Part shown: positions 1 to 64,000 of the stretch, piece after piece
How positions within the stretch are numbered: position 1 is the stretch's first letter
How the letters are laid out: each line of letters begins with the position of its first letter
Assembly (NCBI GenBank): GCA_903813345.2
Contig: CAIIXF020000007.1
Span: 23,049,564 to 23,113,563 of the forward strand
DNA from: Owenia fusiformis
Taxonomy: Eukaryota > Annelida > Polychaeta > Sabellida > Oweniidae
Length of the DNA: 64,000 nt
Reading direction: 5' to 3'
Translations under genes and position numbers: made by a program
Notes under the pieces: generated by a model
Seen by the model: the letters and a program-made list of their open reading frames with translations, nothing else
Told to the model about the DNA's origin: nothing
Database searches by the model: none

Positions 1-284
1 GCTTCAACTTAATTGTAGAATTGAACCCTTCCCACGGGTGTTAAAACACGAATATACCATGAGCACATGCTTTGAGGATCCGCGTTGTTTGAACCTACCG
101 CCGAGCACACTTATACATTAAGACCCGTTACACAGTCATGATACCGCCGAGCAAGCTCATTGCATCATCGGGTCTGCTTTACCCCCGTGCTTCCTTTCAA
201 AATGTTTATACGAAAGTACGTGCAAATTGAGTAATATTCTCCATTTTTCAACTTGAATATCATTCATCAACGCCAATAACATCT

Positions 285-662
285 GTATGAAAATCACTAT
301 GTAAAATCCTATGATTAATACTTGTGATAACATCTTATATTGATGTTTAATTTGTTGTTTAATCCAATATCACAGAAAATATCATTCAATATTATAACAT
401 CTGATCCGGACTCAAATATCATTAGAGAATGATACCCGATTAAACCAAAATATATTCCAGTTTAACCTGATATAATTTAAGTCAGGATTAGATTAAACAG
501 TATTATACGCATATCATTTTCTATTATAACAGGTTTCAAAGTGGTATAATACAAATTATACATATCATTTTTTGTATAATACAAATTAAACTGGAATATA
601 CCGAGACCAAACAGATGATACTGTATTATACGGTTCAGAAATTAATTGCACTTTGTTTTCAT
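285..662. repeat. AT-rich foldback repeat, copy 1
   Basis: This block has internal inverted arms: a stretch around 449-466 ending in CCAGTTTAA is mirrored around 583-600 by TTAAACTGG. Its outer part (ATCACTATGTAAAATCCTAT, near 294) reappears inverted near 6685-6715. TATAATAC-type words are frequent. No protein frame of note. It looks like an old MITE, but no target duplication could be defined. Confidence 0.45.
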
Positions 663-1159
663 AACGTCAGACCTTAATTAAACAAGCTAACGTAAATATT
701 TACATAAGGTAATTCTAGAAGTTTTTTGAAACTCATGTTTGACCATTTGTGTCAGACTGAAATCCGATATTGTTTTTTTGGCAATCGCACCCCCCCCCCA
801 AGTTTGCTACGCCCCTGTACATGGCTAATAGGGGCACTATTACGCTACGTGCAGAGTCTAGTTATATACTACGAGAAGACGAAACTCTCTTATAAGAAGT
901 GAAGTCGAACGAATGCAAAGGGTAGGGCACTATAGAAGAGGGTCATACAAAAGCACGATCTATTTCACAACGCCTTTAATTTTTGCTCTTCAACTGTTGC
1001 CCTTTGTGCATTTAAAAAATAAAATATCTTAATCTAATTTGTTCAACCTTTCTTTTCGCTCAGTTCTGCAATATTACGTCCACATGTTATTTAGGCTTAC
1101 ATGCATGTCATTTGCGAAATAGCTGTAAGACATTATGAGAATGAATATGGGAATTTCCA
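663..1159. other. No gene seen; fragment of a poly-C/G dispersed repeat
   Basis: AT-rich sequence without a supported gene. At about 785-817 a run of C followed by GCTACGCCCCTG matches the right end of the poly-G elements at 2600-2799 and 3092-3303, so this is probably a truncated copy of that group. Confidence 0.4.
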
Positions 1160-1440
1160 CGTAATATGTTGTTCACATGATTATATACACATATCTGCAT
1201 AACAATCGGAGACAGAAGTCAAAATATTGTCCAATAAAGAATCTAACATTTAGTGATGATAACAAATGGATTAATTGCTATATAGTTCTCATTGTCTTAG
1301 TCTTTGTTTTCTTAACTGCGGAAGTCTACCAACATCACCTAGATTACATAAGAGATCATCTAGGCCTAACAGTCTAAAATTGCTATTTAAATCGCAAGTT
1401 AAAGTATTCCGACCAAAAGTTGTATACCTGTAATTTGGGG
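1160..1440 (+). repeat. Locally duplicated block, copy a, with 66-codon hydrophobic ORF
   Basis: A unit found again at 1715-1910 and, more decayed, within 4255-5045. The ORF at 1177-1377 encodes a hydrophobic, membrane- or signal-like segment (CYIVLIVLVFVFLT) followed by AEVYQHHLDY. The peptide core is retained in copy b although the DNA has changed at several third positions. I do not recognise the peptide. It could be an exon remnant of a small secreted or membrane protein, or chance coding in a repeat. Confidence 0.35.
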
Positions 1441-1454
1441 GGGGGGGGGGGGGG
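1438..1454. repeat. Poly-G tract
   Basis: Uninterrupted run of about 17 G. Runs of 9 or more G or C recur through the window (near 2570, 2611, 2645, 3109, 5217, 9604, 18897, 29420, 46557), several inside short TIR elements. Confidence 0.8.
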
Positions 1455-1714
1455 CGATGTTACATCACATAACTACAACGTTCATATAGAAATATACAAT
1501 AAGCATGTCGTATAAAAGCTAAAATTATAAACACTCATTTCAAAGTCATTCTGTTCATGGAAGCGTCAAGTTATGAAAAACAATGCTAAACACTAAAATA
1601 AACAAATCGACTTGATTACTTTTGAAAACTTCTTGAGAGGTGATGGACAAATGTATTTTTCTAACTCATTAGAACGTCTGTCTGATTGAAATACTATTTT
1701 TTAAATACAAACAT

Positions 1715-1910
1715 AAATGAATAAATCTTGGTCAGAAGTCTGAACATTGTCCAACGAAATAATAAGAATCTACATTTAACATTTAATGATTACTAAAGGA
1801 TTAATTGCTATATAGTCTTTGTCTTAGTCTTTGTTTTTCTAACGGTGGAAGTGTACCAACATCACCTTGATTACAGAAGATCTAACAGTCTAAAATTGCT
1901 TTTAATTCCC
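1715..1910 (+). repeat. Locally duplicated block, copy b
   Basis: Homologous to 1230-1400. The frame from about 1803 to 1875 encodes NCYIVFVLVFVFLTVEVYQ, matching copy a with a one-codon deletion. Between the two copies, over the FLT-EVYQHHLDY part, the visible changes are five synonymous and one replacement (Ala/Val). Upstream of the core copy b has in-frame stops, and downstream an 11-base length difference breaks the match, so it is not an intact gene. Confidence 0.4.
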
Positions 1911-2599
1911 GGGTTTTAATTACATTGTATGAATAGAGTTTTTTGCCCCTCTTTTCATTTTTCAACCGGTCTCTGTTTCCGTATTTAACAATTTATTGTG
2001 ATAAATTATTTCAGTTAGTGTCGAAATCAAAACGATTTTCTACATTATAGTCCCCTCCTCTTGCACTGACTAAATATTAAAATAAGCCAGTCTGATTGCG
2101 AATTTACAAATCCTATAAAAGTAGCTTCAAACCACCTTTTAATCAGAGAAAACAATAAGTTAATTCATCTGATTGCGAAAAAAGGAATCAATCTAATTAT
2201 CTGATCTCCATGTTATTTGATTCGTGCATTATAGCCAATCGGGCAAGGGTGAAATTATTTCATTTGAAAACAGAAATAAATATTATAACCCCTCTAGCAT
2301 AATTGTTCGGGAGAAATTCATACAAAAATAAGGTACACAACTGATGAGGGATCGCACGCAATTCACGCACCCCTCTCCTCCTCCTCCGTGTTTGCACACA
2401 CACGACCATATTTGATAATTTTTCAAAGGAAAAAGCATTTCCCCCGGGAATATAGGTGTAGCGGTTGCCAGAAGTCGCACAGCTTGGGAGTCAGGGTATC
2501 CTGATCCATGCCTCATCGCCTGATTGGTCTGATGTTTAGAGGGGGCGCACAAATGATTAGGGGGGGGGGGGTAAACGTGGAAGTTGCCAAAATATCCGT
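1911..2599. other. No gene seen
   Basis: AT-rich sequence with a G-rich stretch after 2535. Short ORFs on both strands near 2283-2552 have no recognisable domain and include low-complexity glycine/proline stretches created by the poly-G tracts. Confidence 0.5.
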
Positions 2600-2799
2600 G
2601 GGCGTATCCAGGGGGGGGGGGGGTTGTGATGGGGGCGATCGCACCCCCCCCCCCCTTAACAATAAAAATAAAACCCTGAGAAAGAAGAAGAAAGGAGCTT
2701 TAAAATGCTGCTCAGGCCACAATCGTACCCTCCTGACTGAAAACCGAAATCATTTTGGCGATCGCACCCCCTCCCCCTGACTGAAAGCTGGCTACGCCC
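2600..2799. mobile_element. Short poly-G-bearing TIR element
   Basis: Bounded by GGGCGTATCCAG on the left and CTGGCTACGCCC on the right (imperfect inverted repeats), each followed inward by G or C runs. About 200 bp, with no coding capacity. Same style as 3092-3303 but different terminal bases. No clear target duplication, so the exact ends are approximate. Confidence 0.5.
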
Positions 2800-3091
2800 C
2801 TGATATCTGTTTTTGGTCATCAATAAAACTATATTTATATGGTGAGGATTTATGGGTTTTGATAACAACAGGTTTTATATATGTATAATTAATCTAAATT
2901 CATGTTGTATCATGTTGGCTATATCGTTTCAAGTGAAGAATTAAGAACTGAAATCGGGGTTGACTTTGTTTGAGCAGAGACATATAAAATATATGTTTTA
3001 TATGTCTCTGGTTTGAGTCAGGGAACAAAATCTAATCAGACAGACGGATAAATTAATATTTGTTTTAATAAATGAGTATTATAGGTTATAG

Positions 3092-3303
3092 GCAGGCCCG
3101 TAGCCAGGGGGGGGGGGGGGGGTTCGCAGGGTTCGGGCCAACCCCCCTGGCCAAAGATTCTTTCAAAATCATGCAGTTTTTCATCATTTTGAGCGTTTCT
3201 CGTGTGATTTTAGCCATATTTGGACCAAAATTGTCAAATGTGAACCCCCTAGACATTTTTGAAAACTGCCCCCCCCCCTTGGCAAATCCTGGCTACGGGC
3301 CTG
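3092..3303. mobile_element. Poly-G TIR MITE, possibly hAT-like
   Basis: Terminal inverted repeats CAGGCCCGTAGCCAGG and CCTGGCTACGGGCCTG enclose G and C runs and about 150 bp of AT-rich core. The flanks GGTTATAG (3084-3091) and GGTTATAA (3304-3311) agree at 7 of 8 bases, consistent with an 8-bp target duplication as hAT elements make. The superfamily is an inference from that length only. Confidence 0.55.
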
Positions 3304-4254
3304 GGTTATAAGCAGTATCATGGGAACCAAGGAAATGTTTATTATTTTCTGTTTACTTCGGAATTCAGTGAACCATCTGTAGATTGAAAAACAAGGATCA
3401 ATAAATACAACTACTCAAAATCAAACATTAGAAATCTATTTTTGACTGGACACATTTTTGTTCTCGAATGCCAACTTTGATTTGAATGATTTCAATCAAA
3501 TAGGTAGGTGTGAATATTTTCGAAACAAATGCGTGATATATACACATATTTTGTACCAAATGTGTGACATAAACGGCAATCGCGTGCAAAGACCGAACGG
3601 AATGCGTTCGCTTTTTTTCGCCGTTCGGTATTTTACTGTGTCGGCATTTCACAAAAAACGATTTTTGAAAATTTCAACAAAATCCGTGATTTGCGTGATA
3701 TTTGATCATACACGCTAAATTGATGCGTGATTTCTATTTTTCCAGCAAATGCGTAACAATCACGCCTAATGCGTGAGGGTTGACAGGGCAGTTATTACAT
3801 CAGAGACATATAAAACGTGACCTGATCGGGAGAGGATTCGGGTTGTACACAGTACACACATTGCTATATCTTTATGCATGTTCAATTGCCAAATTACTAT
3901 AAAAACAAGCTGGAGTAACATTAAGTATTTATTTAGTATTTTGTTATCACACATCAAAAGGCGCATTTGAAGTTCAGAAAATGCAAGAAGACTTGAATAG
4001 ACATTATGTATTTATATATTTATATGTTATGAATTTATTTTGTATTCAATTCGAATTCTGTTGAGTTGGACTCCTTGAACATCCCCCCCCCTTGTCTACG
4101 GGTATAAGTACCTTCGGCACAGGAGAGAATAATATTAGACTTCTGCAATGCAACTAATTAGAGAGACCTAAAATGAAAATAATGTAACAGTGGTCTACTT
4201 CGGGTAACTGTTCCTGTAAAAATATACAATTGTAGTCCATCACAGAGTTCATTT
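3304..4254. other. No gene seen; cluster of GCGTGA words
   Basis: No supported coding region. Between about 3525 and 3780 the word TGCGTGA and close variants occur repeatedly on both strands, and ACCGAACGG/CCGTTCGGT forms a small inverted repeat near 3592-3631. Function unknown. Confidence 0.45.
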
Positions 4255-5045
4255 ATTTCACGAAAGCGTCAAAGGACATTGCCTCTAAACACTAAGATAA
4301 ACAAATTAACTTCCACAGAAACATCCTGTAGAGGAAAAAACAAATGGCTTTTCATAACGGATTAGAATAGCCAGTCTGTCTGATTGTATACATGTAATAT
4401 ATTAGATACATTTTAAATTAAATGAATTTTGACGGATTATGTGATTCCTGGGAAATGAAAAATAGTTTATTTTTCCTGGCTGTTTAATGAAAGCACATTT
4501 AAAAATCTCCATTCATTAACATCTAACGGGCTTTGAAAACCAGGGATTGAAAACGAGAAATCAATGGTAATTAATATGATCTTAGAATTTGTACACGTGT
4601 ATGAGAGGTGCGAAAGGCAGGCTGACCGTGCGGTCGCCGTATGGTTGACATGCGGACAATGTAAGAATGCGAAGGGTATCTGTGTTCCCCTGGTCTGGCC
4701 GTATGATTGCTACAAATGGATATGCATGGATTTATTGCACTCGACAGAGTTATGTTTATGTCTTTTGAACGGTGGCTCTACCTGTTGAAATATATTGCTA
4801 TTTGATTGAGTTCAAGACAAAACATTTTGGAATTGTTTCACATAATGTAATATTCCTCGGATTTGATACATACACATGTTTCACAATCAGAGACAAGGGT
4901 CTTATACGGGGTCTTACATTTGGAAAACCAATCTATAAGTAGTATTAGATTATCACAAAAGATAAATAACTTTTAAAACTGCGGTTAGGTAGCATCTTGA
5001 TTACTGTAAAGACAGGTCATCTAGGAATTATTTCTGCCTCTAATT
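4255..5045 (+). repeat. Locally duplicated block, copy c (degenerate)
   Basis: Contains stretches alignable to 1555-1700 (an AAAGCGTCAA start, later GTCTGTCTGATTG) and to 1310-1365 (AAAACTGCGG, then CTTGATTACT and CATCTAGGA). Indels destroy the reading frame kept in copies a and b. The 74-codon ORF at 4564-4788 lies between the matching parts and has no recognised domain. Confidence 0.35.
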
Positions 5046-6409
5046 CCTTAAACCCCCGGCTTAAACCGCTTCGTTGAATATTTCAGTCAGATCCTAAAAC
5101 AAAACTATTTTTATTTTTAATCCCCTCACCTTGTCAATGTCTATGCCTGCATCTGGTTTTGCCCACCATTGGGAGGGAGCCGATATACAAATAGATTACT
5201 TACTTGCCATGGACAGGGGGGGGGGGCACAGAAACGAACAATTTGGGGTCATAAAAGATAATTGGGGAAGGGGGAGGGGAGGTGGTGAATAGTGAAGTCC
5301 GGGAGCGAAGTTAAGGGGTACTGAAATCTTTCTTTTGATATTTAGTGCTTGAATGGACTCGTTTCCACTCCCCGCACTCTAGTAAAATTTAAATATTTGA
5401 TCCAAAGGAGTTATTTTGTATCAAACTTGCATTCCGATTAATCAACACTCCCACGATTGTACCGCTTCACTATTGTCTAAGATAATTATAATGAATTCAC
5501 GGGACACTATAGTCTTCCTTTTAAACTTTAGTGGTTGGATCAGAGACATAAAAACAATTATAAATATTTGATTTAGGGAGGTATTTGCAATCCAACTCTG
5601 ATGATACAAGACTAGTCAGACAAGACTAAATTATGAACTTATTTATCATTTAGAATATTGAGTTCATGAAATTATTATTCCATAGATATCGCATTTAATC
5701 CTGTCAACACAATCGTGGTATTAATTGGCATGATATTTAATTAGAGAGACGGTTTAAAAAGTTGTTGATTAATGATGAAGTATTAAGTATAAATGATTAC
5801 GTATTAGGAAAAATTCAATGTTTTTGTTCTCTCGCAATAGCAAACCCCTCGCCGGGCAAGCATTCTTTAAAAACGTGAAGTTGAGCAGTTTTGAAATTTG
5901 TCCATTTTGAACCATCGCCTTGTATATTTTTATAACTGCCCTTAAATCACGATAACCGTGATTCCCGAAAGCTGAGATAACTATGGCACACAAATACTAG
6001 TAGCCGTTATGGAAAATAAAAACACCGAATTTTGAAATGGGTTAAAATGTCGCAGTCTTACGTTGTCTCCGTTAACAATGTAGCTTTAATATTAAGACAT
6101 ATTGATTTCAATTAATAAAGTGCCCACATTTTTCTTTCATGGAGCGCATTGAAGCAATCCAATATTATAATAAAACCGCTAATAATCTAAATGGGCGCCC
6201 GTGTTTTTGCAAGCACGTTATAAATGTAAAACTAAAATATGTCTTTCAACTGCTGTACTAATCACTTCTGGTGACTTATTTTGAAAAATCATTTATATTA
6301 ATTCATTACAACTTTCAAATGTCAAAACTTAATTTATCAATACCCGCTTTTATTAAAACACTCAATATGTCTATGTCAACAAGATAGTGTCAACATGTTG
6401 TGTCAACAA
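5046..6409. other. No gene seen
   Basis: AT-rich with a poly-G tract at about 5217. The minus-strand ORF at 5769-5993 has no recognised motif. Its DNA resembles the core of the poly-G elements (GCCGGGCAAG, then TTCTTTAAAAA), so it is probably repeat-derived. Confidence 0.45.
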
Positions 6410-6720
6410 CATGTAACCTAATGTAAACAAATTATACGCAAGAGCAGAGAAATGTATCATCCAGTATAATATGTTTTTCCCAGTTGAACCAGATGGAATA
6501 TAACAGCTGATAACAGCTGATAACAAATTAAAACAAATTATACAAGTATCAGAGGAGAAACTCCAAAAAAGTCCGTATCATTCATTGTTATAATTATGTC
6601 TTATACATAAACCTATGATAACATGTTAAAACGAATTAAAACAACTGATATGTATGTTTAATAGGTTTATGATACTGTATTAATCATGGGATTTTACATA
6701 GTGAATTAGCATGTATTCTG
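6410..6720. repeat. AT-rich foldback repeat, copy 2 (inverted)
   Basis: Inverted relative to 285-662: GGGATTTTACATAGTG near 6690 mirrors the start of copy 1, and the TATAAT-rich core is similar. It includes a short direct repeat of AACAGCTGAT. No coding potential seen. Confidence 0.4.
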
Positions 6721-7428
6721 ATCATCACGCTCTCTTACTTCATACATTAATGTTATATATTAAAGGCTGATAGAATAGTGAATAAATGATACGTAATGTC
6801 AGTTAGAGACAATATTTCTTAATGAAACTATTTGGTATGCAAGAACAAGACGATACGATGCATGCATCCTTGAACAGGCTTGTAGTAAGATTTAAATCAT
6901 AATTATCACCACCTTGCGAGCCCTGTTTCGGGATATTCGGTTTATATTTTACTTTATTGACTTTGGCAATAGGTGGAGCCATAGTGACGGGTCATAGTGG
7001 TTAGTATTTGTCCTGGTGGTGGGCAAATGGCGAGTTTGTACTAATGGTTTTCAATAGATGGTGATAAAATGTACAAAATTCGCCTTCGTCTTTAAAATTA
7101 CGTATGCAATTCAGATATAGTTCGGCTTCACCTATCCATACGAAACATCTGTTGGCACAGGTAGTAATCAAACAGCCCCCTCCTGCAGAATCCACACATT
7201 CTGGTAAAAGGTCGCGAGATTTTGGAAAGCGAAGGCTCTTTCTTGTAAGTTCATCGACCTATCTTATTCTTATTAGTATATTCAGCTAGCGGATTGATCA
7301 TCTGTGTTTTTTATTCATGTATCACGGTATAACCGGAAGTAACGCGAAAGTAGCACTTCAGGCTCGTAAAGGAGTTTGAAAGAGTGCCAGAATTAAAATA
7401 AAAAGAAAAAGATTAGAGTTTTTATTAT
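6721..7428. other. No gene seen
   Basis: Two overlapping short ORFs on opposite strands near 7001-7289 are mutual shadows without recognisable domains. Nothing else is supported. Confidence 0.4.
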
Positions 7429-7486
7429 GTCCCCACCACATAGTGTGGGGCCATATTGTCGGCCTAGGCGCGTCCGACTGTCTGTC

Positions 7487-7523
7487 CGTCCGTCTGTCCG
7501 TCCGTCCGTCCGTCCGTACGTCC
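7487..7523. repeat. GTCC-type microsatellite
   Basis: Tandem GTCC/GTCT units. Similar short GTCC/GTCCGTCC stretches occur near 25690 and 26135, next to sequence that also contains GCCATTTTG words, suggesting related repeat fragments. Confidence 0.75.
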
Positions 7524-7999
7524 GGGAGTTTTCTCCAAAACCGCTACAGATATCACCTTCAAATTTTCAGGGATAACTTATGAGTGCCTATAGATGTGGA
7601 TGAAAAAAATTTATCTCGAAACCTACTTCCTGTCGGCCATTTTGAAGTCAAATGCTAAAATCCTTGTCTGCAAACTTTAAGGAAAACTGCTTCACAGTTG
7701 CTTTTAAAACTTTAACATCTTGTTCAGCTCACTTCATTCTAGATCTGATAAGGTTTTGGACCTGTTAGCTCAGTCATGTCAGCCATTTTGAATGTCTTAA
7801 GAAAAGTTGGCGCGCGATAATACTTTGTATCATATTGAATGGTGTTTTTGAGTTTTCATACTTTATACTATTTAGTAGCTTTATAAATAATTTCAGATGT
7901 ACTTTGTTGTAAAAGCCTACTTTATTGTTAACAGTAGTTATATGTGATAATTTTGTAAAAAGAAATCAGCAAAAATTCATAAGGACTTTTTTATTGTCG

Positions 8000-8967
8000 G
8001 CCATTTTGGATTTTTCGGTCCTAAAATCTTGTCTGTGAAGTCTTGTCTGCGCGTTTTCAGGTGAACCGTTTGGTGGATCAATTTTCAGGGATGATTCTTA
8101 GTATGAAAATCTAGAACTGATTAGTTTTTTGGCATTCTGGGTAAATGTCAAGGCAGCCATTTTGGATTTTCCGGCCTAAAATCTTGTCTGTAAAGTCTTG
8201 TCTACTCGTTTTCAGGTGAACTGTGAGGTAGATCAATTTCTAATTTTCAGGGATGATTCTTAGTATGAAAATCTAGAACTGATTAGTTTTTTTGCATTCT
8301 GGGTAAATGTCAAGGCAGCCATTTTGGATTTTCCGTCCTAAAATCTTGTCTGTAAAGTCTTGTCTACGTATTTCCAGGTGAACCGTTCTGTAGATCAATT
8401 TCAAATTTTTAGGGATGATTCTTAGAATGAAAATCTAGATCTGATTAGTTTTTTGGCATTCTGGATAAATGTCAAGGCAGCCATTTTGGATTTTCCGTCT
8501 TAAAATCTTTCCAGTAAAGTCTTGTCTAAGCGTTTTTAGGTGAACCGTTTGATAGATCAATTTCAAATTTTCAGGGATGATTCTTTGTATGAAAATCTAC
8601 ATCTGATTAGTTTTTTTGCATTCTGAGTAAATGTTAAGGCAGCCATTTTGGATTTTCTGTCCTAAAATCTTGTCTGTAAAGTCTTGTCTACCCGTTTTCA
8701 GGTGAACAGTTTGGTAGATCAATTTCATATTTTCAGGGATGATTCTTAGTTTGAAAATCTACAAACAGATTAGTTTTTTGACATTCTGGGTAAATGTCAA
8801 GGCAGCCATTTTGGATTTTCCATCCTGAAATCTTGTCTGTAAAGTCTTGTTTACATGTTTTCTGGTTAACTGTGTGACAGATCAATTTCAAATTTTCAGG
8901 GGTGGTTCTTAGTATGAAAATCTAGAACTGACTAAATTTTTGGCATTCTGGGTAAATTTTAAGGTGG
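8000..8967 (+). repeat. Six-copy tandem array, ~162 bp unit
   Basis: The marker GCCATTTTG recurs at 8000, 8156, 8318, 8480, 8642, 8805 and 8967, giving periods of 156, 162, 162, 162, 163 and 162. Each unit also contains AAATCTTGTCTGTAAAGTC and TTCAGGGATGATTCTTAG in the same order. Copies differ by scattered point changes. More diverged units appear upstream near 7620 and 7778. Confidence 0.9.
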
Positions 8968-9026
8968 CCATTTTGTCTACTCATTTTCAGGATAACCATT
9001 TGACGGGATCACCCATTGGTGGGGAC

Positions 9027-9659
9027 ATTTTGTACACATTTTTTGGATTTGATTTTTTTTATCAGAAAATCAGATTTTTTCAGAATTGTTCATTTTTTCC
9101 GATCACCGGGGGTGACAAACAAGAGATTCCACCACATGTTATCTCCAGCTAATGTATTTCATTAGTAATACTGATTAAATACCGATTTCTACGAATTTAA
9201 TAATAGTAAATATAAATTGTTAGTGTTATTACTCTATTTGATTTATATAGGTTTAAATCACTTAGATTTCAACTTGAGTAAACAGAGTTGTTACTTATGA
9301 TGATGATAATAGGAATTGTTTCTCATCGTGGAAGAATTATCAAATATTGTTACAGTCAAGAATTCAATATGGATGTATCCTATAAAAACTCATTTTGCTT
9401 GCTATATGATATGTTATATACAAGTTGTATAACAGAACAAATAGAGAAGAGCACACACTGACAGTTACATTTGACTAAGTCGTTGTATATCTAACTTTAG
9501 AAACATGTTAGATCACATGAAATAGAAAAAATCACCGACAAGCGTATAAAAGATTCTCCAAAATGGTATAAAAACACTCCCGGTGATCGTACAAAATGGA
9601 TGGAGGGGGGGGGGGGTAGGCGATTTCAGCAAGAAAACTATGTTTTTACGCTAATCTTA
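9027..9659. other. No gene seen
   Basis: AT-rich sequence with a poly-G run at 9605. No recognisable element ends or coding region. Confidence 0.5.
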
Positions 9660-10340
9660 ACCTCCCTATTAACGCAGATGCGAGTAGGTACGGCATTTTC
9701 AACTACAGATATCTTCGGATTTGGGGATTATAGTTCAAAAAGCTTTGTCGTATATCTTAATTACATACATACCTATCGTTTGTGCAAATGAAACCCTATA
9801 TAAATGTTTAATAGAATCGCAGTGCGGCATTGAAAATAGCACCCCTGTGTAATCCAATGGGAAAGAACCCGGATGTAGACGAAGTTGTACCATACATGAG
9901 AGCCCTTCAAACGGGAGGCAACTAAACTGAACGAAATTAAACGTTATCGCGTATTGGTATATTAATTCACCATCAGGTGGCTCTTTCGGGTCAGATAGCA
10001 TGGTGTATATGGTAGAAAGTTCCCTTGACATCTGTTTTAGTAGTTCAATTTTCATATCACCCTTATGTATCTAATAGTTATGCAAATTAAAATATGTCAA
10101 GTAATGAAATGTTATCTGTCAAATACAACTTGTACAAGAAAAGATTACACTTTTTGTGATTTTGTAACATGGGGTCTATGGGAATCTCCCCGAACTAGAA
10201 GTCACATTTTCCCCAAAAAATAAATGTTGATAAACTATTTTCGAAACCATATTTCTAGATGTACATTTACATGTAGATTTCAAATATGACACCACTCTGA
10301 CTGAATTACTTTGAATATTTAATGACGTAAATCAAGATTA
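9660..10340 (+). repeat. Dispersed repeat family A, copy A1
   Basis: About 680 bp, matching 19500-19925 in inverted orientation and the pieces of 56465-60123 in direct orientation. It is the uninterrupted version of two insertion sites in copy A3: GTTAT at 10077-10081 and TA at 10196-10197. The minus-strand ORF of 106 codons (9735-10055) overlaps a frame partly kept in A2 (LPFE, LHPGSFPLDYTG), but I do not recognise it and it is likely non-functional. Confidence 0.7.
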
Positions 10341-10389
10341 TTTCTACTCACATCTAGTCTATTGAACTGGTTCTCTATGATTGTTATCT

Positions 10390-10762
10390 GTTTTCCTCAT
10401 CCTCGAACTTCTTTCTCTGGGGCTATTTGAAGGAGCATTTTTTATGTTGACCCCAAGCCAAAAGACCTAGAACCACTCAAGGCCATCATCCTAAGAGAAA
10501 TTCAAAATATTCCATTTGAAACAATTATTAATTGACAGGCTATCATCGAACTATGAAAATATGAGGATGTTGCATCGATCATGTGGTGTAAAAGGAAAAT
10601 AGTCAACGCATTAAAAAGGCAAGAATGAACTAAAAACCTTGTATTGCGGAGAAAACTTACACGGTTCGGCTACATAACACTGCAAAAAATGTCTGTCTGG
10701 AAATATTGTTTGGTTTATCTCTGCTGATGATATACCTTTGGGTACATTTTTGAGACACCCTG
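10390..10762 (+). pseudogene. Decayed mariner/Tc1-like transposase C-terminus with right TIR
   Basis: One frame near 10408-10440 reads NFFLWGYLKEHF, and after a frameshift the next part reads YVDPKPKDLEPLKAIILREI, then QNIPFETIIN. This FFLWGYLK...LKxxIxxEIxxIP pattern is the tail of mariner/IS630-type DDE transposases, after or around the third catalytic acid. The cut-and-paste enzyme would act on the TIRs. The sequence then runs to GACACCCTG (ending 10762), the complement of the CAGGGTGTC ends seen on MITEs elsewhere in the window. Frameshifts and stops show it is dead, and no N-terminal half was found upstream. The family assignment is from motif memory, not a search. Confidence 0.6.
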
Positions 10763-11296
10763 TAAATCTACCGGTGTAGTAGTTACATTTTTGAACATAA
10801 GCGGGATAAAAATGGTAGCGTTTAAATTATGCTAATAACTAGGCTAGACATTTCCCCAAGCCCTAATTATTTGTCATATGTTAAGTACACAATAAGATAA
10901 ATAAGCTTCAATTCCCATGGCGATACTTCCGATTAAGTGAATCCAAATTGCGTCTCAAGAATAACGAATTCACCTAATAGTGTATGATTATCGTATTCTA
11001 CCATTCGAAATCAATTGCCAACTGGAACATGTTAGGCGTGAATCATGAGGTCCCAGGTGACTTCTACATTATTAGAAGGTGCGATGGTGACACGCAAAGT
11101 TCCACTGAGTGAGTCTCTGTTTTGCATTTGGCCATTCTGACAATGGAACTATGCAACGAAACAAACAGTATAAAAATAATAATTTTTTGATCAATAAATA
11201 AATCAAATCAATGAATCCAAGAAATAAATAAAAGTTATAGATCGTTTCTATCAACTTATCCATTCGTAAACGTTGAAGAAATTTGTACTCGGCTTA
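10763..11296. other. No gene seen
   Basis: AT-rich sequence between the transposase remnant and the first J element. The minus-strand 63-codon ORF at 11072-11263 has no recognised domain. Confidence 0.5.
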
Positions 11297-11866
11297 CCCC
11301 CCTATCACACCAAACTAGTTCTTACCCGTTCTTGCCAGTCCTACGAATTCGAAAACGTAGTAAAACGGGCTCAATTTGGCTATGGTCGGGAAATATGTCT
11401 AAAATAATTAGCTACTTCGTTCATAAACAGTCTTCAATACGTCCATCTCATTCACAGTTCGTTCAGGTCGCACCGCGTCAGTGTGCAACGTCGTATAACG
11501 CGTCCCTTAGTCTAGAAGGTCTTCATGACCTGATTACAGAACGGTATGGTCGCCATCACAATCAGATTCCCCGTCCGGGAAAGTCCATGAAGCTCGTAAA
11601 CAGACCGTAGAACGTTGTAGCTACGTTCATTCAGTTCACACACAGTTTAAAACCGATTCGGCAACGTTTTGACGATCACCAGAGCATGCTTTAATTTTGA
11701 GCATGCTTTAAGTTCTGGAGGACCTACTCATTCTAGTAGTTTCATGAAGTTTGTAAACAGATCCCAAACGGTTCTTAGTGGGTTCTTAGTAGGTCAAATC
11801 CGTTCGTGCACAGTTTAAGCCCGTTTTCGAGAACTGAGTGAGAACTAGTTTGGTGTGATAGTAGGG
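11297..11866. mobile_element. Harbinger-like MITE family J, copy J1
   Basis: Left end CCCCCCTATCACACCAAACT, right end complementary to CCCTACTATCACACCAAACT, extending inward through AGTTCT. The flanking TTA (11294-11296 and 11867-11869) is a 3-bp duplication of the TWA type that PIF/Harbinger elements use. The interior is rich in GTTC and CGTTC words, and its first third contains a 92-codon ORF (11332-11610) whose frame is shared with copy J2. Confidence 0.75.
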
Positions 11867-12750
11867 TTAGCAAGACATTCCGTTGATTGACATTGTTAAT
11901 TTGTAAATTTTTTAAGCTCTCAAATCAAACTGCAATCAAGGTAAACTAATATAGAGATAGATATAGCCATCTCATCCTACCCGACCTTATTGGTGAGAAC
12001 TTAGCTTAGGCCAAGCTGTGTACTATTTACGTTATGGCGAAAAGATTTTCCTTATTATACACAAATAAAAGATCCTGAAACTTCACCCATAAATTTGAAA
12101 TTGATTTGTCAAAATGAAAATCTCCCTTTTTATAAATATGTGACGATCTATAATATACTTATCCTATAAAACAGTTAGAGGTGTTGACACAACGAATATA
12201 TAAGCGCAAATGCCAAAGGGAAGAGTGACTAAAAACTTTAAAGAAACCCAACAACAAAAGCAAACTGTAAGTATAAATGTGTCATAAGAAAAGTAGACCC
12301 TATATATCCCAAAACCATGATCTAACGTGAAAAGAAACGATGTCTAACATCCCCCTCAACCTTCCAATCGAGAACCAATATCACAATCCAGGACCAGAAC
12401 ACCAAGGGACATTTCATTCATACTGAAATCATTACAATACATGTTGAGGAAAAATTGAAAAAATTTATAGCCAATACTCATAACATCAAAACTAGTTGTA
12501 GATGCTAGTGCTCATAAAAGAGTATTCAGTCTCAAATGATGTGGGATGGATAAAATCCAGTGTCGAAGTCCATAGGCAATTCAAATGGTCAACATCCGAT
12601 CGCAAAGCCGTCATCATAATCCATAAAACACAACAATTCACAATGGTCATCAGGAGAAAACTATGGCTGGTTTCGATCCATATTACTCAACCATTAATGC
12701 CAAAGCGGGATCCACCTCAAAAGGTGCCAAGTGAAAAAATTGAGAGTTCA
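11867..12750. other. No intact gene; possible extension of retroelement debris
   Basis: AT-rich. The plus-strand ORF of 101 codons (12502-12807) has no recognised domain and overlaps the decayed reverse transcriptase on the opposite strand at its end, so it is probably a shadow. Confidence 0.4.
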
Positions 12751-12769
12751 TTGCCAATTTATTATACCA

Positions 12770-13300
12770 TTCCTACATCCTCCAGCATATCAAGTAGTAA
12801 AACTTGAAATTTCGAAATTAATGACTTGTACTTTTCAGCAAAGCCCAGAAAGGATTTCTTAAGTTTTTTTACAAGTATAACCTTGACCTAACAGCTTGAT
12901 CCCTAAAATATGGTGTCTTGATTTGAAATCTAGTCATTTTGAACATGCCCTGCTATATCTAATAAGCTGGGATACATAAACCCCAGATGCTGGTTTTAGT
13001 GGAATATTGCTATCCTTTGGAAAATTAACAATGTCAAAATTAAAGTCACCTCTTTTGTCATATAATTTACAATATAATATACTGTTGTCTCGTTCAATGT
13101 TTCAATGTTTCGTTCAAAGATCAAGATAAGGTGCACTCATATCAGATTCATTAGTCTTTTTCAATTCTAGCTTAGTAGGATATATCTCACCTACAAAGTC
13201 TTTAAATTTTGGGTTGTTTAAACTTAACAAGTCATCAATATATCGATCTGTCTTATTAAATAACTTTGCAATATGAAAGTACATTTTTCATCATTTTTTC
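12770..13300 (-). pseudogene. Decayed YIDD-type reverse transcriptase fragment
   Basis: On the minus strand, about 13270 to 13115 reads RYIDDLLSLNNPKFKDF followed by IYPTKLELKKTNES and SAPYLDL. After a stop the frame continues with KLYDKRGDFNFDIVNFP and SGVYVSQLIRYSRACSK, then SRHHILGIKLLGQGY. YIDD is the catalytic motif C of the polymerase palm. The downstream KLYDKRxDFNF...GVYxSQLIRYxRAC block is characteristic of a YIDD retroelement family common in aquatic invertebrates that I associate, from memory, with Penelope-like elements. At least four stops make it a dead fragment. It ends abruptly about 20-30 bp from the 3' end of the adjacent LINE, which probably inserted into it. Confidence 0.65.
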
Positions 13301-13451
13301 CCTACAAAATGGCTTTAGAAAAACAACTTTTTTATTTTTTATTTTTTTTTATTTTTAATTTTTAAAATTTATTTAAAAACATATTGACTTCTGTAATATA
13401 TTCTTACAAAGTATATTTTACACATTCACTCCATTTCACACACATCCTTCT

Positions 13452-16400
13452 TCATTCATTCCATATCTTATTATCATTTCCTTTACAGTATTTTAAATAC
13501 ATTTCGAATTTTTTGTACACTGGTAGTTCTTGTAGCATTTTTTGATTATACAAGAAGTATTTTGCAATAATTATAATCATATTTTCGTATTTGCTCCATT
13601 TTTTGGAGCCAAAGAGCACATTGTTTAAATCAAAATATTTGAGTTTTTTCAAAATGTGTTGCTTAACACTGTTCCAAAACTGATTTGTATATTCACAAAG
13701 ATAAAACAAGTGATCAATCGTTTCAAATGCAGTATGACAGAATTCACACATCGGCGATTGTATTACATTATATTTAAATAGATCATTATTTGTATATAAA
13801 ATGCAATTTATAAGTTTAAATTGAAAAGCCCTGTGTTTAGAATACGTTAAAATGTAATGATAATATGTATAGTAAAAATTCCAGTCTTCTTCGTTTAATT
13901 CATATTTTATACAAAGCTTTCCTTTCGCTGTTGGTTGTTCAACAATGTGTGACAATAAAATAGAATAAAATAATTTTGATGTACATTTGTTAAACTGATA
14001 TATATTTTTTCCATGTACAATATCAAAATTACCTTGTTTTACATCTAAATTTACATTATTTTCAAATACATTATTTCTTATAAGCCAAGTTCTTGGGATG
14101 GCTTTTAAAATTCCAAACCATTTCAGCATGTATACATCAGATAGGCCTGTTTGTACCTTAATCTGGTGCCATGTTTTAATTGATCAATCTATAAATAAAT
14201 CTTTAATTTTTATTATGCCTCTATTGAAAAATTCTATCCAGAAGAGTGATTTATTTTGTATCGTGATTTTTTTGTTATTCCATATTATTTCCTCTGGTAT
14301 ATCAGTTTGTGAACGAGGCAATTCAATAAATGTTTGAAGCATGTGTATATAATACTTTGGCATATCAATATTCAATTTAGTTATATCATACTTGCAATTC
14401 AATACAAATAAGCCCCCTTTTTGACGAAGGTAATAATTTGGAATGACAGTCCATGGAGAATTCTTGTTTGTATCTTTAATTAATTTCTGAACCCACTTTA
14501 GATGGGCACTTTTAATTTTTGTTTTTAAATCACTCATTCTTAAGCCCCCTTCTTTGAAGTCGGAAATTAGTGATTTCCTCTTAATTTTATCCCTGCCATT
14601 CCATAATAATTTAAACACAATATCATTGATTTCTTTAAGGTATCTACAGTATCTGGTGTATCTATGACCGAACAAATAAAATTGAATTTTGATAACCCAA
14701 ATGTTTTCACAATTTGTATTTTCCCTATTATTGTTAGTTGTCTAGTTTTCCACAGGTTAAGAGTTTGTTTTAAGTGATTTATCACGACTCTAAAATTTTG
14801 CTCATATTTCTTGGTTTCATCATGGTTAAAGAAAACACCCAAAACTTTTATTTCTCTAACCTGTTTAAGTGCACCAATTTCCCAAGTTTCATTTTTTGAT
14901 TTGCCAATAGTGAAGAGTTCAGTTTTTTCTAAATTAGTTTTCAACCCACTACAATTTTCAAAGTCTTTTAGCACTCTCATAGCTTGGTGTACAGATTCTT
15001 TATCTCTTACAAAAAGTGTCATGTCATCTGCGTAAATACTAAGTTTTATCTCCTTATCTTCCCCAATTTTGATCCCTTTGATTGAATGATCATCTCTAAT
15101 TGCTTGTGCCAGAAACTCTACTGAGAGAATAAACAGTATGGGGGACAAAGGATCTCCTTGCTTAATACCCCTTTCAATATTAAATTGTTCTCCACTAAAT
15201 CCTAAATTCATAACTTTGGCATGTATGTTAGTATAAAGTATTTTAATCCAAGATTTGATATAGTCACCAAAATTAAATGTTTCTAGTGCTTGAAAGAGGA
15301 AATCATGGTTTAATGAGTCAAAAGCTTTGAGGAAATCAATTGCGATTAGAGCGCCATCTGTGTTTCTATCACTTGTATAAAATATCGAATCTTCAATGAG
15401 TCTTGCTATTTCGGCCATATGTCTATCTTTCACAAATGCAGCTTGATCTGATTGTATCAATTTATCCAAAAAAGCTTCAATTCTTTTATAAATTACTTTA
15501 GCTATTATTTTTGCATCGACATTAATAAGGGAAATAGGTCTTTGATTTTTCAAAAATAGAGCATCTCTACCTTTTTTTGGAATAAGTTTCATTAATATTT
15601 CTCTTTGAGATGCTGACATTTCTTTTTTAGTGAAAGTAAAATTCATTGCCTCGATAAAAAAGTTCTTTATATTATTCCAAAAGAAAATATAAAATTATAT
15701 TGTCAGTCCATCGCTTCCCGGAGACTTATTTAATTGAAACGTTTGCATTGTCTTGAAGCACTCTTCGATTGTTATTTGGGACTCCATTGATAATTTATCC
15801 TTATCGGACAATTTAGGAATGTTAACATTTTTAAAAAACTTATTTGCATTATTGTCGTCAACTTTTGCGTTACTTTTGGAATACAGATTTTTATAAAAGT
15901 CTAAAATGTTTTTCTGAACAGTTGAAAAATCTTTAACTATATCACCCTTTGCATTTTTAAGTTGTGTTATACTGTTTTTTGCAGCATTTTTCTTTTCAAG
16001 TTGCAAAAAATATTTTGTACCTTTTTCGCCCTCAATAAAGTTTTGCGATCTTGATCTAATCAGTTCTCCCTGTGTAATATACTCAAATATATTTTCAAGC
16101 TCAAATTGACATTTGTAAAATTCATCTTTAATGGCCATATCATTGGGACTATTATCAAGTTGTTCTTGTAATTTTATCAGTTTATTTTCAAGATCTTGTC
16201 TACATTTTCTTCTAGCTTTTGCCTTTTGTTTAGAAAATTTAATTGAAAACTCTCTAATTTTATATTTTATGAAGTCCCAAACAACTCGTTTATCCTTGAG
16301 ATCTTTTGACTCATTTGACCATATTTCAATATTTTGAATTAATTCGGATTCAAAATCTTTATCTTTTGATAGGCTGTTATTATATCTCCAATGACTTGGA

Positions 16401-17155
16401 CCTCTTTTGATATGAAGATTATTTAAATTAAGAGTTATTGGAGAGTGGTCAGAAAGAATACCAGTGTCAATATCCACCTTTTCAATATCATTTTGAAGGT
16501 CATCCGAACATAACGATATATCCAGTCTACTCATTATTGCTAGTTTTTTTTGTCGCCATGTAAATCTTTTTACGTCTGGATTACGAACCCTATAAATATC
16601 AATTAAATCTAAATTCAATTTGAACTCATTAAAAAAGTCGATTACAGGTTTGTTCACTTTATGATTCCCACCCTTTCTGTCCAGATTTTCGTCAAATATG
16701 ACATTAAAGTCTCCTCCTATTATTAAACGTGTATTTTCTCGTGTCGGGTTTTCAATCTTTTGGGCAATATTAGTCCAAAAGGGTAATTTCTCTTGATCAA
16801 TTGTCGGCCCGTAAATGTTTGTCAAAATAAAACGTTCATTTTGAATCGTAATGTCTAGTATAATGTATCTACCGTGTCTATCGCATATCTGATCATTAAT
16901 TTTTACATCAAGTGAATCCTTAATAAGTATCATTACACCTCTATTATTAGACGTACCATGTGAAAAAATAATGTTACCATTCCACCTGTTTCTAAAATCA
17001 GTTTCTAATTCATGAGTAGTGTGTGTTTCCTGTAGAAATGTAATATCTTTGTTTTTACTTTTGACCCAATTCAAAATTTTATCTTTTTTTGATTGCCCTA
17101 GACCCCGGACGTTGAAAGATAACATATTAAAATTCATTATGGCTCTAGAATCCAT
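13452..17155 (-). pseudogene. LINE ORF2: APE endonuclease + reverse transcriptase + CCHC, three lesions
   Basis: The first segment (17155-15695, 486 codons) is an APE-type endonuclease: FNVRG at residues 14-18, LQETH (Glu43), IYGP (Tyr115), GGDFN (Asp149, Asn151), SRLD (about 209-212) and SDHSPI (Asp236, His237), all expected catalytic positions present. The second segment (15646-14567) carries the reverse transcriptase: IAIDFLKAFD, GIKQGDPLSP and YADD (residues 205-208 of that piece). The last segment (14129-13452) ends with a CxxC-x8-H-x4-C knuckle (Cys128, Cys131, His140, Cys145). Three breaks separate otherwise continuous frames: an in-frame TAA at 15695-15697, a one-base frameshift near 14640, and an in-frame TGA at 14184-14186. 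As it stands it cannot make the full protein. Confidence 0.88.
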
Positions 17156-17444
17156 TACTCGTGTTTTTCAAAATAACAGTAGTCTCAGTGTGGCAAGTAA
17201 AACGTTGACATATATTGCTATCTAAAATACCAGATGAAAACATATGCAAAATATATCCTAAAATCACATTCAAAACACTACTCATAACACGTATCACACT
17301 CTCATACATTCCCACCATACATACATATAGAATACACGCAATAATTTTAAAAGGATCCATCAACTTCTTTTAAGTTGAAATATATCGTTGATGTATCCTT
17401 TTTTAATCAATGAATTCAGTCCACCAAAGCCAGCTCCTTTTTAC

Positions 17445-17797
17445 TCAGCCTTTGTCTTGTCCCCCATTAGACTTGAGAACAATTGGAATTTTACAAATGT
17501 CTGTATGTCTGTATGTCCTGTTATCGATGTGTAGCACATCTGCTATCATGAACGATTTCTTATTCATGTTCCTTGCTTCTTTCATATATGGATATAGCTT
17601 TTTTCTTCTCATATTCACCTCTTTGCAGAAACTCTCATCCATTCTATATGCTGATCCTTTACATTTTCTCCTTGCATCCCACACCCTCTGTCTGTCTTTA
17701 AACCAATGGAATTTGGCTGTTATAGCTCTGCTCCTTTGTTTGGTTCTCTCATTGGGTTTACCAGGTGGCACTCTATGTACTCTTTCGAAAAACAACT
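17445..17797 (-). pseudogene. LINE ORF1 C-terminal remnant (L1-type RNA-binding protein)
   Basis: About 116 codons containing RVHRVPPGKP, RAITAKFHWFKDRQRVWDA and later LYPYMKEARN. This resembles the RNA-recognition and C-terminal parts of L1/Tx1 ORF1 proteins, which coat the element RNA (R-x-H-R-x-G and AKF-x-x-F/Y-K-D patterns). It lies 290 bp upstream of ORF2 on the same strand, as in L1 elements. No start codon fits: the open frame begins at a TTG preceded by stops, so the N-terminal coiled coil is missing. Overlapping plus-strand ORFs are shadows. Confidence 0.65.
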
Positions 17798-19499
17798 TTT
17801 ACACTTATCCAATATCATACAAGTTTGTAAAACCAAAGATTACACTATTATATTTCATTATTTAGTAACATATTTGGATAAAATATAGGGATGCGTAGGA
17901 TGCAAATGGATTTTGATAGACACAAAAATACTTCCTGGTTTGGAATCTATGCCTCTACACTTCATGATTGAATTGGCCTATACATCAATACAGTGTTGAA
18001 TATAGGTCACCAAGATGCTAGTGTGCATATAAATGTAATAATAAAAGCACTATATTCATTTTGAATAGAAATAGTACCGTGGGTACTGGGCTCACATGGT
18101 GTTGCTCATAAGTGAATGATGGCTAAAATGGCAGAAAATAAAAAAATGGATATCATTTTTGCCGATTTTTTGTAACAAAATGATTTCATCTTTACAGTGA
18201 CATGGCTTTTTACAATGCAGGACACCTGAAATCGTTTGTAAAGCTAGGAAATGGCCCAAAAGTGAATTTTGCAAGACAACATGGCGACCATTTTGAAAAT
18301 TTGGGAGTTTTCTGTATTGATGTTGAACAACAATAACTTAAAACGGGAATCCTATCGACAGAGCTAAAAATCAGATGAATTAATGGAGAGTGCACTACTT
18401 CCTTTGTATATTAGAAGTGAAAATGAATAAATATTGTGCTTTTCAAAATTATTTATAATGTATGATGTAATCAAGTAGGCCATGACATAGTAAAAGGAGG
18501 GGTACTGTTGAAATGATTAATGGAGTCTAATATAAATGTATCCTCCAAAACATATGTATTGGAGGATTCATGATTATTAGACGCACTTTTCTGGAAACCA
18601 TATTAAATGAAGCCACAAACTTGATCCTATAGTGAGGGCATCGGGGAAGAACTGTACATGTAAAGTTGTATGAACTTATCTTCCCCATTTCTATTTCAAA
18701 CGATAACGTTGACGGTATTTACATTTTTATGTTTACCATTCAATGCTTATATCCAAGGAAACATGTTTATGATTTGTTTGAAACTAACAAATGTGATAAA
18801 TATTATCTTATTTGAAATTAAACCAGACTTATTAAACGATTAACGAAAATATGTTAATTTTTCATTTCTTTGAAAATTGCGAAGGTTACGAACAGGAGGG
18901 GGGGGGGGATTCCCACCTTTCATATTGTCACGTTCGATGATCAATTTTATAAACAGGCCTCATTTGCCATTGAAATGGATCTCTCAATGTTCGCTTGTGT
19001 TTTATGAGTATTCTCTGAAAGTTTGGATCGAGGAACTTCAATAGTATTACCGTAGTTTTGAAAGGCAGCATGTCCTCTTTCTCGCCTGTAGGCAAGATTC
19101 ACAGATAAGATTTCAATTTCAACTAATTCCATTCGGTGACGTATATATGGATGGTTATAAAGACTCGGTCAAATCTGCCAGGTGAAGCAGAAGCAGAATA
19201 TAAGCTGTAAACTTACCGACTGAGATATCCAAGTTCATAATTTTTCTCGTGTTTTCTCAGTATATGTGCCTCAGAGCCACTCAAACTATTAACTGTTAGT
19301 AAACTGTGTATAAACAAGCCATAAAATGACAAATCCAGAAGGGGAACGTGGAGTATATTGTAAATTATAAGGTTTCAAACGCAATGTCGTTAGACGACTA
19401 CGTATGAATTCTATGGACGGTAACGTATTGTATTAGTTGTACATTAGATATTTAGCGGACGGTTACGCGTGTTCAAAAAGTTCACCATATCGATACCAC
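17798..19499. other. No gene seen
   Basis: AT-rich DNA with short ORFs lacking domains. A stretch near 18240-18330 (AAGTGAATTTTGCAAGACAA, then GCGACCATTTTG, AAAACGGGAATCCTATCGAC) resembles, in inverted form, sequence near 25740-25860. A poly-G tract lies at 18897. At 19474 AAAAAGTTCACCATATCGAT is shared with 33365. Confidence 0.45.
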
Positions 19500-19925
19500 T
19501 CCTTTTACTTTGCGCATGCGCGGCGCTGAGAAAGCACGTGCTCATGATCGTTCACGTGATCATATCCTGCAATTTGATTGGAGATCGTGTGATGGGGAAT
19601 CCCCGAATGCGATAGAATATGAAAGAATATATACCAATACGTGAAAACGTTTAGTTTTCGTTCAGTTTAGTTAACTCCCGTTTGAAGAGCTCTCATATAT
19701 GGTACAACTTTGTCTGCATCCGGGTTCTTTCCCATTGGATTACACAGGAGTGCTATTTTCAATGCCACACTGCGACTCTATAAACATTTATGTAGAGTTG
19801 CATTTGCGCAAATGATAGGTATGTATGTAATTAAGATATATAATAAGGCTTTTCGAACTGTAATCCCCAAATCCGAACAAATCTGTAGTTGAAAATGCCG
19901 TCCAATTCCAGTGACGTCACTGCTT
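19500..19925 (-). repeat. Dispersed repeat family A, copy A2 (inverted)
   Basis: Inverted relative to A1. Shared landmarks are CATCCGGGTTCTTTCCCATT, CACTGCGACTCTATAAACAT and TCCCCAAATCCGAACAAA. It includes a palindromic CRE-like AGTGACGTCACT near 19909. The small ORF at 19710-19892 is in a frame different from the 106-codon ORF of A1 over most of its length. Confidence 0.65.
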
Positions 19926-20119
19926 TCCCAGAAATTGCTCAGACTTTATCGAAGATCGAAAAAATATAGACAGGTTTCAATTTCAGAATATCTCAAGGGA
20001 AAGGGTTTTTGAGGCATTTTTTCAGACCTATTTTTCTAGATCAGTTTGTCATGCTGATAAAGATATTAAAAGATGACAGCTCAACGGGATGGCCATGACA
20101 CTGATTTTTAGCGTTTTTA

Positions 20120-21599
20120 CCCAATTGAAAAATAAAACTAATTACCAACTTATTACCAACTAATTTACAACTAATTATCAACAATTCTGCTGGCAATTGG
20201 AATTAAAGTTAAGCGTTAATTAAATCAATGATAATTATGGCCTAATTACCAGTAGCAAGTTCAACGTAAATTAACTTACAATAATGCTGATTTATGATTT
20301 TTAGTTGATAATTAAGATATGAAATGTTTGAGGGTGATAGTAAGTGGTAAATTAAAACGTTTTTGGTCTGAAGTAGATTATTGGTTGATAGTTAACATAT
20401 AGGATGGTTTTAATGATAATTAGTCGTAAATTAGGCCCATGATTTAGAAATACAAACCCCCTAAATTTAATTTCAAGATGGTGGAAAAAGAAAACATGTG
20501 AGAGATATTTCTCCCATAAAATTGAGAATTACAACGTGAATGGTGCGTATACTACCATGAAATTTGGTCAACATTATTATAAGGGTATGTAGAACATGAA
20601 TACAATGTATGTTAAATCTTATTCACACTTCTGTCTGAAATGTTTATGAATTTAAAAATCTTTTTGAATCAGATCATATAATATTAATCCTAGAATGCAA
20701 TTTAGGTACTAACATGGGTTACCTATATTTCACAAGTAATCCAAATGTGCTCTTCTAAATAATGATTGTTAGATCAAAGACATTCAAAACATATTTTTGA
20801 TTATATCTGTTACGTCCTTATTATGTCACATTATAGTCTAATGTTTGTGTTCTGATTTTAGTTGTTGATGGCAATAATGATGTTTTCACATGCTTTTCAT
20901 GAATCTTAAAAATTTGCAAAATAGAATTAAAAAAGAGGGGGAGAAACCCCAGGGTTATAAGATGACATACGCTTATAATGTAAATCTGTATTGAGATGAC
21001 ATCGTCCCTGATTGGTTTAGCGAGTCGATCGTTGATTGGTTTAAATCTAGGTCAATTTGAAAACTTTAAAAACCAAGATGGAGGGTACGTTTTCGACAAA
21101 AGAAGGTGTGCGAAGGAGGAAATCTTATGTCATCAATTGAATCATGGGGTTTTCCCTCCTCTTGCTGTGAAATTTCAATAGTTCACGTTCAATGTTGTCT
21201 GTTCTGAAAGATCCTAATTAAGATGAATATTCCGTCACAAAATAGTTCAAGATGAAGCAAAAATCTCCGAGTGAAGGGAAGCAAAAAAATTGCGAGTCAT
21301 TTTTGAGATGTCACAAATCTGACTTAAACCTAACTTTCAACTAATTATCAATAGTAAGTTAGGTGATAATTAGAGATTAACTTACATCAAACTTACAACT
21401 AACTTTCAACTAATTTACGTAAATAGCTCATTTGCATATTGATGGTAGTTAATCGTTAATTAAGTTGCAAATTAAGCGTTAATTAAGTTGATAATTAGCT
21501 CATTTGCATGTGAATTTTTACACCTAACTTTAAACTAATTATCAATAGTAAGTTAGGTGATAATTGGAGATGATTTTCCATAGGCTTTTTTCAATTGGG
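20120..21599. mobile_element. TIR element CCCAATTGAAAAA, TA-flanked
   Basis: Ends CCCAATTGAAAAA and the complement TTTTTTCAATTGGG, each flanked by TA (20118-20119, 21600-21601), consistent with TA target duplication. The subterminal regions repeat AACTAATTATCAA-like words many times on both sides, and the same words recur at 21335-21560. The middle has no transposase frame. About 1.48 kb, non-autonomous. Confidence 0.6.
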
Positions 21600-22054
21600 T
21601 ACCCCCCAGGAAAATATTTTAGGGGGTACTATAATATTAGTTTATAACTCAAAGGTTATATGAACTATTGTTCTGAGTTCTACAGCATACATTGTTATAT
21701 ATAGTATAATATTTTCCTTTCACTCCGATAAAATCTGCAGGGGATACTATAAGAAACCTATATATCTCAGATACTGATGAAGATACTGACTTCAAATTTT
21801 CAGGATTTGGTCCTGGTATGATAGGTAATCTGTATGACAAAAATGACAAAAAGAAAAAAATCTGTTGCCATAGTGACAAGAATACCAAACTATTTGTTTC
21901 CTAAGAAATGTGTTATTAGAGGTTTTGTCATTCTCTTCATATTTTTAATTCTAATTATGTCTGTACAATGTGGGATGATTAAAATTATGGTAAAATAACA
22001 TTTTCTATTGTTCATGCAATGTTTCTTAAACAGAAGTTGCTATGGCGACATATA

Positions 22055-22661
22055 CAGGGTGTCAAAAAGTCCAGCCCCCCCCCTCTACAGCCAAAACCAA
22101 GATATTTGGAACCAAGTGTGATATATCATTGGAAAGGTCTTCCAAAGTTACGTTGATTGGCATATATCTGACACATGTCAATCAATCTCAGAAATTTTTA
22201 CATTGTATCAATTGAGGTGACCATATGCCTAGAAACATGGCAATTTGGCGAATTTGGCACGATTTTAAGAATCGTGTATATAAGAAAGGTCACGGGACCA
22301 AAATATGACAAAATATGTGCGATGAATTTAACCTATTTCTGGATAGGTTTAGATGTGTGGAAAATAGAGGTGCAAGGAAAGTGGTGAAAACCTTTTTGTA
22401 ACAAGTGGAATGTGAAAAAGATTAACTTTTTGATGTATTTCTGAGGTCATATCCTTTTCATTTGACGCAAAAAAGCTACTTAAAGGAGGGCACGTTAATT
22501 TTAAAAGACATCATAAAAATATAGGTAAATTTCATCCAAAATACTTGAGAGTTGGTGAGTTAACATAACTTTGGATGGTCTTTCCAATGGTATATCACAC
22601 TATGTACCTTCTGTTAAGGTTTTGGCTGTAGCAGGGCGGACGGGACTAATTTGACACCCTG
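22055..22661. mobile_element. Mariner-like MITE M1, copy a
   Basis: Starts CAGGGTGTCAAAAAGTCC and ends with the complement of CAGGGTGTCAAATTAGTCCC. The inverted repeats run inward about 80 bp and include ATATATCATTGGAAAG about 66 bp from the end. Flanked by TA on both sides. The second copy, 35791-36403, is similar over its whole length. No coding capacity. TA target use and ends shared with the transposase remnant at 10390-10762 suggest mobilisation by a mariner/Tc1-type enzyme. Confidence 0.8.
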
Positions 22662-23778
22662 TAGATCATAGAAAAAATCCTCAGAAGATCGCTCTATCTG
22701 TCGGGAAATTAAAATGGAAACTGTAAAATTAGTTTCTTCCTGCCTACTGAATAGCAATTTGGAAGACCATTGCTGACACACACAAGAGAAAACGTTCATC
22801 AGTTCTATGTCATTTTGTTGTTACTTATTTTATATGGCCTACAAGTCCTTTTTATTTATCGTGCTCTGGGACTTACAAGTATAACACCTAATGCCGAGTC
22901 TTCTCCAACTGCAAAGGAAGGCAAGATTTTAATAATGTACATTCAAATATCTCCACAAATATGGTCTAAGATTTGGAAACTCTAAAGGAAAATTAGACGA
23001 AACATTAATGTGAATGGTCCAAAAATAACACTTACATTTTTGGAAAAGTTATGTCGGTTGAATCTATCAGTGCTCATTTAAGGATAGATAATTTTTTAAC
23101 CTAATTGTACCCATCCCCCAAAACCCCCAAATTTTTACAATTGTGAAAGAAGTGGCAAACAACATTATGTTCAATATGGCTATTTCGCTTCTATGGCATC
23201 AAGATATGGTACGATCTCAGGTCAATCAATAAATTTCACAAGTGAAACTCTATCTTATGCAGAAAATACTATCGAATTCATCAAAAATGCAATCATTTTT
23301 ATCAAATAGCTCTTGAAAGGAAAACTAAATTCCCCTAAGATTAGTGTTCCCCATGTTATTTCCCCATTGAAAAAATGTATGCCTTCCATTGGTTTCAGTT
23401 CATTTTGGTCATCCAAATTCAGTATCTTTAAAGTCTCTGGAGCAATCCACTTTTCCTCTTAGGAAATACAACATGTCTCAAAGCATATTCTAATAATGCA
23501 TTCAACAATGTAATTAAAGCTTGCATTTTGGTAAAAATCAACATTTTTAGTAAAAAGTATGTTGATTGGTCCATTCCCTTTAATATCACCATCGGCTTTC
23601 TAGTTGAAAGCCCATGATATCACTTTGGTCTGATTAACTTCATTATCATTATATTTACTTTTCTTGAAGATAAAATATTCATAATTCAAGTTAGAATTGT
23701 CTGAAATTGTTTGCGATAACCTACATACAGAATGTCATGGCCATCCCGTTAAGCTGTCATCTTAAATTGGAACCTGTC

Positions 23779-25639
23779 TAATATCAATGTTACTTTGAAT
23801 ATCCGATTATCTTTCTGATTATTCAATAGATTGGATCATATAACTATGCTTGAGGGCTGATGGAAGATCAGAGGCTGAGAAACGTTCAGAGTATTCGACT
23901 CGTTCGGCGGGCCAATGAAAATTTGTCCCTTCCAAAGCGATGCATCATGGGAGATATTAATGTAAATTACACCTGAACTCTTATTGCGAATTAATAGGAG
24001 TATTATGGGACCTACTCACTTCATATCAGTGTGCCGTTAGTGTGAACTTAGCTTTACGAATTTATGAAATATAATGTGTTTCCTTTCAATTCAAGAAAAA
24101 TCAACGCCATATGAATATTTTAATTTTCGAATTTTGTATTTTTGATATATCAAGCATCGTAATTTGGCCCTTATAAACATGTTCCTGATCTGACTGGATC
24201 GAAATATGTAAAATGGGTCTCCTGTGATCAATTATAGCCATGTGTATGACGAAAATCCGACGTTTGCTGTTCTTCACACCGGAATAGCCTGACAACGGTA
24301 AAATCAGATATACCGTTGTCACAAATGGCGGACATAACCGTCGCTTCAATTAGATTTTCATGAAGTGTATGTTTAGTAGAGCACCCAGACTAAATTCCTT
24401 TGGAACAACAATCAATCAAAGTGTCGTTCTACTCATTGTACAGTTAATATTGTTCTACCATCGAAACAAAGTCTTTAATTTAACCTATCAAAATGAGATA
24501 CGGGACAACGGACACTGTTTTACCACATGCCGTTGTTTCTGTAAAATATTTCAAATTCAGATTCCGTTGTCAATGACGATATCGAAGACGCTATATTATA
24601 GCGATTCACGACCAAATTTGATCGAAATTGGGATTTAATATGATACATCATCACAAGAGTATGAATATAAGATAGGGGTGGACAACAGTCTAAAATCTGA
24701 GGGTCTAACAATCGTTACAAAGTCGGTAAAGTCAAGGAGCCATGCTTAGGCAATGGAGAAAGCAGGATGTAAATCATGCGAAGATAAAAGGTTCGTTTGA
24801 CAGACAGATTGTATCGAGATAAATGAAAATGTAATGATTTAAAATAGATTATTGTTGATTGTTCACATGTTCACGGATGAGAAGAGGATACGCTTGCATA
24901 AAAAAATCATATAATATAAATCTGAAATTTCAATGTTCAGGCAATTCCAGAATTAAATTGTCTTTATAATGCTGTAGAGTGAAATGCCTTTATTTTTGAC
25001 ACCCTGTAAATTTTTAGGCGAAACACGAGAGTTTCTGAACTTTCAGGGCACCCTGAACCTATACATTACAAATTAAAGTATCATCTGTGATTTGTAATAT
25101 GGGTTCACATATTGCAAACATCATCATCATAGAGAGCTGAATCTGACATTAGGAGATTGGAATATAATGTATAACCTTCCACTCTGCTTGCTCTGCCACT
25201 TCACTAGGAATTAATTGGGTCCCTATGTTCTTATTTCTTCACTTTTGCATTATATTAATTCATAAATGTATAAAGAAAGCATGCTTCTTTCGTTATTAAT
25301 AAAAGGAATATGATTTCAACTATTACAAATCAAGCGTTAAAGAACAGCTAACTGCGTTTATGTCTGATTTCACTTAAAGTTGACACGCGTGATCATAATT
25401 TGTCATTGACATTTTAGGATTTTAATAACCAGTAATTGATGAATCGGTAAAATATATATACACATTTTTCTGTACATATTTACTACACGTCATGGTAGAA
25501 TACATTTTCCAAAATCAAATGATTTCATCACAAAGAAGAATCCGAACCAACTATTCAATTTACTGTCATTAGAACGAACGAGACACTATGAAAAAGGACT
25601 GTCAATTATTCCTCAGTTTTAGATGTCAATTTCAAACGC
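23779..25639. other. No gene seen; one isolated CACCCTG right terminus
   Basis: AT-rich without a supported gene. At 24997-25005 TGACACCCTGTA matches the right end of the M1-type MITEs, but no left partner was found nearby, so this is probably a truncated relative. Confidence 0.45.
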
Positions 25640-26165
25640 GTGACCTTGTAGCTCTCGTGGTGAGCTATTGCAATCTCTCGTTTGTCTGCCGTCCTTCCGT
25701 CCGTCTAACCGTTCCTCCGTCTGTCAACAATAGTGGCGCGTTCTAAAATTTCTGTTGATAGGATTCCCGTTTTATATCATCTTTGCTCATTATCAATACA
25801 GAAAAATTTCTGACTTGGTTCTTATTTTTCGAAACGGCAGCCATTTTGTCGCTGAAATTCACTATGCAATTCTTGCTCCTATTTGCATTCAGATTTACAA
25901 GTACATGCATGTTCTCATATCTTTTACATAATTATGATGTGTTAAAGTTGACATTTTAGGAAAAATTCAATGAGGTTTTAAAGTCTGAAAAATTCACAAT
26001 AGCCACCATTTTTGTTGTCGTGGCAAAAACAATTTGAAGCCAAGTCCAGGAACTATTTAAGTCGATTTTCATTAAAATCCACAAATCTGTTCCAATATGA
26101 CATAGATGCAGTTTTGAAGTCAATATAGTCCACTCCGTCCGTCCGTCCATCAGTTCGTGTGTCCG
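25640..26165. repeat. Degenerate repeat with CCGTCC microsatellites
   Basis: TGGTGAGCTATTGCAATC is followed by several CCGTCCGT-type units, then GGCAGCCATTTTGTCGC, and a second CCGTCCGTCCGTCC run at about 26130. It shares words with the 7429-9026 element (CGTCCGTCC and GCCATTTTG) and, inverted, with 18240-18360. Boundaries are uncertain. Confidence 0.35.
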
Positions 26166-28383
26166 GGCCGTAATTACTTAAATACCGGTCGGCGGATTTG
26201 GTTAAGATTTTATAGGCATATGCCTCATGGGCATAGGACCTCTGCTCGACGAGTGATTGTCTTTTTGTGGAGAGCAAATGGTGAAGAAACGGTGCCGAAA
26301 AATAAGTCCATTCGGCGTCGTTTCGGCACCGAAGTTCGGCGCTGAAACAATGCCGAAATTGAGCCGAAACGACTCATTTTAGGAGTGAATGCTGACACTT
26401 GCTCAGCTCTAAGAACGGTAAGCAACTTTACTAATGCCGAAACAGATTTTTCAAGCTCCATTGGCGGAAAGATTGATTGTTAGGTATGTGGGTTCCAGTT
26501 TTTCTGAAACACTCTGTAATTACCAATTCAACGTCGGGTAATTTGTGAGCGCTACTACAAGTGGTATCATATCCACTAGTCGTATAACCCTCAATTAGAC
26601 TGATGAAGGATGTTCATATAAAGAACCTGTTTAGTCGGTTACTATGCAAGTGATCCGATTCGTTGAAATTGATCTGGACTATAATTTTCCATGTACCCAG
26701 TGTCAGAGTGTCAGAGCAGTGTTGACAAAGCTCTCTTTTTAAGAAGCAAAACCAAACTGTTAAAAGGGTACTATCCATGTAGACTAATGGTACTCATAGG
26801 GGGAAACTACTCATAGCCATGATGGTTACTGTGACACATTTTTGCTTGGCCATCATCATTTCTGGTGTCTTGGTTCAAATTGAAATTATTCTTCATTCTT
26901 GAACTTTCTCATGGGCTATTTTTCTGAATTATAAAACCGATAGAAGGCCTTGATGCCCCCCAGCCTATGGTATGCTACTAGACTATTGAATTAACATGTA
27001 TGAAATCCCGGACATGTTTATGTCGGTGATTTCAGGTTTGTGACGTAGGTGGGTTTACCTTAATGGTAGAATTAATGATGACGAAGTAATGAACCGGTTG
27101 AGTTTAATGGTCAATAATAACAACACTGGTTTTGACTGATATAATATTAGACTTTATGGCTATCAAGGCTCCATTTCAGAGTCACTTATACTTAACCAGG
27201 CTGTAATCGTAAAGCCACAGCGATAAACTTACTTTGTATCTGAACCATAGCATTTATAAGGAGAACCTTATACGAATGGAAGTCATAAATTCTAGATTGG
27301 GCAAAATGGCTCCACTTCATGTTGATTCACTCTGATTTTTAAGTATTTGGTTGTAACCGGGATAATCATTGTAAGTGCTCTTTGATTAGCTTTTAATGCA
27401 ACATAAAAGGTGTTGCACTAGGAGCTAAAAAACATTTTGATCACATTGCACTCCGTATAGGCTATAATGTCAATAAGACACATTGGGATGAACATTGCAT
27501 AGGAGTGCCTTCTCCTGAGAATCAGAACTCCCCCAGGGGTTATTACACAGTGCGATACTTTCTTGGAAGATGAATGACAATGTCTGGATAAATGATGATA
27601 GACCCGTCGGCGTGTATCTAATTTCATCAACAACTATTGTTCTCACCCGGGAGATTCTGAACTGAGTATACATTTAACTACATCATCCCTCATTCATGAC
27701 CTTTGGGACGTTAAAAAGCTATTGTAAAAAGCTATCTCACGAGAGTTACTTAACATTATCGAATAAAGGGATCTGTACAAGTTCTAAGACTATGGCATAT
27801 AACGATGAGGAGCTATGAAGAGGGAATAATATTTAAATTGACGTGATCTGTTTTATTGAAAGTGGTTATTTATTAAGATATCACCATAAGTAAGGTAAGA
27901 TCTGATATTTCTAGCTAGATTTACAACTCATCAGTATATAAAGAATGCATTATTATGGCTGTATTATAACACTAATCACTCCATTAACTTTACATGGAAG
28001 GAAATACTGACAAGATGTGTTGACTACACATTTGTTTATTATTTGGAGTCAAATCTTATTCCCACAAGTCGCTATGATCATGACCTTAGGGAATTATTGT
28101 TGTCCATGTCTGTGATGGCTAATGCTGCCGTTGAACATGTATCACTTTACTCACATTATCTTAAACTGAATCGTTGAAGTGAAATTAATATGTTTTACAA
28201 CCAAAGTCACGGTGAAAGTATGCATGACAGTATCATAGGACAACTTACATGATTGTATATAAGTAAACGAAGTTTTAGTGCCATGGTAAAATATAGCAAA
28301 ACAGTAACCGTGCACGCCATATAATTCTAACGTACAACTTATCTGAGCACAACAGACCGAAGCTATTAATCAATGAACCCGCC
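26166..28383. other. No gene seen
   Basis: Between 26260 and 26455 the words TGCCGAAA and TTTCGGC repeat on both strands (for example GGTGCCGAAA, CGTTTCGGCACCGAA), giving overlapping ORFs on opposite strands that look like products of this palindromic composition. The rest is featureless. Confidence 0.4.
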
Positions 28384-28452
28384 AACAAACAAACAAACAA
28401 ACAAAAAAGCAAAAAACAAACAAGCAAAAAACAAACAAAAAACAAACAAACA
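28384..28452. repeat. CAAA microsatellite
   Basis: Imperfect (CAAA)n with CAAAAAA variants. The 60-codon minus-strand ORF across it is low-complexity Cys/Leu/Phe translation of the repeat. Confidence 0.85.
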
Positions 28453-28531
28453 GGCAAAGAAAATATTTTAACTCTACATTTTAAACATGCATATTAATAA
28501 GTTATTCAATTAAGGAACACAGAATCGGGGA

Positions 28532-28753
28532 TGTCATTTATCTTCTTGGATGTAAAACACTCTATATCTTTCATGATGAGACACCATGTCATTTATCTTT
28601 TTGGATGTAAAACAATCTACCTCTTTCATAATGAGACACCATGTCATTTATCTTTTTGGATGTAAAACACTCTATATCTTTCATGATGAGACACCATGTC
28701 ATTTATCTTCTTGGATGTAAAACTCTCTTCTTAATTATTCATGATGAGACACC
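28532..28753 (+). repeat. 55-bp minisatellite, four copies
   Basis: Units begin at 28532, 28587, 28642 and 28697 with TGTCATTTATCTT and end with ATGAGACACCA. The first three are nearly identical, while the fourth has a few internal changes and is 2 bp longer. Confidence 0.92.
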
Positions 28754-31374
28754 AGTCAATTAAAAACAATTATTTTGATTGTAATTATGTTGCTTTGATT
28801 GTTTGCCAGTTTCTAACAGGATCTCATAATGGTCGGCTTCCATCCAGAATTTTGAAACGGTTGGGTTGTTTTTCAAGCAAAGTGTCACATTTTATTTTTA
28901 TTTATCTTGTGGGTATTTAGTGGACTACATTGCAAAACAATTTATGAGGACCAAGTGATAGAAAATGAAGGTATGCGGTGTGTGTAATGGAACTTATACC
29001 TCCTGATTTGAAGAAGGCATTACCATGACAAAATGGCACCACCCAGTTGCTCACAATATTAGGAGTCCAATCTTAAGTCAGATTTGAATTTCTGAGAACT
29101 TGTAGATAATTTTGAAAAGAAATTATGACCTTAGGAAGGAGGTCATTGAAGGTCAAATCACAAATCTAAAGTCAGATTTGAACCTCTGATGATTTTGAGA
29201 AAAGAATAAGTCTGTCTAAGCAGTATTTGTTAAGTTATTGGAAGTTGTAAGAATTTGTTACAACCGCCGCCCGCCATAAGCAGTCACAAAAACGGAGACC
29301 ATAACAATGTGTCACCACTTTTTGATAATGACATAATAATAGAAACAAAGCTTTTCAAAAAATCTTCGTAATAACGCAAAATGATGAAAAGTTGCATGAT
29401 TTTGGATCATGTTTGGCAAGGGGGGGGGGGGAGGGTCGACTACTGGCTTCGGGCCTGGGTGACAATATTCCATTAGCAAATGTGACCCAGTGCATAGGAC
29501 AGCTGCGTGTAATGTTTTTTTGCTTTATCTACGGGTATATGTAGACCTATTACGCTGTTATTGTATCTACATCGTAAATATCAGTCACAATTTTATTTTT
29601 GATTGACGTGTAATAAATTGATAGGAGATTCGCATTAATATTTCCTGAATGAAGTCCTAATCAATCGGTTGTATGACATTAATAACAAATTGTGATATTG
29701 AGTATTAAACTAAAAAAGATTTCTGATATCTATAATGTTACATACAAACATTGTATAATATTCAAATACATTTCCGTTGGAAATAAGATCAGATAATCAT
29801 ATAGAGGTATCAATCTCTATATTGCATGTATTTGCTGGATATCAAACTGATACATTTATTGTATTTATATCACATTATATGACTTTAATGTTTTTGATAA
29901 GAAATCATGGTTGAAAATCTCAAATTATTGTGCAGCGTTGAATAATTTGGTATCATATAAAAACTTCATTGAATCTTATTCGGTATGTCATCACGTAAAA
30001 CGTCGTTTTTAATTCTTTAATTAAGAAGTCCGTTCATGATGTCTTCACACTTTATGTTCATTTATCTTGTTATTTAATCGAATAGTTTGCCTCCTCTGTA
30101 TATTGTTTCTGTGTCGACCATAGGGTATGCATTCTTTCTATTGATGCACATTCCTGGATAAAAAGTTAATATCCCGCGGGTGTCTGTAGTTATGACATAA
30201 ACATGATATATATTTTATGACTTATATTTTTGTTTCTACCTGTAATTTTTGTCAATCCGTGCAAGGCTCAGTTTTTTAATCAAGAGAGTGCACGAATGTT
30301 GCAATAAAATAATGATATATGCCAGTAATGCAAACCATTGCTATTAAGGATCCTTGTTCCAGAGCAAATGAAACGTTTAATTAAGGGCATGCAAGATGGG
30401 CTAATTTGAAAAATAGGTAAGTAGTTTATGACTAATTAGAGATGTGCCCAGGTTAAGTATCAAGGCGTACAACCAAACCCTCCACTAAAAGTAAACACCC
30501 AAAGACGCAAATTACAATCTGCTTTTTTATGATGATATTCTATGAAGTGAAACATGCGGTTCTGTTTATTAACAAAACATTGCTGTATAGATATAATCAA
30601 TAAAAAATAATGTACGGTATTAAAAAAACATGTTTGAGTGAGGACACTAGTGAAGGTGTTTACAGTACCGTGAAAGTGTGTTTTTATGTGTACCTTTCAT
30701 CCGGCACTCGGGGTGGATGATTCCATATATTCATTCCATGTCTTTTATAGAGTATATTAGTTATAGTACGCTTTATGATGATATTCTAATCGAAGTGGCG
30801 CATTAATCTATTTGTTATTTGATATTGTTCACATTATGTCGACTTCAAAATAGTAATTCATCAACTGGATTAAATTGGTCTAAATCTTAATTAGAAATCA
30901 CAATTCAGCACCCCACATTGACCTGAGGTAAATAAAGGTTCCGATCCTAAGCAAGGGATTCCCTTTCAGTTCAAACAACTTTTTCCGCCTTTGACAAATT
31001 AATATTCACACAACAGAGATAAGCAGGAGATAGTCATGTCAATCAAAGCCGGGGATAGAAAAGCTAACTATTTATTGCGATAACATGACTAGAATTAGAA
31101 GTCACATGATTACATCTTTGGGAATTTCTACTTCGATCTCTTTCTTTTCAGTCAGGCAAGAAGCGGGTATTTTATCCCAAACTTGAGACTTTTATTGGCC
31201 TATCAATTACTGAGCTTGCATTCGCGAATACAACTACCGGCTACCGGTCGCCGGTGTAACCTCGAACTCAAAGATAATTTCCATTTTGAGTCATTCCAAA
31301 GTTGATAAAAAATGAACAGCCCGTTACGTCAACGAACAGTGATCAGTGATCACATGATTTTTATGCCACTGTAA
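28754..31374. other. No gene seen
   Basis: AT-rich, with one poly-G run near 29420 followed by CTACTGGCTTCGGGCCTG, probably an end of a poly-G element. AAGTCAGATTTGAA words repeat at 29073 and 29172. At about 31213-31262 AGCTTGCATTCGCGAATAC is a lone half of the foldback family at 43290 and 56263. Confidence 0.45.
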
Positions 31375-31461
31375 TGCCGTGGTCACATTTGAAATTTTAA
31401 ACAACCAAAAACTCATCGGCTAGGCTCCGGTACTGAAAATCGGGCAAATGTGAACACGGCA
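31375..31461. mobile_element. Small TIR repeat, 87 bp
   Basis: TGCCGTGGTCACATTTG is mirrored by CAAATGTGAACACGGCA with one mismatch, leaving about 53 bp in the middle. The words GGTCACAT and CTCCG are shared with the GC-rich block at 33508. No clear target duplication. Confidence 0.55.
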
Positions 31462-33507
31462 GAAATAGCTGACGTGTCATATCGTTTGGATTGACATAGC
31501 TCAATTTACAATATCGGATTGCGTAGTTTTGTCTTCACATGATCTTTTTCCCAATTTGTATCGTATACCTAGTCAATTTGATTAAAACATGTATTGGGTT
31601 TCAGTAGAAAATATGGCATTATATAATTAATTTTTATCGATGTAGTTTTGTTTTTCATCAGAACTTCTCAATTTAATTGCATTCTACATGTAGCTGAAGA
31701 GTTGAATGTAAGGGAATGTGTATGTTCGCTTTTTAGCCGACCGAAAAGGTAACGTCGTCCATAATTCAACGAATTTATGATAAGCAGACGCCCATCAAAC
31801 GGATGATTTTTAAAGTAAGTGACTTATCAGAAAAAAGAATGGTCTTCACAGATTCCCTTTGATGTAAGCAATGCAAATATCAAAAGAAACACACGATGTT
31901 CTCAGTTCTATTGGTGTAAAAGATAACGCGGCCATTGATAAGACATTGTTTATAGCACCATAGCCGGAACATTTAGAAGGGTTTCTTATCTTGAAGGGTG
32001 ATGGATGAGGGTAAATAGCTCTGAAACCAGAGGGTATTGACTTTTTTCATATTCTTCCTGATAGATTGAGGTTTGATCTGTAAGGGTATATGCGTTTCGT
32101 CCAGTGTATCAGTAGTGTGCGCACTCCACTTAGGTGAAGATAGCACTGTCATATCAGCAAAACTTTTGACAGCGGGTCAACGCATGAAACTCATCTCAGC
32201 TTTTTACTGTGAATGATAACTTTTATTCTTCATTTAATTAAATCAATGATAGTAATAAACATGCATACTTAACAATCTTTAGTGAAAATAACAATAGTTT
32301 TAAAATAGCGATGAAAGTAATATAATCTTTTACTTCTCTGCTAACGGTAATTAACACTTGGGGAACTGAAAAGTTTTGCTTTTGTTTTGGACACTTTAAG
32401 TCCCATCATAAATGTTTGTTTTGTACATGTATTAAGCGTTACTATGATAGCATACGGTACATATACATTATCTGTCAGTGTTAAATGTTGTCACGAACAC
32501 TGCTGAAATGATTAGTATAGTGAGGTCGAAGCATTGGGCACATTACTCAAGGATACAGTAAAAGGGACGGATTTAGGAATATTGTTCTGTAAAATGGGTT
32601 TCTTTATGACGAATGGGGACTGCTCAAATAAAGTCGCTTATTAGTAACAACCCTCGAAACGACATCGTTGCAACTGAATTCAACTGAATTCAACAATGTT
32701 TTTCTCTTAACCAATTTCTGAAAACATTCTGTAAAAAACACGATCCTTTATAATTATGTAATTTTGACTGATTTACAACAATTTCATGCGAACATTATTT
32801 ATATATATATTATCTGAGACTCAGATTTTATGTACTTCCGTATCACGTTCTCATTGGTAAGTGTGTATGCCATATACCGCAGGTGAATCTGTCATACACC
32901 GCAAGTGAATATGCCATATTCGTTGCGGAATCGTGTTTACCGCGTAACAGTTTGAACAAAATAGCATATACAACATTTTCTTATACCTCTCAATATTATA
33001 GTTATATAAATGAAATTTTGGTTGATTTTACAAAAAGTATTCAAATAATTAAAACAAAGCCCCCCAAAATAGATAGAACTTAAGATAAACCTTTTATTTC
33101 ATTAACAAAATATTTTTTTAATTTCAACCAAACTTTCTTTTGTACAATTACAATATTGAGAGACGTGTCATTTTGTTCCAATGAGGTTCGGATAGGATGT
33201 TTCATTTCATTCCGAACATGTGATACCAAGAACAAAAGAAGTGTCTGATGTGTTTTCTAAAACAATATAGAGAAAAGTATATACATTTTTTTCAAATAAT
33301 ATTGTTATCACTCAAAAATTATGGCAATATTTTGATGACTAGTTTAAGAGAAACGTGTGTTTAAAAAGTTCACCATATCGATAGCCACCTTTTAAGATTT
33401 AAAATAAATAATGTGTATATGTTCTTCATCTTGGATTTGCAAGGTACGATGTGTTAAGTGTGCGATTAAAAATCAAACTGGGAAATGAGCATGTATGTTC
33501 TTAGTTA
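31462..33507. other. No gene seen
   Basis: AT-rich. The plus-strand ORF at 32883-33083 has no recognised domain. At 33365 a stretch of about 30 bp (AAAAAGTTCACCATATCGAT) is shared with 19474. Confidence 0.45.
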
Positions 33508-33735
33508 TGCCTTGGTCACATATGCTCCGATTTTCACTACGGCACCCGGCCGATGACTATTTTGTTCAAAATCGGCCGTCGAGGAGGTTGCATCGTACGG
33601 GCGCCAGGCGATGATCGAGCACCATCGGCCGATTTTTAGACGTCGCCCAGGCGCCGGCAGAGTTTTATCGCGGAGATAAAAGTTGCCGATGTGTTGGCGA
33701 TTTTTCTCAACCAAACTCATCTGTACCTACCTGGC
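33508..33735. repeat. GC-rich repeat fragment with CGGCCGAT words
   Basis: Compositionally unlike its surroundings: ATCGGCCG and CGGCCGATTTTTAG words, GGGCGCCAGGCG and CCCAGGCGCC in inverted arrangement. It begins GGTCACATATGCTCCGATTTTC-like, similar to the 87-bp TIR repeat at 31375. Likely a MITE fragment, with ends not defined. Confidence 0.35.
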
Positions 33736-34132
33736 CGTTTTATTTAATTTCACACACTGATTTGTTCGATAATTCTTAATTATAATTAATAATATTTTTT
33801 TTTTTTTTTTTTTCATTTCTCATTTATTCCAAATATAACATAAAATACATTACAATATTATTGCCTACGTTTTTCAACATTGTCGGCAATATAATAATAT
33901 GATATAAACATTTTAAATGTGATACGGTTAGAAAATTTAATTGCCCGGGACTTTTTTCTAACATATAAAAGAACGAATGGTATAACGAAATATCATTGTA
34001 CAACAATAACACATTTGTGTAGTTGTGTGGGTGTATCTTTTCGTCCTTATTACCGTAGCTGCTTGTCAGTCTTGGTATTTAATCCTGTTGAACAAGATGA
34101 TACATTTATTGATTCACTCATGCATATATATG

Positions 34133-36750
34133 TCATAAAATCATTTGAAAATGTTTCTCTCCTATGTCAACTCCCTGTATACCATTGTCGTGTCTAATTT
34201 TTAAGGCTAGCATCTCTATAACAAGTAAAAACTTGAAACAGCTAATCGGGTCCCCCTGCCTGCATGGGCGTTTAACACTAAACCAGCCAGTTGACACGTT
34301 GTTGTTAAGGACGCAACTCTTAATATCATTATGAAACATCTTAACCCATCGGATCAGGTCATCTCCATTCCCTCTTCTTGGTGTATTCCAAAAGACCCTC
34401 AACATAGTGAACATTTTCTCCAATAAACCTCCCTTCAATAAAAGCAGTTTGATCCGAACAATGATTCTACCGAGGACAGCATTTATTCTCTTTGCTATTG
34501 ATTTGGATGCAATTTTGTAATCAATATTAAGCAAAGTAATTGGACGCCAATTCTTTAAAAATTCTGAATCCTTTCTCCCTTTGGTATCAGGGATATAACT
34601 CCTTGTCTTTGGCAAAATTGAACGAATTAACGACGGATTCTTTTATGTCATCCCAAAAATACTTGTACCATTCGGACTATCACTCCCGGGTGTTTTTCCA
34701 TTTTAAAATCTTTTTAAAGCTTTAAAGCATTCATCAATTTCATTGTTATCTAATTTACCTTTTTTGCACTCCTTCATCAAAACGTCTAAAATTCTCACTG
34801 TCTTTTAATGATTTCGATGAATATAGTTCTTCATAAAATGCTTTTATGTGACTAAGAATTTTTGTTTCATCCGTGATAATGGCTCCATGAACAATAAGTC
34901 TTGTAATGTGTTTTTTGTTTTGGTTGGATTTTTCCAAATTGAAAAAATATTGAGTGCCTTTCTCCCCCTTTTCAACCCATTCAGCTCTTGAGCGTTGGAT
35001 GGCCCCTTCGGCTTTATACTGATAAATGTCATTTAGCTTAGATTTTGTCTCATCGTTTTTCTTACAGTTGTCTGCATTCCCGGGTCTGCATTGAGATTAT
35101 TTCCGCTAACCAACTCACTGTCTAGATTCTCTAATGATTTAATAAGCTCTATCTCTTGGGCCCTAAGTGCCCTAGCTTTTTGCTTTGAAAACTCAATAGT
35201 TTGAACTTTAATTTTATATTTTAGAAATTCCCACATTTGGATACTATCAAGGTCATTGTATTCTGTTTTGACATCTTTCACTAATTTTCTGATAATAGTT
35301 TGATATTTTTCGTTCTCAATCAGTTTATTATTAATTTTCCAAAAGCCAGGGCCTCGTTTGTTATTTCCATTTGACATTGTGTCCAGTAATACACATTTGG
35401 GATCAGACTTCACCGATGGAGCTATCTTACAGAGGCTTCCGGTACCCATATTCTTTTTAATGAACCACATATCTAACCTACTTTTGGAAAAGGAATTTCG
35501 CATGTCATCTTTTGCATAAGATTCATAGGTATATTGAAGTTTTGTCGGGTTCTGATGCCTCCATATATCAACAAGGTCATAAAATTTAATTAAATCTAGT
35601 AGGGCCCCACGAGATGCATCATTCTTTTGGATATGTTGAACATTTCTTGAATATCGGTCTAATCTATTATCCATAGTAACATTGAAATCCCCCCCTAGAA
35701 TCAGATTTTCGTGTAAAAATTCTGTTGTTATTATTGCTGATACATGATCGAAAAACTCTTTCCTAGCATTTTCATCATTTGGAGCATATACAGGGTGTTA
35801 AATAAGTCCCGTACCCCCCTCTACAGCCAAAACCAAGATATTTGGTACCAAGTGTGATATATCATTGGAAAGGTCTTCCAAAGTTACGTTGATTGGCATA
35901 TATCTGACACATGTCAATCAATCTCACAAATTTTTACATTGTATCAATTGAGGTGACCATATGCCTAGATCGAAACATGGCAATTTGGCGTATTTGGCAG
36001 GATTTTAAGAATCGGGTATAAGGAAGGTCAAGGGACAAAAAATTAACTAAATATGTTTATGGCGATGAATTTAACCAATTTCTGGATAGGGTTAGATGTG
36101 TAGAAAATAGAGGTGCGAAGAAAGTGGTGAAAACCTTTTTGTAACAAGTGGAATGCGAAAAAGATTAACTTTTTGACGTATTTCTGAGGTCATATCCTTG
36201 TCATTTTGACGCAAAAAGCTACTCAAAGGAGGGCACGTTAACTATAAAAGACATCATAAAAATATAGGTAAATTTCATCAAAAATACTTGAGAGTTGGTG
36301 AGTTAACATAACTTTGGATGGTCTTTCCAATGGTATATCACACTAAGTACCGTCTGTTAAGGTTTTAGCTGTAGCAGGGGGGCGGGACTTATTTGACACC
36401 CTGTATATTGCATAACGTGTAGTTTTTACCCTCACTTTGTATTTGAATGATGATGTATCTTCCTTCAATGTCACTCAACTGTTTCATGATGGATATACTG
36501 CCGTTACCCAATAAAATAGCTGCCACCGTTCATTTCTAAGTCTGCCAAGAGAAAATATACACTTCTCATTTTCCCATGTCTTACTATTATGTATACTTGA
36601 ATGCGTTTCCTGAAGGAATACATCATTCTTAAAACGTTTTACGTATAAAAATATAGATCTCCTCTTCGGGTCACTCCTAATGCCTCTTACTTTAAGAGTG
36701 CATAATCTTAAATTTGAGTGTGGACCTTTATATATAATTACCAGCAGCAA
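34133..36750 (-). pseudogene. Decayed LINE ORF2: APE endonuclease and partial reverse transcriptase
   Basis: Pieces on the minus strand in order. 36750-36484 has LKVRGI and FLQETHSS (catalytic Glu). After the MITE, the frame 35790-35033 contains IYAPND, GGDFN and SRLDMW, but where SDH is expected the sequence reads KSDPKC, so the catalytic His appears to be Pro. A stretch to 34755 has GTQYFFNLEK-like linker sequence split across frames. 34615-34133 has NWRPITLLNIDYK and CRQGDPIS, motifs of the polymerase. YADD is not visible. Several frameshifts make it non-functional. Confidence 0.75.
35791..36403. mobile_element. Mariner-like MITE M1, copy b, inside LINE endonuclease
   Basis: CAGGGTGTTAAATAAGTCCC at the left and its complement-like end at the right, with the same interior as M1a. 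Flanked by TATA on both sides. Removing the element plus one TA brings the upstream LINE frame (GRYIIIQIQSEGK) into phase with IYAPND downstream, supporting a TA target duplication. The insertion is therefore later than the LINE. Confidence 0.85.
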
Positions 36751-36770
36751 ACTACATGCTTTGGAGGAAA

Positions 36771-39284
36771 ATCACAATAAAATAAAATACAATTATACAA
36801 TACATTACTTGCACATATAATCCGAGGCATATAAAATATTCAATATCCAACAAATGATTTGTCCAAACCACTATCACATTCATCCAGCTTTCGTTCCATT
36901 CATGCCATTCTTACTTAAAATTCATAACTTCATTTTCCATAGATAAAACACTTGACAATAAATGTTTACACTTTTCAGGCGTTCGCCAAAGTAACATAAT
37001 TCACAGTACAAGTAAAAGTGGAGTCAGTTATGACATTAAAACCCTTGAATTGCACTTGCTATATATGGCACCATTTTTTGACATAAGTATATTTAATACA
37101 TACATTTTTGATATCTAACGAAGTGGTGTTGAAAAGTGGCCCCACTTGATGATAGCAGGCCTCGAAAACTTTGCACTGGGCTCCATGTTAATTTATCAAT
37201 CTTAAAAAAAACAACCTGCAGAACAGTTCTAGAGTAATAATGCCCATATTCCTAGTATGTTATAATAACATGATTATATTCAAAATAAGAAGGGTTAAAT
37301 TTTTTCTTTTATCTAGTTCAAAAGATACTGGCGTTTGAATTTTGGAAAATCACCATTGGCTGCCATTATAAACTGCTACCAATATGACTTTACTAAAGTG
37401 TCATTTTCTCAAAAAATCTACCATGGAATTTTCTAATTGTTCTTTAATAATTTTCATTATAACCGTTTAATATACTTCCGGCTCTCAGGCTGAATTATGC
37501 CTGTCATTAACAGGGGTAAAAGATACCAAAAACTAGAATCCCAATTTTTCGTAATTTGGAGTACACAATGCAACAGAAAATAATACAAAATGATTTTAAA
37601 TATATGATTTAGGTTTCTAAGCTATACGCTTGTGGTTATTTTTCTTATCGGTGGAGAGGTTAAGCTTTGCATATATAATCGAAACTGAACCTGTACGTAT
37701 CACTCGACCAGATACAAATTCATGTAGCCTTCTCATATAAATAGCCGTTCAAATCCAGTGTTTGTTTAGACTACACCATAGCGTGTAATGATTCTATAGT
37801 ATGTCATTGATGCGGTTTTATGGCTGGTTTTCTAATACATATTTTAAACGAGCTCGTTTCGTAAGATTTTTGGCGCTAAATCATGCATGACATACATCAT
37901 CGTGTTCAGCAAGAATTCAACTGTACATCGAAATCAAAATTGACAGCATAGTGTTCAATAGACACGAGTTAAATGGTTCCCGTTGACCCAACGTCAAATA
38001 TTCAAATCTCCCGTTCTAAACCCGAAACTCTGAAGCTGAAAGAGTATCTGAAGTAGACTAAGCGCGCATAAAACTATGAGCGCTCGATACATTCCTTTGT
38101 TAATTTTTGTACTTTGCGTTCACGGTTACGTTGTGAAAAACATCGTTAGCTTAACCTCTCCAATACCCAAAAATTACGTAATCAGTGAATCGATGTGTTG
38201 TATTGTTTCTCAGCTTTTAATGAAATAAATGCTACAAATGAATTACTTTTATATTAGAATGACAAATGCTTAAATTATGCTAGTTTTTCACAAAATTGGG
38301 CTCAATACGTTTTGAGATATAGACTTTTATTCCACGGTGAACATTATCAATAAAGGAGGGCATATTGCCCTTCCTTGACTACTTGCGACTACAACTCTAT
38401 TTCTCGTACTCAGATATTCTTCCTAAAATTTGATTATATCCAGCGGTAAGGTCAAAGAAAAAACAACCATCAGAAAACTTGATGATAACCAGCAGTACTA
38501 ACGTCGAGCCGAGGAAGAATTGTAAGGCGTTCGATTGCATATTACTCAAATTGATTATTTGACATGCCCTTGGAATGTATGTAACAGCATTTAATTAGAT
38601 AAATCTTACCTATTTGTTGTTGTATTATGTTTTATAAAACATGAACAATAATTTGTTGTTTGACCCCTTGCGATAATATGGATAAATTCGGGTAATGACA
38701 TGTTTTAAATGTAAGAAAACTAATTTATTCGCTATCATAAATAACCTAAATATTCCAAACAATTTTGTTGAATCTGCTTGGTTCATATTTGAAATATGTA
38801 ACAAAATCTGAAACAAAATATTTGCATTTTTGACCCCTTGTGATGCAAGAAATTTTTCGTTCCGAAAGCCGGAAGTCTTTTCAGCAAATGGTGTTTTAAG
38901 AGAAGCAAGACATATGCACCTCCTTAAATATTGCTTCAAATGTTGCTGCGCTATAGTGTGCTACGGATCCTTCATATTCGGAAGTCATATCATGGACTTA
39001 TCACCTTAGAACGATTTTCAAGTATTATTATTTTGTATGTAGACCTGATTTCGATGTAAAAAGTCTCAACGCCGCTTATTATATTCATTAGGATCACTGA
39101 CACCGTGCCTCTAATCCATTATCTCGATTAATTTTGCCTTAACATGTTCATTTATTGATATTAATGACCGATATACCTTGCATATGGTATTCATCAGGTC
39201 AGACATGATTACCTGTTTTATTTGAAATTTTTGAATAAAACGCTACACTGTAATGTTTATATCATTCTGTGTGTTAGTCGTTTT
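36771..39284. other. No gene seen
   Basis: AT-rich. A TATAAATAG sequence near 37735 is not followed by any recognisable coding exon. The minus-strand ORF of 104 codons at 38625-38939 has no recognised domain. Confidence 0.45.
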
Positions 39285-40133
39285 CACCCTATGCAGACAG
39301 AGCCTGTGGGAAATATTGGGTGCGGAGCAAATGAGCGGAGGGTGCGGAGCTAACGGTTATTTTTGAATTTAAATTTGGGATATTTCTGAAACTAAGACGT
39401 TTTGGGACTTCAAATATACCAAGATATGTGTATTTGACACCAAATATCAATACAATTGTGAAAATAGTAGCGCAATTCATTCTATAGCGACGCAGTGTGC
39501 CTTAAACCTTTCCCAGACCTATATATTTTGAAATTATCCTTTTAATACTGAGTCCCCAGCATTCATAAAAAATGGTGTTCAAGGTGCACTATCTATACAA
39601 ATTATTTTTGCATCTTGGAAGCCAGGCAGTATCTGTGTGATTTTATAAAAATTCGGAAATTTTTTCAGATATGAGCCCCCTCTAAATATTGGGTGCGGAG
39701 CAGCTCCATAAACGTAGCTCCGCACCCAATATTTAGAGGGGCTCATATCTGAAGAACATTTCCGAATTTTTATAAAATCACACAGATACTGCCTGGCTTC
39801 CAAGATGCAAAAATAATTTGCATGGGTAGTGTATCTTGAACACCATTTTTTATGAATGCTGGGGACGCAGTATTAAAAGGATACTCTCAAAATATATAGG
39901 TCTGGGAAATGTTTAAGGCATACTGCGTCGCTATAAAATGAATTGCACTGCTATTTTCACAATTTTATTGATATTTGGTGTCAAATACACATATCTTGGT
40001 ATATTTGAAGTCCCAAAACGGCTTAGTTTCAGAAATATCCCAATTTTAAATTCAAAAATGACCGTTAGCTCCGCACCCTCCGCTCAATTGCGCCGCACCC
40101 AATATTTCCCACAGGCTCTGTCTGCATAGGGTG
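39285..40133. mobile_element. 849-bp foldback element, 6-bp target duplication
   Basis: Almost entirely palindromic. The left arm starts CACCCTATGCAGACAGAGCC and the right arm ends with its complement; the arms are about 415 bp and meet near 39709 around GTGCGGAGC and GCTCCGCAC. The flanks CGTTTT (39279-39284) and CGTTTT (40134-40139) are a perfect 6-bp direct repeat. GGGTGCGGAG words lie at both ends and the centre. Each arm contains the same 63-codon ORF (39289-39480 minus, 39938-40129 plus), an automatic result of the palindrome. Confidence 0.88.
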
Positions 40134-40139
40134 CGTTTT

Positions 40140-42261
40140 GTTTACATTTATACGGAATAAAACAGACAAATTTATGAAAAATGGTTACCTTGTCCTACGG
40201 AAATTGAGTTTATGTTTCACAAACAAGATCGGAGCTCAAATGAATAGATTGTACTACTATATTCGTTGACACGAAACACATCTCTAACGATAGAAGAATG
40301 AAAAAGCATTCGGGTCCCAACCTCCTTTGTTTACATTCTTAAAAATGTGAAAAATTAGAAAAGTTGTCATAACTTTTTATAATTCCAATTATCGAAACCG
40401 ATTTCACATGCCATGCTTGCTGAGACATCTAAATAAATGATATCTTTAAAGCTAAATAAGTGATGGAACATCGCCTAAGAATTCCGTAAGATGTTTCTTG
40501 GAAAACTAGTTTTTAGGATGTTTGTAATTTGGCAACTAGTATCAAATCTTGGTGATCGTCAAGATTCTTTTCCAAGGAAAATTACGTGAACAAATGATGG
40601 TAGCTGGCCCCAATTGTTTAGGTGTAGAGATTTGGTTCACAACTATACTGTAGAATACATACAATGCTAATCTTAAATGGCTTTTTTGGTAGACATGAAA
40701 CGTTATAAGCTTATCAATTCAAACAGAATTCTGGCATGGTTTTATACACTTGGTCTACATCTTTCATTGCACCAAACCATTGGCAGTGTCCTGGTGTATC
40801 CGCAAATGCATTACCTTGATAACATTCCGAACTTTATCAATCACTCTACTACATCTGTAAAGATATTGGGTAAACAAATACAGAGTTCACGAGTAGCTCT
40901 TGTCTCGGTTGTAGGTTTAGATGAAACAAACTAATGTGTACTTTCAGAAAATGTTGACATTCTCTCATCAATGCTTGCTCCCAAATATTTCGAATATATT
41001 TCTGGAACATTTTTCATTCAATCTTGAAATCCCTGAGAATTTTTTTTATTAATTGCACGAATCTCAAGAGCGCTAAAATTTATACGCGGACTTTTTAATT
41101 TATCATTGCTTTTTCATGGTCGAGTTATCTCTTAATGTTCCCTTATCTGTTAGATGCTTCTGTTTAGTATAGCCGATTCCTAGTTGGTAGATGTCTTTAA
41201 AAGTCCATTTCCAATGTATCTTCTACCGCATATTCCGGATTGATATGATTACATATTGCATATTACACAAAGATGATGAAATGGTTGATATAACCAGACT
41301 AAAGATCCAATTTAAAGTACAACTACTGGTATTTTTCTCATAAATTCATAGCTTTACTGGGTGTCTCGAAAGTATGCATCCCCCTAGGCAGACATATACC
41401 AATGTCTCCATAATATGTGTCATATATCATTTTAAAGCTTATTCAAAGTTACATTGATTTGCCAAGTATCATGGTTCATCTCACAAATGGGAAAACGTTA
41501 CAGGCATTAATTCAAAACTTACTGTTTGGCCAAAATTAACCTGTAAGTTAAGTTAACCTGTAAAGTTATTGACAACGTAATAGAGGATAATTCCTTCTCA
41601 AAAACCTACCTTGGACGTTTTCACAAAAGGCTCAAATCGTAGCTCCTCATATCAATTGTCAATGCGTATTAAATCATTAAAATCAAAAAATGATATCAGT
41701 ACTAAATTATGTAATTACATATTGATTGATTTATATGAACAAATAGCTGAACAGAATCAGTGAAAAATAGTACCAATAATTCCTTAAATGGCATGAGCTG
41801 AATATTGGTGTTATCAAATATTAGATATATATGTAAATCTTCACCTAGCGAACACTAAGAACAGTACCATCACATTGATGTACAATGTATGATGTTAAAG
41901 ACAGGCCACATGTGTTCGTTATGTCTAAATAATGATGAAGTGTGTAGGAAGCGTGATGTTGATATTTCCGTCTTTTTAAGAGCATTGTGACACTCAAGAG
42001 ATGTTCTTTCTAAATTCTAATAATACACATCACTGGGTACCTGAATTATACTAGACTTATATATTAACTATAAATAACGACGGATGTAATATGCATGGAA
42101 CGTGATGCAAAGTTGAAATGAGGCGCTTTGTGGTAAGTGAAATTTATGTATTAAAAGATGTCCCTGTGGATTATGAGTTCAGTGATCGCAGCATCATCTT
42201 GCTCCTTTTGAGTCTTAATTTCCAAACGTATACTTAGAACTTTTTAGAACTAAAATTCTAA
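40140..42261. other. No gene seen; one isolated MITE left terminus
   Basis: AT-rich. At about 41358 CTGGGTGTCTCGAAAGT resembles a left end of the CAGGGTG group, with ATATATCATTTTAAAG about 70 bp inward, but no matching right end was found. The ORF at 40677-40934 (85 codons) has no recognised domain. Confidence 0.45.
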
Positions 42262-42947
42262 CCTCCCTATCACACCAAACTAGTTCTTACCCGTTCTTGC
42301 CAGTCCTACGAAAACGTCGTAAAACGGGCTCAATCTGGCTGTGGTCGTCAAATATGTCTAAAATAATTAGCTGCTTCGTTCATAAACTGTCTTCAATACG
42401 TCCATCTCATTCGCAGTTCGTTCAGGTCGCACCACGTCGGTGTGCAACGTCGTATAACGCGTCCCTTAGTCTTGAAAGTCATCATGACCTGATTACAGAA
42501 CGGTATGGTCGCCATCGAATTTTGAATCGATTCAAAATTCTAGATCACATTCCCCGTCCGGGTGCGTAAACAAACCGTAGAACGTTGTAGCTACATCCAT
42601 TCCGTTCGCACACAGTTTAAAATCAGTTTGAAGAACGCAGTGGCAATTTGCTTGGTTTGATAGCTATATTTTTGCTAACTCGTTGATAAATATGTTTTTA
42701 ATCAGTTTTAAGCCGTAGTGCGTCCAGCTCGTCGTTAGTAGGTTGTCACTCGTTCTAATTGTAGAACGTGACGACCAAGAGAACATTTTGAGCATGCTCT
42801 AAGTTCTAGAGGACCTACCCGTTTGAGTGCGTTCGATGATGATGTAAATAGACCCCAAACGGTTCTAAGTACGTCCAGTTCGTTCGTACACAGTTGAAAC
42901 CCGTTTTCGAGAACGTAGTTAGAACTAGTTTGGTGTGATAGTAGGGT
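42262..42947. mobile_element. Harbinger-like MITE family J, copy J2
   Basis: Same ends as J1 (left CCTCCCTATCACACCAAACT, right complementary to ACCCTACTATCACACCAAAC). Flanked by TAA at 42259-42261 and 42948-42950. Internally it shares the GTTC-rich sequence and a 90-codon ORF (42297-42569) closely similar to that of J1, for example SSIRPSHSQFVQVAPR. Confidence 0.75.
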
Positions 42948-43493
42948 TAATACACTTTTTGAATATCCCCGCGAACCGTTAATACTACATTGGGCCATCT
43001 AGATTATAAAAAACATAGATCGCCTTTTTAACATCAGTTCGTGACAGTTGGATATATAATATTTCAAAAAGAATGGAACTTCCCTCTATACGGGCAAAGC
43101 ATCTCTCGTTAAAGGCATTCCTTTGACATTTCTATCGATATCATTCTTCATACATGGCGTGAATAACTACTAGCTGTAACCCGGAGATGATAGTATTATT
43201 CTCTTCAAAGGTTCAGGTGAGTTACTTTTGTTCAGATAGCTAGTATAGTATTGAGCAATATATGATAAACTCAAAGGTCGTTGACATTGAGCTTGTATTC
43301 GCGAATGCAACTAATGCCCGTCGGCTATCGGTTTGACTTACTATTTCATTACCAACTCATTTAATTATAAATTGGCAGGTACTTTTTTATATTTAAATGA
43401 GTTTCCCATAAGCGAATGCAACTTTCGGCTGTCGGCTGTCTCCGGATTAACCTACTATTTTATGACAGAATCACTTAAATATGGATGGAATAG

Positions 43494-43860
43494 TTGTTGG
43501 ATTTACACTAGAGCCCTAAGACGTCTTGGGTAAAACGTTTTTGCGTTAAAAAGCTTTACAAATGTAATGTAAATCCAGATTTTCTCAAGACCTCTCGGCT
43601 AAGAGCGCTTAGCTAAAACGTTTTAGGACCCTAGTCATAGCCAAGACGTCTTAGCGTTAACACGTTTTACAAGCGAGTTGTTGGATTTACACTAGAGGCC
43701 CAAGACGTCTTGGCTAAAACGTTTTACAAGTGTAATGTAAATCCAGATTTTCTCAAGAGCTCTCGGCTAATAGTGCTTAGCTAAAACGTTTTAGGACCCT
43801 AGTCATAGCCAAGACGTCTTAGCGTCAAAACGTTTGCGTTGCGCCGAACTAAACATTTGA
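43494..43860 (+). repeat. Tandem duplication, ~185 bp unit, two copies
   Basis: Unit one starts at about 43493 and unit two at about 43678, each with GTTGGATTTACACTAGAG, then ACGTCTTGG, GTAATGTAAATCCAGATTTT and CCTAGTCATAGCCAAGACGT in the same order. Confidence 0.85.
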
Positions 43861-44636
43861 AACTTTCCATTTACATATGTCGCATGGTCCTTTCTTTTGT
43901 CTTATCCCTTGTTCCCAATATCATCCCAAAATTATTGAGAAAAACTTATTTGCCCGGCGATTTATCGTAATCCTAATATATGCATAAAATCTTCCTGCAC
44001 TCTTTCATGCTTTTAACAATGCTGTCTTTAGGACATATTTTTGTGAAACAGGTGCATTATTTTGCACAAAGTATAGAAGCGGGAAAGGTAGCTATATTGA
44101 CTGAACCGTCCTTGAGTACTGAACTGCTTTTTTTCATTTTACATGTAAACCTACATATCTCTAAGACGTTTTACAAAAACAGGTGTAAACTCAATCATAT
44201 TTCGTAAAACGTCTTGGAAATGGTGGTGTAAACTCAACATACTTTTTCTAAAACGTTTTGGCCAAGACGTCTTGGAATGCCGCGTGTAGTGTAAATAGGG
44301 CTAGTATAAATCCATCGGTTTTAGCCCGGTTTTTTTGCGTTGCGCTGAACGAAAAATTTGAAACTTTCTGTTTACATGTGTCGCAAGGTTCTTTTCTCTT
44401 ATCCCTTGTTCCCAATATCATTCCAAATATATCGAGAAGAACTAATTTGGCTGGCGATCTATCATAATCCTAATATATGAACAAACTATTCCTGCTGTCT
44501 TTCAGGCCACAATGCTGTCTTTAGGACATATTTTTAGAAAAACAGGTGGAAACTCAATCATATTTCGTAAGACGTCTTGAAAATGGTGGTGTAAACTCAA
44601 CATACTTTTTCTAAAACGTTTTAGCCAAGACGTCTT

Positions 44637-45150
44637 CACTGCTACCCACCTAGCTACACAGACGTATCGTCAGTGTATCATGGCGGAACTTCTTCCGGGA
44701 TTTGAATTCGGTAAGATATTTTTATTTCTCGATTTACATCTACTTATAAATCACAATGTGGATTATAATTTGGCTCGAAGTTATGGGAGATAGTCTAGTT
44801 TGAGAATGTGTCGATGGGTTTAGGTTTGGTATGTTAACAAAGACGCATTTCACATATTTAGTCCCTCGCTTTTGTTACACTGACGATCGGCATTAATATT
44901 GCCAATATTACACTGATATTGGTCGTTCGTCAGTGTAACAAAAGCGAGGAACTAAATACGTGAATTGTGTCTTCGCTAATGTATAAAACCTTAAACCATC
45001 GACACATTCTCAAACTAGACCATCTTCCTTAAATTCGAGCCAAATTATGATCCACAATGTGACCTTTAAGTAGGTGTAAATCGGGAAATAAAAAAAATCT
45101 TACCGAAACCTAGTCCCGGAAGTGTCTGTGTAACTAGGTGGGCAGCAGTG
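44637..45150. mobile_element. Foldback M, 514 bp, 5-bp target duplication
   Basis: Begins CACTGCTACCCACCTAGCTA, ends with the near-complement GCAGCAGTG. The arms extend about 240 bp to a small loop near 44890-44930 (CGCTTTTGTTACACTGACGA mirrored). GTCTT flanks it on both sides (44632-44636 and 45151-45155). The empty site is seen in the neighbouring repeat copy at about 44262-44275 (AAGACGTCTTGGAATGCC), proving the 5-bp duplication. The left arm contains ATGGCGGAACTTCTTCCGGG followed by GGTAAGAT, a start-codon plus splice-donor-like arrangement. CACTG ends with a 5-bp duplication fit Transib best, but this is tentative. Confidence 0.85.
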
Positions 45151-45279
45151 GTCTTGGAGAGTCGCGTGTAGTGTAAATAGGGCTAGTGGCAGGTTCTGTT
45201 CATATTTAATGAGTTGCCAATAAGATAGTAGGTTAAGCCGGTAGCCGACAGTCGAAAGTTGTATTCGCGAATACAAGCT

Positions 45280-45937
45280 ACAAGTAATAGGAAAGCTAAC
45301 ATTTGTTTATTTTCTCTTGGTTATATGCAAAATGATAACTTATAGTCTATGAATCCTGACGTATTCGAGCCACTGTATAACAGCTAATTCTTTTTGTGAA
45401 ACAACTTTATGTATTTGTTTAATTCAAAATGGAGACCCTAATTCCCGCGGATTTCATTTGAAAATCTAAAAAACACCGACGGATCTAAAACCCTTCCCGA
45501 GGCAGATAAGAACATTTATCTATACTGCTTCAAAACGATTCTAGAAAATAGTTGACAGACTCATGATCAAGAGAATCCGATTTCGCCATTTGAAAACCCG
45601 ACTCAAGTGTGGCATATTACAGAGTTCTACATGATATTCCACTCAGCGGTGCTTGAGTCCTTGTGTATGTAATTCCCCATACCATCTCCCATTTCTCAGT
45701 TTCTGGTAGGTGAAATCAGTTAAGTAGATATGGTGCGTTTGTGGGTATTTGGGTGGGAGCGCTGACTTGTTCCTGATTAGTCTGGGACGCCATAAAGTAA
45801 AACAGTCGAATCTATACCCCTCCTACGTTTGTTAATGTTGGACTTTTTTCAACAATTATAACCAGTCAGAATAGATGACAAAGATGAATTTATGAATCGC
45901 CCAAATTAAAACTTTTACTTGCCCTAATGCAAAATCG
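45280..45937. other. No gene seen
   Basis: AT-rich sequence without recognised repeats or coding frames. Confidence 0.5.
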
Positions 45938-46012
45938 GTTCACGTCTGCAAGACTTGAACCCGCAACATTTCAAATGCCGATCGATTGCAACACAACTGA
46001 GATCAGCGACTG
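45938..46012 (-). ncRNA. tRNA-like sequence, possible SINE head
   Basis: On the minus strand an A-box-like TGATCTCAGTTG (starting 46005) is followed exactly 44 bases later by a B-box-like GGTTCAAGTC (starting 45961), the spacing of a tRNA gene. A T arm GCGGG-TTCAAGT-CTTGC can form with two G-U pairs. The acceptor stem does not pair, so it is not a functional tRNA. It may be a tRNA pseudogene or the head of a SINE; no second copy was noticed in the window. Confidence 0.35.
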
Positions 46013-49000
46013 AACTGACTGCCTCTGGGGACTTAAAACGCATGTACTCCCTCGCCTTTATCGACTCTCCATTAGAGAATGTGTTAGCCCAATTTGTGTC
46101 TACTGGGGGAGGGGGTGCTTTTTTCTAATACTGCAGAAAAAACAAAGTGATCATTATCTGTTGCTCTGTTAGCACATTGAAATCCCTTTCCAACATCCTT
46201 TATTTCATAAAGGTTAGATGCTTGATATGAATGTCAAAGATAAAAAACAAGTTGAACTTGAAATTGTTGATTATTCATTTACGCGTTCGAATGATTTCTA
46301 TGAGTTTTCGCGATACATCTTTGAAAGTGCACAAGTTAGGTTCTAGAAAATCTATTTTTGTTACATTGGAAAGCAAATCGATTTTCTTTTTAGGAAATAC
46401 AACATTTTTGACACCAGAAAATTGTTTTGGAAGAAAATTGACAATTTATCACAAAATGTACAGAATTTACATCCCCTAGGGTGAAAGTTACTTTTTCCCT
46501 GACCTCAATAATACCAACATTATTGAAATCAGACAAGTAATAAAAACCGCCAAAGAGGGGGGGGGGGTGGTGGGAGTGGGTAGTGTTATGAAAAATGTTG
46601 CGGACATTAGGGTAAAGCCTGCCAAAGCTCGAATTAATTTCTCCCGTTTCATTGAGGTTGGAAAGAGGCAAAGACTAATTTTTTAAACCGCCAAACATAA
46701 GTATTAACTTTTGATCGTATAGGAGAGTTGGAGTTTCAACACTTATGTAGGGTAGTGTAAATTGGTACCTTAACATGGAATATCACTTGGTAGATATCAC
46801 TTGCACAAAGCTCATTGCACAGAAAGAAAAATGTGAATAAACATTGGCCGTTTTCTGATTCCTAACTAATAAGAATTTATTACTGTACTCTTACTATTTC
46901 ATTACTACTATACTATTTCTACTATTAATAATTCAACAGATATGTCTTCAAACGCCCCTTGAAAGACCATATAACACGAAGCTTGAGCACATCTGCGGCA
47001 TAAGTTACTTTGCACCTGAGTCTCATGACTATAAGGACGGTTACACCCCAAGAAAAAATTCACAATCTTCTAAAATCAAAATGTACAATGGCAGCGATCG
47101 ATTCCACCAATTCTATTCTATTGTCAAATTCTGGGCAATAATCTAAGTCCCTCTCGCTGAGATGGAGCGATTTTCACATTAGCCCCGAGCACGAGTTTTA
47201 ATTAATTGAATTCTGTGTTTTGAATAATGATTGTCATAATAAGATCTCTGTCATTCAATCAAAGCATTTCGCTGTAATTCGCGACCTCTATCATATCTCC
47301 GACCTTATGGAAAAAAATCAAACATTAACAGACTATCTTATAGTATGCCAAACCTTTGGAAGGAAGTGTACATGTACACATATACTGCGAACTCCATATT
47401 AACAGCCGAAATTCCGTCCTTAGATCACATTTTGTTATATTTCAAAAGCATTCAGTGACTTCGCAGTCCACTCACGACATTATTTCTGGCTTTTGTATTG
47501 TCTTCTTTACTCCTCCGCACATAAAAAACATAAAGCTGACAGAGTAACGTTAGCAAGAAACCATCAATTTAATGATTACCTATGTGTTTGTGTTGGTAAT
47601 TTGAATTAAGTTCAATTAACAGGAAAGCTATTTACAGAATTAACAGTTAATAGTTCATGTAAAAGGTGAACCAATTCTTTATTTATGTAGATCGGTCAAT
47701 GTACTCTGCATTCGAAATCTCTTTAGTGCTAACTTTCGATAGTTAAGCTAATTTGCAATGTTAATGGTCGGATAAATCGGCCAAAAAGAGAAGTCTTCGC
47801 GAACATTGTGGTTTTCCAGTATTCATCATCAGTGATAAAGGTATTGGATTTTCCTGGAAACTCATCCATGATATGTATCTCTCAAGAATATATCAATCGC
47901 ATCTATTATTTTTTTTATTTATAACAGATGTCGTATTGAGTTGTTTGCCATGATATATATATATATGCTCCAATACGATTTTTTCCCGGGGACAATACGA
48001 TTTTTTCATGTAATACGCTCTAATGCGATTTCTTCCCATGATCAGAGCAATATCAGGTATATAATAGCAAGTGATTAATCACATATTTGGGACAGGGATG
48101 ATATCAGGGATGATATATTGATAGTATCATCCCGGATGAATTAAAAAATTTTACATTTTTTTAAATTTCATTATTTCAAAGAATCTTTATATTTTCAAAA
48201 ATTGTTTATTTAAAAAAAAAATGTTTTCAAAAATTTGCATTTTTTCGATTTTTTAAATACAGCATTATGTTATTCTTTTTTCCAAAATTCTCAATACACG
48301 TTAGGGCAGGAACTTTAATATTCTTGAGAGTCGAACATTTTGTTCTCTCATTCAACAGAGGAATTTAGGTACTAGATATTGCTCTTGACCATGGTATAAG
48401 GATGTTATTTACCTGTCGGGATGATATGAGGCCGGGATATCCCTGGGATGATATCAATATTTCAATATTCAAGTTGATATCATCCTTGTGATATTCCCCA
48501 TATCCATTCCCTCCTGGTAGATAACGTCTTTGTTCATGCTTCATACTTCAACACATGGAGCATAACACTACTCATTATTTTCTTCTTTTGGTGCATAAAA
48601 AAACAAGCCTTTGTGAAAAGTACCACACAGGTTTTCAAATGAGATATTTTTATGAGGATGAACTAATGTGTTTACTTATTCATATAGTATTGAATTTCAT
48701 GGTCAGACACCATACTCAAATGGTTATGATGCACCATACTCTTTCGATGACAGATATCTATCTATTTCTCCATATGGTACATTTCTCGTGAACAAACTGT
48801 GTTGCAATGTTCTATATATTAAGCGTTTGAGGATGCTTTACCATGTCTACGGGCTGTCAGAGATATCCGGCTGACTTATCATGTTTCAGTTTAGTCGATA
48901 CTTCTTTGCTTAAAGAAGGCGACAATCATTTCCGCATTCATTGTCACATGGAATAATTACGGTGTGCCTTCCTTAAGAATTCATGACCACGCAAGTACAA

Positions 49001-49514
49001 TTGATTAATTTTAGTAGATTTTCGGTAATGAGTTGCGCTCCTTTGAAATCAGTTTGGAAAAGTGAACCAGACATAGTTTATTGAAATATCAATAGCCTTG
49101 TTGAGCTCTTAGTAAGTGCTATTAAGGACTAGAAGGTAGTATGAAGGGAGGAAAACTTTATATTTCATAATCTCATTATCATGTAATACCCATTTTCTGA
49201 AAAATCCGAGAGTACCGACTTTATTTTTGGTATATTATTTATTAAGGAATAAATAATGACAGGCCATTCAATATGTTGAAATTCAGCACGAGTTGGACAG
49301 AATGTCGTACAAAGCACGAACCAAAGGTGAATGCATTTGTACTGACATTCTTTCCAACGAGTGTGGAATTTCACCATATCGAATGGCCAATCAATATTTA
49401 TTTCGATTCAAACATAAAAAATGAAAGCAAGCATTGTTCAGAGAATCAGGGATTGGGTCCGTGAAATTACTAAGTTAATGTCATTCAGGCGTCAAAATCC
49501 GTCGCTGGGCCATT
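46013..49514. other. No gene established; motif-rich patch near 48 kb
   Basis: AT-rich with a poly-G tract at 46557. Between 47970 and 48030 AATACGATTTTTTCCC and TAATGCGATTTCTTCCC-like units repeat, and between 48100 and 48500 GGGATGATATC and its complement recur. An ORF at 48668-48874 contains a Tyr-rich stretch (see findings), the only candidate exon, but it is not assignable. Confidence 0.4.
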
Positions 49515-49579
49515 CCCAGAGCCAAGGAGGATTGGCTCCCAGAGTGCACCACCGATATTCTGTCCCATATATGGTAGCG

Positions 49580-49592
49580 TGACCTTTGACCT
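49580..49592 (-). promoter_or_regulatory. DR1 nuclear-receptor-type motif, left arm
   Basis: Reads AGGTCAAAGGTCA on the minus strand, two perfect AGGTCA half-sites spaced by one base, the classic DR1 bound by HNF4/RXR-type receptors. The match is seen; binding is not shown. Confidence 0.5.
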
Positions 49593-49643
49593 TGTTGACA
49601 CGTGACAGGTTTCTTTAGCACGGAAGCCATTTTGAAACCTGTG

Positions 49644-49656
49644 AGGTCAAAGGTCA
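49644..49656 (+). promoter_or_regulatory. DR1 nuclear-receptor-type motif, right arm
   Basis: Perfect AGGTCAAAGGTCA on the plus strand, mirror of the left-arm site within the hAT-like MITE. Confidence 0.5.
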
Positions 49657-49722
49657 CCGCTACCATATATGGGACAGAATATCGGTGGTGCATTCTGGGA
49701 GCCAATCCTCCTTGCCCAGAGC

Positions 49723-50120
49723 CGTAAATATGACGTCACGATGCAATGCAGATTCCCAGATGCTGGCATAATGCACGGTCGTTCATGTATGGAGAATTAA
49801 TAAACGGCTTTATTATATACCTCAAATGTATTCTAGATGCTCATTGGCTTATTCATGGTCACATGACATGGAATAGATGAACTAATTCCCTGGAAAGTCC
49901 TAAATCCCTGCTTTCAGGGAAGATGAATTGTACTAATCACCAGTTAGGTCATGTGACCAGTCAATAGTACGTTTTATCTTCCCCCAAATCTGAGATTATA
50001 GGAGTTGAAAGGTAAAATGCCTTTAAATGCCAATAAGAACCTGTGAACATTTGATATTGAAATGAAAAGACTTCTCATTTTGTTTTTGTTTACAGAGTAC
50101 TTATCAGGTATATAATAAAA
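49723..50120. other. No gene seen
   Basis: Sequence between two foldbacks. Short ORFs overlap the 50121 palindrome and are its shadows. Confidence 0.5.
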
Positions 50121-50291
50121 CAAATAGTGACTGCCACATTTTCGGGAAATAGTGTAAAAATTTTCCTCTCGGGAACATCCTGTCCACTGACTTGTTCCCT
50201 CGGCCTGCAGCCTCGGGAACATGTCAGTGGACAGGATATTCCCCTGAGGAAAATATTTTGCACTATTTCCCTCAATGGCAGTCACTATTTG
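50121..50291. mobile_element. Foldback MITE, 171 bp
   Basis: CAAATAGTGACTGCC at the left is mirrored by GGCAGTCACTATTTG at the right. The arms include GGGAAATAGTG and TCCTGTCCACTGAC, with the centre near 50205 (CGGCCTGCAGCCTCGGG). The three ORFs of 60 to 103 codons crossing it are produced by the palindrome. No target duplication found. Confidence 0.75.
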
Positions 50292-53200
50292 TACAATGCT
50301 GCAATCTGAATTTCTTTAAAACTAACTTTTAGAGGTTACACGTATCTTTTAATTAGGGATAATTCATACCAATGCACAGCATTCATCCTCACATGTTTTT
50401 TGCCGAAAAAATTAATTATCAATCTATGAAAAAGGTTCAGAGAATTTATTCTTGAAGTTTAGCATATTTAGAAAAGATTGACATAGAAAAAATTCATTTT
50501 TTCAATTTTTTTGCCACCTGAGTGAGTCATCGATGACATCACTCTGGTTGTCATATATTTTTGATATGCTAAAACATTGAAGTGGCATATTAGATATGGC
50601 ATTTCATTATTGAAATAGTGTGTCCATTGTCCAATCTTTGCATAGGTGTTTAAAAGATAATCTTCTTTGAAATGTATTGTGGAATATTTGATGATTAAAA
50701 AAGCGGAAATTTGAATATTTGAGAAATGAAAAGCTGACAACTGTTTTTTTTTCTTTTTTTTCAAAATTTTTATAAAATAACTTAAAGTCATGACAAATAG
50801 TAAATGAATGATAACAACATATTTTCAAACATTACACGAGGACTTTAAAAATGTGAAATATGGACATAACTAAAAATGCTCTCAAAAATTTGGAATGCAA
50901 CCAATCAATCTGAAATTTGGTATGTCATCAGCTAAATGAATTCCCTTTAAGATGATATATAATAATCCTATGTTATTCTGACGCCCTGTAGAATCTTTGT
51001 GACGTAATATTGACGGAATTTATTCATTTTATTTAAATGCATTTAACTTCTTGTTTCATTTACATACAGTACAGTAATGAAGTGTCGTTATGATACGCCC
51101 AAATAATTACCCAACATGCAAGTTCGGTAACAACCCAAGATAAGATTGTCCCAGGCTTATCCTAGCTTTGGTAGCCAAAGTTATCTACAGTACTATCGGC
51201 TTCTGGTCAAAGTATCAAATACCGGGCTGTACAGAAGTATAGTCGGCAGTCATAAATCTTCTAGCGAATAAAAATGCCAAAAGTTAATGAACTTTGTATT
51301 GTTCAAGTTAAATTGGAGGAATGTAAAACATCGAACTAGGCAATGTGGAATTTAAGCAGTTAAGATATTACAAGTGATGAACAATTTAAAGGTAAGTATA
51401 GGTTTCCTGTTTAAAACATAGTTGCTTATCAGACAGTGGAAGTGTGGAACATTTTTTATTCGCTGTATTATAAGTGTTATCGTTGGAATTATTGCTCAGG
51501 CGATATTATTTGGGATATCTATGATGACACATAATGTAAGTAACATAGTCTCAAATATGTAAAGTGCTCACAAAGCTATCAAATATACATTATAATTTAT
51601 ACACGTTCCCAACATCTAAGGTTAACTTAACAGGTACTCTCTATATTAAACATATGAAACCTTTTATGACCCTCTTGATGTTTTGAAATGTCGGTTTAAC
51701 CTAAACACCTCAATATTTTGAAAACGAACGACCAAAGTATAAGTGTGAACTCGAGCTTCATAAAGTGAAAACACAAATAAATTATATTTTTATAAGCTTC
51801 TGAGAGTATTCTGAGAATTAAAATTCAACTGATTTTTACAGGCGAGTATGTTTGCAAAGTATGTGTAGTAGTTTGAAGGTACATCTCATTGAATATTTTC
51901 AGGTGGGTTTAGCCGACTGTGAAATGATTTTTTGTTGATAGTGTGCTTGCCAAACATGTAATTTGTTAATAGGTTCAGTGGTTTGATTTTTATCAAGTAT
52001 TGTCTTCCTTGAGCTAAAGTATCAGGATTCTTTCAAATAATGTACAGGAATGACTTTAAGGACCAACTGCCTTTTAATGGGGTTTCCAGGGCATGTTAGA
52101 TCGATATAGACATACAATATCAATCAGTAGAGAGTTGGGCTTATGTCATGCTTGGTGAGAAAATAAGATGCAACCGAGGGTATAAAACCGAGGGCATAAA
52201 AACGTTCATGTACTTAGCAAAAAGGCTCGATGTTTTGATATGTGTCGAATCTTAGCCAAAATGTTACTGACTTTTGACAGTACCAAAAGCCTTTTGGAAA
52301 ACAGTTGAATTATTTTTCTCGCACCTTAGACAAGACCTGCCAATGTTCTTATTATGACTGTATCCAATGCAGTTGGTTTCAGTATATTTCTTTAACAGAA
52401 TTAAGGGGATCAAATGTATGATCTGACTTAAGTCTAGAATACATTTTTCTTTGAAAAATCAGGAGTGATTGTGTAACAATCGAGGCCATGACATCCCCAT
52501 TCAGATTCCATAATATCGATACAAAATTTAAGTAAAGGTAAAATTGAATGTTCTTTCTTTCCAGTGGTATTTACACATATGGTCCGTGCAAATCTAATAT
52601 TGCGAAGTGAAATGTCCTATTTTGGACCACCCTTTATAAAGAAACACAAAAAGGAACATTGAAGTGAGCAATCGGTGAAAAGGAAACTCCTTAATATTCC
52701 AGACTATTTTTTCAATGAAAAGTCAATTTCGTGAGTAATATTATAATCAAATCACAGATTATTTTCAATATAAATATTTTCAACCTCTTTATTAAATTTA
52801 ATATTCTTAGAATAATCTATACCCATCACCAACCATCCTTTTCATTACCTTCTTGATTAATTCACTTGACTAGTAGCATATTTGACGTAATTAGACTTAA
52901 TCCTTTTAGTCAGTTATGTATAGGGCTGGGAAACGATTGAGGTCTTTCAGTGTACTGAAATCATAGAGGCGTGTACTTTAATAATGTCAATTATTCCTTC
53001 AATCAATTGTCTGAAGCAGGATGGCTATTAGGGCTACAATAACGAGACTAGGGCGTGATAGCCATTTATAATCATTATTTCCTTGACAATATCAAATTGA
53101 CCATTTGTGTGCTTTATCCCTTAGGATCAAATAGTCTTTTCGCATCTTGATAATTTAACCGTAAATTTAATAAAATAAAAACAGAGGTGTATTGAAACTA

Positions 53201-53618
53201 CTTAGTTAAATAATAGTAGGCATACAATAATTTAATTTTAAAACAAAACAATAAAACATTGTTCTATTTATACTCCGGCAATGCACAAGGTCATATGAGA
53301 ATTGTACTCGACTAATCGAAATGACCCAACCGTTCGAAAACGATTAGATTTTCTGAAACACTTGTTTGTACCAAAAACCCCCATGTCGACTCGCCTACAA
53401 TTAGTGAAATCATGAAAAGTGAGAAAAGTCGTACCTTCGAGGTTACGCGCCCTCCGTTTTCGTAGTTTGAACCAAAAACAATTCAACGTACATTGTCGTT
53501 ACTTGGATGTAAATGGATGAGTACTTCCATTCGAAAGAAATTAGTTTGATTTCACTGATGCACGCCGTTATTAATCGGAATTCAAAGTTGTTTCACAAAC
53601 GAAATAGGCTAAAAGTAA
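50292..53618. other. No gene seen; two isolated MITE right termini
   Basis: AT-rich. GACGCCCTGTA at about 50981 with TATATAAT-type sequence inward, and TTGGACCACCCTTTA at about 52616, look like right ends of CAGGGTG/CAGGGTGGTCC elements without left partners. The ORFs at 50468-50828 (minus) are AT-rich and lack domains. Confidence 0.45.
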
Positions 53619-54312
53619 CCCCCCTACACACCAAACTAGTTCTTACCCGTTCTTGCCAGTCAATCTGGCTGTGGTCGGGAAATATCTCTAAAATAATTAG
53701 CTACTTCGTTCATAAACAGTCTTCAATACGTCCATCTCATTCGCAGTTCGTTCAGGTCGTACCACGATCGGTGTGCAACGTCGTATAACGCGTCCCTTCG
53801 TCTAGAAGGTCATCGTGACCTGATTACAGAACGGTATGGTCGCCATCGAATTTTGAATCGATTCAAATTTCTAGAATCACCTTCCCGGCTGAGAACGTTC
53901 ATGAAGTTCGTAAATAGACCTTAGAAAGTTGCAGCTACGTTCATTCCGTTCGCACACAGTTTAAAACCAGTTTTGAAAAACGCAGTGGCAACTTGTTTGG
54001 TGTGATAGCTATATTTTTGCTAACTCGTTCATAAGCAGTCTTTAATACGTTCTTACTCAGTTTAAACCCGTTTGCAATTAGGTCTGCCTCGTTCTCAATA
54101 CGTCCTCAGACAGTTCAACTCGTTGTAAAAACGTCCCTAGTAGGATTGAAGTACGACGGTTCCGTTCGTAGTACGTCCAGCTCGTCGTTAGTACGTTGTC
54201 ACTCGTTCTAATTGTAGAATGTGACGACCACGAGAACATTTTGAGCATGTTCTACACAGTTGAAGATAGTGTTCGAGAACGTAGTGAGAACTAGTTTGGT
54301 GTGATAGTAGGG
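53619..54312. mobile_element. Harbinger-like MITE family J, copy J3
   Basis: Ends as in J1 and J2, with perfect TAA on both sides (53616-53618 and 54313-54315). It shares CTACTTCGTTCATAAACAGT and TCTCATTCGCAGTTCGTTCA with the others. The J1/J2 reading frame is kept to VVPR and then lost by a small indel, so any shared ORF is broken here. Confidence 0.78.
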
Positions 54313-54492
54313 TAAACGTTTCTGATTCAAAGTATGTAAATTACGGTTTACTTTAATCATTGGTTAGACATTGACAAAACATCACTCTTTCTGCTTTGTA
54401 CTTGGAAACTCGAACCTATTATAAAGTTTACTCGTTGCAACAGCGGAGGTATTGTACCATCTGATTCAAATAGAGCCAACAAAAAGCAAGCC

Positions 54493-54804
54493 CAGTGTCC
54501 TGTTCAAAAAACTATATTCTTACTATTGAAAATGGATTCAAGCAACACTCTCTCACATGAATAATGCACTTTTTGAGACTTCAGGGCTCCTAGAATTCCA
54601 GCAATGCGAACATCAGTTCTGACCTCGCGAACTACGTTCCTCGCACTCGAACCACGATTCTCACATCGCGAACGTGAAATCTTTAGTCGCGCACAACGAT
54701 TTCCTCGCCCCCGAACATACTAGACAACAACTAGATTCATGATGGATAGTTTTGCTAGAATCCATTTTTAATAGTAAGAATAGGGGTTCTTAAACAGGAC
54801 ATTG
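54493..54804. mobile_element. TIR element with CGAAC-rich core
   Basis: The left CAGTGTCCTGTTCAAAAA...TATTCTTACTATTGAAAATG is mirrored on the right by CATTTTTAATAGTAAGAATA and AAACAGGACATTG, so TIRs are about 55 bp and imperfect. The core from 54600 to 54720 is unusually CpG-rich, with repeated CGAAC and CTCGC words. No target duplication identified. Confidence 0.55.
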
Positions 54805-55045
54805 AAGCTTAACTAAGGCGTTTTTGAAATTTTGGGCTTATACTAAAATTACTATATTCATCTTTATTTAAACTACCAGACCTCATGACTGAATTCACAT
54901 TCAACGAAAGTGTGTAAATTCAGAACAAACAGATGATCATCCATACACGAGGACCAAATTTTCTCATTTTCAGTTCACCCCAGCCCAGAGCCAAATAATA
55001 GTCATTTCCCTGAATTCAATCTATGCAATTATAATCCAATACCAT

Positions 55046-55795
55046 CAGGCTGGTATCGAAAGATTTGTCCGCTTTGACGGAGCATGCTATGTTTTATAAA
55101 AACACTAAGAACACTCCACAATTTATTTTTTAACTCATATGTTTCGTTATATCAAAGAAAATTACTTACTCCATGCAATGGATATTCCATTCGTAGGTTA
55201 CTCTCACTTCTGTTTGAAGTCCAATAGCGCTAGGAGTAAAAGCTATTGGCAATGGCGTCAGAGTATCATACTCTAGAATGTACCATTTCTTTTTTTAACT
55301 TTTTAATGGCATGATACAGTGACACGATAATATTAACATATGTTTCCAGCATAACTCTGAATGTATAAATGAGATCTAGATGTATTGGGTCTTTTTAATT
55401 TTTGCAACTGCTCCGCCACAGCAGACAAAAAATTAAACATATTTTTATAAGAAAAATAAAAAGACCCAATACACCAATATCTCAATAGTACCTTCAGAGT
55501 TATGCCGAAAACATATGTAAATATTAACGTGTCCCTGTATCGTGCCATTAAAAAAGAAATGATACATTTTGGAGTATGATACTCCGGCGCCATTTTCAAT
55601 AGCTTTTCCTCCTAGCGTTATGGGACTTCAAAACAGAAGTGAAAGTTCCCGCAAATGATATCCATTGCATGGAGTAAGTAATTTTCCTTGATATAACGAA
55701 TCATATGAGTTCAAAATAAATTGGAGGTTTTCTTAGTGTTTTTATGAAAAATAACATGCTCCGTCACAGCGGACAAATCTTTCGATACCAGTCTG
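55046..55795. mobile_element. 750-bp foldback element
   Basis: The left end CAGGCTGGTATCGAAAGATT pairs with the right end CTTTCGATACCAGTCTG, and the arms match over about 330 bp with scattered differences (ATGCAATGGATAT, ATTTACATATGTTT-type blocks). The centre (near 55430) holds an extra GCTCCGCCACAGCAGACA copy that resembles the subterminal GCTCCGTCACAGCGGACA. The 88-codon ORF on the minus strand is inside an arm. No clear target duplication. Confidence 0.75.
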
Positions 55796-56262
55796 TGATA
55801 ACGAGCAACTGATAACGGCTGATTAAATGGCGTGTCAGCTTAGATGAAAGGATCAAATTGCCAGTCGACACTTTACTTCATGTAGCTACAAAATTGCTCA
55901 TTAGATCCAATATAGACAACCGCAATTTTAGATCATGAAACGAATTAAATAAAAAATATCGTGCCTATAATTGACAGGTTTGAGCTAATGAATGGATGCT
56001 ACTCACAAACATTAAATCCAATCTCTTTTGACTTATCAAGATAATCAATTGAGATGATATATTTTACGGGCTGCAGAAAAAAACATTGTTCCGTATTTTG
56101 GCACACAATGAGAAATAATTCCCGGCCGTTGACTGTGTATGAGCACTGAGATTTCAGCTTGATAATCACATCGAAAATTATACTAGAAACCAAGGGATCC
56201 AGGAGATAATCTGGGCCATATCATTCTGGAAATTCATTTTGGTGTATCACGCTGCAATTTTT

Positions 56263-56446
56263 AGCTTGTATTCGCGAATGCAACTAACGCCTGTCGGCTA
56301 CCGGATTAACCTCCTATTTTATGGGCAACTCATTTGAATATAAATGGAATAGTGCCAGGTACTATTCATATCTAAATGAGTTGGTCATAAAATAGTAAGT
56401 TAATCCGGTAGCCGCTAGCCGTTAGTTGCATTCACGAATGCAAGCT
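56263..56446. mobile_element. Foldback family K, copy 2, uninterrupted
   Basis: AGCTTGTATTCGCGAATGC and GCATTCACGAATGCAAGCT form the ends, CTATTTTATG and CATAAAATAG pair further in, and the loop is near 56355. It shows the empty target site for element L of copy 1. Confidence 0.85.
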
Positions 56447-56517
56447 CGGTTAATTTCCTATAATAATCTGTTTTAATGGTTCAATTTTCATATAACCCTT
56501 ATGTATGTAATAGTTAT

Positions 56518-57810
56518 CACGGTGTATAACCCAAACGCTCCTACATGCACGACGGAGCGTTACATTTACGCGGAAACGCTCCGGGGCGAAATAAAATGGC
56601 GGCTAATGAAGATTCTACTATGACCGTAAGTATTGTTTCTCTCGTTTCTCTTACATATCATATGTCATGGTGAAATATTATGTACCATTCGATGAACAAT
56701 ACCGTGAGCAAAGATCTTATTTATTCAACTTCTGGTGGTAAACTGTTATTTGCTTGATCAAAGCTCCGTAGTGTAGATCGAACGAATCTGAAGATGACGA
56801 TTTGACCACAAATTACGAATTAAACTAGTATTTCTATGAAAACGTTAATCTTTCTGTTTAAGTAGTATATCACAAACTCGTATATTCTCATTTCCTAAAA
56901 TCCCAGTCCAAATCCATTACTTGTTCTCGAGAAATCGCTTGTTTTCCTCGAAACGCTCCGTCGATTTAGACCACAATTTTAGAAACGCTCTTACCATTTT
57001 GTTTTGATATCATTTTCAGATTATTAGAGAAGAGTTCCGAATCGAATCTATTTCTCAAAAACGTGTTGTACTTGTTAGGCAAATTGAAACATCTGAACCT
57101 GGTGGTGCTAAACGTGCAACTAGCTGATTAAAGCCTATACATTAGATGATGTCATGCCTACATATGTGCTAAATCATAAAACTATAGAAAAAACGAAAAG
57201 TTATATGTGAATTAATCTTTCTTCTATTGATGCCAAGGGGTATAATAGATCTTTTCTTTCTCTTCCTGAAAAGGAAAGGCAAGCTATATATTTCCTTAAC
57301 TGATCTAGACTACCGGAGCGTTTCCAATTCACTGTGTTAACCAGATCGGAGCGTTTCTTGAATATGAGAATGTCATCATTTTTAAGACTGGATTTTCGGT
57401 CATCAAATCACTATTACGATAATGTATGGTGCGTTGAAGCATTGGGATTTGACTAAAATATACGTTGGTGTTCTAATCTTGGCTCAACTAATCACATGTA
57501 TCGACAAAAGGGGTTTTGACCGGTAGAATGACAAATACGTTTTTGAATTTTGATAACTATACTGCTTCGTACAGCTCTTCCTAATTGCTTCAAACGTCAA
57601 CAGTCAGCCACGTACAACATGAATATCACACCCATCGAATGGTATACTCGAAATATGTAACTCATACCTCTTATTCCCATTATTGGGGAAATTGTCAGAC
57701 GGCTCATCATTCCCGCCAGACAGTTTTCCTACTCCGGAGCGTTTCTTTGTTTAATTTCAGTAATGAAACGCTCCGTCGTGCATGTAGGAGCGTTTGGGTT
57801 ATACACCGTG
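56518..57810. mobile_element. Transib-like TIR element, 1293 bp, 5-bp target duplication
   Basis: Perfect 44-bp TIRs (56518-56561 and 57767-57810) begin with CACGGTG, one base from the RAG heptamer CACAGTG. GTTAT flanks both sides (56513-56517, 57811-57815), and A1 has this sequence once (10077-10081), confirming the duplication. Five-bp duplications and CAC-nRTG ends are the signature of Transib, relatives of RAG1. The TIR itself is a small hairpin (AACGCTCC...GGAGCGTT), and the decamer GGAGCGTTTC or its complement recurs at 56573, 56950, 57315, 57348, 57736 and 57765. No Transib transposase is seen; instead it carries an unidentified decayed coding region. Confidence 0.8.
56596..57456 (+). 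pseudogene. Decayed two-exon coding region inside the Transib-like element
   Basis: A short candidate first exon at 56596-56625 starts AAAATGGCGGC and stops at ACC before a consensus donor GTAAGT (56626). An acceptor-like TCATTTTCAG ends at 57019. The second exon reads 35 codons (IIREEFRIESISQKRVVLVR and onward) to TGA at 57122. A shifted frame then runs 57124-57456, 111 codons with only two internal TGA, including AYTLDDVMPTYVLNHKTIEK and SLPEKERQAIYFL, which is protein-like. In DNA this AT-rich far more stops would be expected. I do not recognise the protein. It could be a captured host exon pair, or the remains of a transposon-encoded protein. Confidence 0.4.
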
Positions 57811-57935
57811 GTTATGCAAATTAAAATATGTTATCTGTCCAATGCAAAAAGATGTTATCTGTCCAATACAAGAAAAGATATTTCACTTTTTTGTGATTTT
57901 GCAACATTGTTTCTATGGGGAATCAACCCAGACTA

Positions 57936-58855
57936 CAGGGTGGTCCAAAAAACGTCCATATTTTTTATTTTGCTACAACATTTTTAATACTACAGACAAA
58001 TGTTTAAATCATATATCATTGGAAAGACAATTCAATTTCTAACAGACTGACATATAATTTATTTCAAATAAATAAGTATTTGTTTTAAAATAATGTTTCG
58101 ATAACCGCAGGGGTCAAAATCATGATTTACCGATTGCTAAAGACGGAACGCTAAAAACTGACCAGACAGATATAACCCCGTTGTCAACTTTAGCGATATA
58201 ATTCTAATTATAGAAGGTCAAAATTGTTATTTTTGTATCAAATGAAAACAAATTAATTTACAAATACAATATTATTGAGTTCTTTTCCATTCTAATTGGT
58301 ATTGGTAATATTATAGTCTAGATAACGCGGAGAAATCTGCATCAAATATTTGAATATTTACTCATTTCAAGACACTTTGGATATAATCATGCCTATTATA
58401 GGCTAAAATTATGACGAAATGATCAATAATGATGTTGTTCCTATATAACTTAACTTAACTGACATTCTGAATGGCAGATAATGCAATAATAGGCACAAGA
58501 GAGGAAATTGTGGAAATGCATTCTATATCATGGGTTATGGGAAGATTTCAACTTTTTTTACAATGTTTGAAGGAGATGTAATTTATCTAACAATCTTACT
58601 TTATAACAAACTACAATGCATAAGAATTTTAAGTTCAAAACATATAGCGAAATCTTGTTTTCGACTGTTACTACCCCATGATACGGAAATGACCATGGGA
58701 TCACCATAGCCATTCATATTTTATCAATCATACATCACTTTGTTGAAACTCGAATTATCTTTCAAATGATATATAATTTATGGATATTTCTAACATACCA
58801 GCGAAGATATTACAAAAATAAATACAAAATATGGACGTTTCATTGGTCCACCCTG
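57936..58855. mobile_element. Mariner-like MITE M2
   Basis: Left CAGGGTGGTCCAAAAAACGT, right complementary to CAGGGTGGACCAATGAAACG; TIRs weaken after about 100 bp and include ATATATCATTGGAAAG. TA flanks both sides (57934-57935, 58856-58857), and A1 has a single TA at the equivalent place (10196-10197). Related to M1 by its ends and the subterminal motif but not by its interior. No coding frame. Confidence 0.8.
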
Positions 58856-58918
58856 TAAAAGTCACATTTTCAAAAAGAAATTTAATTTTCAAAGTTGATA
58901 AACAATTTTCGAAACTGT

Positions 58919-59954
58919 CCAGGCCATGGGGAAGACATGCAGCAAGCACCTTCGGAAATGGCTAAGCTAGCCCCCTTCCTTCAGCTCTGTCCATCTGTAC
59001 AGCAAAACTTTCAATCTCTCCTTACCAGTGGCATCAGTTGTGGAGGAGTTCAAGGCCACCAAAGTTAGAACTGTCATGACTCTAGAGCAATCAAAAGACC
59101 CAAAAGCCCGGAAAACTGGTGACAGCATTACTTGCGGAAGAGTATGGAAACCACAGGATGCTGCAGCAGAAGCAAGTGACCGACTGGGTCACCAACAGAT
59201 TGTTGGAACTTTTTGCAAGGGAAGACTTGGGCTAGGGCACTATGGTCCACATCAGCTGACCAGCAAGGGTAGGAGAGCCCAGATTACGAAACAGATAAGA
59301 CGGAGGAAGGAAGACTAGTAAAGGCTGCAAGCCTTGCTTAGCAGGGAAGTTGGACCAACTGGGAACCTGCTCTGAAGTGATCCTTGAAATGGAAGGACAT
59401 CTGGCCCATGGACCAAGGACGACTCAGCTTCCTACTAAGAGCCTTCTCTCACCTGCCACCATCTCCATTAAACCTCCAATGTTTGTTGGGGCAAGGAAGA
59501 GACAGCCAATTGCTCTCAGTATATGGCTGCTGAGTGTACACTTAACCATATTCTCAGCAGCTGCCCCAAAGCCCTAGGTGACGGAAGATACAGATGGTGA
59601 CACGACAGAGTCCTCCAAGAGGTAGCCAAATGGATAGACCAGCAAAGACTTTCCCACAACACCAGTAGAGGTAATGCAAGACGAGAATTCATTAAGTTTG
59701 TCAAAGAAGGTAGCAAGGCCCATCAGAAGCCATCTCAACCTGTACTCAAGCCTAACAATCTTACCAAGACAACAGACTGGACAATTGAAAACTGACCTCT
59801 TCCAAAAACTTGTCTTCCCACAGGATATGGTAGTCATCAAGCTCCGTCCTGACATGCTGCTGATATCACAGCTCAGCAGGAGCATCATCATCATCGAGCT
59901 CACAGTACCCTGGGTTGACCGAATTGAAATATCCCACCAGCTTATCGCATCGTT
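58919..59954 (+). pseudogene. R2-like LINE C-terminal remnant (knuckle and restriction-like endonuclease)
   Basis: GC content rises sharply. Across three frames the plus strand reads, in order, ASVVEEFKATKVRTVMTLEQ, a basic stretch, WKDIWPMDQGRLSFLL, LSSCPKALGDGRYRW-stop-HDRVL, and finally LRPDMLLIS with IIIIELTVPWVDR. The CPxxL...RxRWRHD and RPD...ELTVPW series is that of restriction-like-endonuclease LINEs, which nick target DNA with a PD-(D/E)XK domain. The stop in RWxHD probably came from CGA to TGA. Frameshifts and stops make it dead, and the reverse transcriptase upstream is absent (5' truncation). The family call is from motif memory. Confidence 0.65.
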
Positions 59955-60123
59955 TATGTTTATTTGAAAAATGGACGTTTTTATTGGCCCACCCTGTAGT
60001 AATCACAATTTCAAAAAAAATTTCAAAGTTAATAAACAATTTTCGTAACCATATTTCTAGATGTACTTTTACATGTTGATTTCAAATATGACATCACTTT
60101 GACTGAATTTTGAATATTTAATG

Positions 60124-62990
60124 AAGAAGAAGAATAATAGGAATTATTAGTACTGATGCCCTTTTAGGGCCAAACGTACATCCAATATACAATTTTCAAT
60201 AACAGTAAATATAGGCAATAAAGTAAAGAAAATAGGATTACATTCTTCAAATGACATATAAAATGTTACTTTGATATAAGAATCCTGTCTCTACCCATCA
60301 TTAGATACTTTATCATGTCAGCAGATTCTTTTAATATGATCCCCTCACTCGTCAATAGAAAAATTGTCTTTTGGTGGTCATTCATGTTTTTAAAATTACG
60401 ACACAGGTTTTCAAGTTTTTCAATATGGGATTTTCCGATAAACTCCAATTTTTTACATTTGAATAAAAAGTGTGTTTCATCTTCTATAACCGAGTCCTTG
60501 CATATTTTACAAAATCGACTATTAAGATCAGTAATTGGTTTTGTATATCGGCCTCTCTCTATCTCTAGATTGTGGGCGCTTATACGTAATCTAGTTAAAT
60601 GTTTAGCATTTGAAAGTGTCGTTTCTGAAAGGTAGTGTTCAAATCCAAAGTGCGATTTTAGTTGTTTAAATAATCTAAGTTTCCCCCCATTCCCACTTAT
60701 CAGATTCTTCCAATATACTTGATATCTCTCTATTAGTTTCTTTTTGACTTTAATAGCAAGCCTATTTGTGCTCATCTCTATGTTTACCCTATCTTCAAGA
60801 TTCAATTCATCAGACATTTTTATTTTAATATGGCACAGTATATGTTTGAGTTGTTTGTGCCATGTAAATGTGTTATTTGTTAAATCAAATGTTTCACTCA
60901 TAATTAATGAATCGTTTAGTAAACTCCCATTTGAACTCAACTCTAAATGACCGAGGTATTTGATTTGTCTTTTTATAATATCAACTACCAAAGGTATTCT
61001 TCCCAATTCTCCTCTTACTGCCATGTTTTTGGCTTTTCTATGGACCCCGAGAACATATTTTTGGAACCGAATATGATTGTTTTCAATTAAAGCACTTTCG
61101 TATTTCTGTTCAATATCTCGATTAGTTTGGCAGTCACGCTTGATATATAAATCATTACACCATATTTCCGAACCGTATAAAGCGACGGGTTTGATAAGTT
61201 GATCATACAATTTCATTTTCAGTGAAGACTTCATCTCTGTGCCGCTTGTCAATTGATAAAATTTAAACATGGCTTTATTTTCTTTTTCTTTTATGTTTTG
61301 TTGGGCCGGTTTAAAAGATCCCGAAGCACTTAAGACAATTCCAGAATATGTATACCTTTGAACATTTTGTATATTCTTACCATTTATTTGAAATCGTTCT
61401 TGACAAACTTTGCCACATTTCCAGAATTTCATAATTTTTGTTTTGTCAATGTTAATTTCAAGTTTCCAGTCATCACAGAAGGATTCAAGAGTGTTCAGTT
61501 TTAGCTGCATTCCTTTTTTACTAGTATCAAATATGACTAGATCGTCTGCAAATAGCAAACTGCTAACATGTTGAGTTTCAAGGAACGGAGATTTCCCAAC
61601 ATTATCAAACTTTTTTATAATATCATTTATATATATGTTAAATAATAATGGACTGAGCGAGTCTCCTTGTTTTACACCCCTATCACATGAAAACGATTCC
61701 GTATAAGTTGAATGATTAAGTTTTACACACGCCGTGGCATTTTCATACATGGTTTTAATGATTTTGTAGAAGTGCCCTTTAATTCCTGACTTTTGTAACT
61801 TATACATAAGGCCTGTGTGCCATATCGAATCAAATGCCTTCTTTAGGTCCACAAAGCAGGCATAAAAATTACTTTTATTTTGATGAACATGTTTGTCAAT
61901 AAGAGACCGAATTATAAATATATGGTCGGTCGTTCTTGCTTTCTTCATAAAACCTGCCTGGTTTTGTGAAATAATATTATTTGATTTGACAAATGCATAA
62001 AGGCGAGTATATAGCACATTGGAGAAAATTTTCGATAAGCATTCCGAAATAAATATGCCACGATAGTTACCTGGTATTCGAGGGTCATTTTTCTTGTAAA
62101 TTGGTACAATATAGGATTCATTCCACGATACTAGGTATTGGTTATTACATAATATTTCATTGAATATCTTGCAAATGCGAGGAATTAAAATTTGCCTTCC
62201 TGCCTTTACCCATTCATTAGATATTCCACTTTTACCCGCAGCTTTTTTATTTTTCAGTTGGTTTACTACCATATTGATCTCTTCATGTGTTATCTTGTAA
62301 CTAAGTTCGTCAAAATTAGGCTCGTTTTCTAGTTTTTTCAATCTAGTTAAAATATCGTTGTCATCATTACTGTTATTTGAAAATAATTTAGAAAAATGAT
62401 TTTTCCATTCAGATGCCTCTATATCATTAGAGGGGTTAAATGAATTGCTGTCTTTTCTGAGGCTACTGAGAAGCTTCCAATATTCAGAGGGGTTATTTTC
62501 TTCAAAGTCTTCAAATTTCAATATTAGACTGTTTTTGAATCGTTTATTGCTTGACTTACATAATTTTCTATATTGTTTGAGTACATGGAAATAGGATTTT
62601 CGAGCTTGTTCGTTGTTCGGTGATTTCACCAGTTGCAAACCCAATCGTCTAACGCGCTTATTCAGAACGGAACAAGAGACGTTAAACCATGCTTTGTTAT
62701 TCCTTTTATTAGGTCGTGATTTTTTTCTCTTCTTTAGAGATAATGTCGCTGTTGTAATAAGTAAATCATTCAATTTATTCATACTTTCATTTACCCTGTT
62801 TTGTGAACAGTGCTCAATAAGCCCATCCAATGACTTTAATTTAGCTGCGATCGGCGCTGTTTGAAGAGTTTCACGAAAGACAGATGGGGATAAAGCAATA
62901 TTATTTTTACTCGCATCTAGTCCATTCATTCGATGATCATAGCGATCGTAGATATCACTTGTCGAACGACAGTGCAAGATCGATAACTAA
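60124..62990 (-). mobile_element. CR1/L2/Jockey-type LINE, 5'-truncated
   Basis: Minus-strand LINE. The 3' UTR (60265 to about 60124) includes a small GCCCTAAAAGGGC hairpin and ends in AATTCCTATTATTCTTCTTC, a short repeat tail rather than poly(A), as CR1/L2 groups have. It inserted into repeat A3. The upstream endonuclease domain is absent, so it is a 5'-truncated copy. Confidence 0.8.
60266..62977 (-). CDS. Reverse transcriptase of a CR1/L2/Jockey-type LINE, intact 903-codon frame
   Basis: Uninterrupted for 903 codons. Reverse transcriptase fingers and palm lie at about residues 230-520: KKAAGKSGI (244-252), WNESYIVPIYKK (285-296), NYRGIFISECLSKIF (304-318), FVDLKKAFDSIWH with Asp377, GVKQGDSLSPLLFN (434-447) and FADD (476-479). 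A long C-terminal part (GSEIWCN, GELGRIPLVVD) ends with a CxxC-x9-H-x4-C knuckle (Cys823, Cys826, His836, Cys841). The nominal start is a TTG with an in-frame TAG three codons upstream; the first ATG is residue 17. The frame therefore begins mid-protein, after the missing endonuclease. Complete polymerase motifs suggest a young insertion, though autonomous activity is unlikely. Confidence 0.88.
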   Translation of the reverse strand: MHCRSTSDIYDRYDHRMNGLDASKNNIALSPSVFRETLQTAPIAAKLKSLDGLIEHCSQNRVNESMNKLNDLLITTATLSLKKRKKSRPNKRNNKAWFNVSCSVLNKRVRRLGLQLVKSPNNEQARKSYFHVLKQYRKLCKSSNKRFKNSLILKFEDFEENNPSEYWKLLSSLRKDSNSFNPSNDIEASEWKNHFSKLFSNNSNDDNDILTRLKKLENEPNFDELSYKITHEEINMVVNQLKNKKAAGKSGISNEWVKAGRQILIPRICKIFNEILCNNQYLVSWNESYIVPIYKKNDPRIPGNYRGIFISECLSKIFSNVLYTRLYAFVKSNNIISQNQAGFMKKARTTDHIFIIRSLIDKHVHQNKSNFYACFVDLKKAFDSIWHTGLMYKLQKSGIKGHFYKIIKTMYENATACVKLNHSTYTESFSCDRGVKQGDSLSPLLFNIYINDIIKKFDNVGKSPFLETQHVSSLLFADDLVIFDTSKKGMQLKLNTLESFCDDWKLEINIDKTKIMKFWKCGKVCQERFQINGKNIQNVQRYTYSGIVLSASGSFKPAQQNIKEKENKAMFKFYQLTSGTEMKSSLKMKLYDQLIKPVALYGSEIWCNDLYIKRDCQTNRDIEQKYESALIENNHIRFQKYVLGVHRKAKNMAVRGELGRIPLVVDIIKRQIKYLGHLELSSNGSLLNDSLIMSETFDLTNNTFTWHKQLKHILCHIKIKMSDELNLEDRVNIEMSTNRLAIKVKKKLIERYQVYWKNLISGNGGKLRLFKQLKSHFGFEHYLSETTLSNAKHLTRLRISAHNLEIERGRYTKPITDLNSRFCKICKDSVIEDETHFLFKCKKLEFIGKSHIEKLENLCRNFKNMNDHQKTIFLLTSEGIILKESADMIKYLMMGRDRILISK

Positions 62991-64000
62991 AAGTCTGATA
63001 GTCACATATAATAGGACCGGTTTTATATGAAATATGGGATGCCCTGTTTTGTCGGGCAAACGATAATGTCGAACATAGAAATTGAAAACTTAACCGACCC
63101 TAGTTTGAATTAACTTATTGAGCAGTTACTTCAACTAAACAACAAGCGGGGAATTAGTTTGTCCCTAACATTCTGGTGATGCAACAAGTGCGATCAAGTA
63201 ATTCTGATCTTCAGATAAAAAATCAAATCAATTTAGTATTGATGGGAAATAAATGTAGCGTTGTGGGTTAATGGATGGATAATTGATAGTTATTTATGGT
63301 TAATATCACACAATAAAAATGTTCAATGATGATTCAGATTAAATCGATTAATTTGAGATTGCCGTCTCCAAAATCTTCGGAAAATGACGGCATGAAGCAA
63401 GAACAAAAACCTAGTGCATGGGATACCAGGTTCGATTCCTGGTTCAGACGAACAATATGTAATGAGCGTCAGAATGGTAAAACACATTATCCAAGAGGTT
63501 TGGTCCAAATATACTTTCACTGCACCGTGTATGAGGAGAATGAGCGGGGTGGGGTCAATCGCTAAAATAAGACATACACATGGTGAAGAATGAATCTTAA
63601 ATGAACGACATGCCACTTTTGATTTGTTCATAAGCTTTACGAAATGGGGAAAGGGGACTGACCCTTCATTGGATGACTTGTGAATATAGATATTTAGAAC
63701 AAATCACTTAATAACCATGATGGATGATGATTGGTTTCTTGAAATAATTCGATAACGGTAAGTATATTTGAAAGACAGCCATTGACATTTCCGCTAACAA
63801 CACACGTCGAATGTTGAAAGTATTGAGCCTCGTTTCCAAATGATTCAGTCATATACCATCAGCGAACGAGTGTTAGTTACAGAATAGAACTGAAGAACTG
63901 ATTTTACAATTGTTCATCTTCCCTGAAAACAATCTCTGCTATTAAAGATAAACATTTTCTGAATTGTATAAATAGGTTTAAGTTATTTAATCAGGGTGCT
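62991..64000. other. No gene seen
   Basis: AT-rich DNA. Opposing ORFs at 63323-63631 overlap each other without domains. A perfect tRNA-like T arm (CCAGG-TTCGATT-CCTGG, 63426-63442) stands alone. Confidence 0.45.

Follow-up and report, generated by a model that had tools for sequence, protein, structure and literature searches.

A new, recently active, non-autonomous DNA transposon family with Transib-like ends in Owenia fusiformis

The segment at positions 56518-57810 of the window (the whole 64,000-nt stretch of Owenia fusiformis DNA that was analysed) raises the question of what kind of mobile element it is, which type of enzyme moved it, and whether it holds the remains of a gene. A first-pass annotation had read it as a non-autonomous Transib with RSS-like ends carrying exons of a host or transposon protein. 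The borders of the element and its empty site are as follows:

56513-56517, no strand: left target-site duplication GTTAT
56518-56566, + strand: left terminal inverted repeat (TIR), 49 nt, 48/49 to the right one, beginning CACGGTG
57762-57810, - strand: right terminal inverted repeat, ending CACCGTG
57811-57815, no strand: right target-site duplication GTTAT
10030-10197, + strand: empty site, a paralogous flanking repeat without the element, with a single GTTAT at 10077-10081

The element is 1293 bp long (56518-57810) and is framed on both sides by GTTAT, the duplication already described in the first-pass annotation. Its TIRs are 49 nt and 98% complementary, and their outer 44 nt are perfect, as had been reported for 44-bp repeats starting CACGGTG. 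The left TIR holds AAACGCTCC...GGAGCGTT, an inverted pair in itself, and the end pattern of the family is CACGGTGT[AT/CC]AACCC. When the two flanks were joined at one GTTAT, they aligned to 10030-10197 with 77.9% identity over 181 columns (E 2e-35), which bears out the paralogous empty site proposed at 10077-10081. Just left of the element lies a fold-back element (window 56300-56409; 46-nt arms, 85% complementary), whose relatives in the window were located by similarity search at 43287-43494 and 45199-45283.

Copies were counted in the 498-Mb genome by exact and near-exact matching. The young-type 24-mer end occurred 203 times forward and 201 times in reverse (404 exact ends; reversed control 0), the older end type CACGGTGTCCAACCC 85 and 88 times (173 exact ends; control 2 and 0), and an internal 26-mer, allowing 3 mismatches at most, 170 and 168 times (control 0); from these end and internal counts, about 200 young and at least 85 older elements were estimated. 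Near-full copies, defined as 1150-1400 bp, were found in 35 of 42 loci examined. These 35 copies were 96.9-99.0% identical to their majority consensus, with pairwise divergence of 0.15-5.3% (mean 3.3%). The window copy and copy L002 differed in 2 alignment columns and occupied different targets (GTTAT versus ATATT), and this near-identity indicates recent movement of the family. Mean divergence of 12 older copies was 15.6%, in a set that includes the rearranged copy L061, and the older and younger consensus sequences differed by 41 substitutions in 1292 positions. An older subfamily of 0.86 kb also exists, and internal deletions were seen in L005 (670 bp), L006 and L007. Both ends shifted together between subfamilies, from GTCCAACCC (older) to GTATAACCC (young), as if tracking an enzyme. 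The family is new, recently active and non-autonomous, with Transib-like ends. The TIR sequence did not occur in the literature searched, and by title or start of abstract nothing retrieved on Transib together with Owenia, annelid or nonautonomous, or subterminal or MITE pointed to this family (PMC9587614, PMC10294476, PMC3276498 and PMC9033116 included).

Target sites were examined in 61 copies with both ends, which are not all independent (see below). An exact 5-bp duplication was present in 50 of them and absent from 11; by age, it was present in 43/47 young and 7/14 old copies. Duplications of another length had been named beforehand as evidence against the initial reading, and no other perfect length was found among the 61 copies, save four chance 2-bp repeats inside the 5 bp. 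With 404 exact ends against none in the control and these duplications, the element is genuine, far beyond chance, and the family has inserted many times at different targets. At the 50 duplicated sites, the preceding base was C in 51% and the following base G in 51%, with the profile symmetric by construction, as sites were read both ways; the duplication itself was 80% A/T, giving a target preference of C|WWWWW|G. Copies L045 and L047 have identical flanks, inverted relative to each other, one side of which is also found at L044 and L014, and L061 and L078 have a flank in common; because of such shared flanks, some copies appear to have been amplified as part of a host repeat. The flank common wholly or partly to L044, L045, L047 and L014 is GGGTGTTAGC AAATG. 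About 200 young copies with clean 5-bp duplications imply that a transposase making a 5-bp stagger was active in the lineage not long ago.

A short motif recurs through the element at the following positions:

56533-56541, + strand: motif AAACGCTCC inside the left TIR
56574-56582, + strand: subterminal copy of AAACGCTCC, 56 bp in from the left end
56951-56959, + strand: left distal copy of AAACGCTCC, 433 bp in from the left end
56983-56991, + strand: left distal copy reading AAACGCTCT, 465 bp in from the left end
57315-57323, - strand: right distal copy, 487 bp in from the right end
57348-57356, - strand: right distal copy, 454 bp in from the right end
57736-57744, - strand: subterminal copy, 66 bp in from the right end
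57766-57774 (+ strand) and 57787-57795 (- strand): motif copies within the right TIR

The 8-mer AAACGCTC occurred 9 times in the element, counting both strands, against a single occurrence in the remaining 62.7 kb of the window. The young consensus contains ten sites of the type (G/C)AAACGCTC(C/T), also written (G)AAACGCTCC, arranged near-symmetrically in the two halves. From the left end they lie at 14, 36, 55, 432 and 464 bp, and from the right end at 14, 36, 65, 453 and 486 bp; all face inward save the pair at 36. Beyond the TIR the two halves have only short matches in common, and a mirror fit as good was obtained in 0.2% of 200,000 random draws in which three sites per half were placed. 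The motif differs between subfamilies in one direction, with the order from older to younger taken from divergence: 6 motif positions deviate in the older consensus, 5 of which match the motif in the younger one, and of 84 matching positions 0 were lost (2.7 expected). The binomial chance of this gain is 6e-8, with the two TIR copies counted once, in a test conceived after the data had been seen. The older copies are heterogeneous at site 830 (full motif in 3/11 copies, CTGC in 2/11), and the change at that site is therefore weak. Among the young copies, 13/35 have GTAACGCTCC at the site at 37, the window copy included.

The sites look like putative transposase-binding sites that may have been improved before the young burst. 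A tentative extension, which we offer as a speculation, is that a Transib/RAG-type enzyme reads ten AAACGCTCC sites per element, in a near-symmetric array reaching about 490 bp into each half, in place of a heptamer and nonamer, with enzyme and sites co-evolving and the young burst starting in a lineage in which the sites had already converged on the consensus. The ordered and directionally changing array offers a ready-made test of binding-site improvement before a burst in a non-autonomous element.

On balance we favour, with somewhat more confidence than doubt, a young, abundant, non-autonomous TIR DNA transposon moved by a transposase made elsewhere, most likely of the Transib/RAG1 type. 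The Transib label was given because of the CAC ends, the 5-bp duplication and the C/G-flanked targets. CAC ends and 5-bp duplications are common to Transib, RAG-like transposons and RAG (PMC7204232, excerpt), and both traits are present here, the duplication in 50 of the 61 copies and the 5'-CAC...GTG terminus in each of the 404 exact 24-mer ends. Of the RSS-like ends claimed at the outset, the heptamer survived, CACGGTG matching CACAGTG at 6/7 positions with G instead of A as the fourth base, whereas the nonamer ACAAAAACC was absent at spacings of 11-13 and 22-24 (best 3/9). The Drosophila Transib elements hopper and transib2 make 5-bp duplications at the target CCANTGG, that is, C|CANTG|G (PMC3276498, excerpt). 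The present targets resemble this palindrome in the C before and the G after (51% each), yet their core is A/T-rich and not CANTG.

The element is like non-autonomous Transib elements in its CAC start, its 5-bp duplication and its lack of detectable coding capacity, and in part in its C/G-flanked palindromic target. It is unlike Transib in the fourth heptamer base, the target core and its ten dispersed motif copies, with no partner transposase found, and its length of about 1.29 kb exceeds the 75-564 bp tabulated for Helicoverpa Transib MITEs. It likely works like a Transib, and actual Transib membership is likely but unproven. Under this reading, a transposase encoded elsewhere, most likely of the Transib/RAG1 type, would bind the TIR and the spread array of AAACGCTCC sites, excise the element at CACGGTG, presumably by a cut-and-paste route, and insert it, with a 5-bp stagger, into AT-rich 5-mers bounded by C and G; the stagger would leave the 5-bp duplication. 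As it stands, this is an ordinary non-autonomous transposon and a new family of a known kind, whose motif array is worth a specialist's look. Should the enzyme be related to Transib or RAG, the family would be a handle for finding it in a lophotrochozoan; one Transib element is listed in a survey of molluscs (PMC10294476).

The transposase was sought in the same genome, and no Transib or RAG1-like transposase was found, in searches of uncertain sensitivity on an assembly with gaps or unread stretches (L055). The RAG1 Pfam profile gave 0 matches, in a search whose control gave no signal anywhere. A 49-aa piece of HzTransib, the solved Transib transposase, used as a genome query returned no Transib transposase. 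A 105-aa Transib-like query matched HzTransib (6pqn) at E 8e-39 and gave a single chance-level match in the genome (E 0.5; L074), which did not look like Transib. Two degenerate Transib motif patterns found no transposase; the second gave 9 places, of which the 4 that were read (L070-L073) were not Transib-like. Of the proposed non-autonomous Transib, the absence of a detectable gene, the 5-bp duplications and the CAC ends hold up, whereas a transposase to go with them was not found in the genome.

Alternatively, this could be a non-autonomous member of a different superfamily with 5-bp duplications (the hAT5 group, for example) or of one not yet described, a reading given perhaps a one-in-four chance. 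Wide subterminal motif arrays are commoner in hAT and CACTA elements than in Transib, and repeated short subterminal sites such as those found here are typical of hAT elements in general; the older ends CACGGTGTCCAACCC also faintly recall hAT ends. Ends of hAT elements typically obey YARNG, from which CACGG departs, having C at the third place where hAT has A/G. A 5-bp duplication is shared with the hAT families of the hAT5 group (PMC12730594, excerpt), and the failure to find a Transib transposase in the genome also speaks for such a source. Against it, the pairing of CAC...GTG ends with 5-bp duplications is characteristic of Transib and RAG (PMC7204232, excerpt), and the target motif of the hAT element hobo, GTNCGNAC, is unlike C|WWWWW|G (PMC3276498, excerpt). 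Members of the CMCT clade mostly have CA..TG ends and duplications of 2-5 bp (PMC12730594, excerpt), and for IS481EU the excerpt of PMC10045372 gives no 5-bp rule of the CAC/Transib kind. Descent from a RAG-like (RAG1L-RAG2L, ProtoRAG-type) transposon as a non-autonomous derivative is very unlikely. The CAC start and 5-bp duplication are shared, and an oyster and several deuterostomes are reported to carry non-autonomous RAGL elements (PMC7204232, excerpt), but the rest of the TIR is unlike the protostome RAGL consensus CACTWMCAAACKTYKBB of the same source (5/17 by eye, mostly the CAC), and the RAG1 profile, run with no positive control, was without a match in the genome.

The original proposal, a Transib whose cargo is decayed exons from a host or transposon protein, is improbable. 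The proposal concerned protein-like frames in this part of the interior:

57008-57303, + strand: decayed-exon-like stretches with open frames 57008-57127, 57124-57210 and 57211-57303, not above chance, with no family match and no codon signal

Some features are gene-like: an ATG at 56596 is followed 30 nt on by GTAAGT (56626-56631), TTTTCAG ending at 57019 precedes an open frame at 57020, and a 102-codon frame is open in the older consensus where the young one has stops. The sole statistical hint is the summed length of the top four frames, mildly high in the older consensus (matched by 31/1000 dinucleotide shuffles and larger than in 969/1000) and unremarkable in the young one (368/1000). The longest single frames, in contrast, lie within chance, 88 codons in the young consensus (as long in 404/1000 shuffles) and 102 codons in the older (216/1000); the annotation had itself held that a consensus interior without an open frame would count against it, and such is the case insofar as no single consensus frame exceeds chance. 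The profile search that it advised gave zero Pfam matches at E up to 10 for five peptides from the consensus frames, and a PDB search of these frames gave zero matches. Substitutions in the 102-codon frame were even over the three codon positions (92/95/90 in 11 older copies), and an AlphaFold model of six copies of the frame had a mean pLDDT of 37.9, uninformative on fold and without support for a gene. An in-frame TGA stands just before this frame in 14/15 older segments counted, and the frame is therefore unlikely to be joined directly to the upstream one. In searches for a source gene, element-like copies appeared to fill the best 150 scored matches, twice. A cargo gene was rejected on these grounds, and the interior is most likely non-coding.

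Copies were inspected singly for about 1/4 of young ends and 3/5 of old ends, and open-frame lists were made for L043-L063, L075-L078 and L016. Among the first 100 young ends listed, 14 were unpaired; of 12 inspected, 10 had a diverged partner within 1.4 kb, and of the other two unpaired ends, one, at C2:17915111, belongs to a full-length copy and the second is the last of the 100 ends. As candidates for an autonomous copy, 13 places from the best 150 matches and 6 from another best 150 were rejected as ordinary or damaged copies. Locus L016 was rejected as it keeps only the first 207 bp, with no other end within 11.6 kb, and L021 as its sequence passes into a tandem array inside the 4 kb examined; from 249 on, this array has units of about 165 bp (by eye). 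In L016 (101-2052; C2:29000766 on), a 524-aa minus-strand open frame, identified as a family-92 glycosyltransferase (Pfam E 6e-36), lies about 170 bp from where the 207-bp element piece stops, and the locus is read as a truncated element copy beside a host gene.

The longer copies L003, L004, L043, L056, L057, L058, L061 and L075-L078 were likewise rejected, their length being due to nested insertions or neighbours. L003 carries TGTCCCCAC...GTGGGGACA near element position 680, with repeated units of about 100 bp (by eye), and L004 carries a different insertion, TACCGTATT...AATACGGTA, with TA duplicated, near the same position. Nested in the element copy L061 (149-712) is a separate repeat of about 545 bp with ends TGGGCTTTCAA.../...TTGAAAGCCCA, for which at least 25 further matches were found at 91-94%. 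In L043 (element 973-977) and L057 (113-117), the nested insertions have borders repeating 5 bp of the element, and they are perhaps other families that also make 5-bp duplications.
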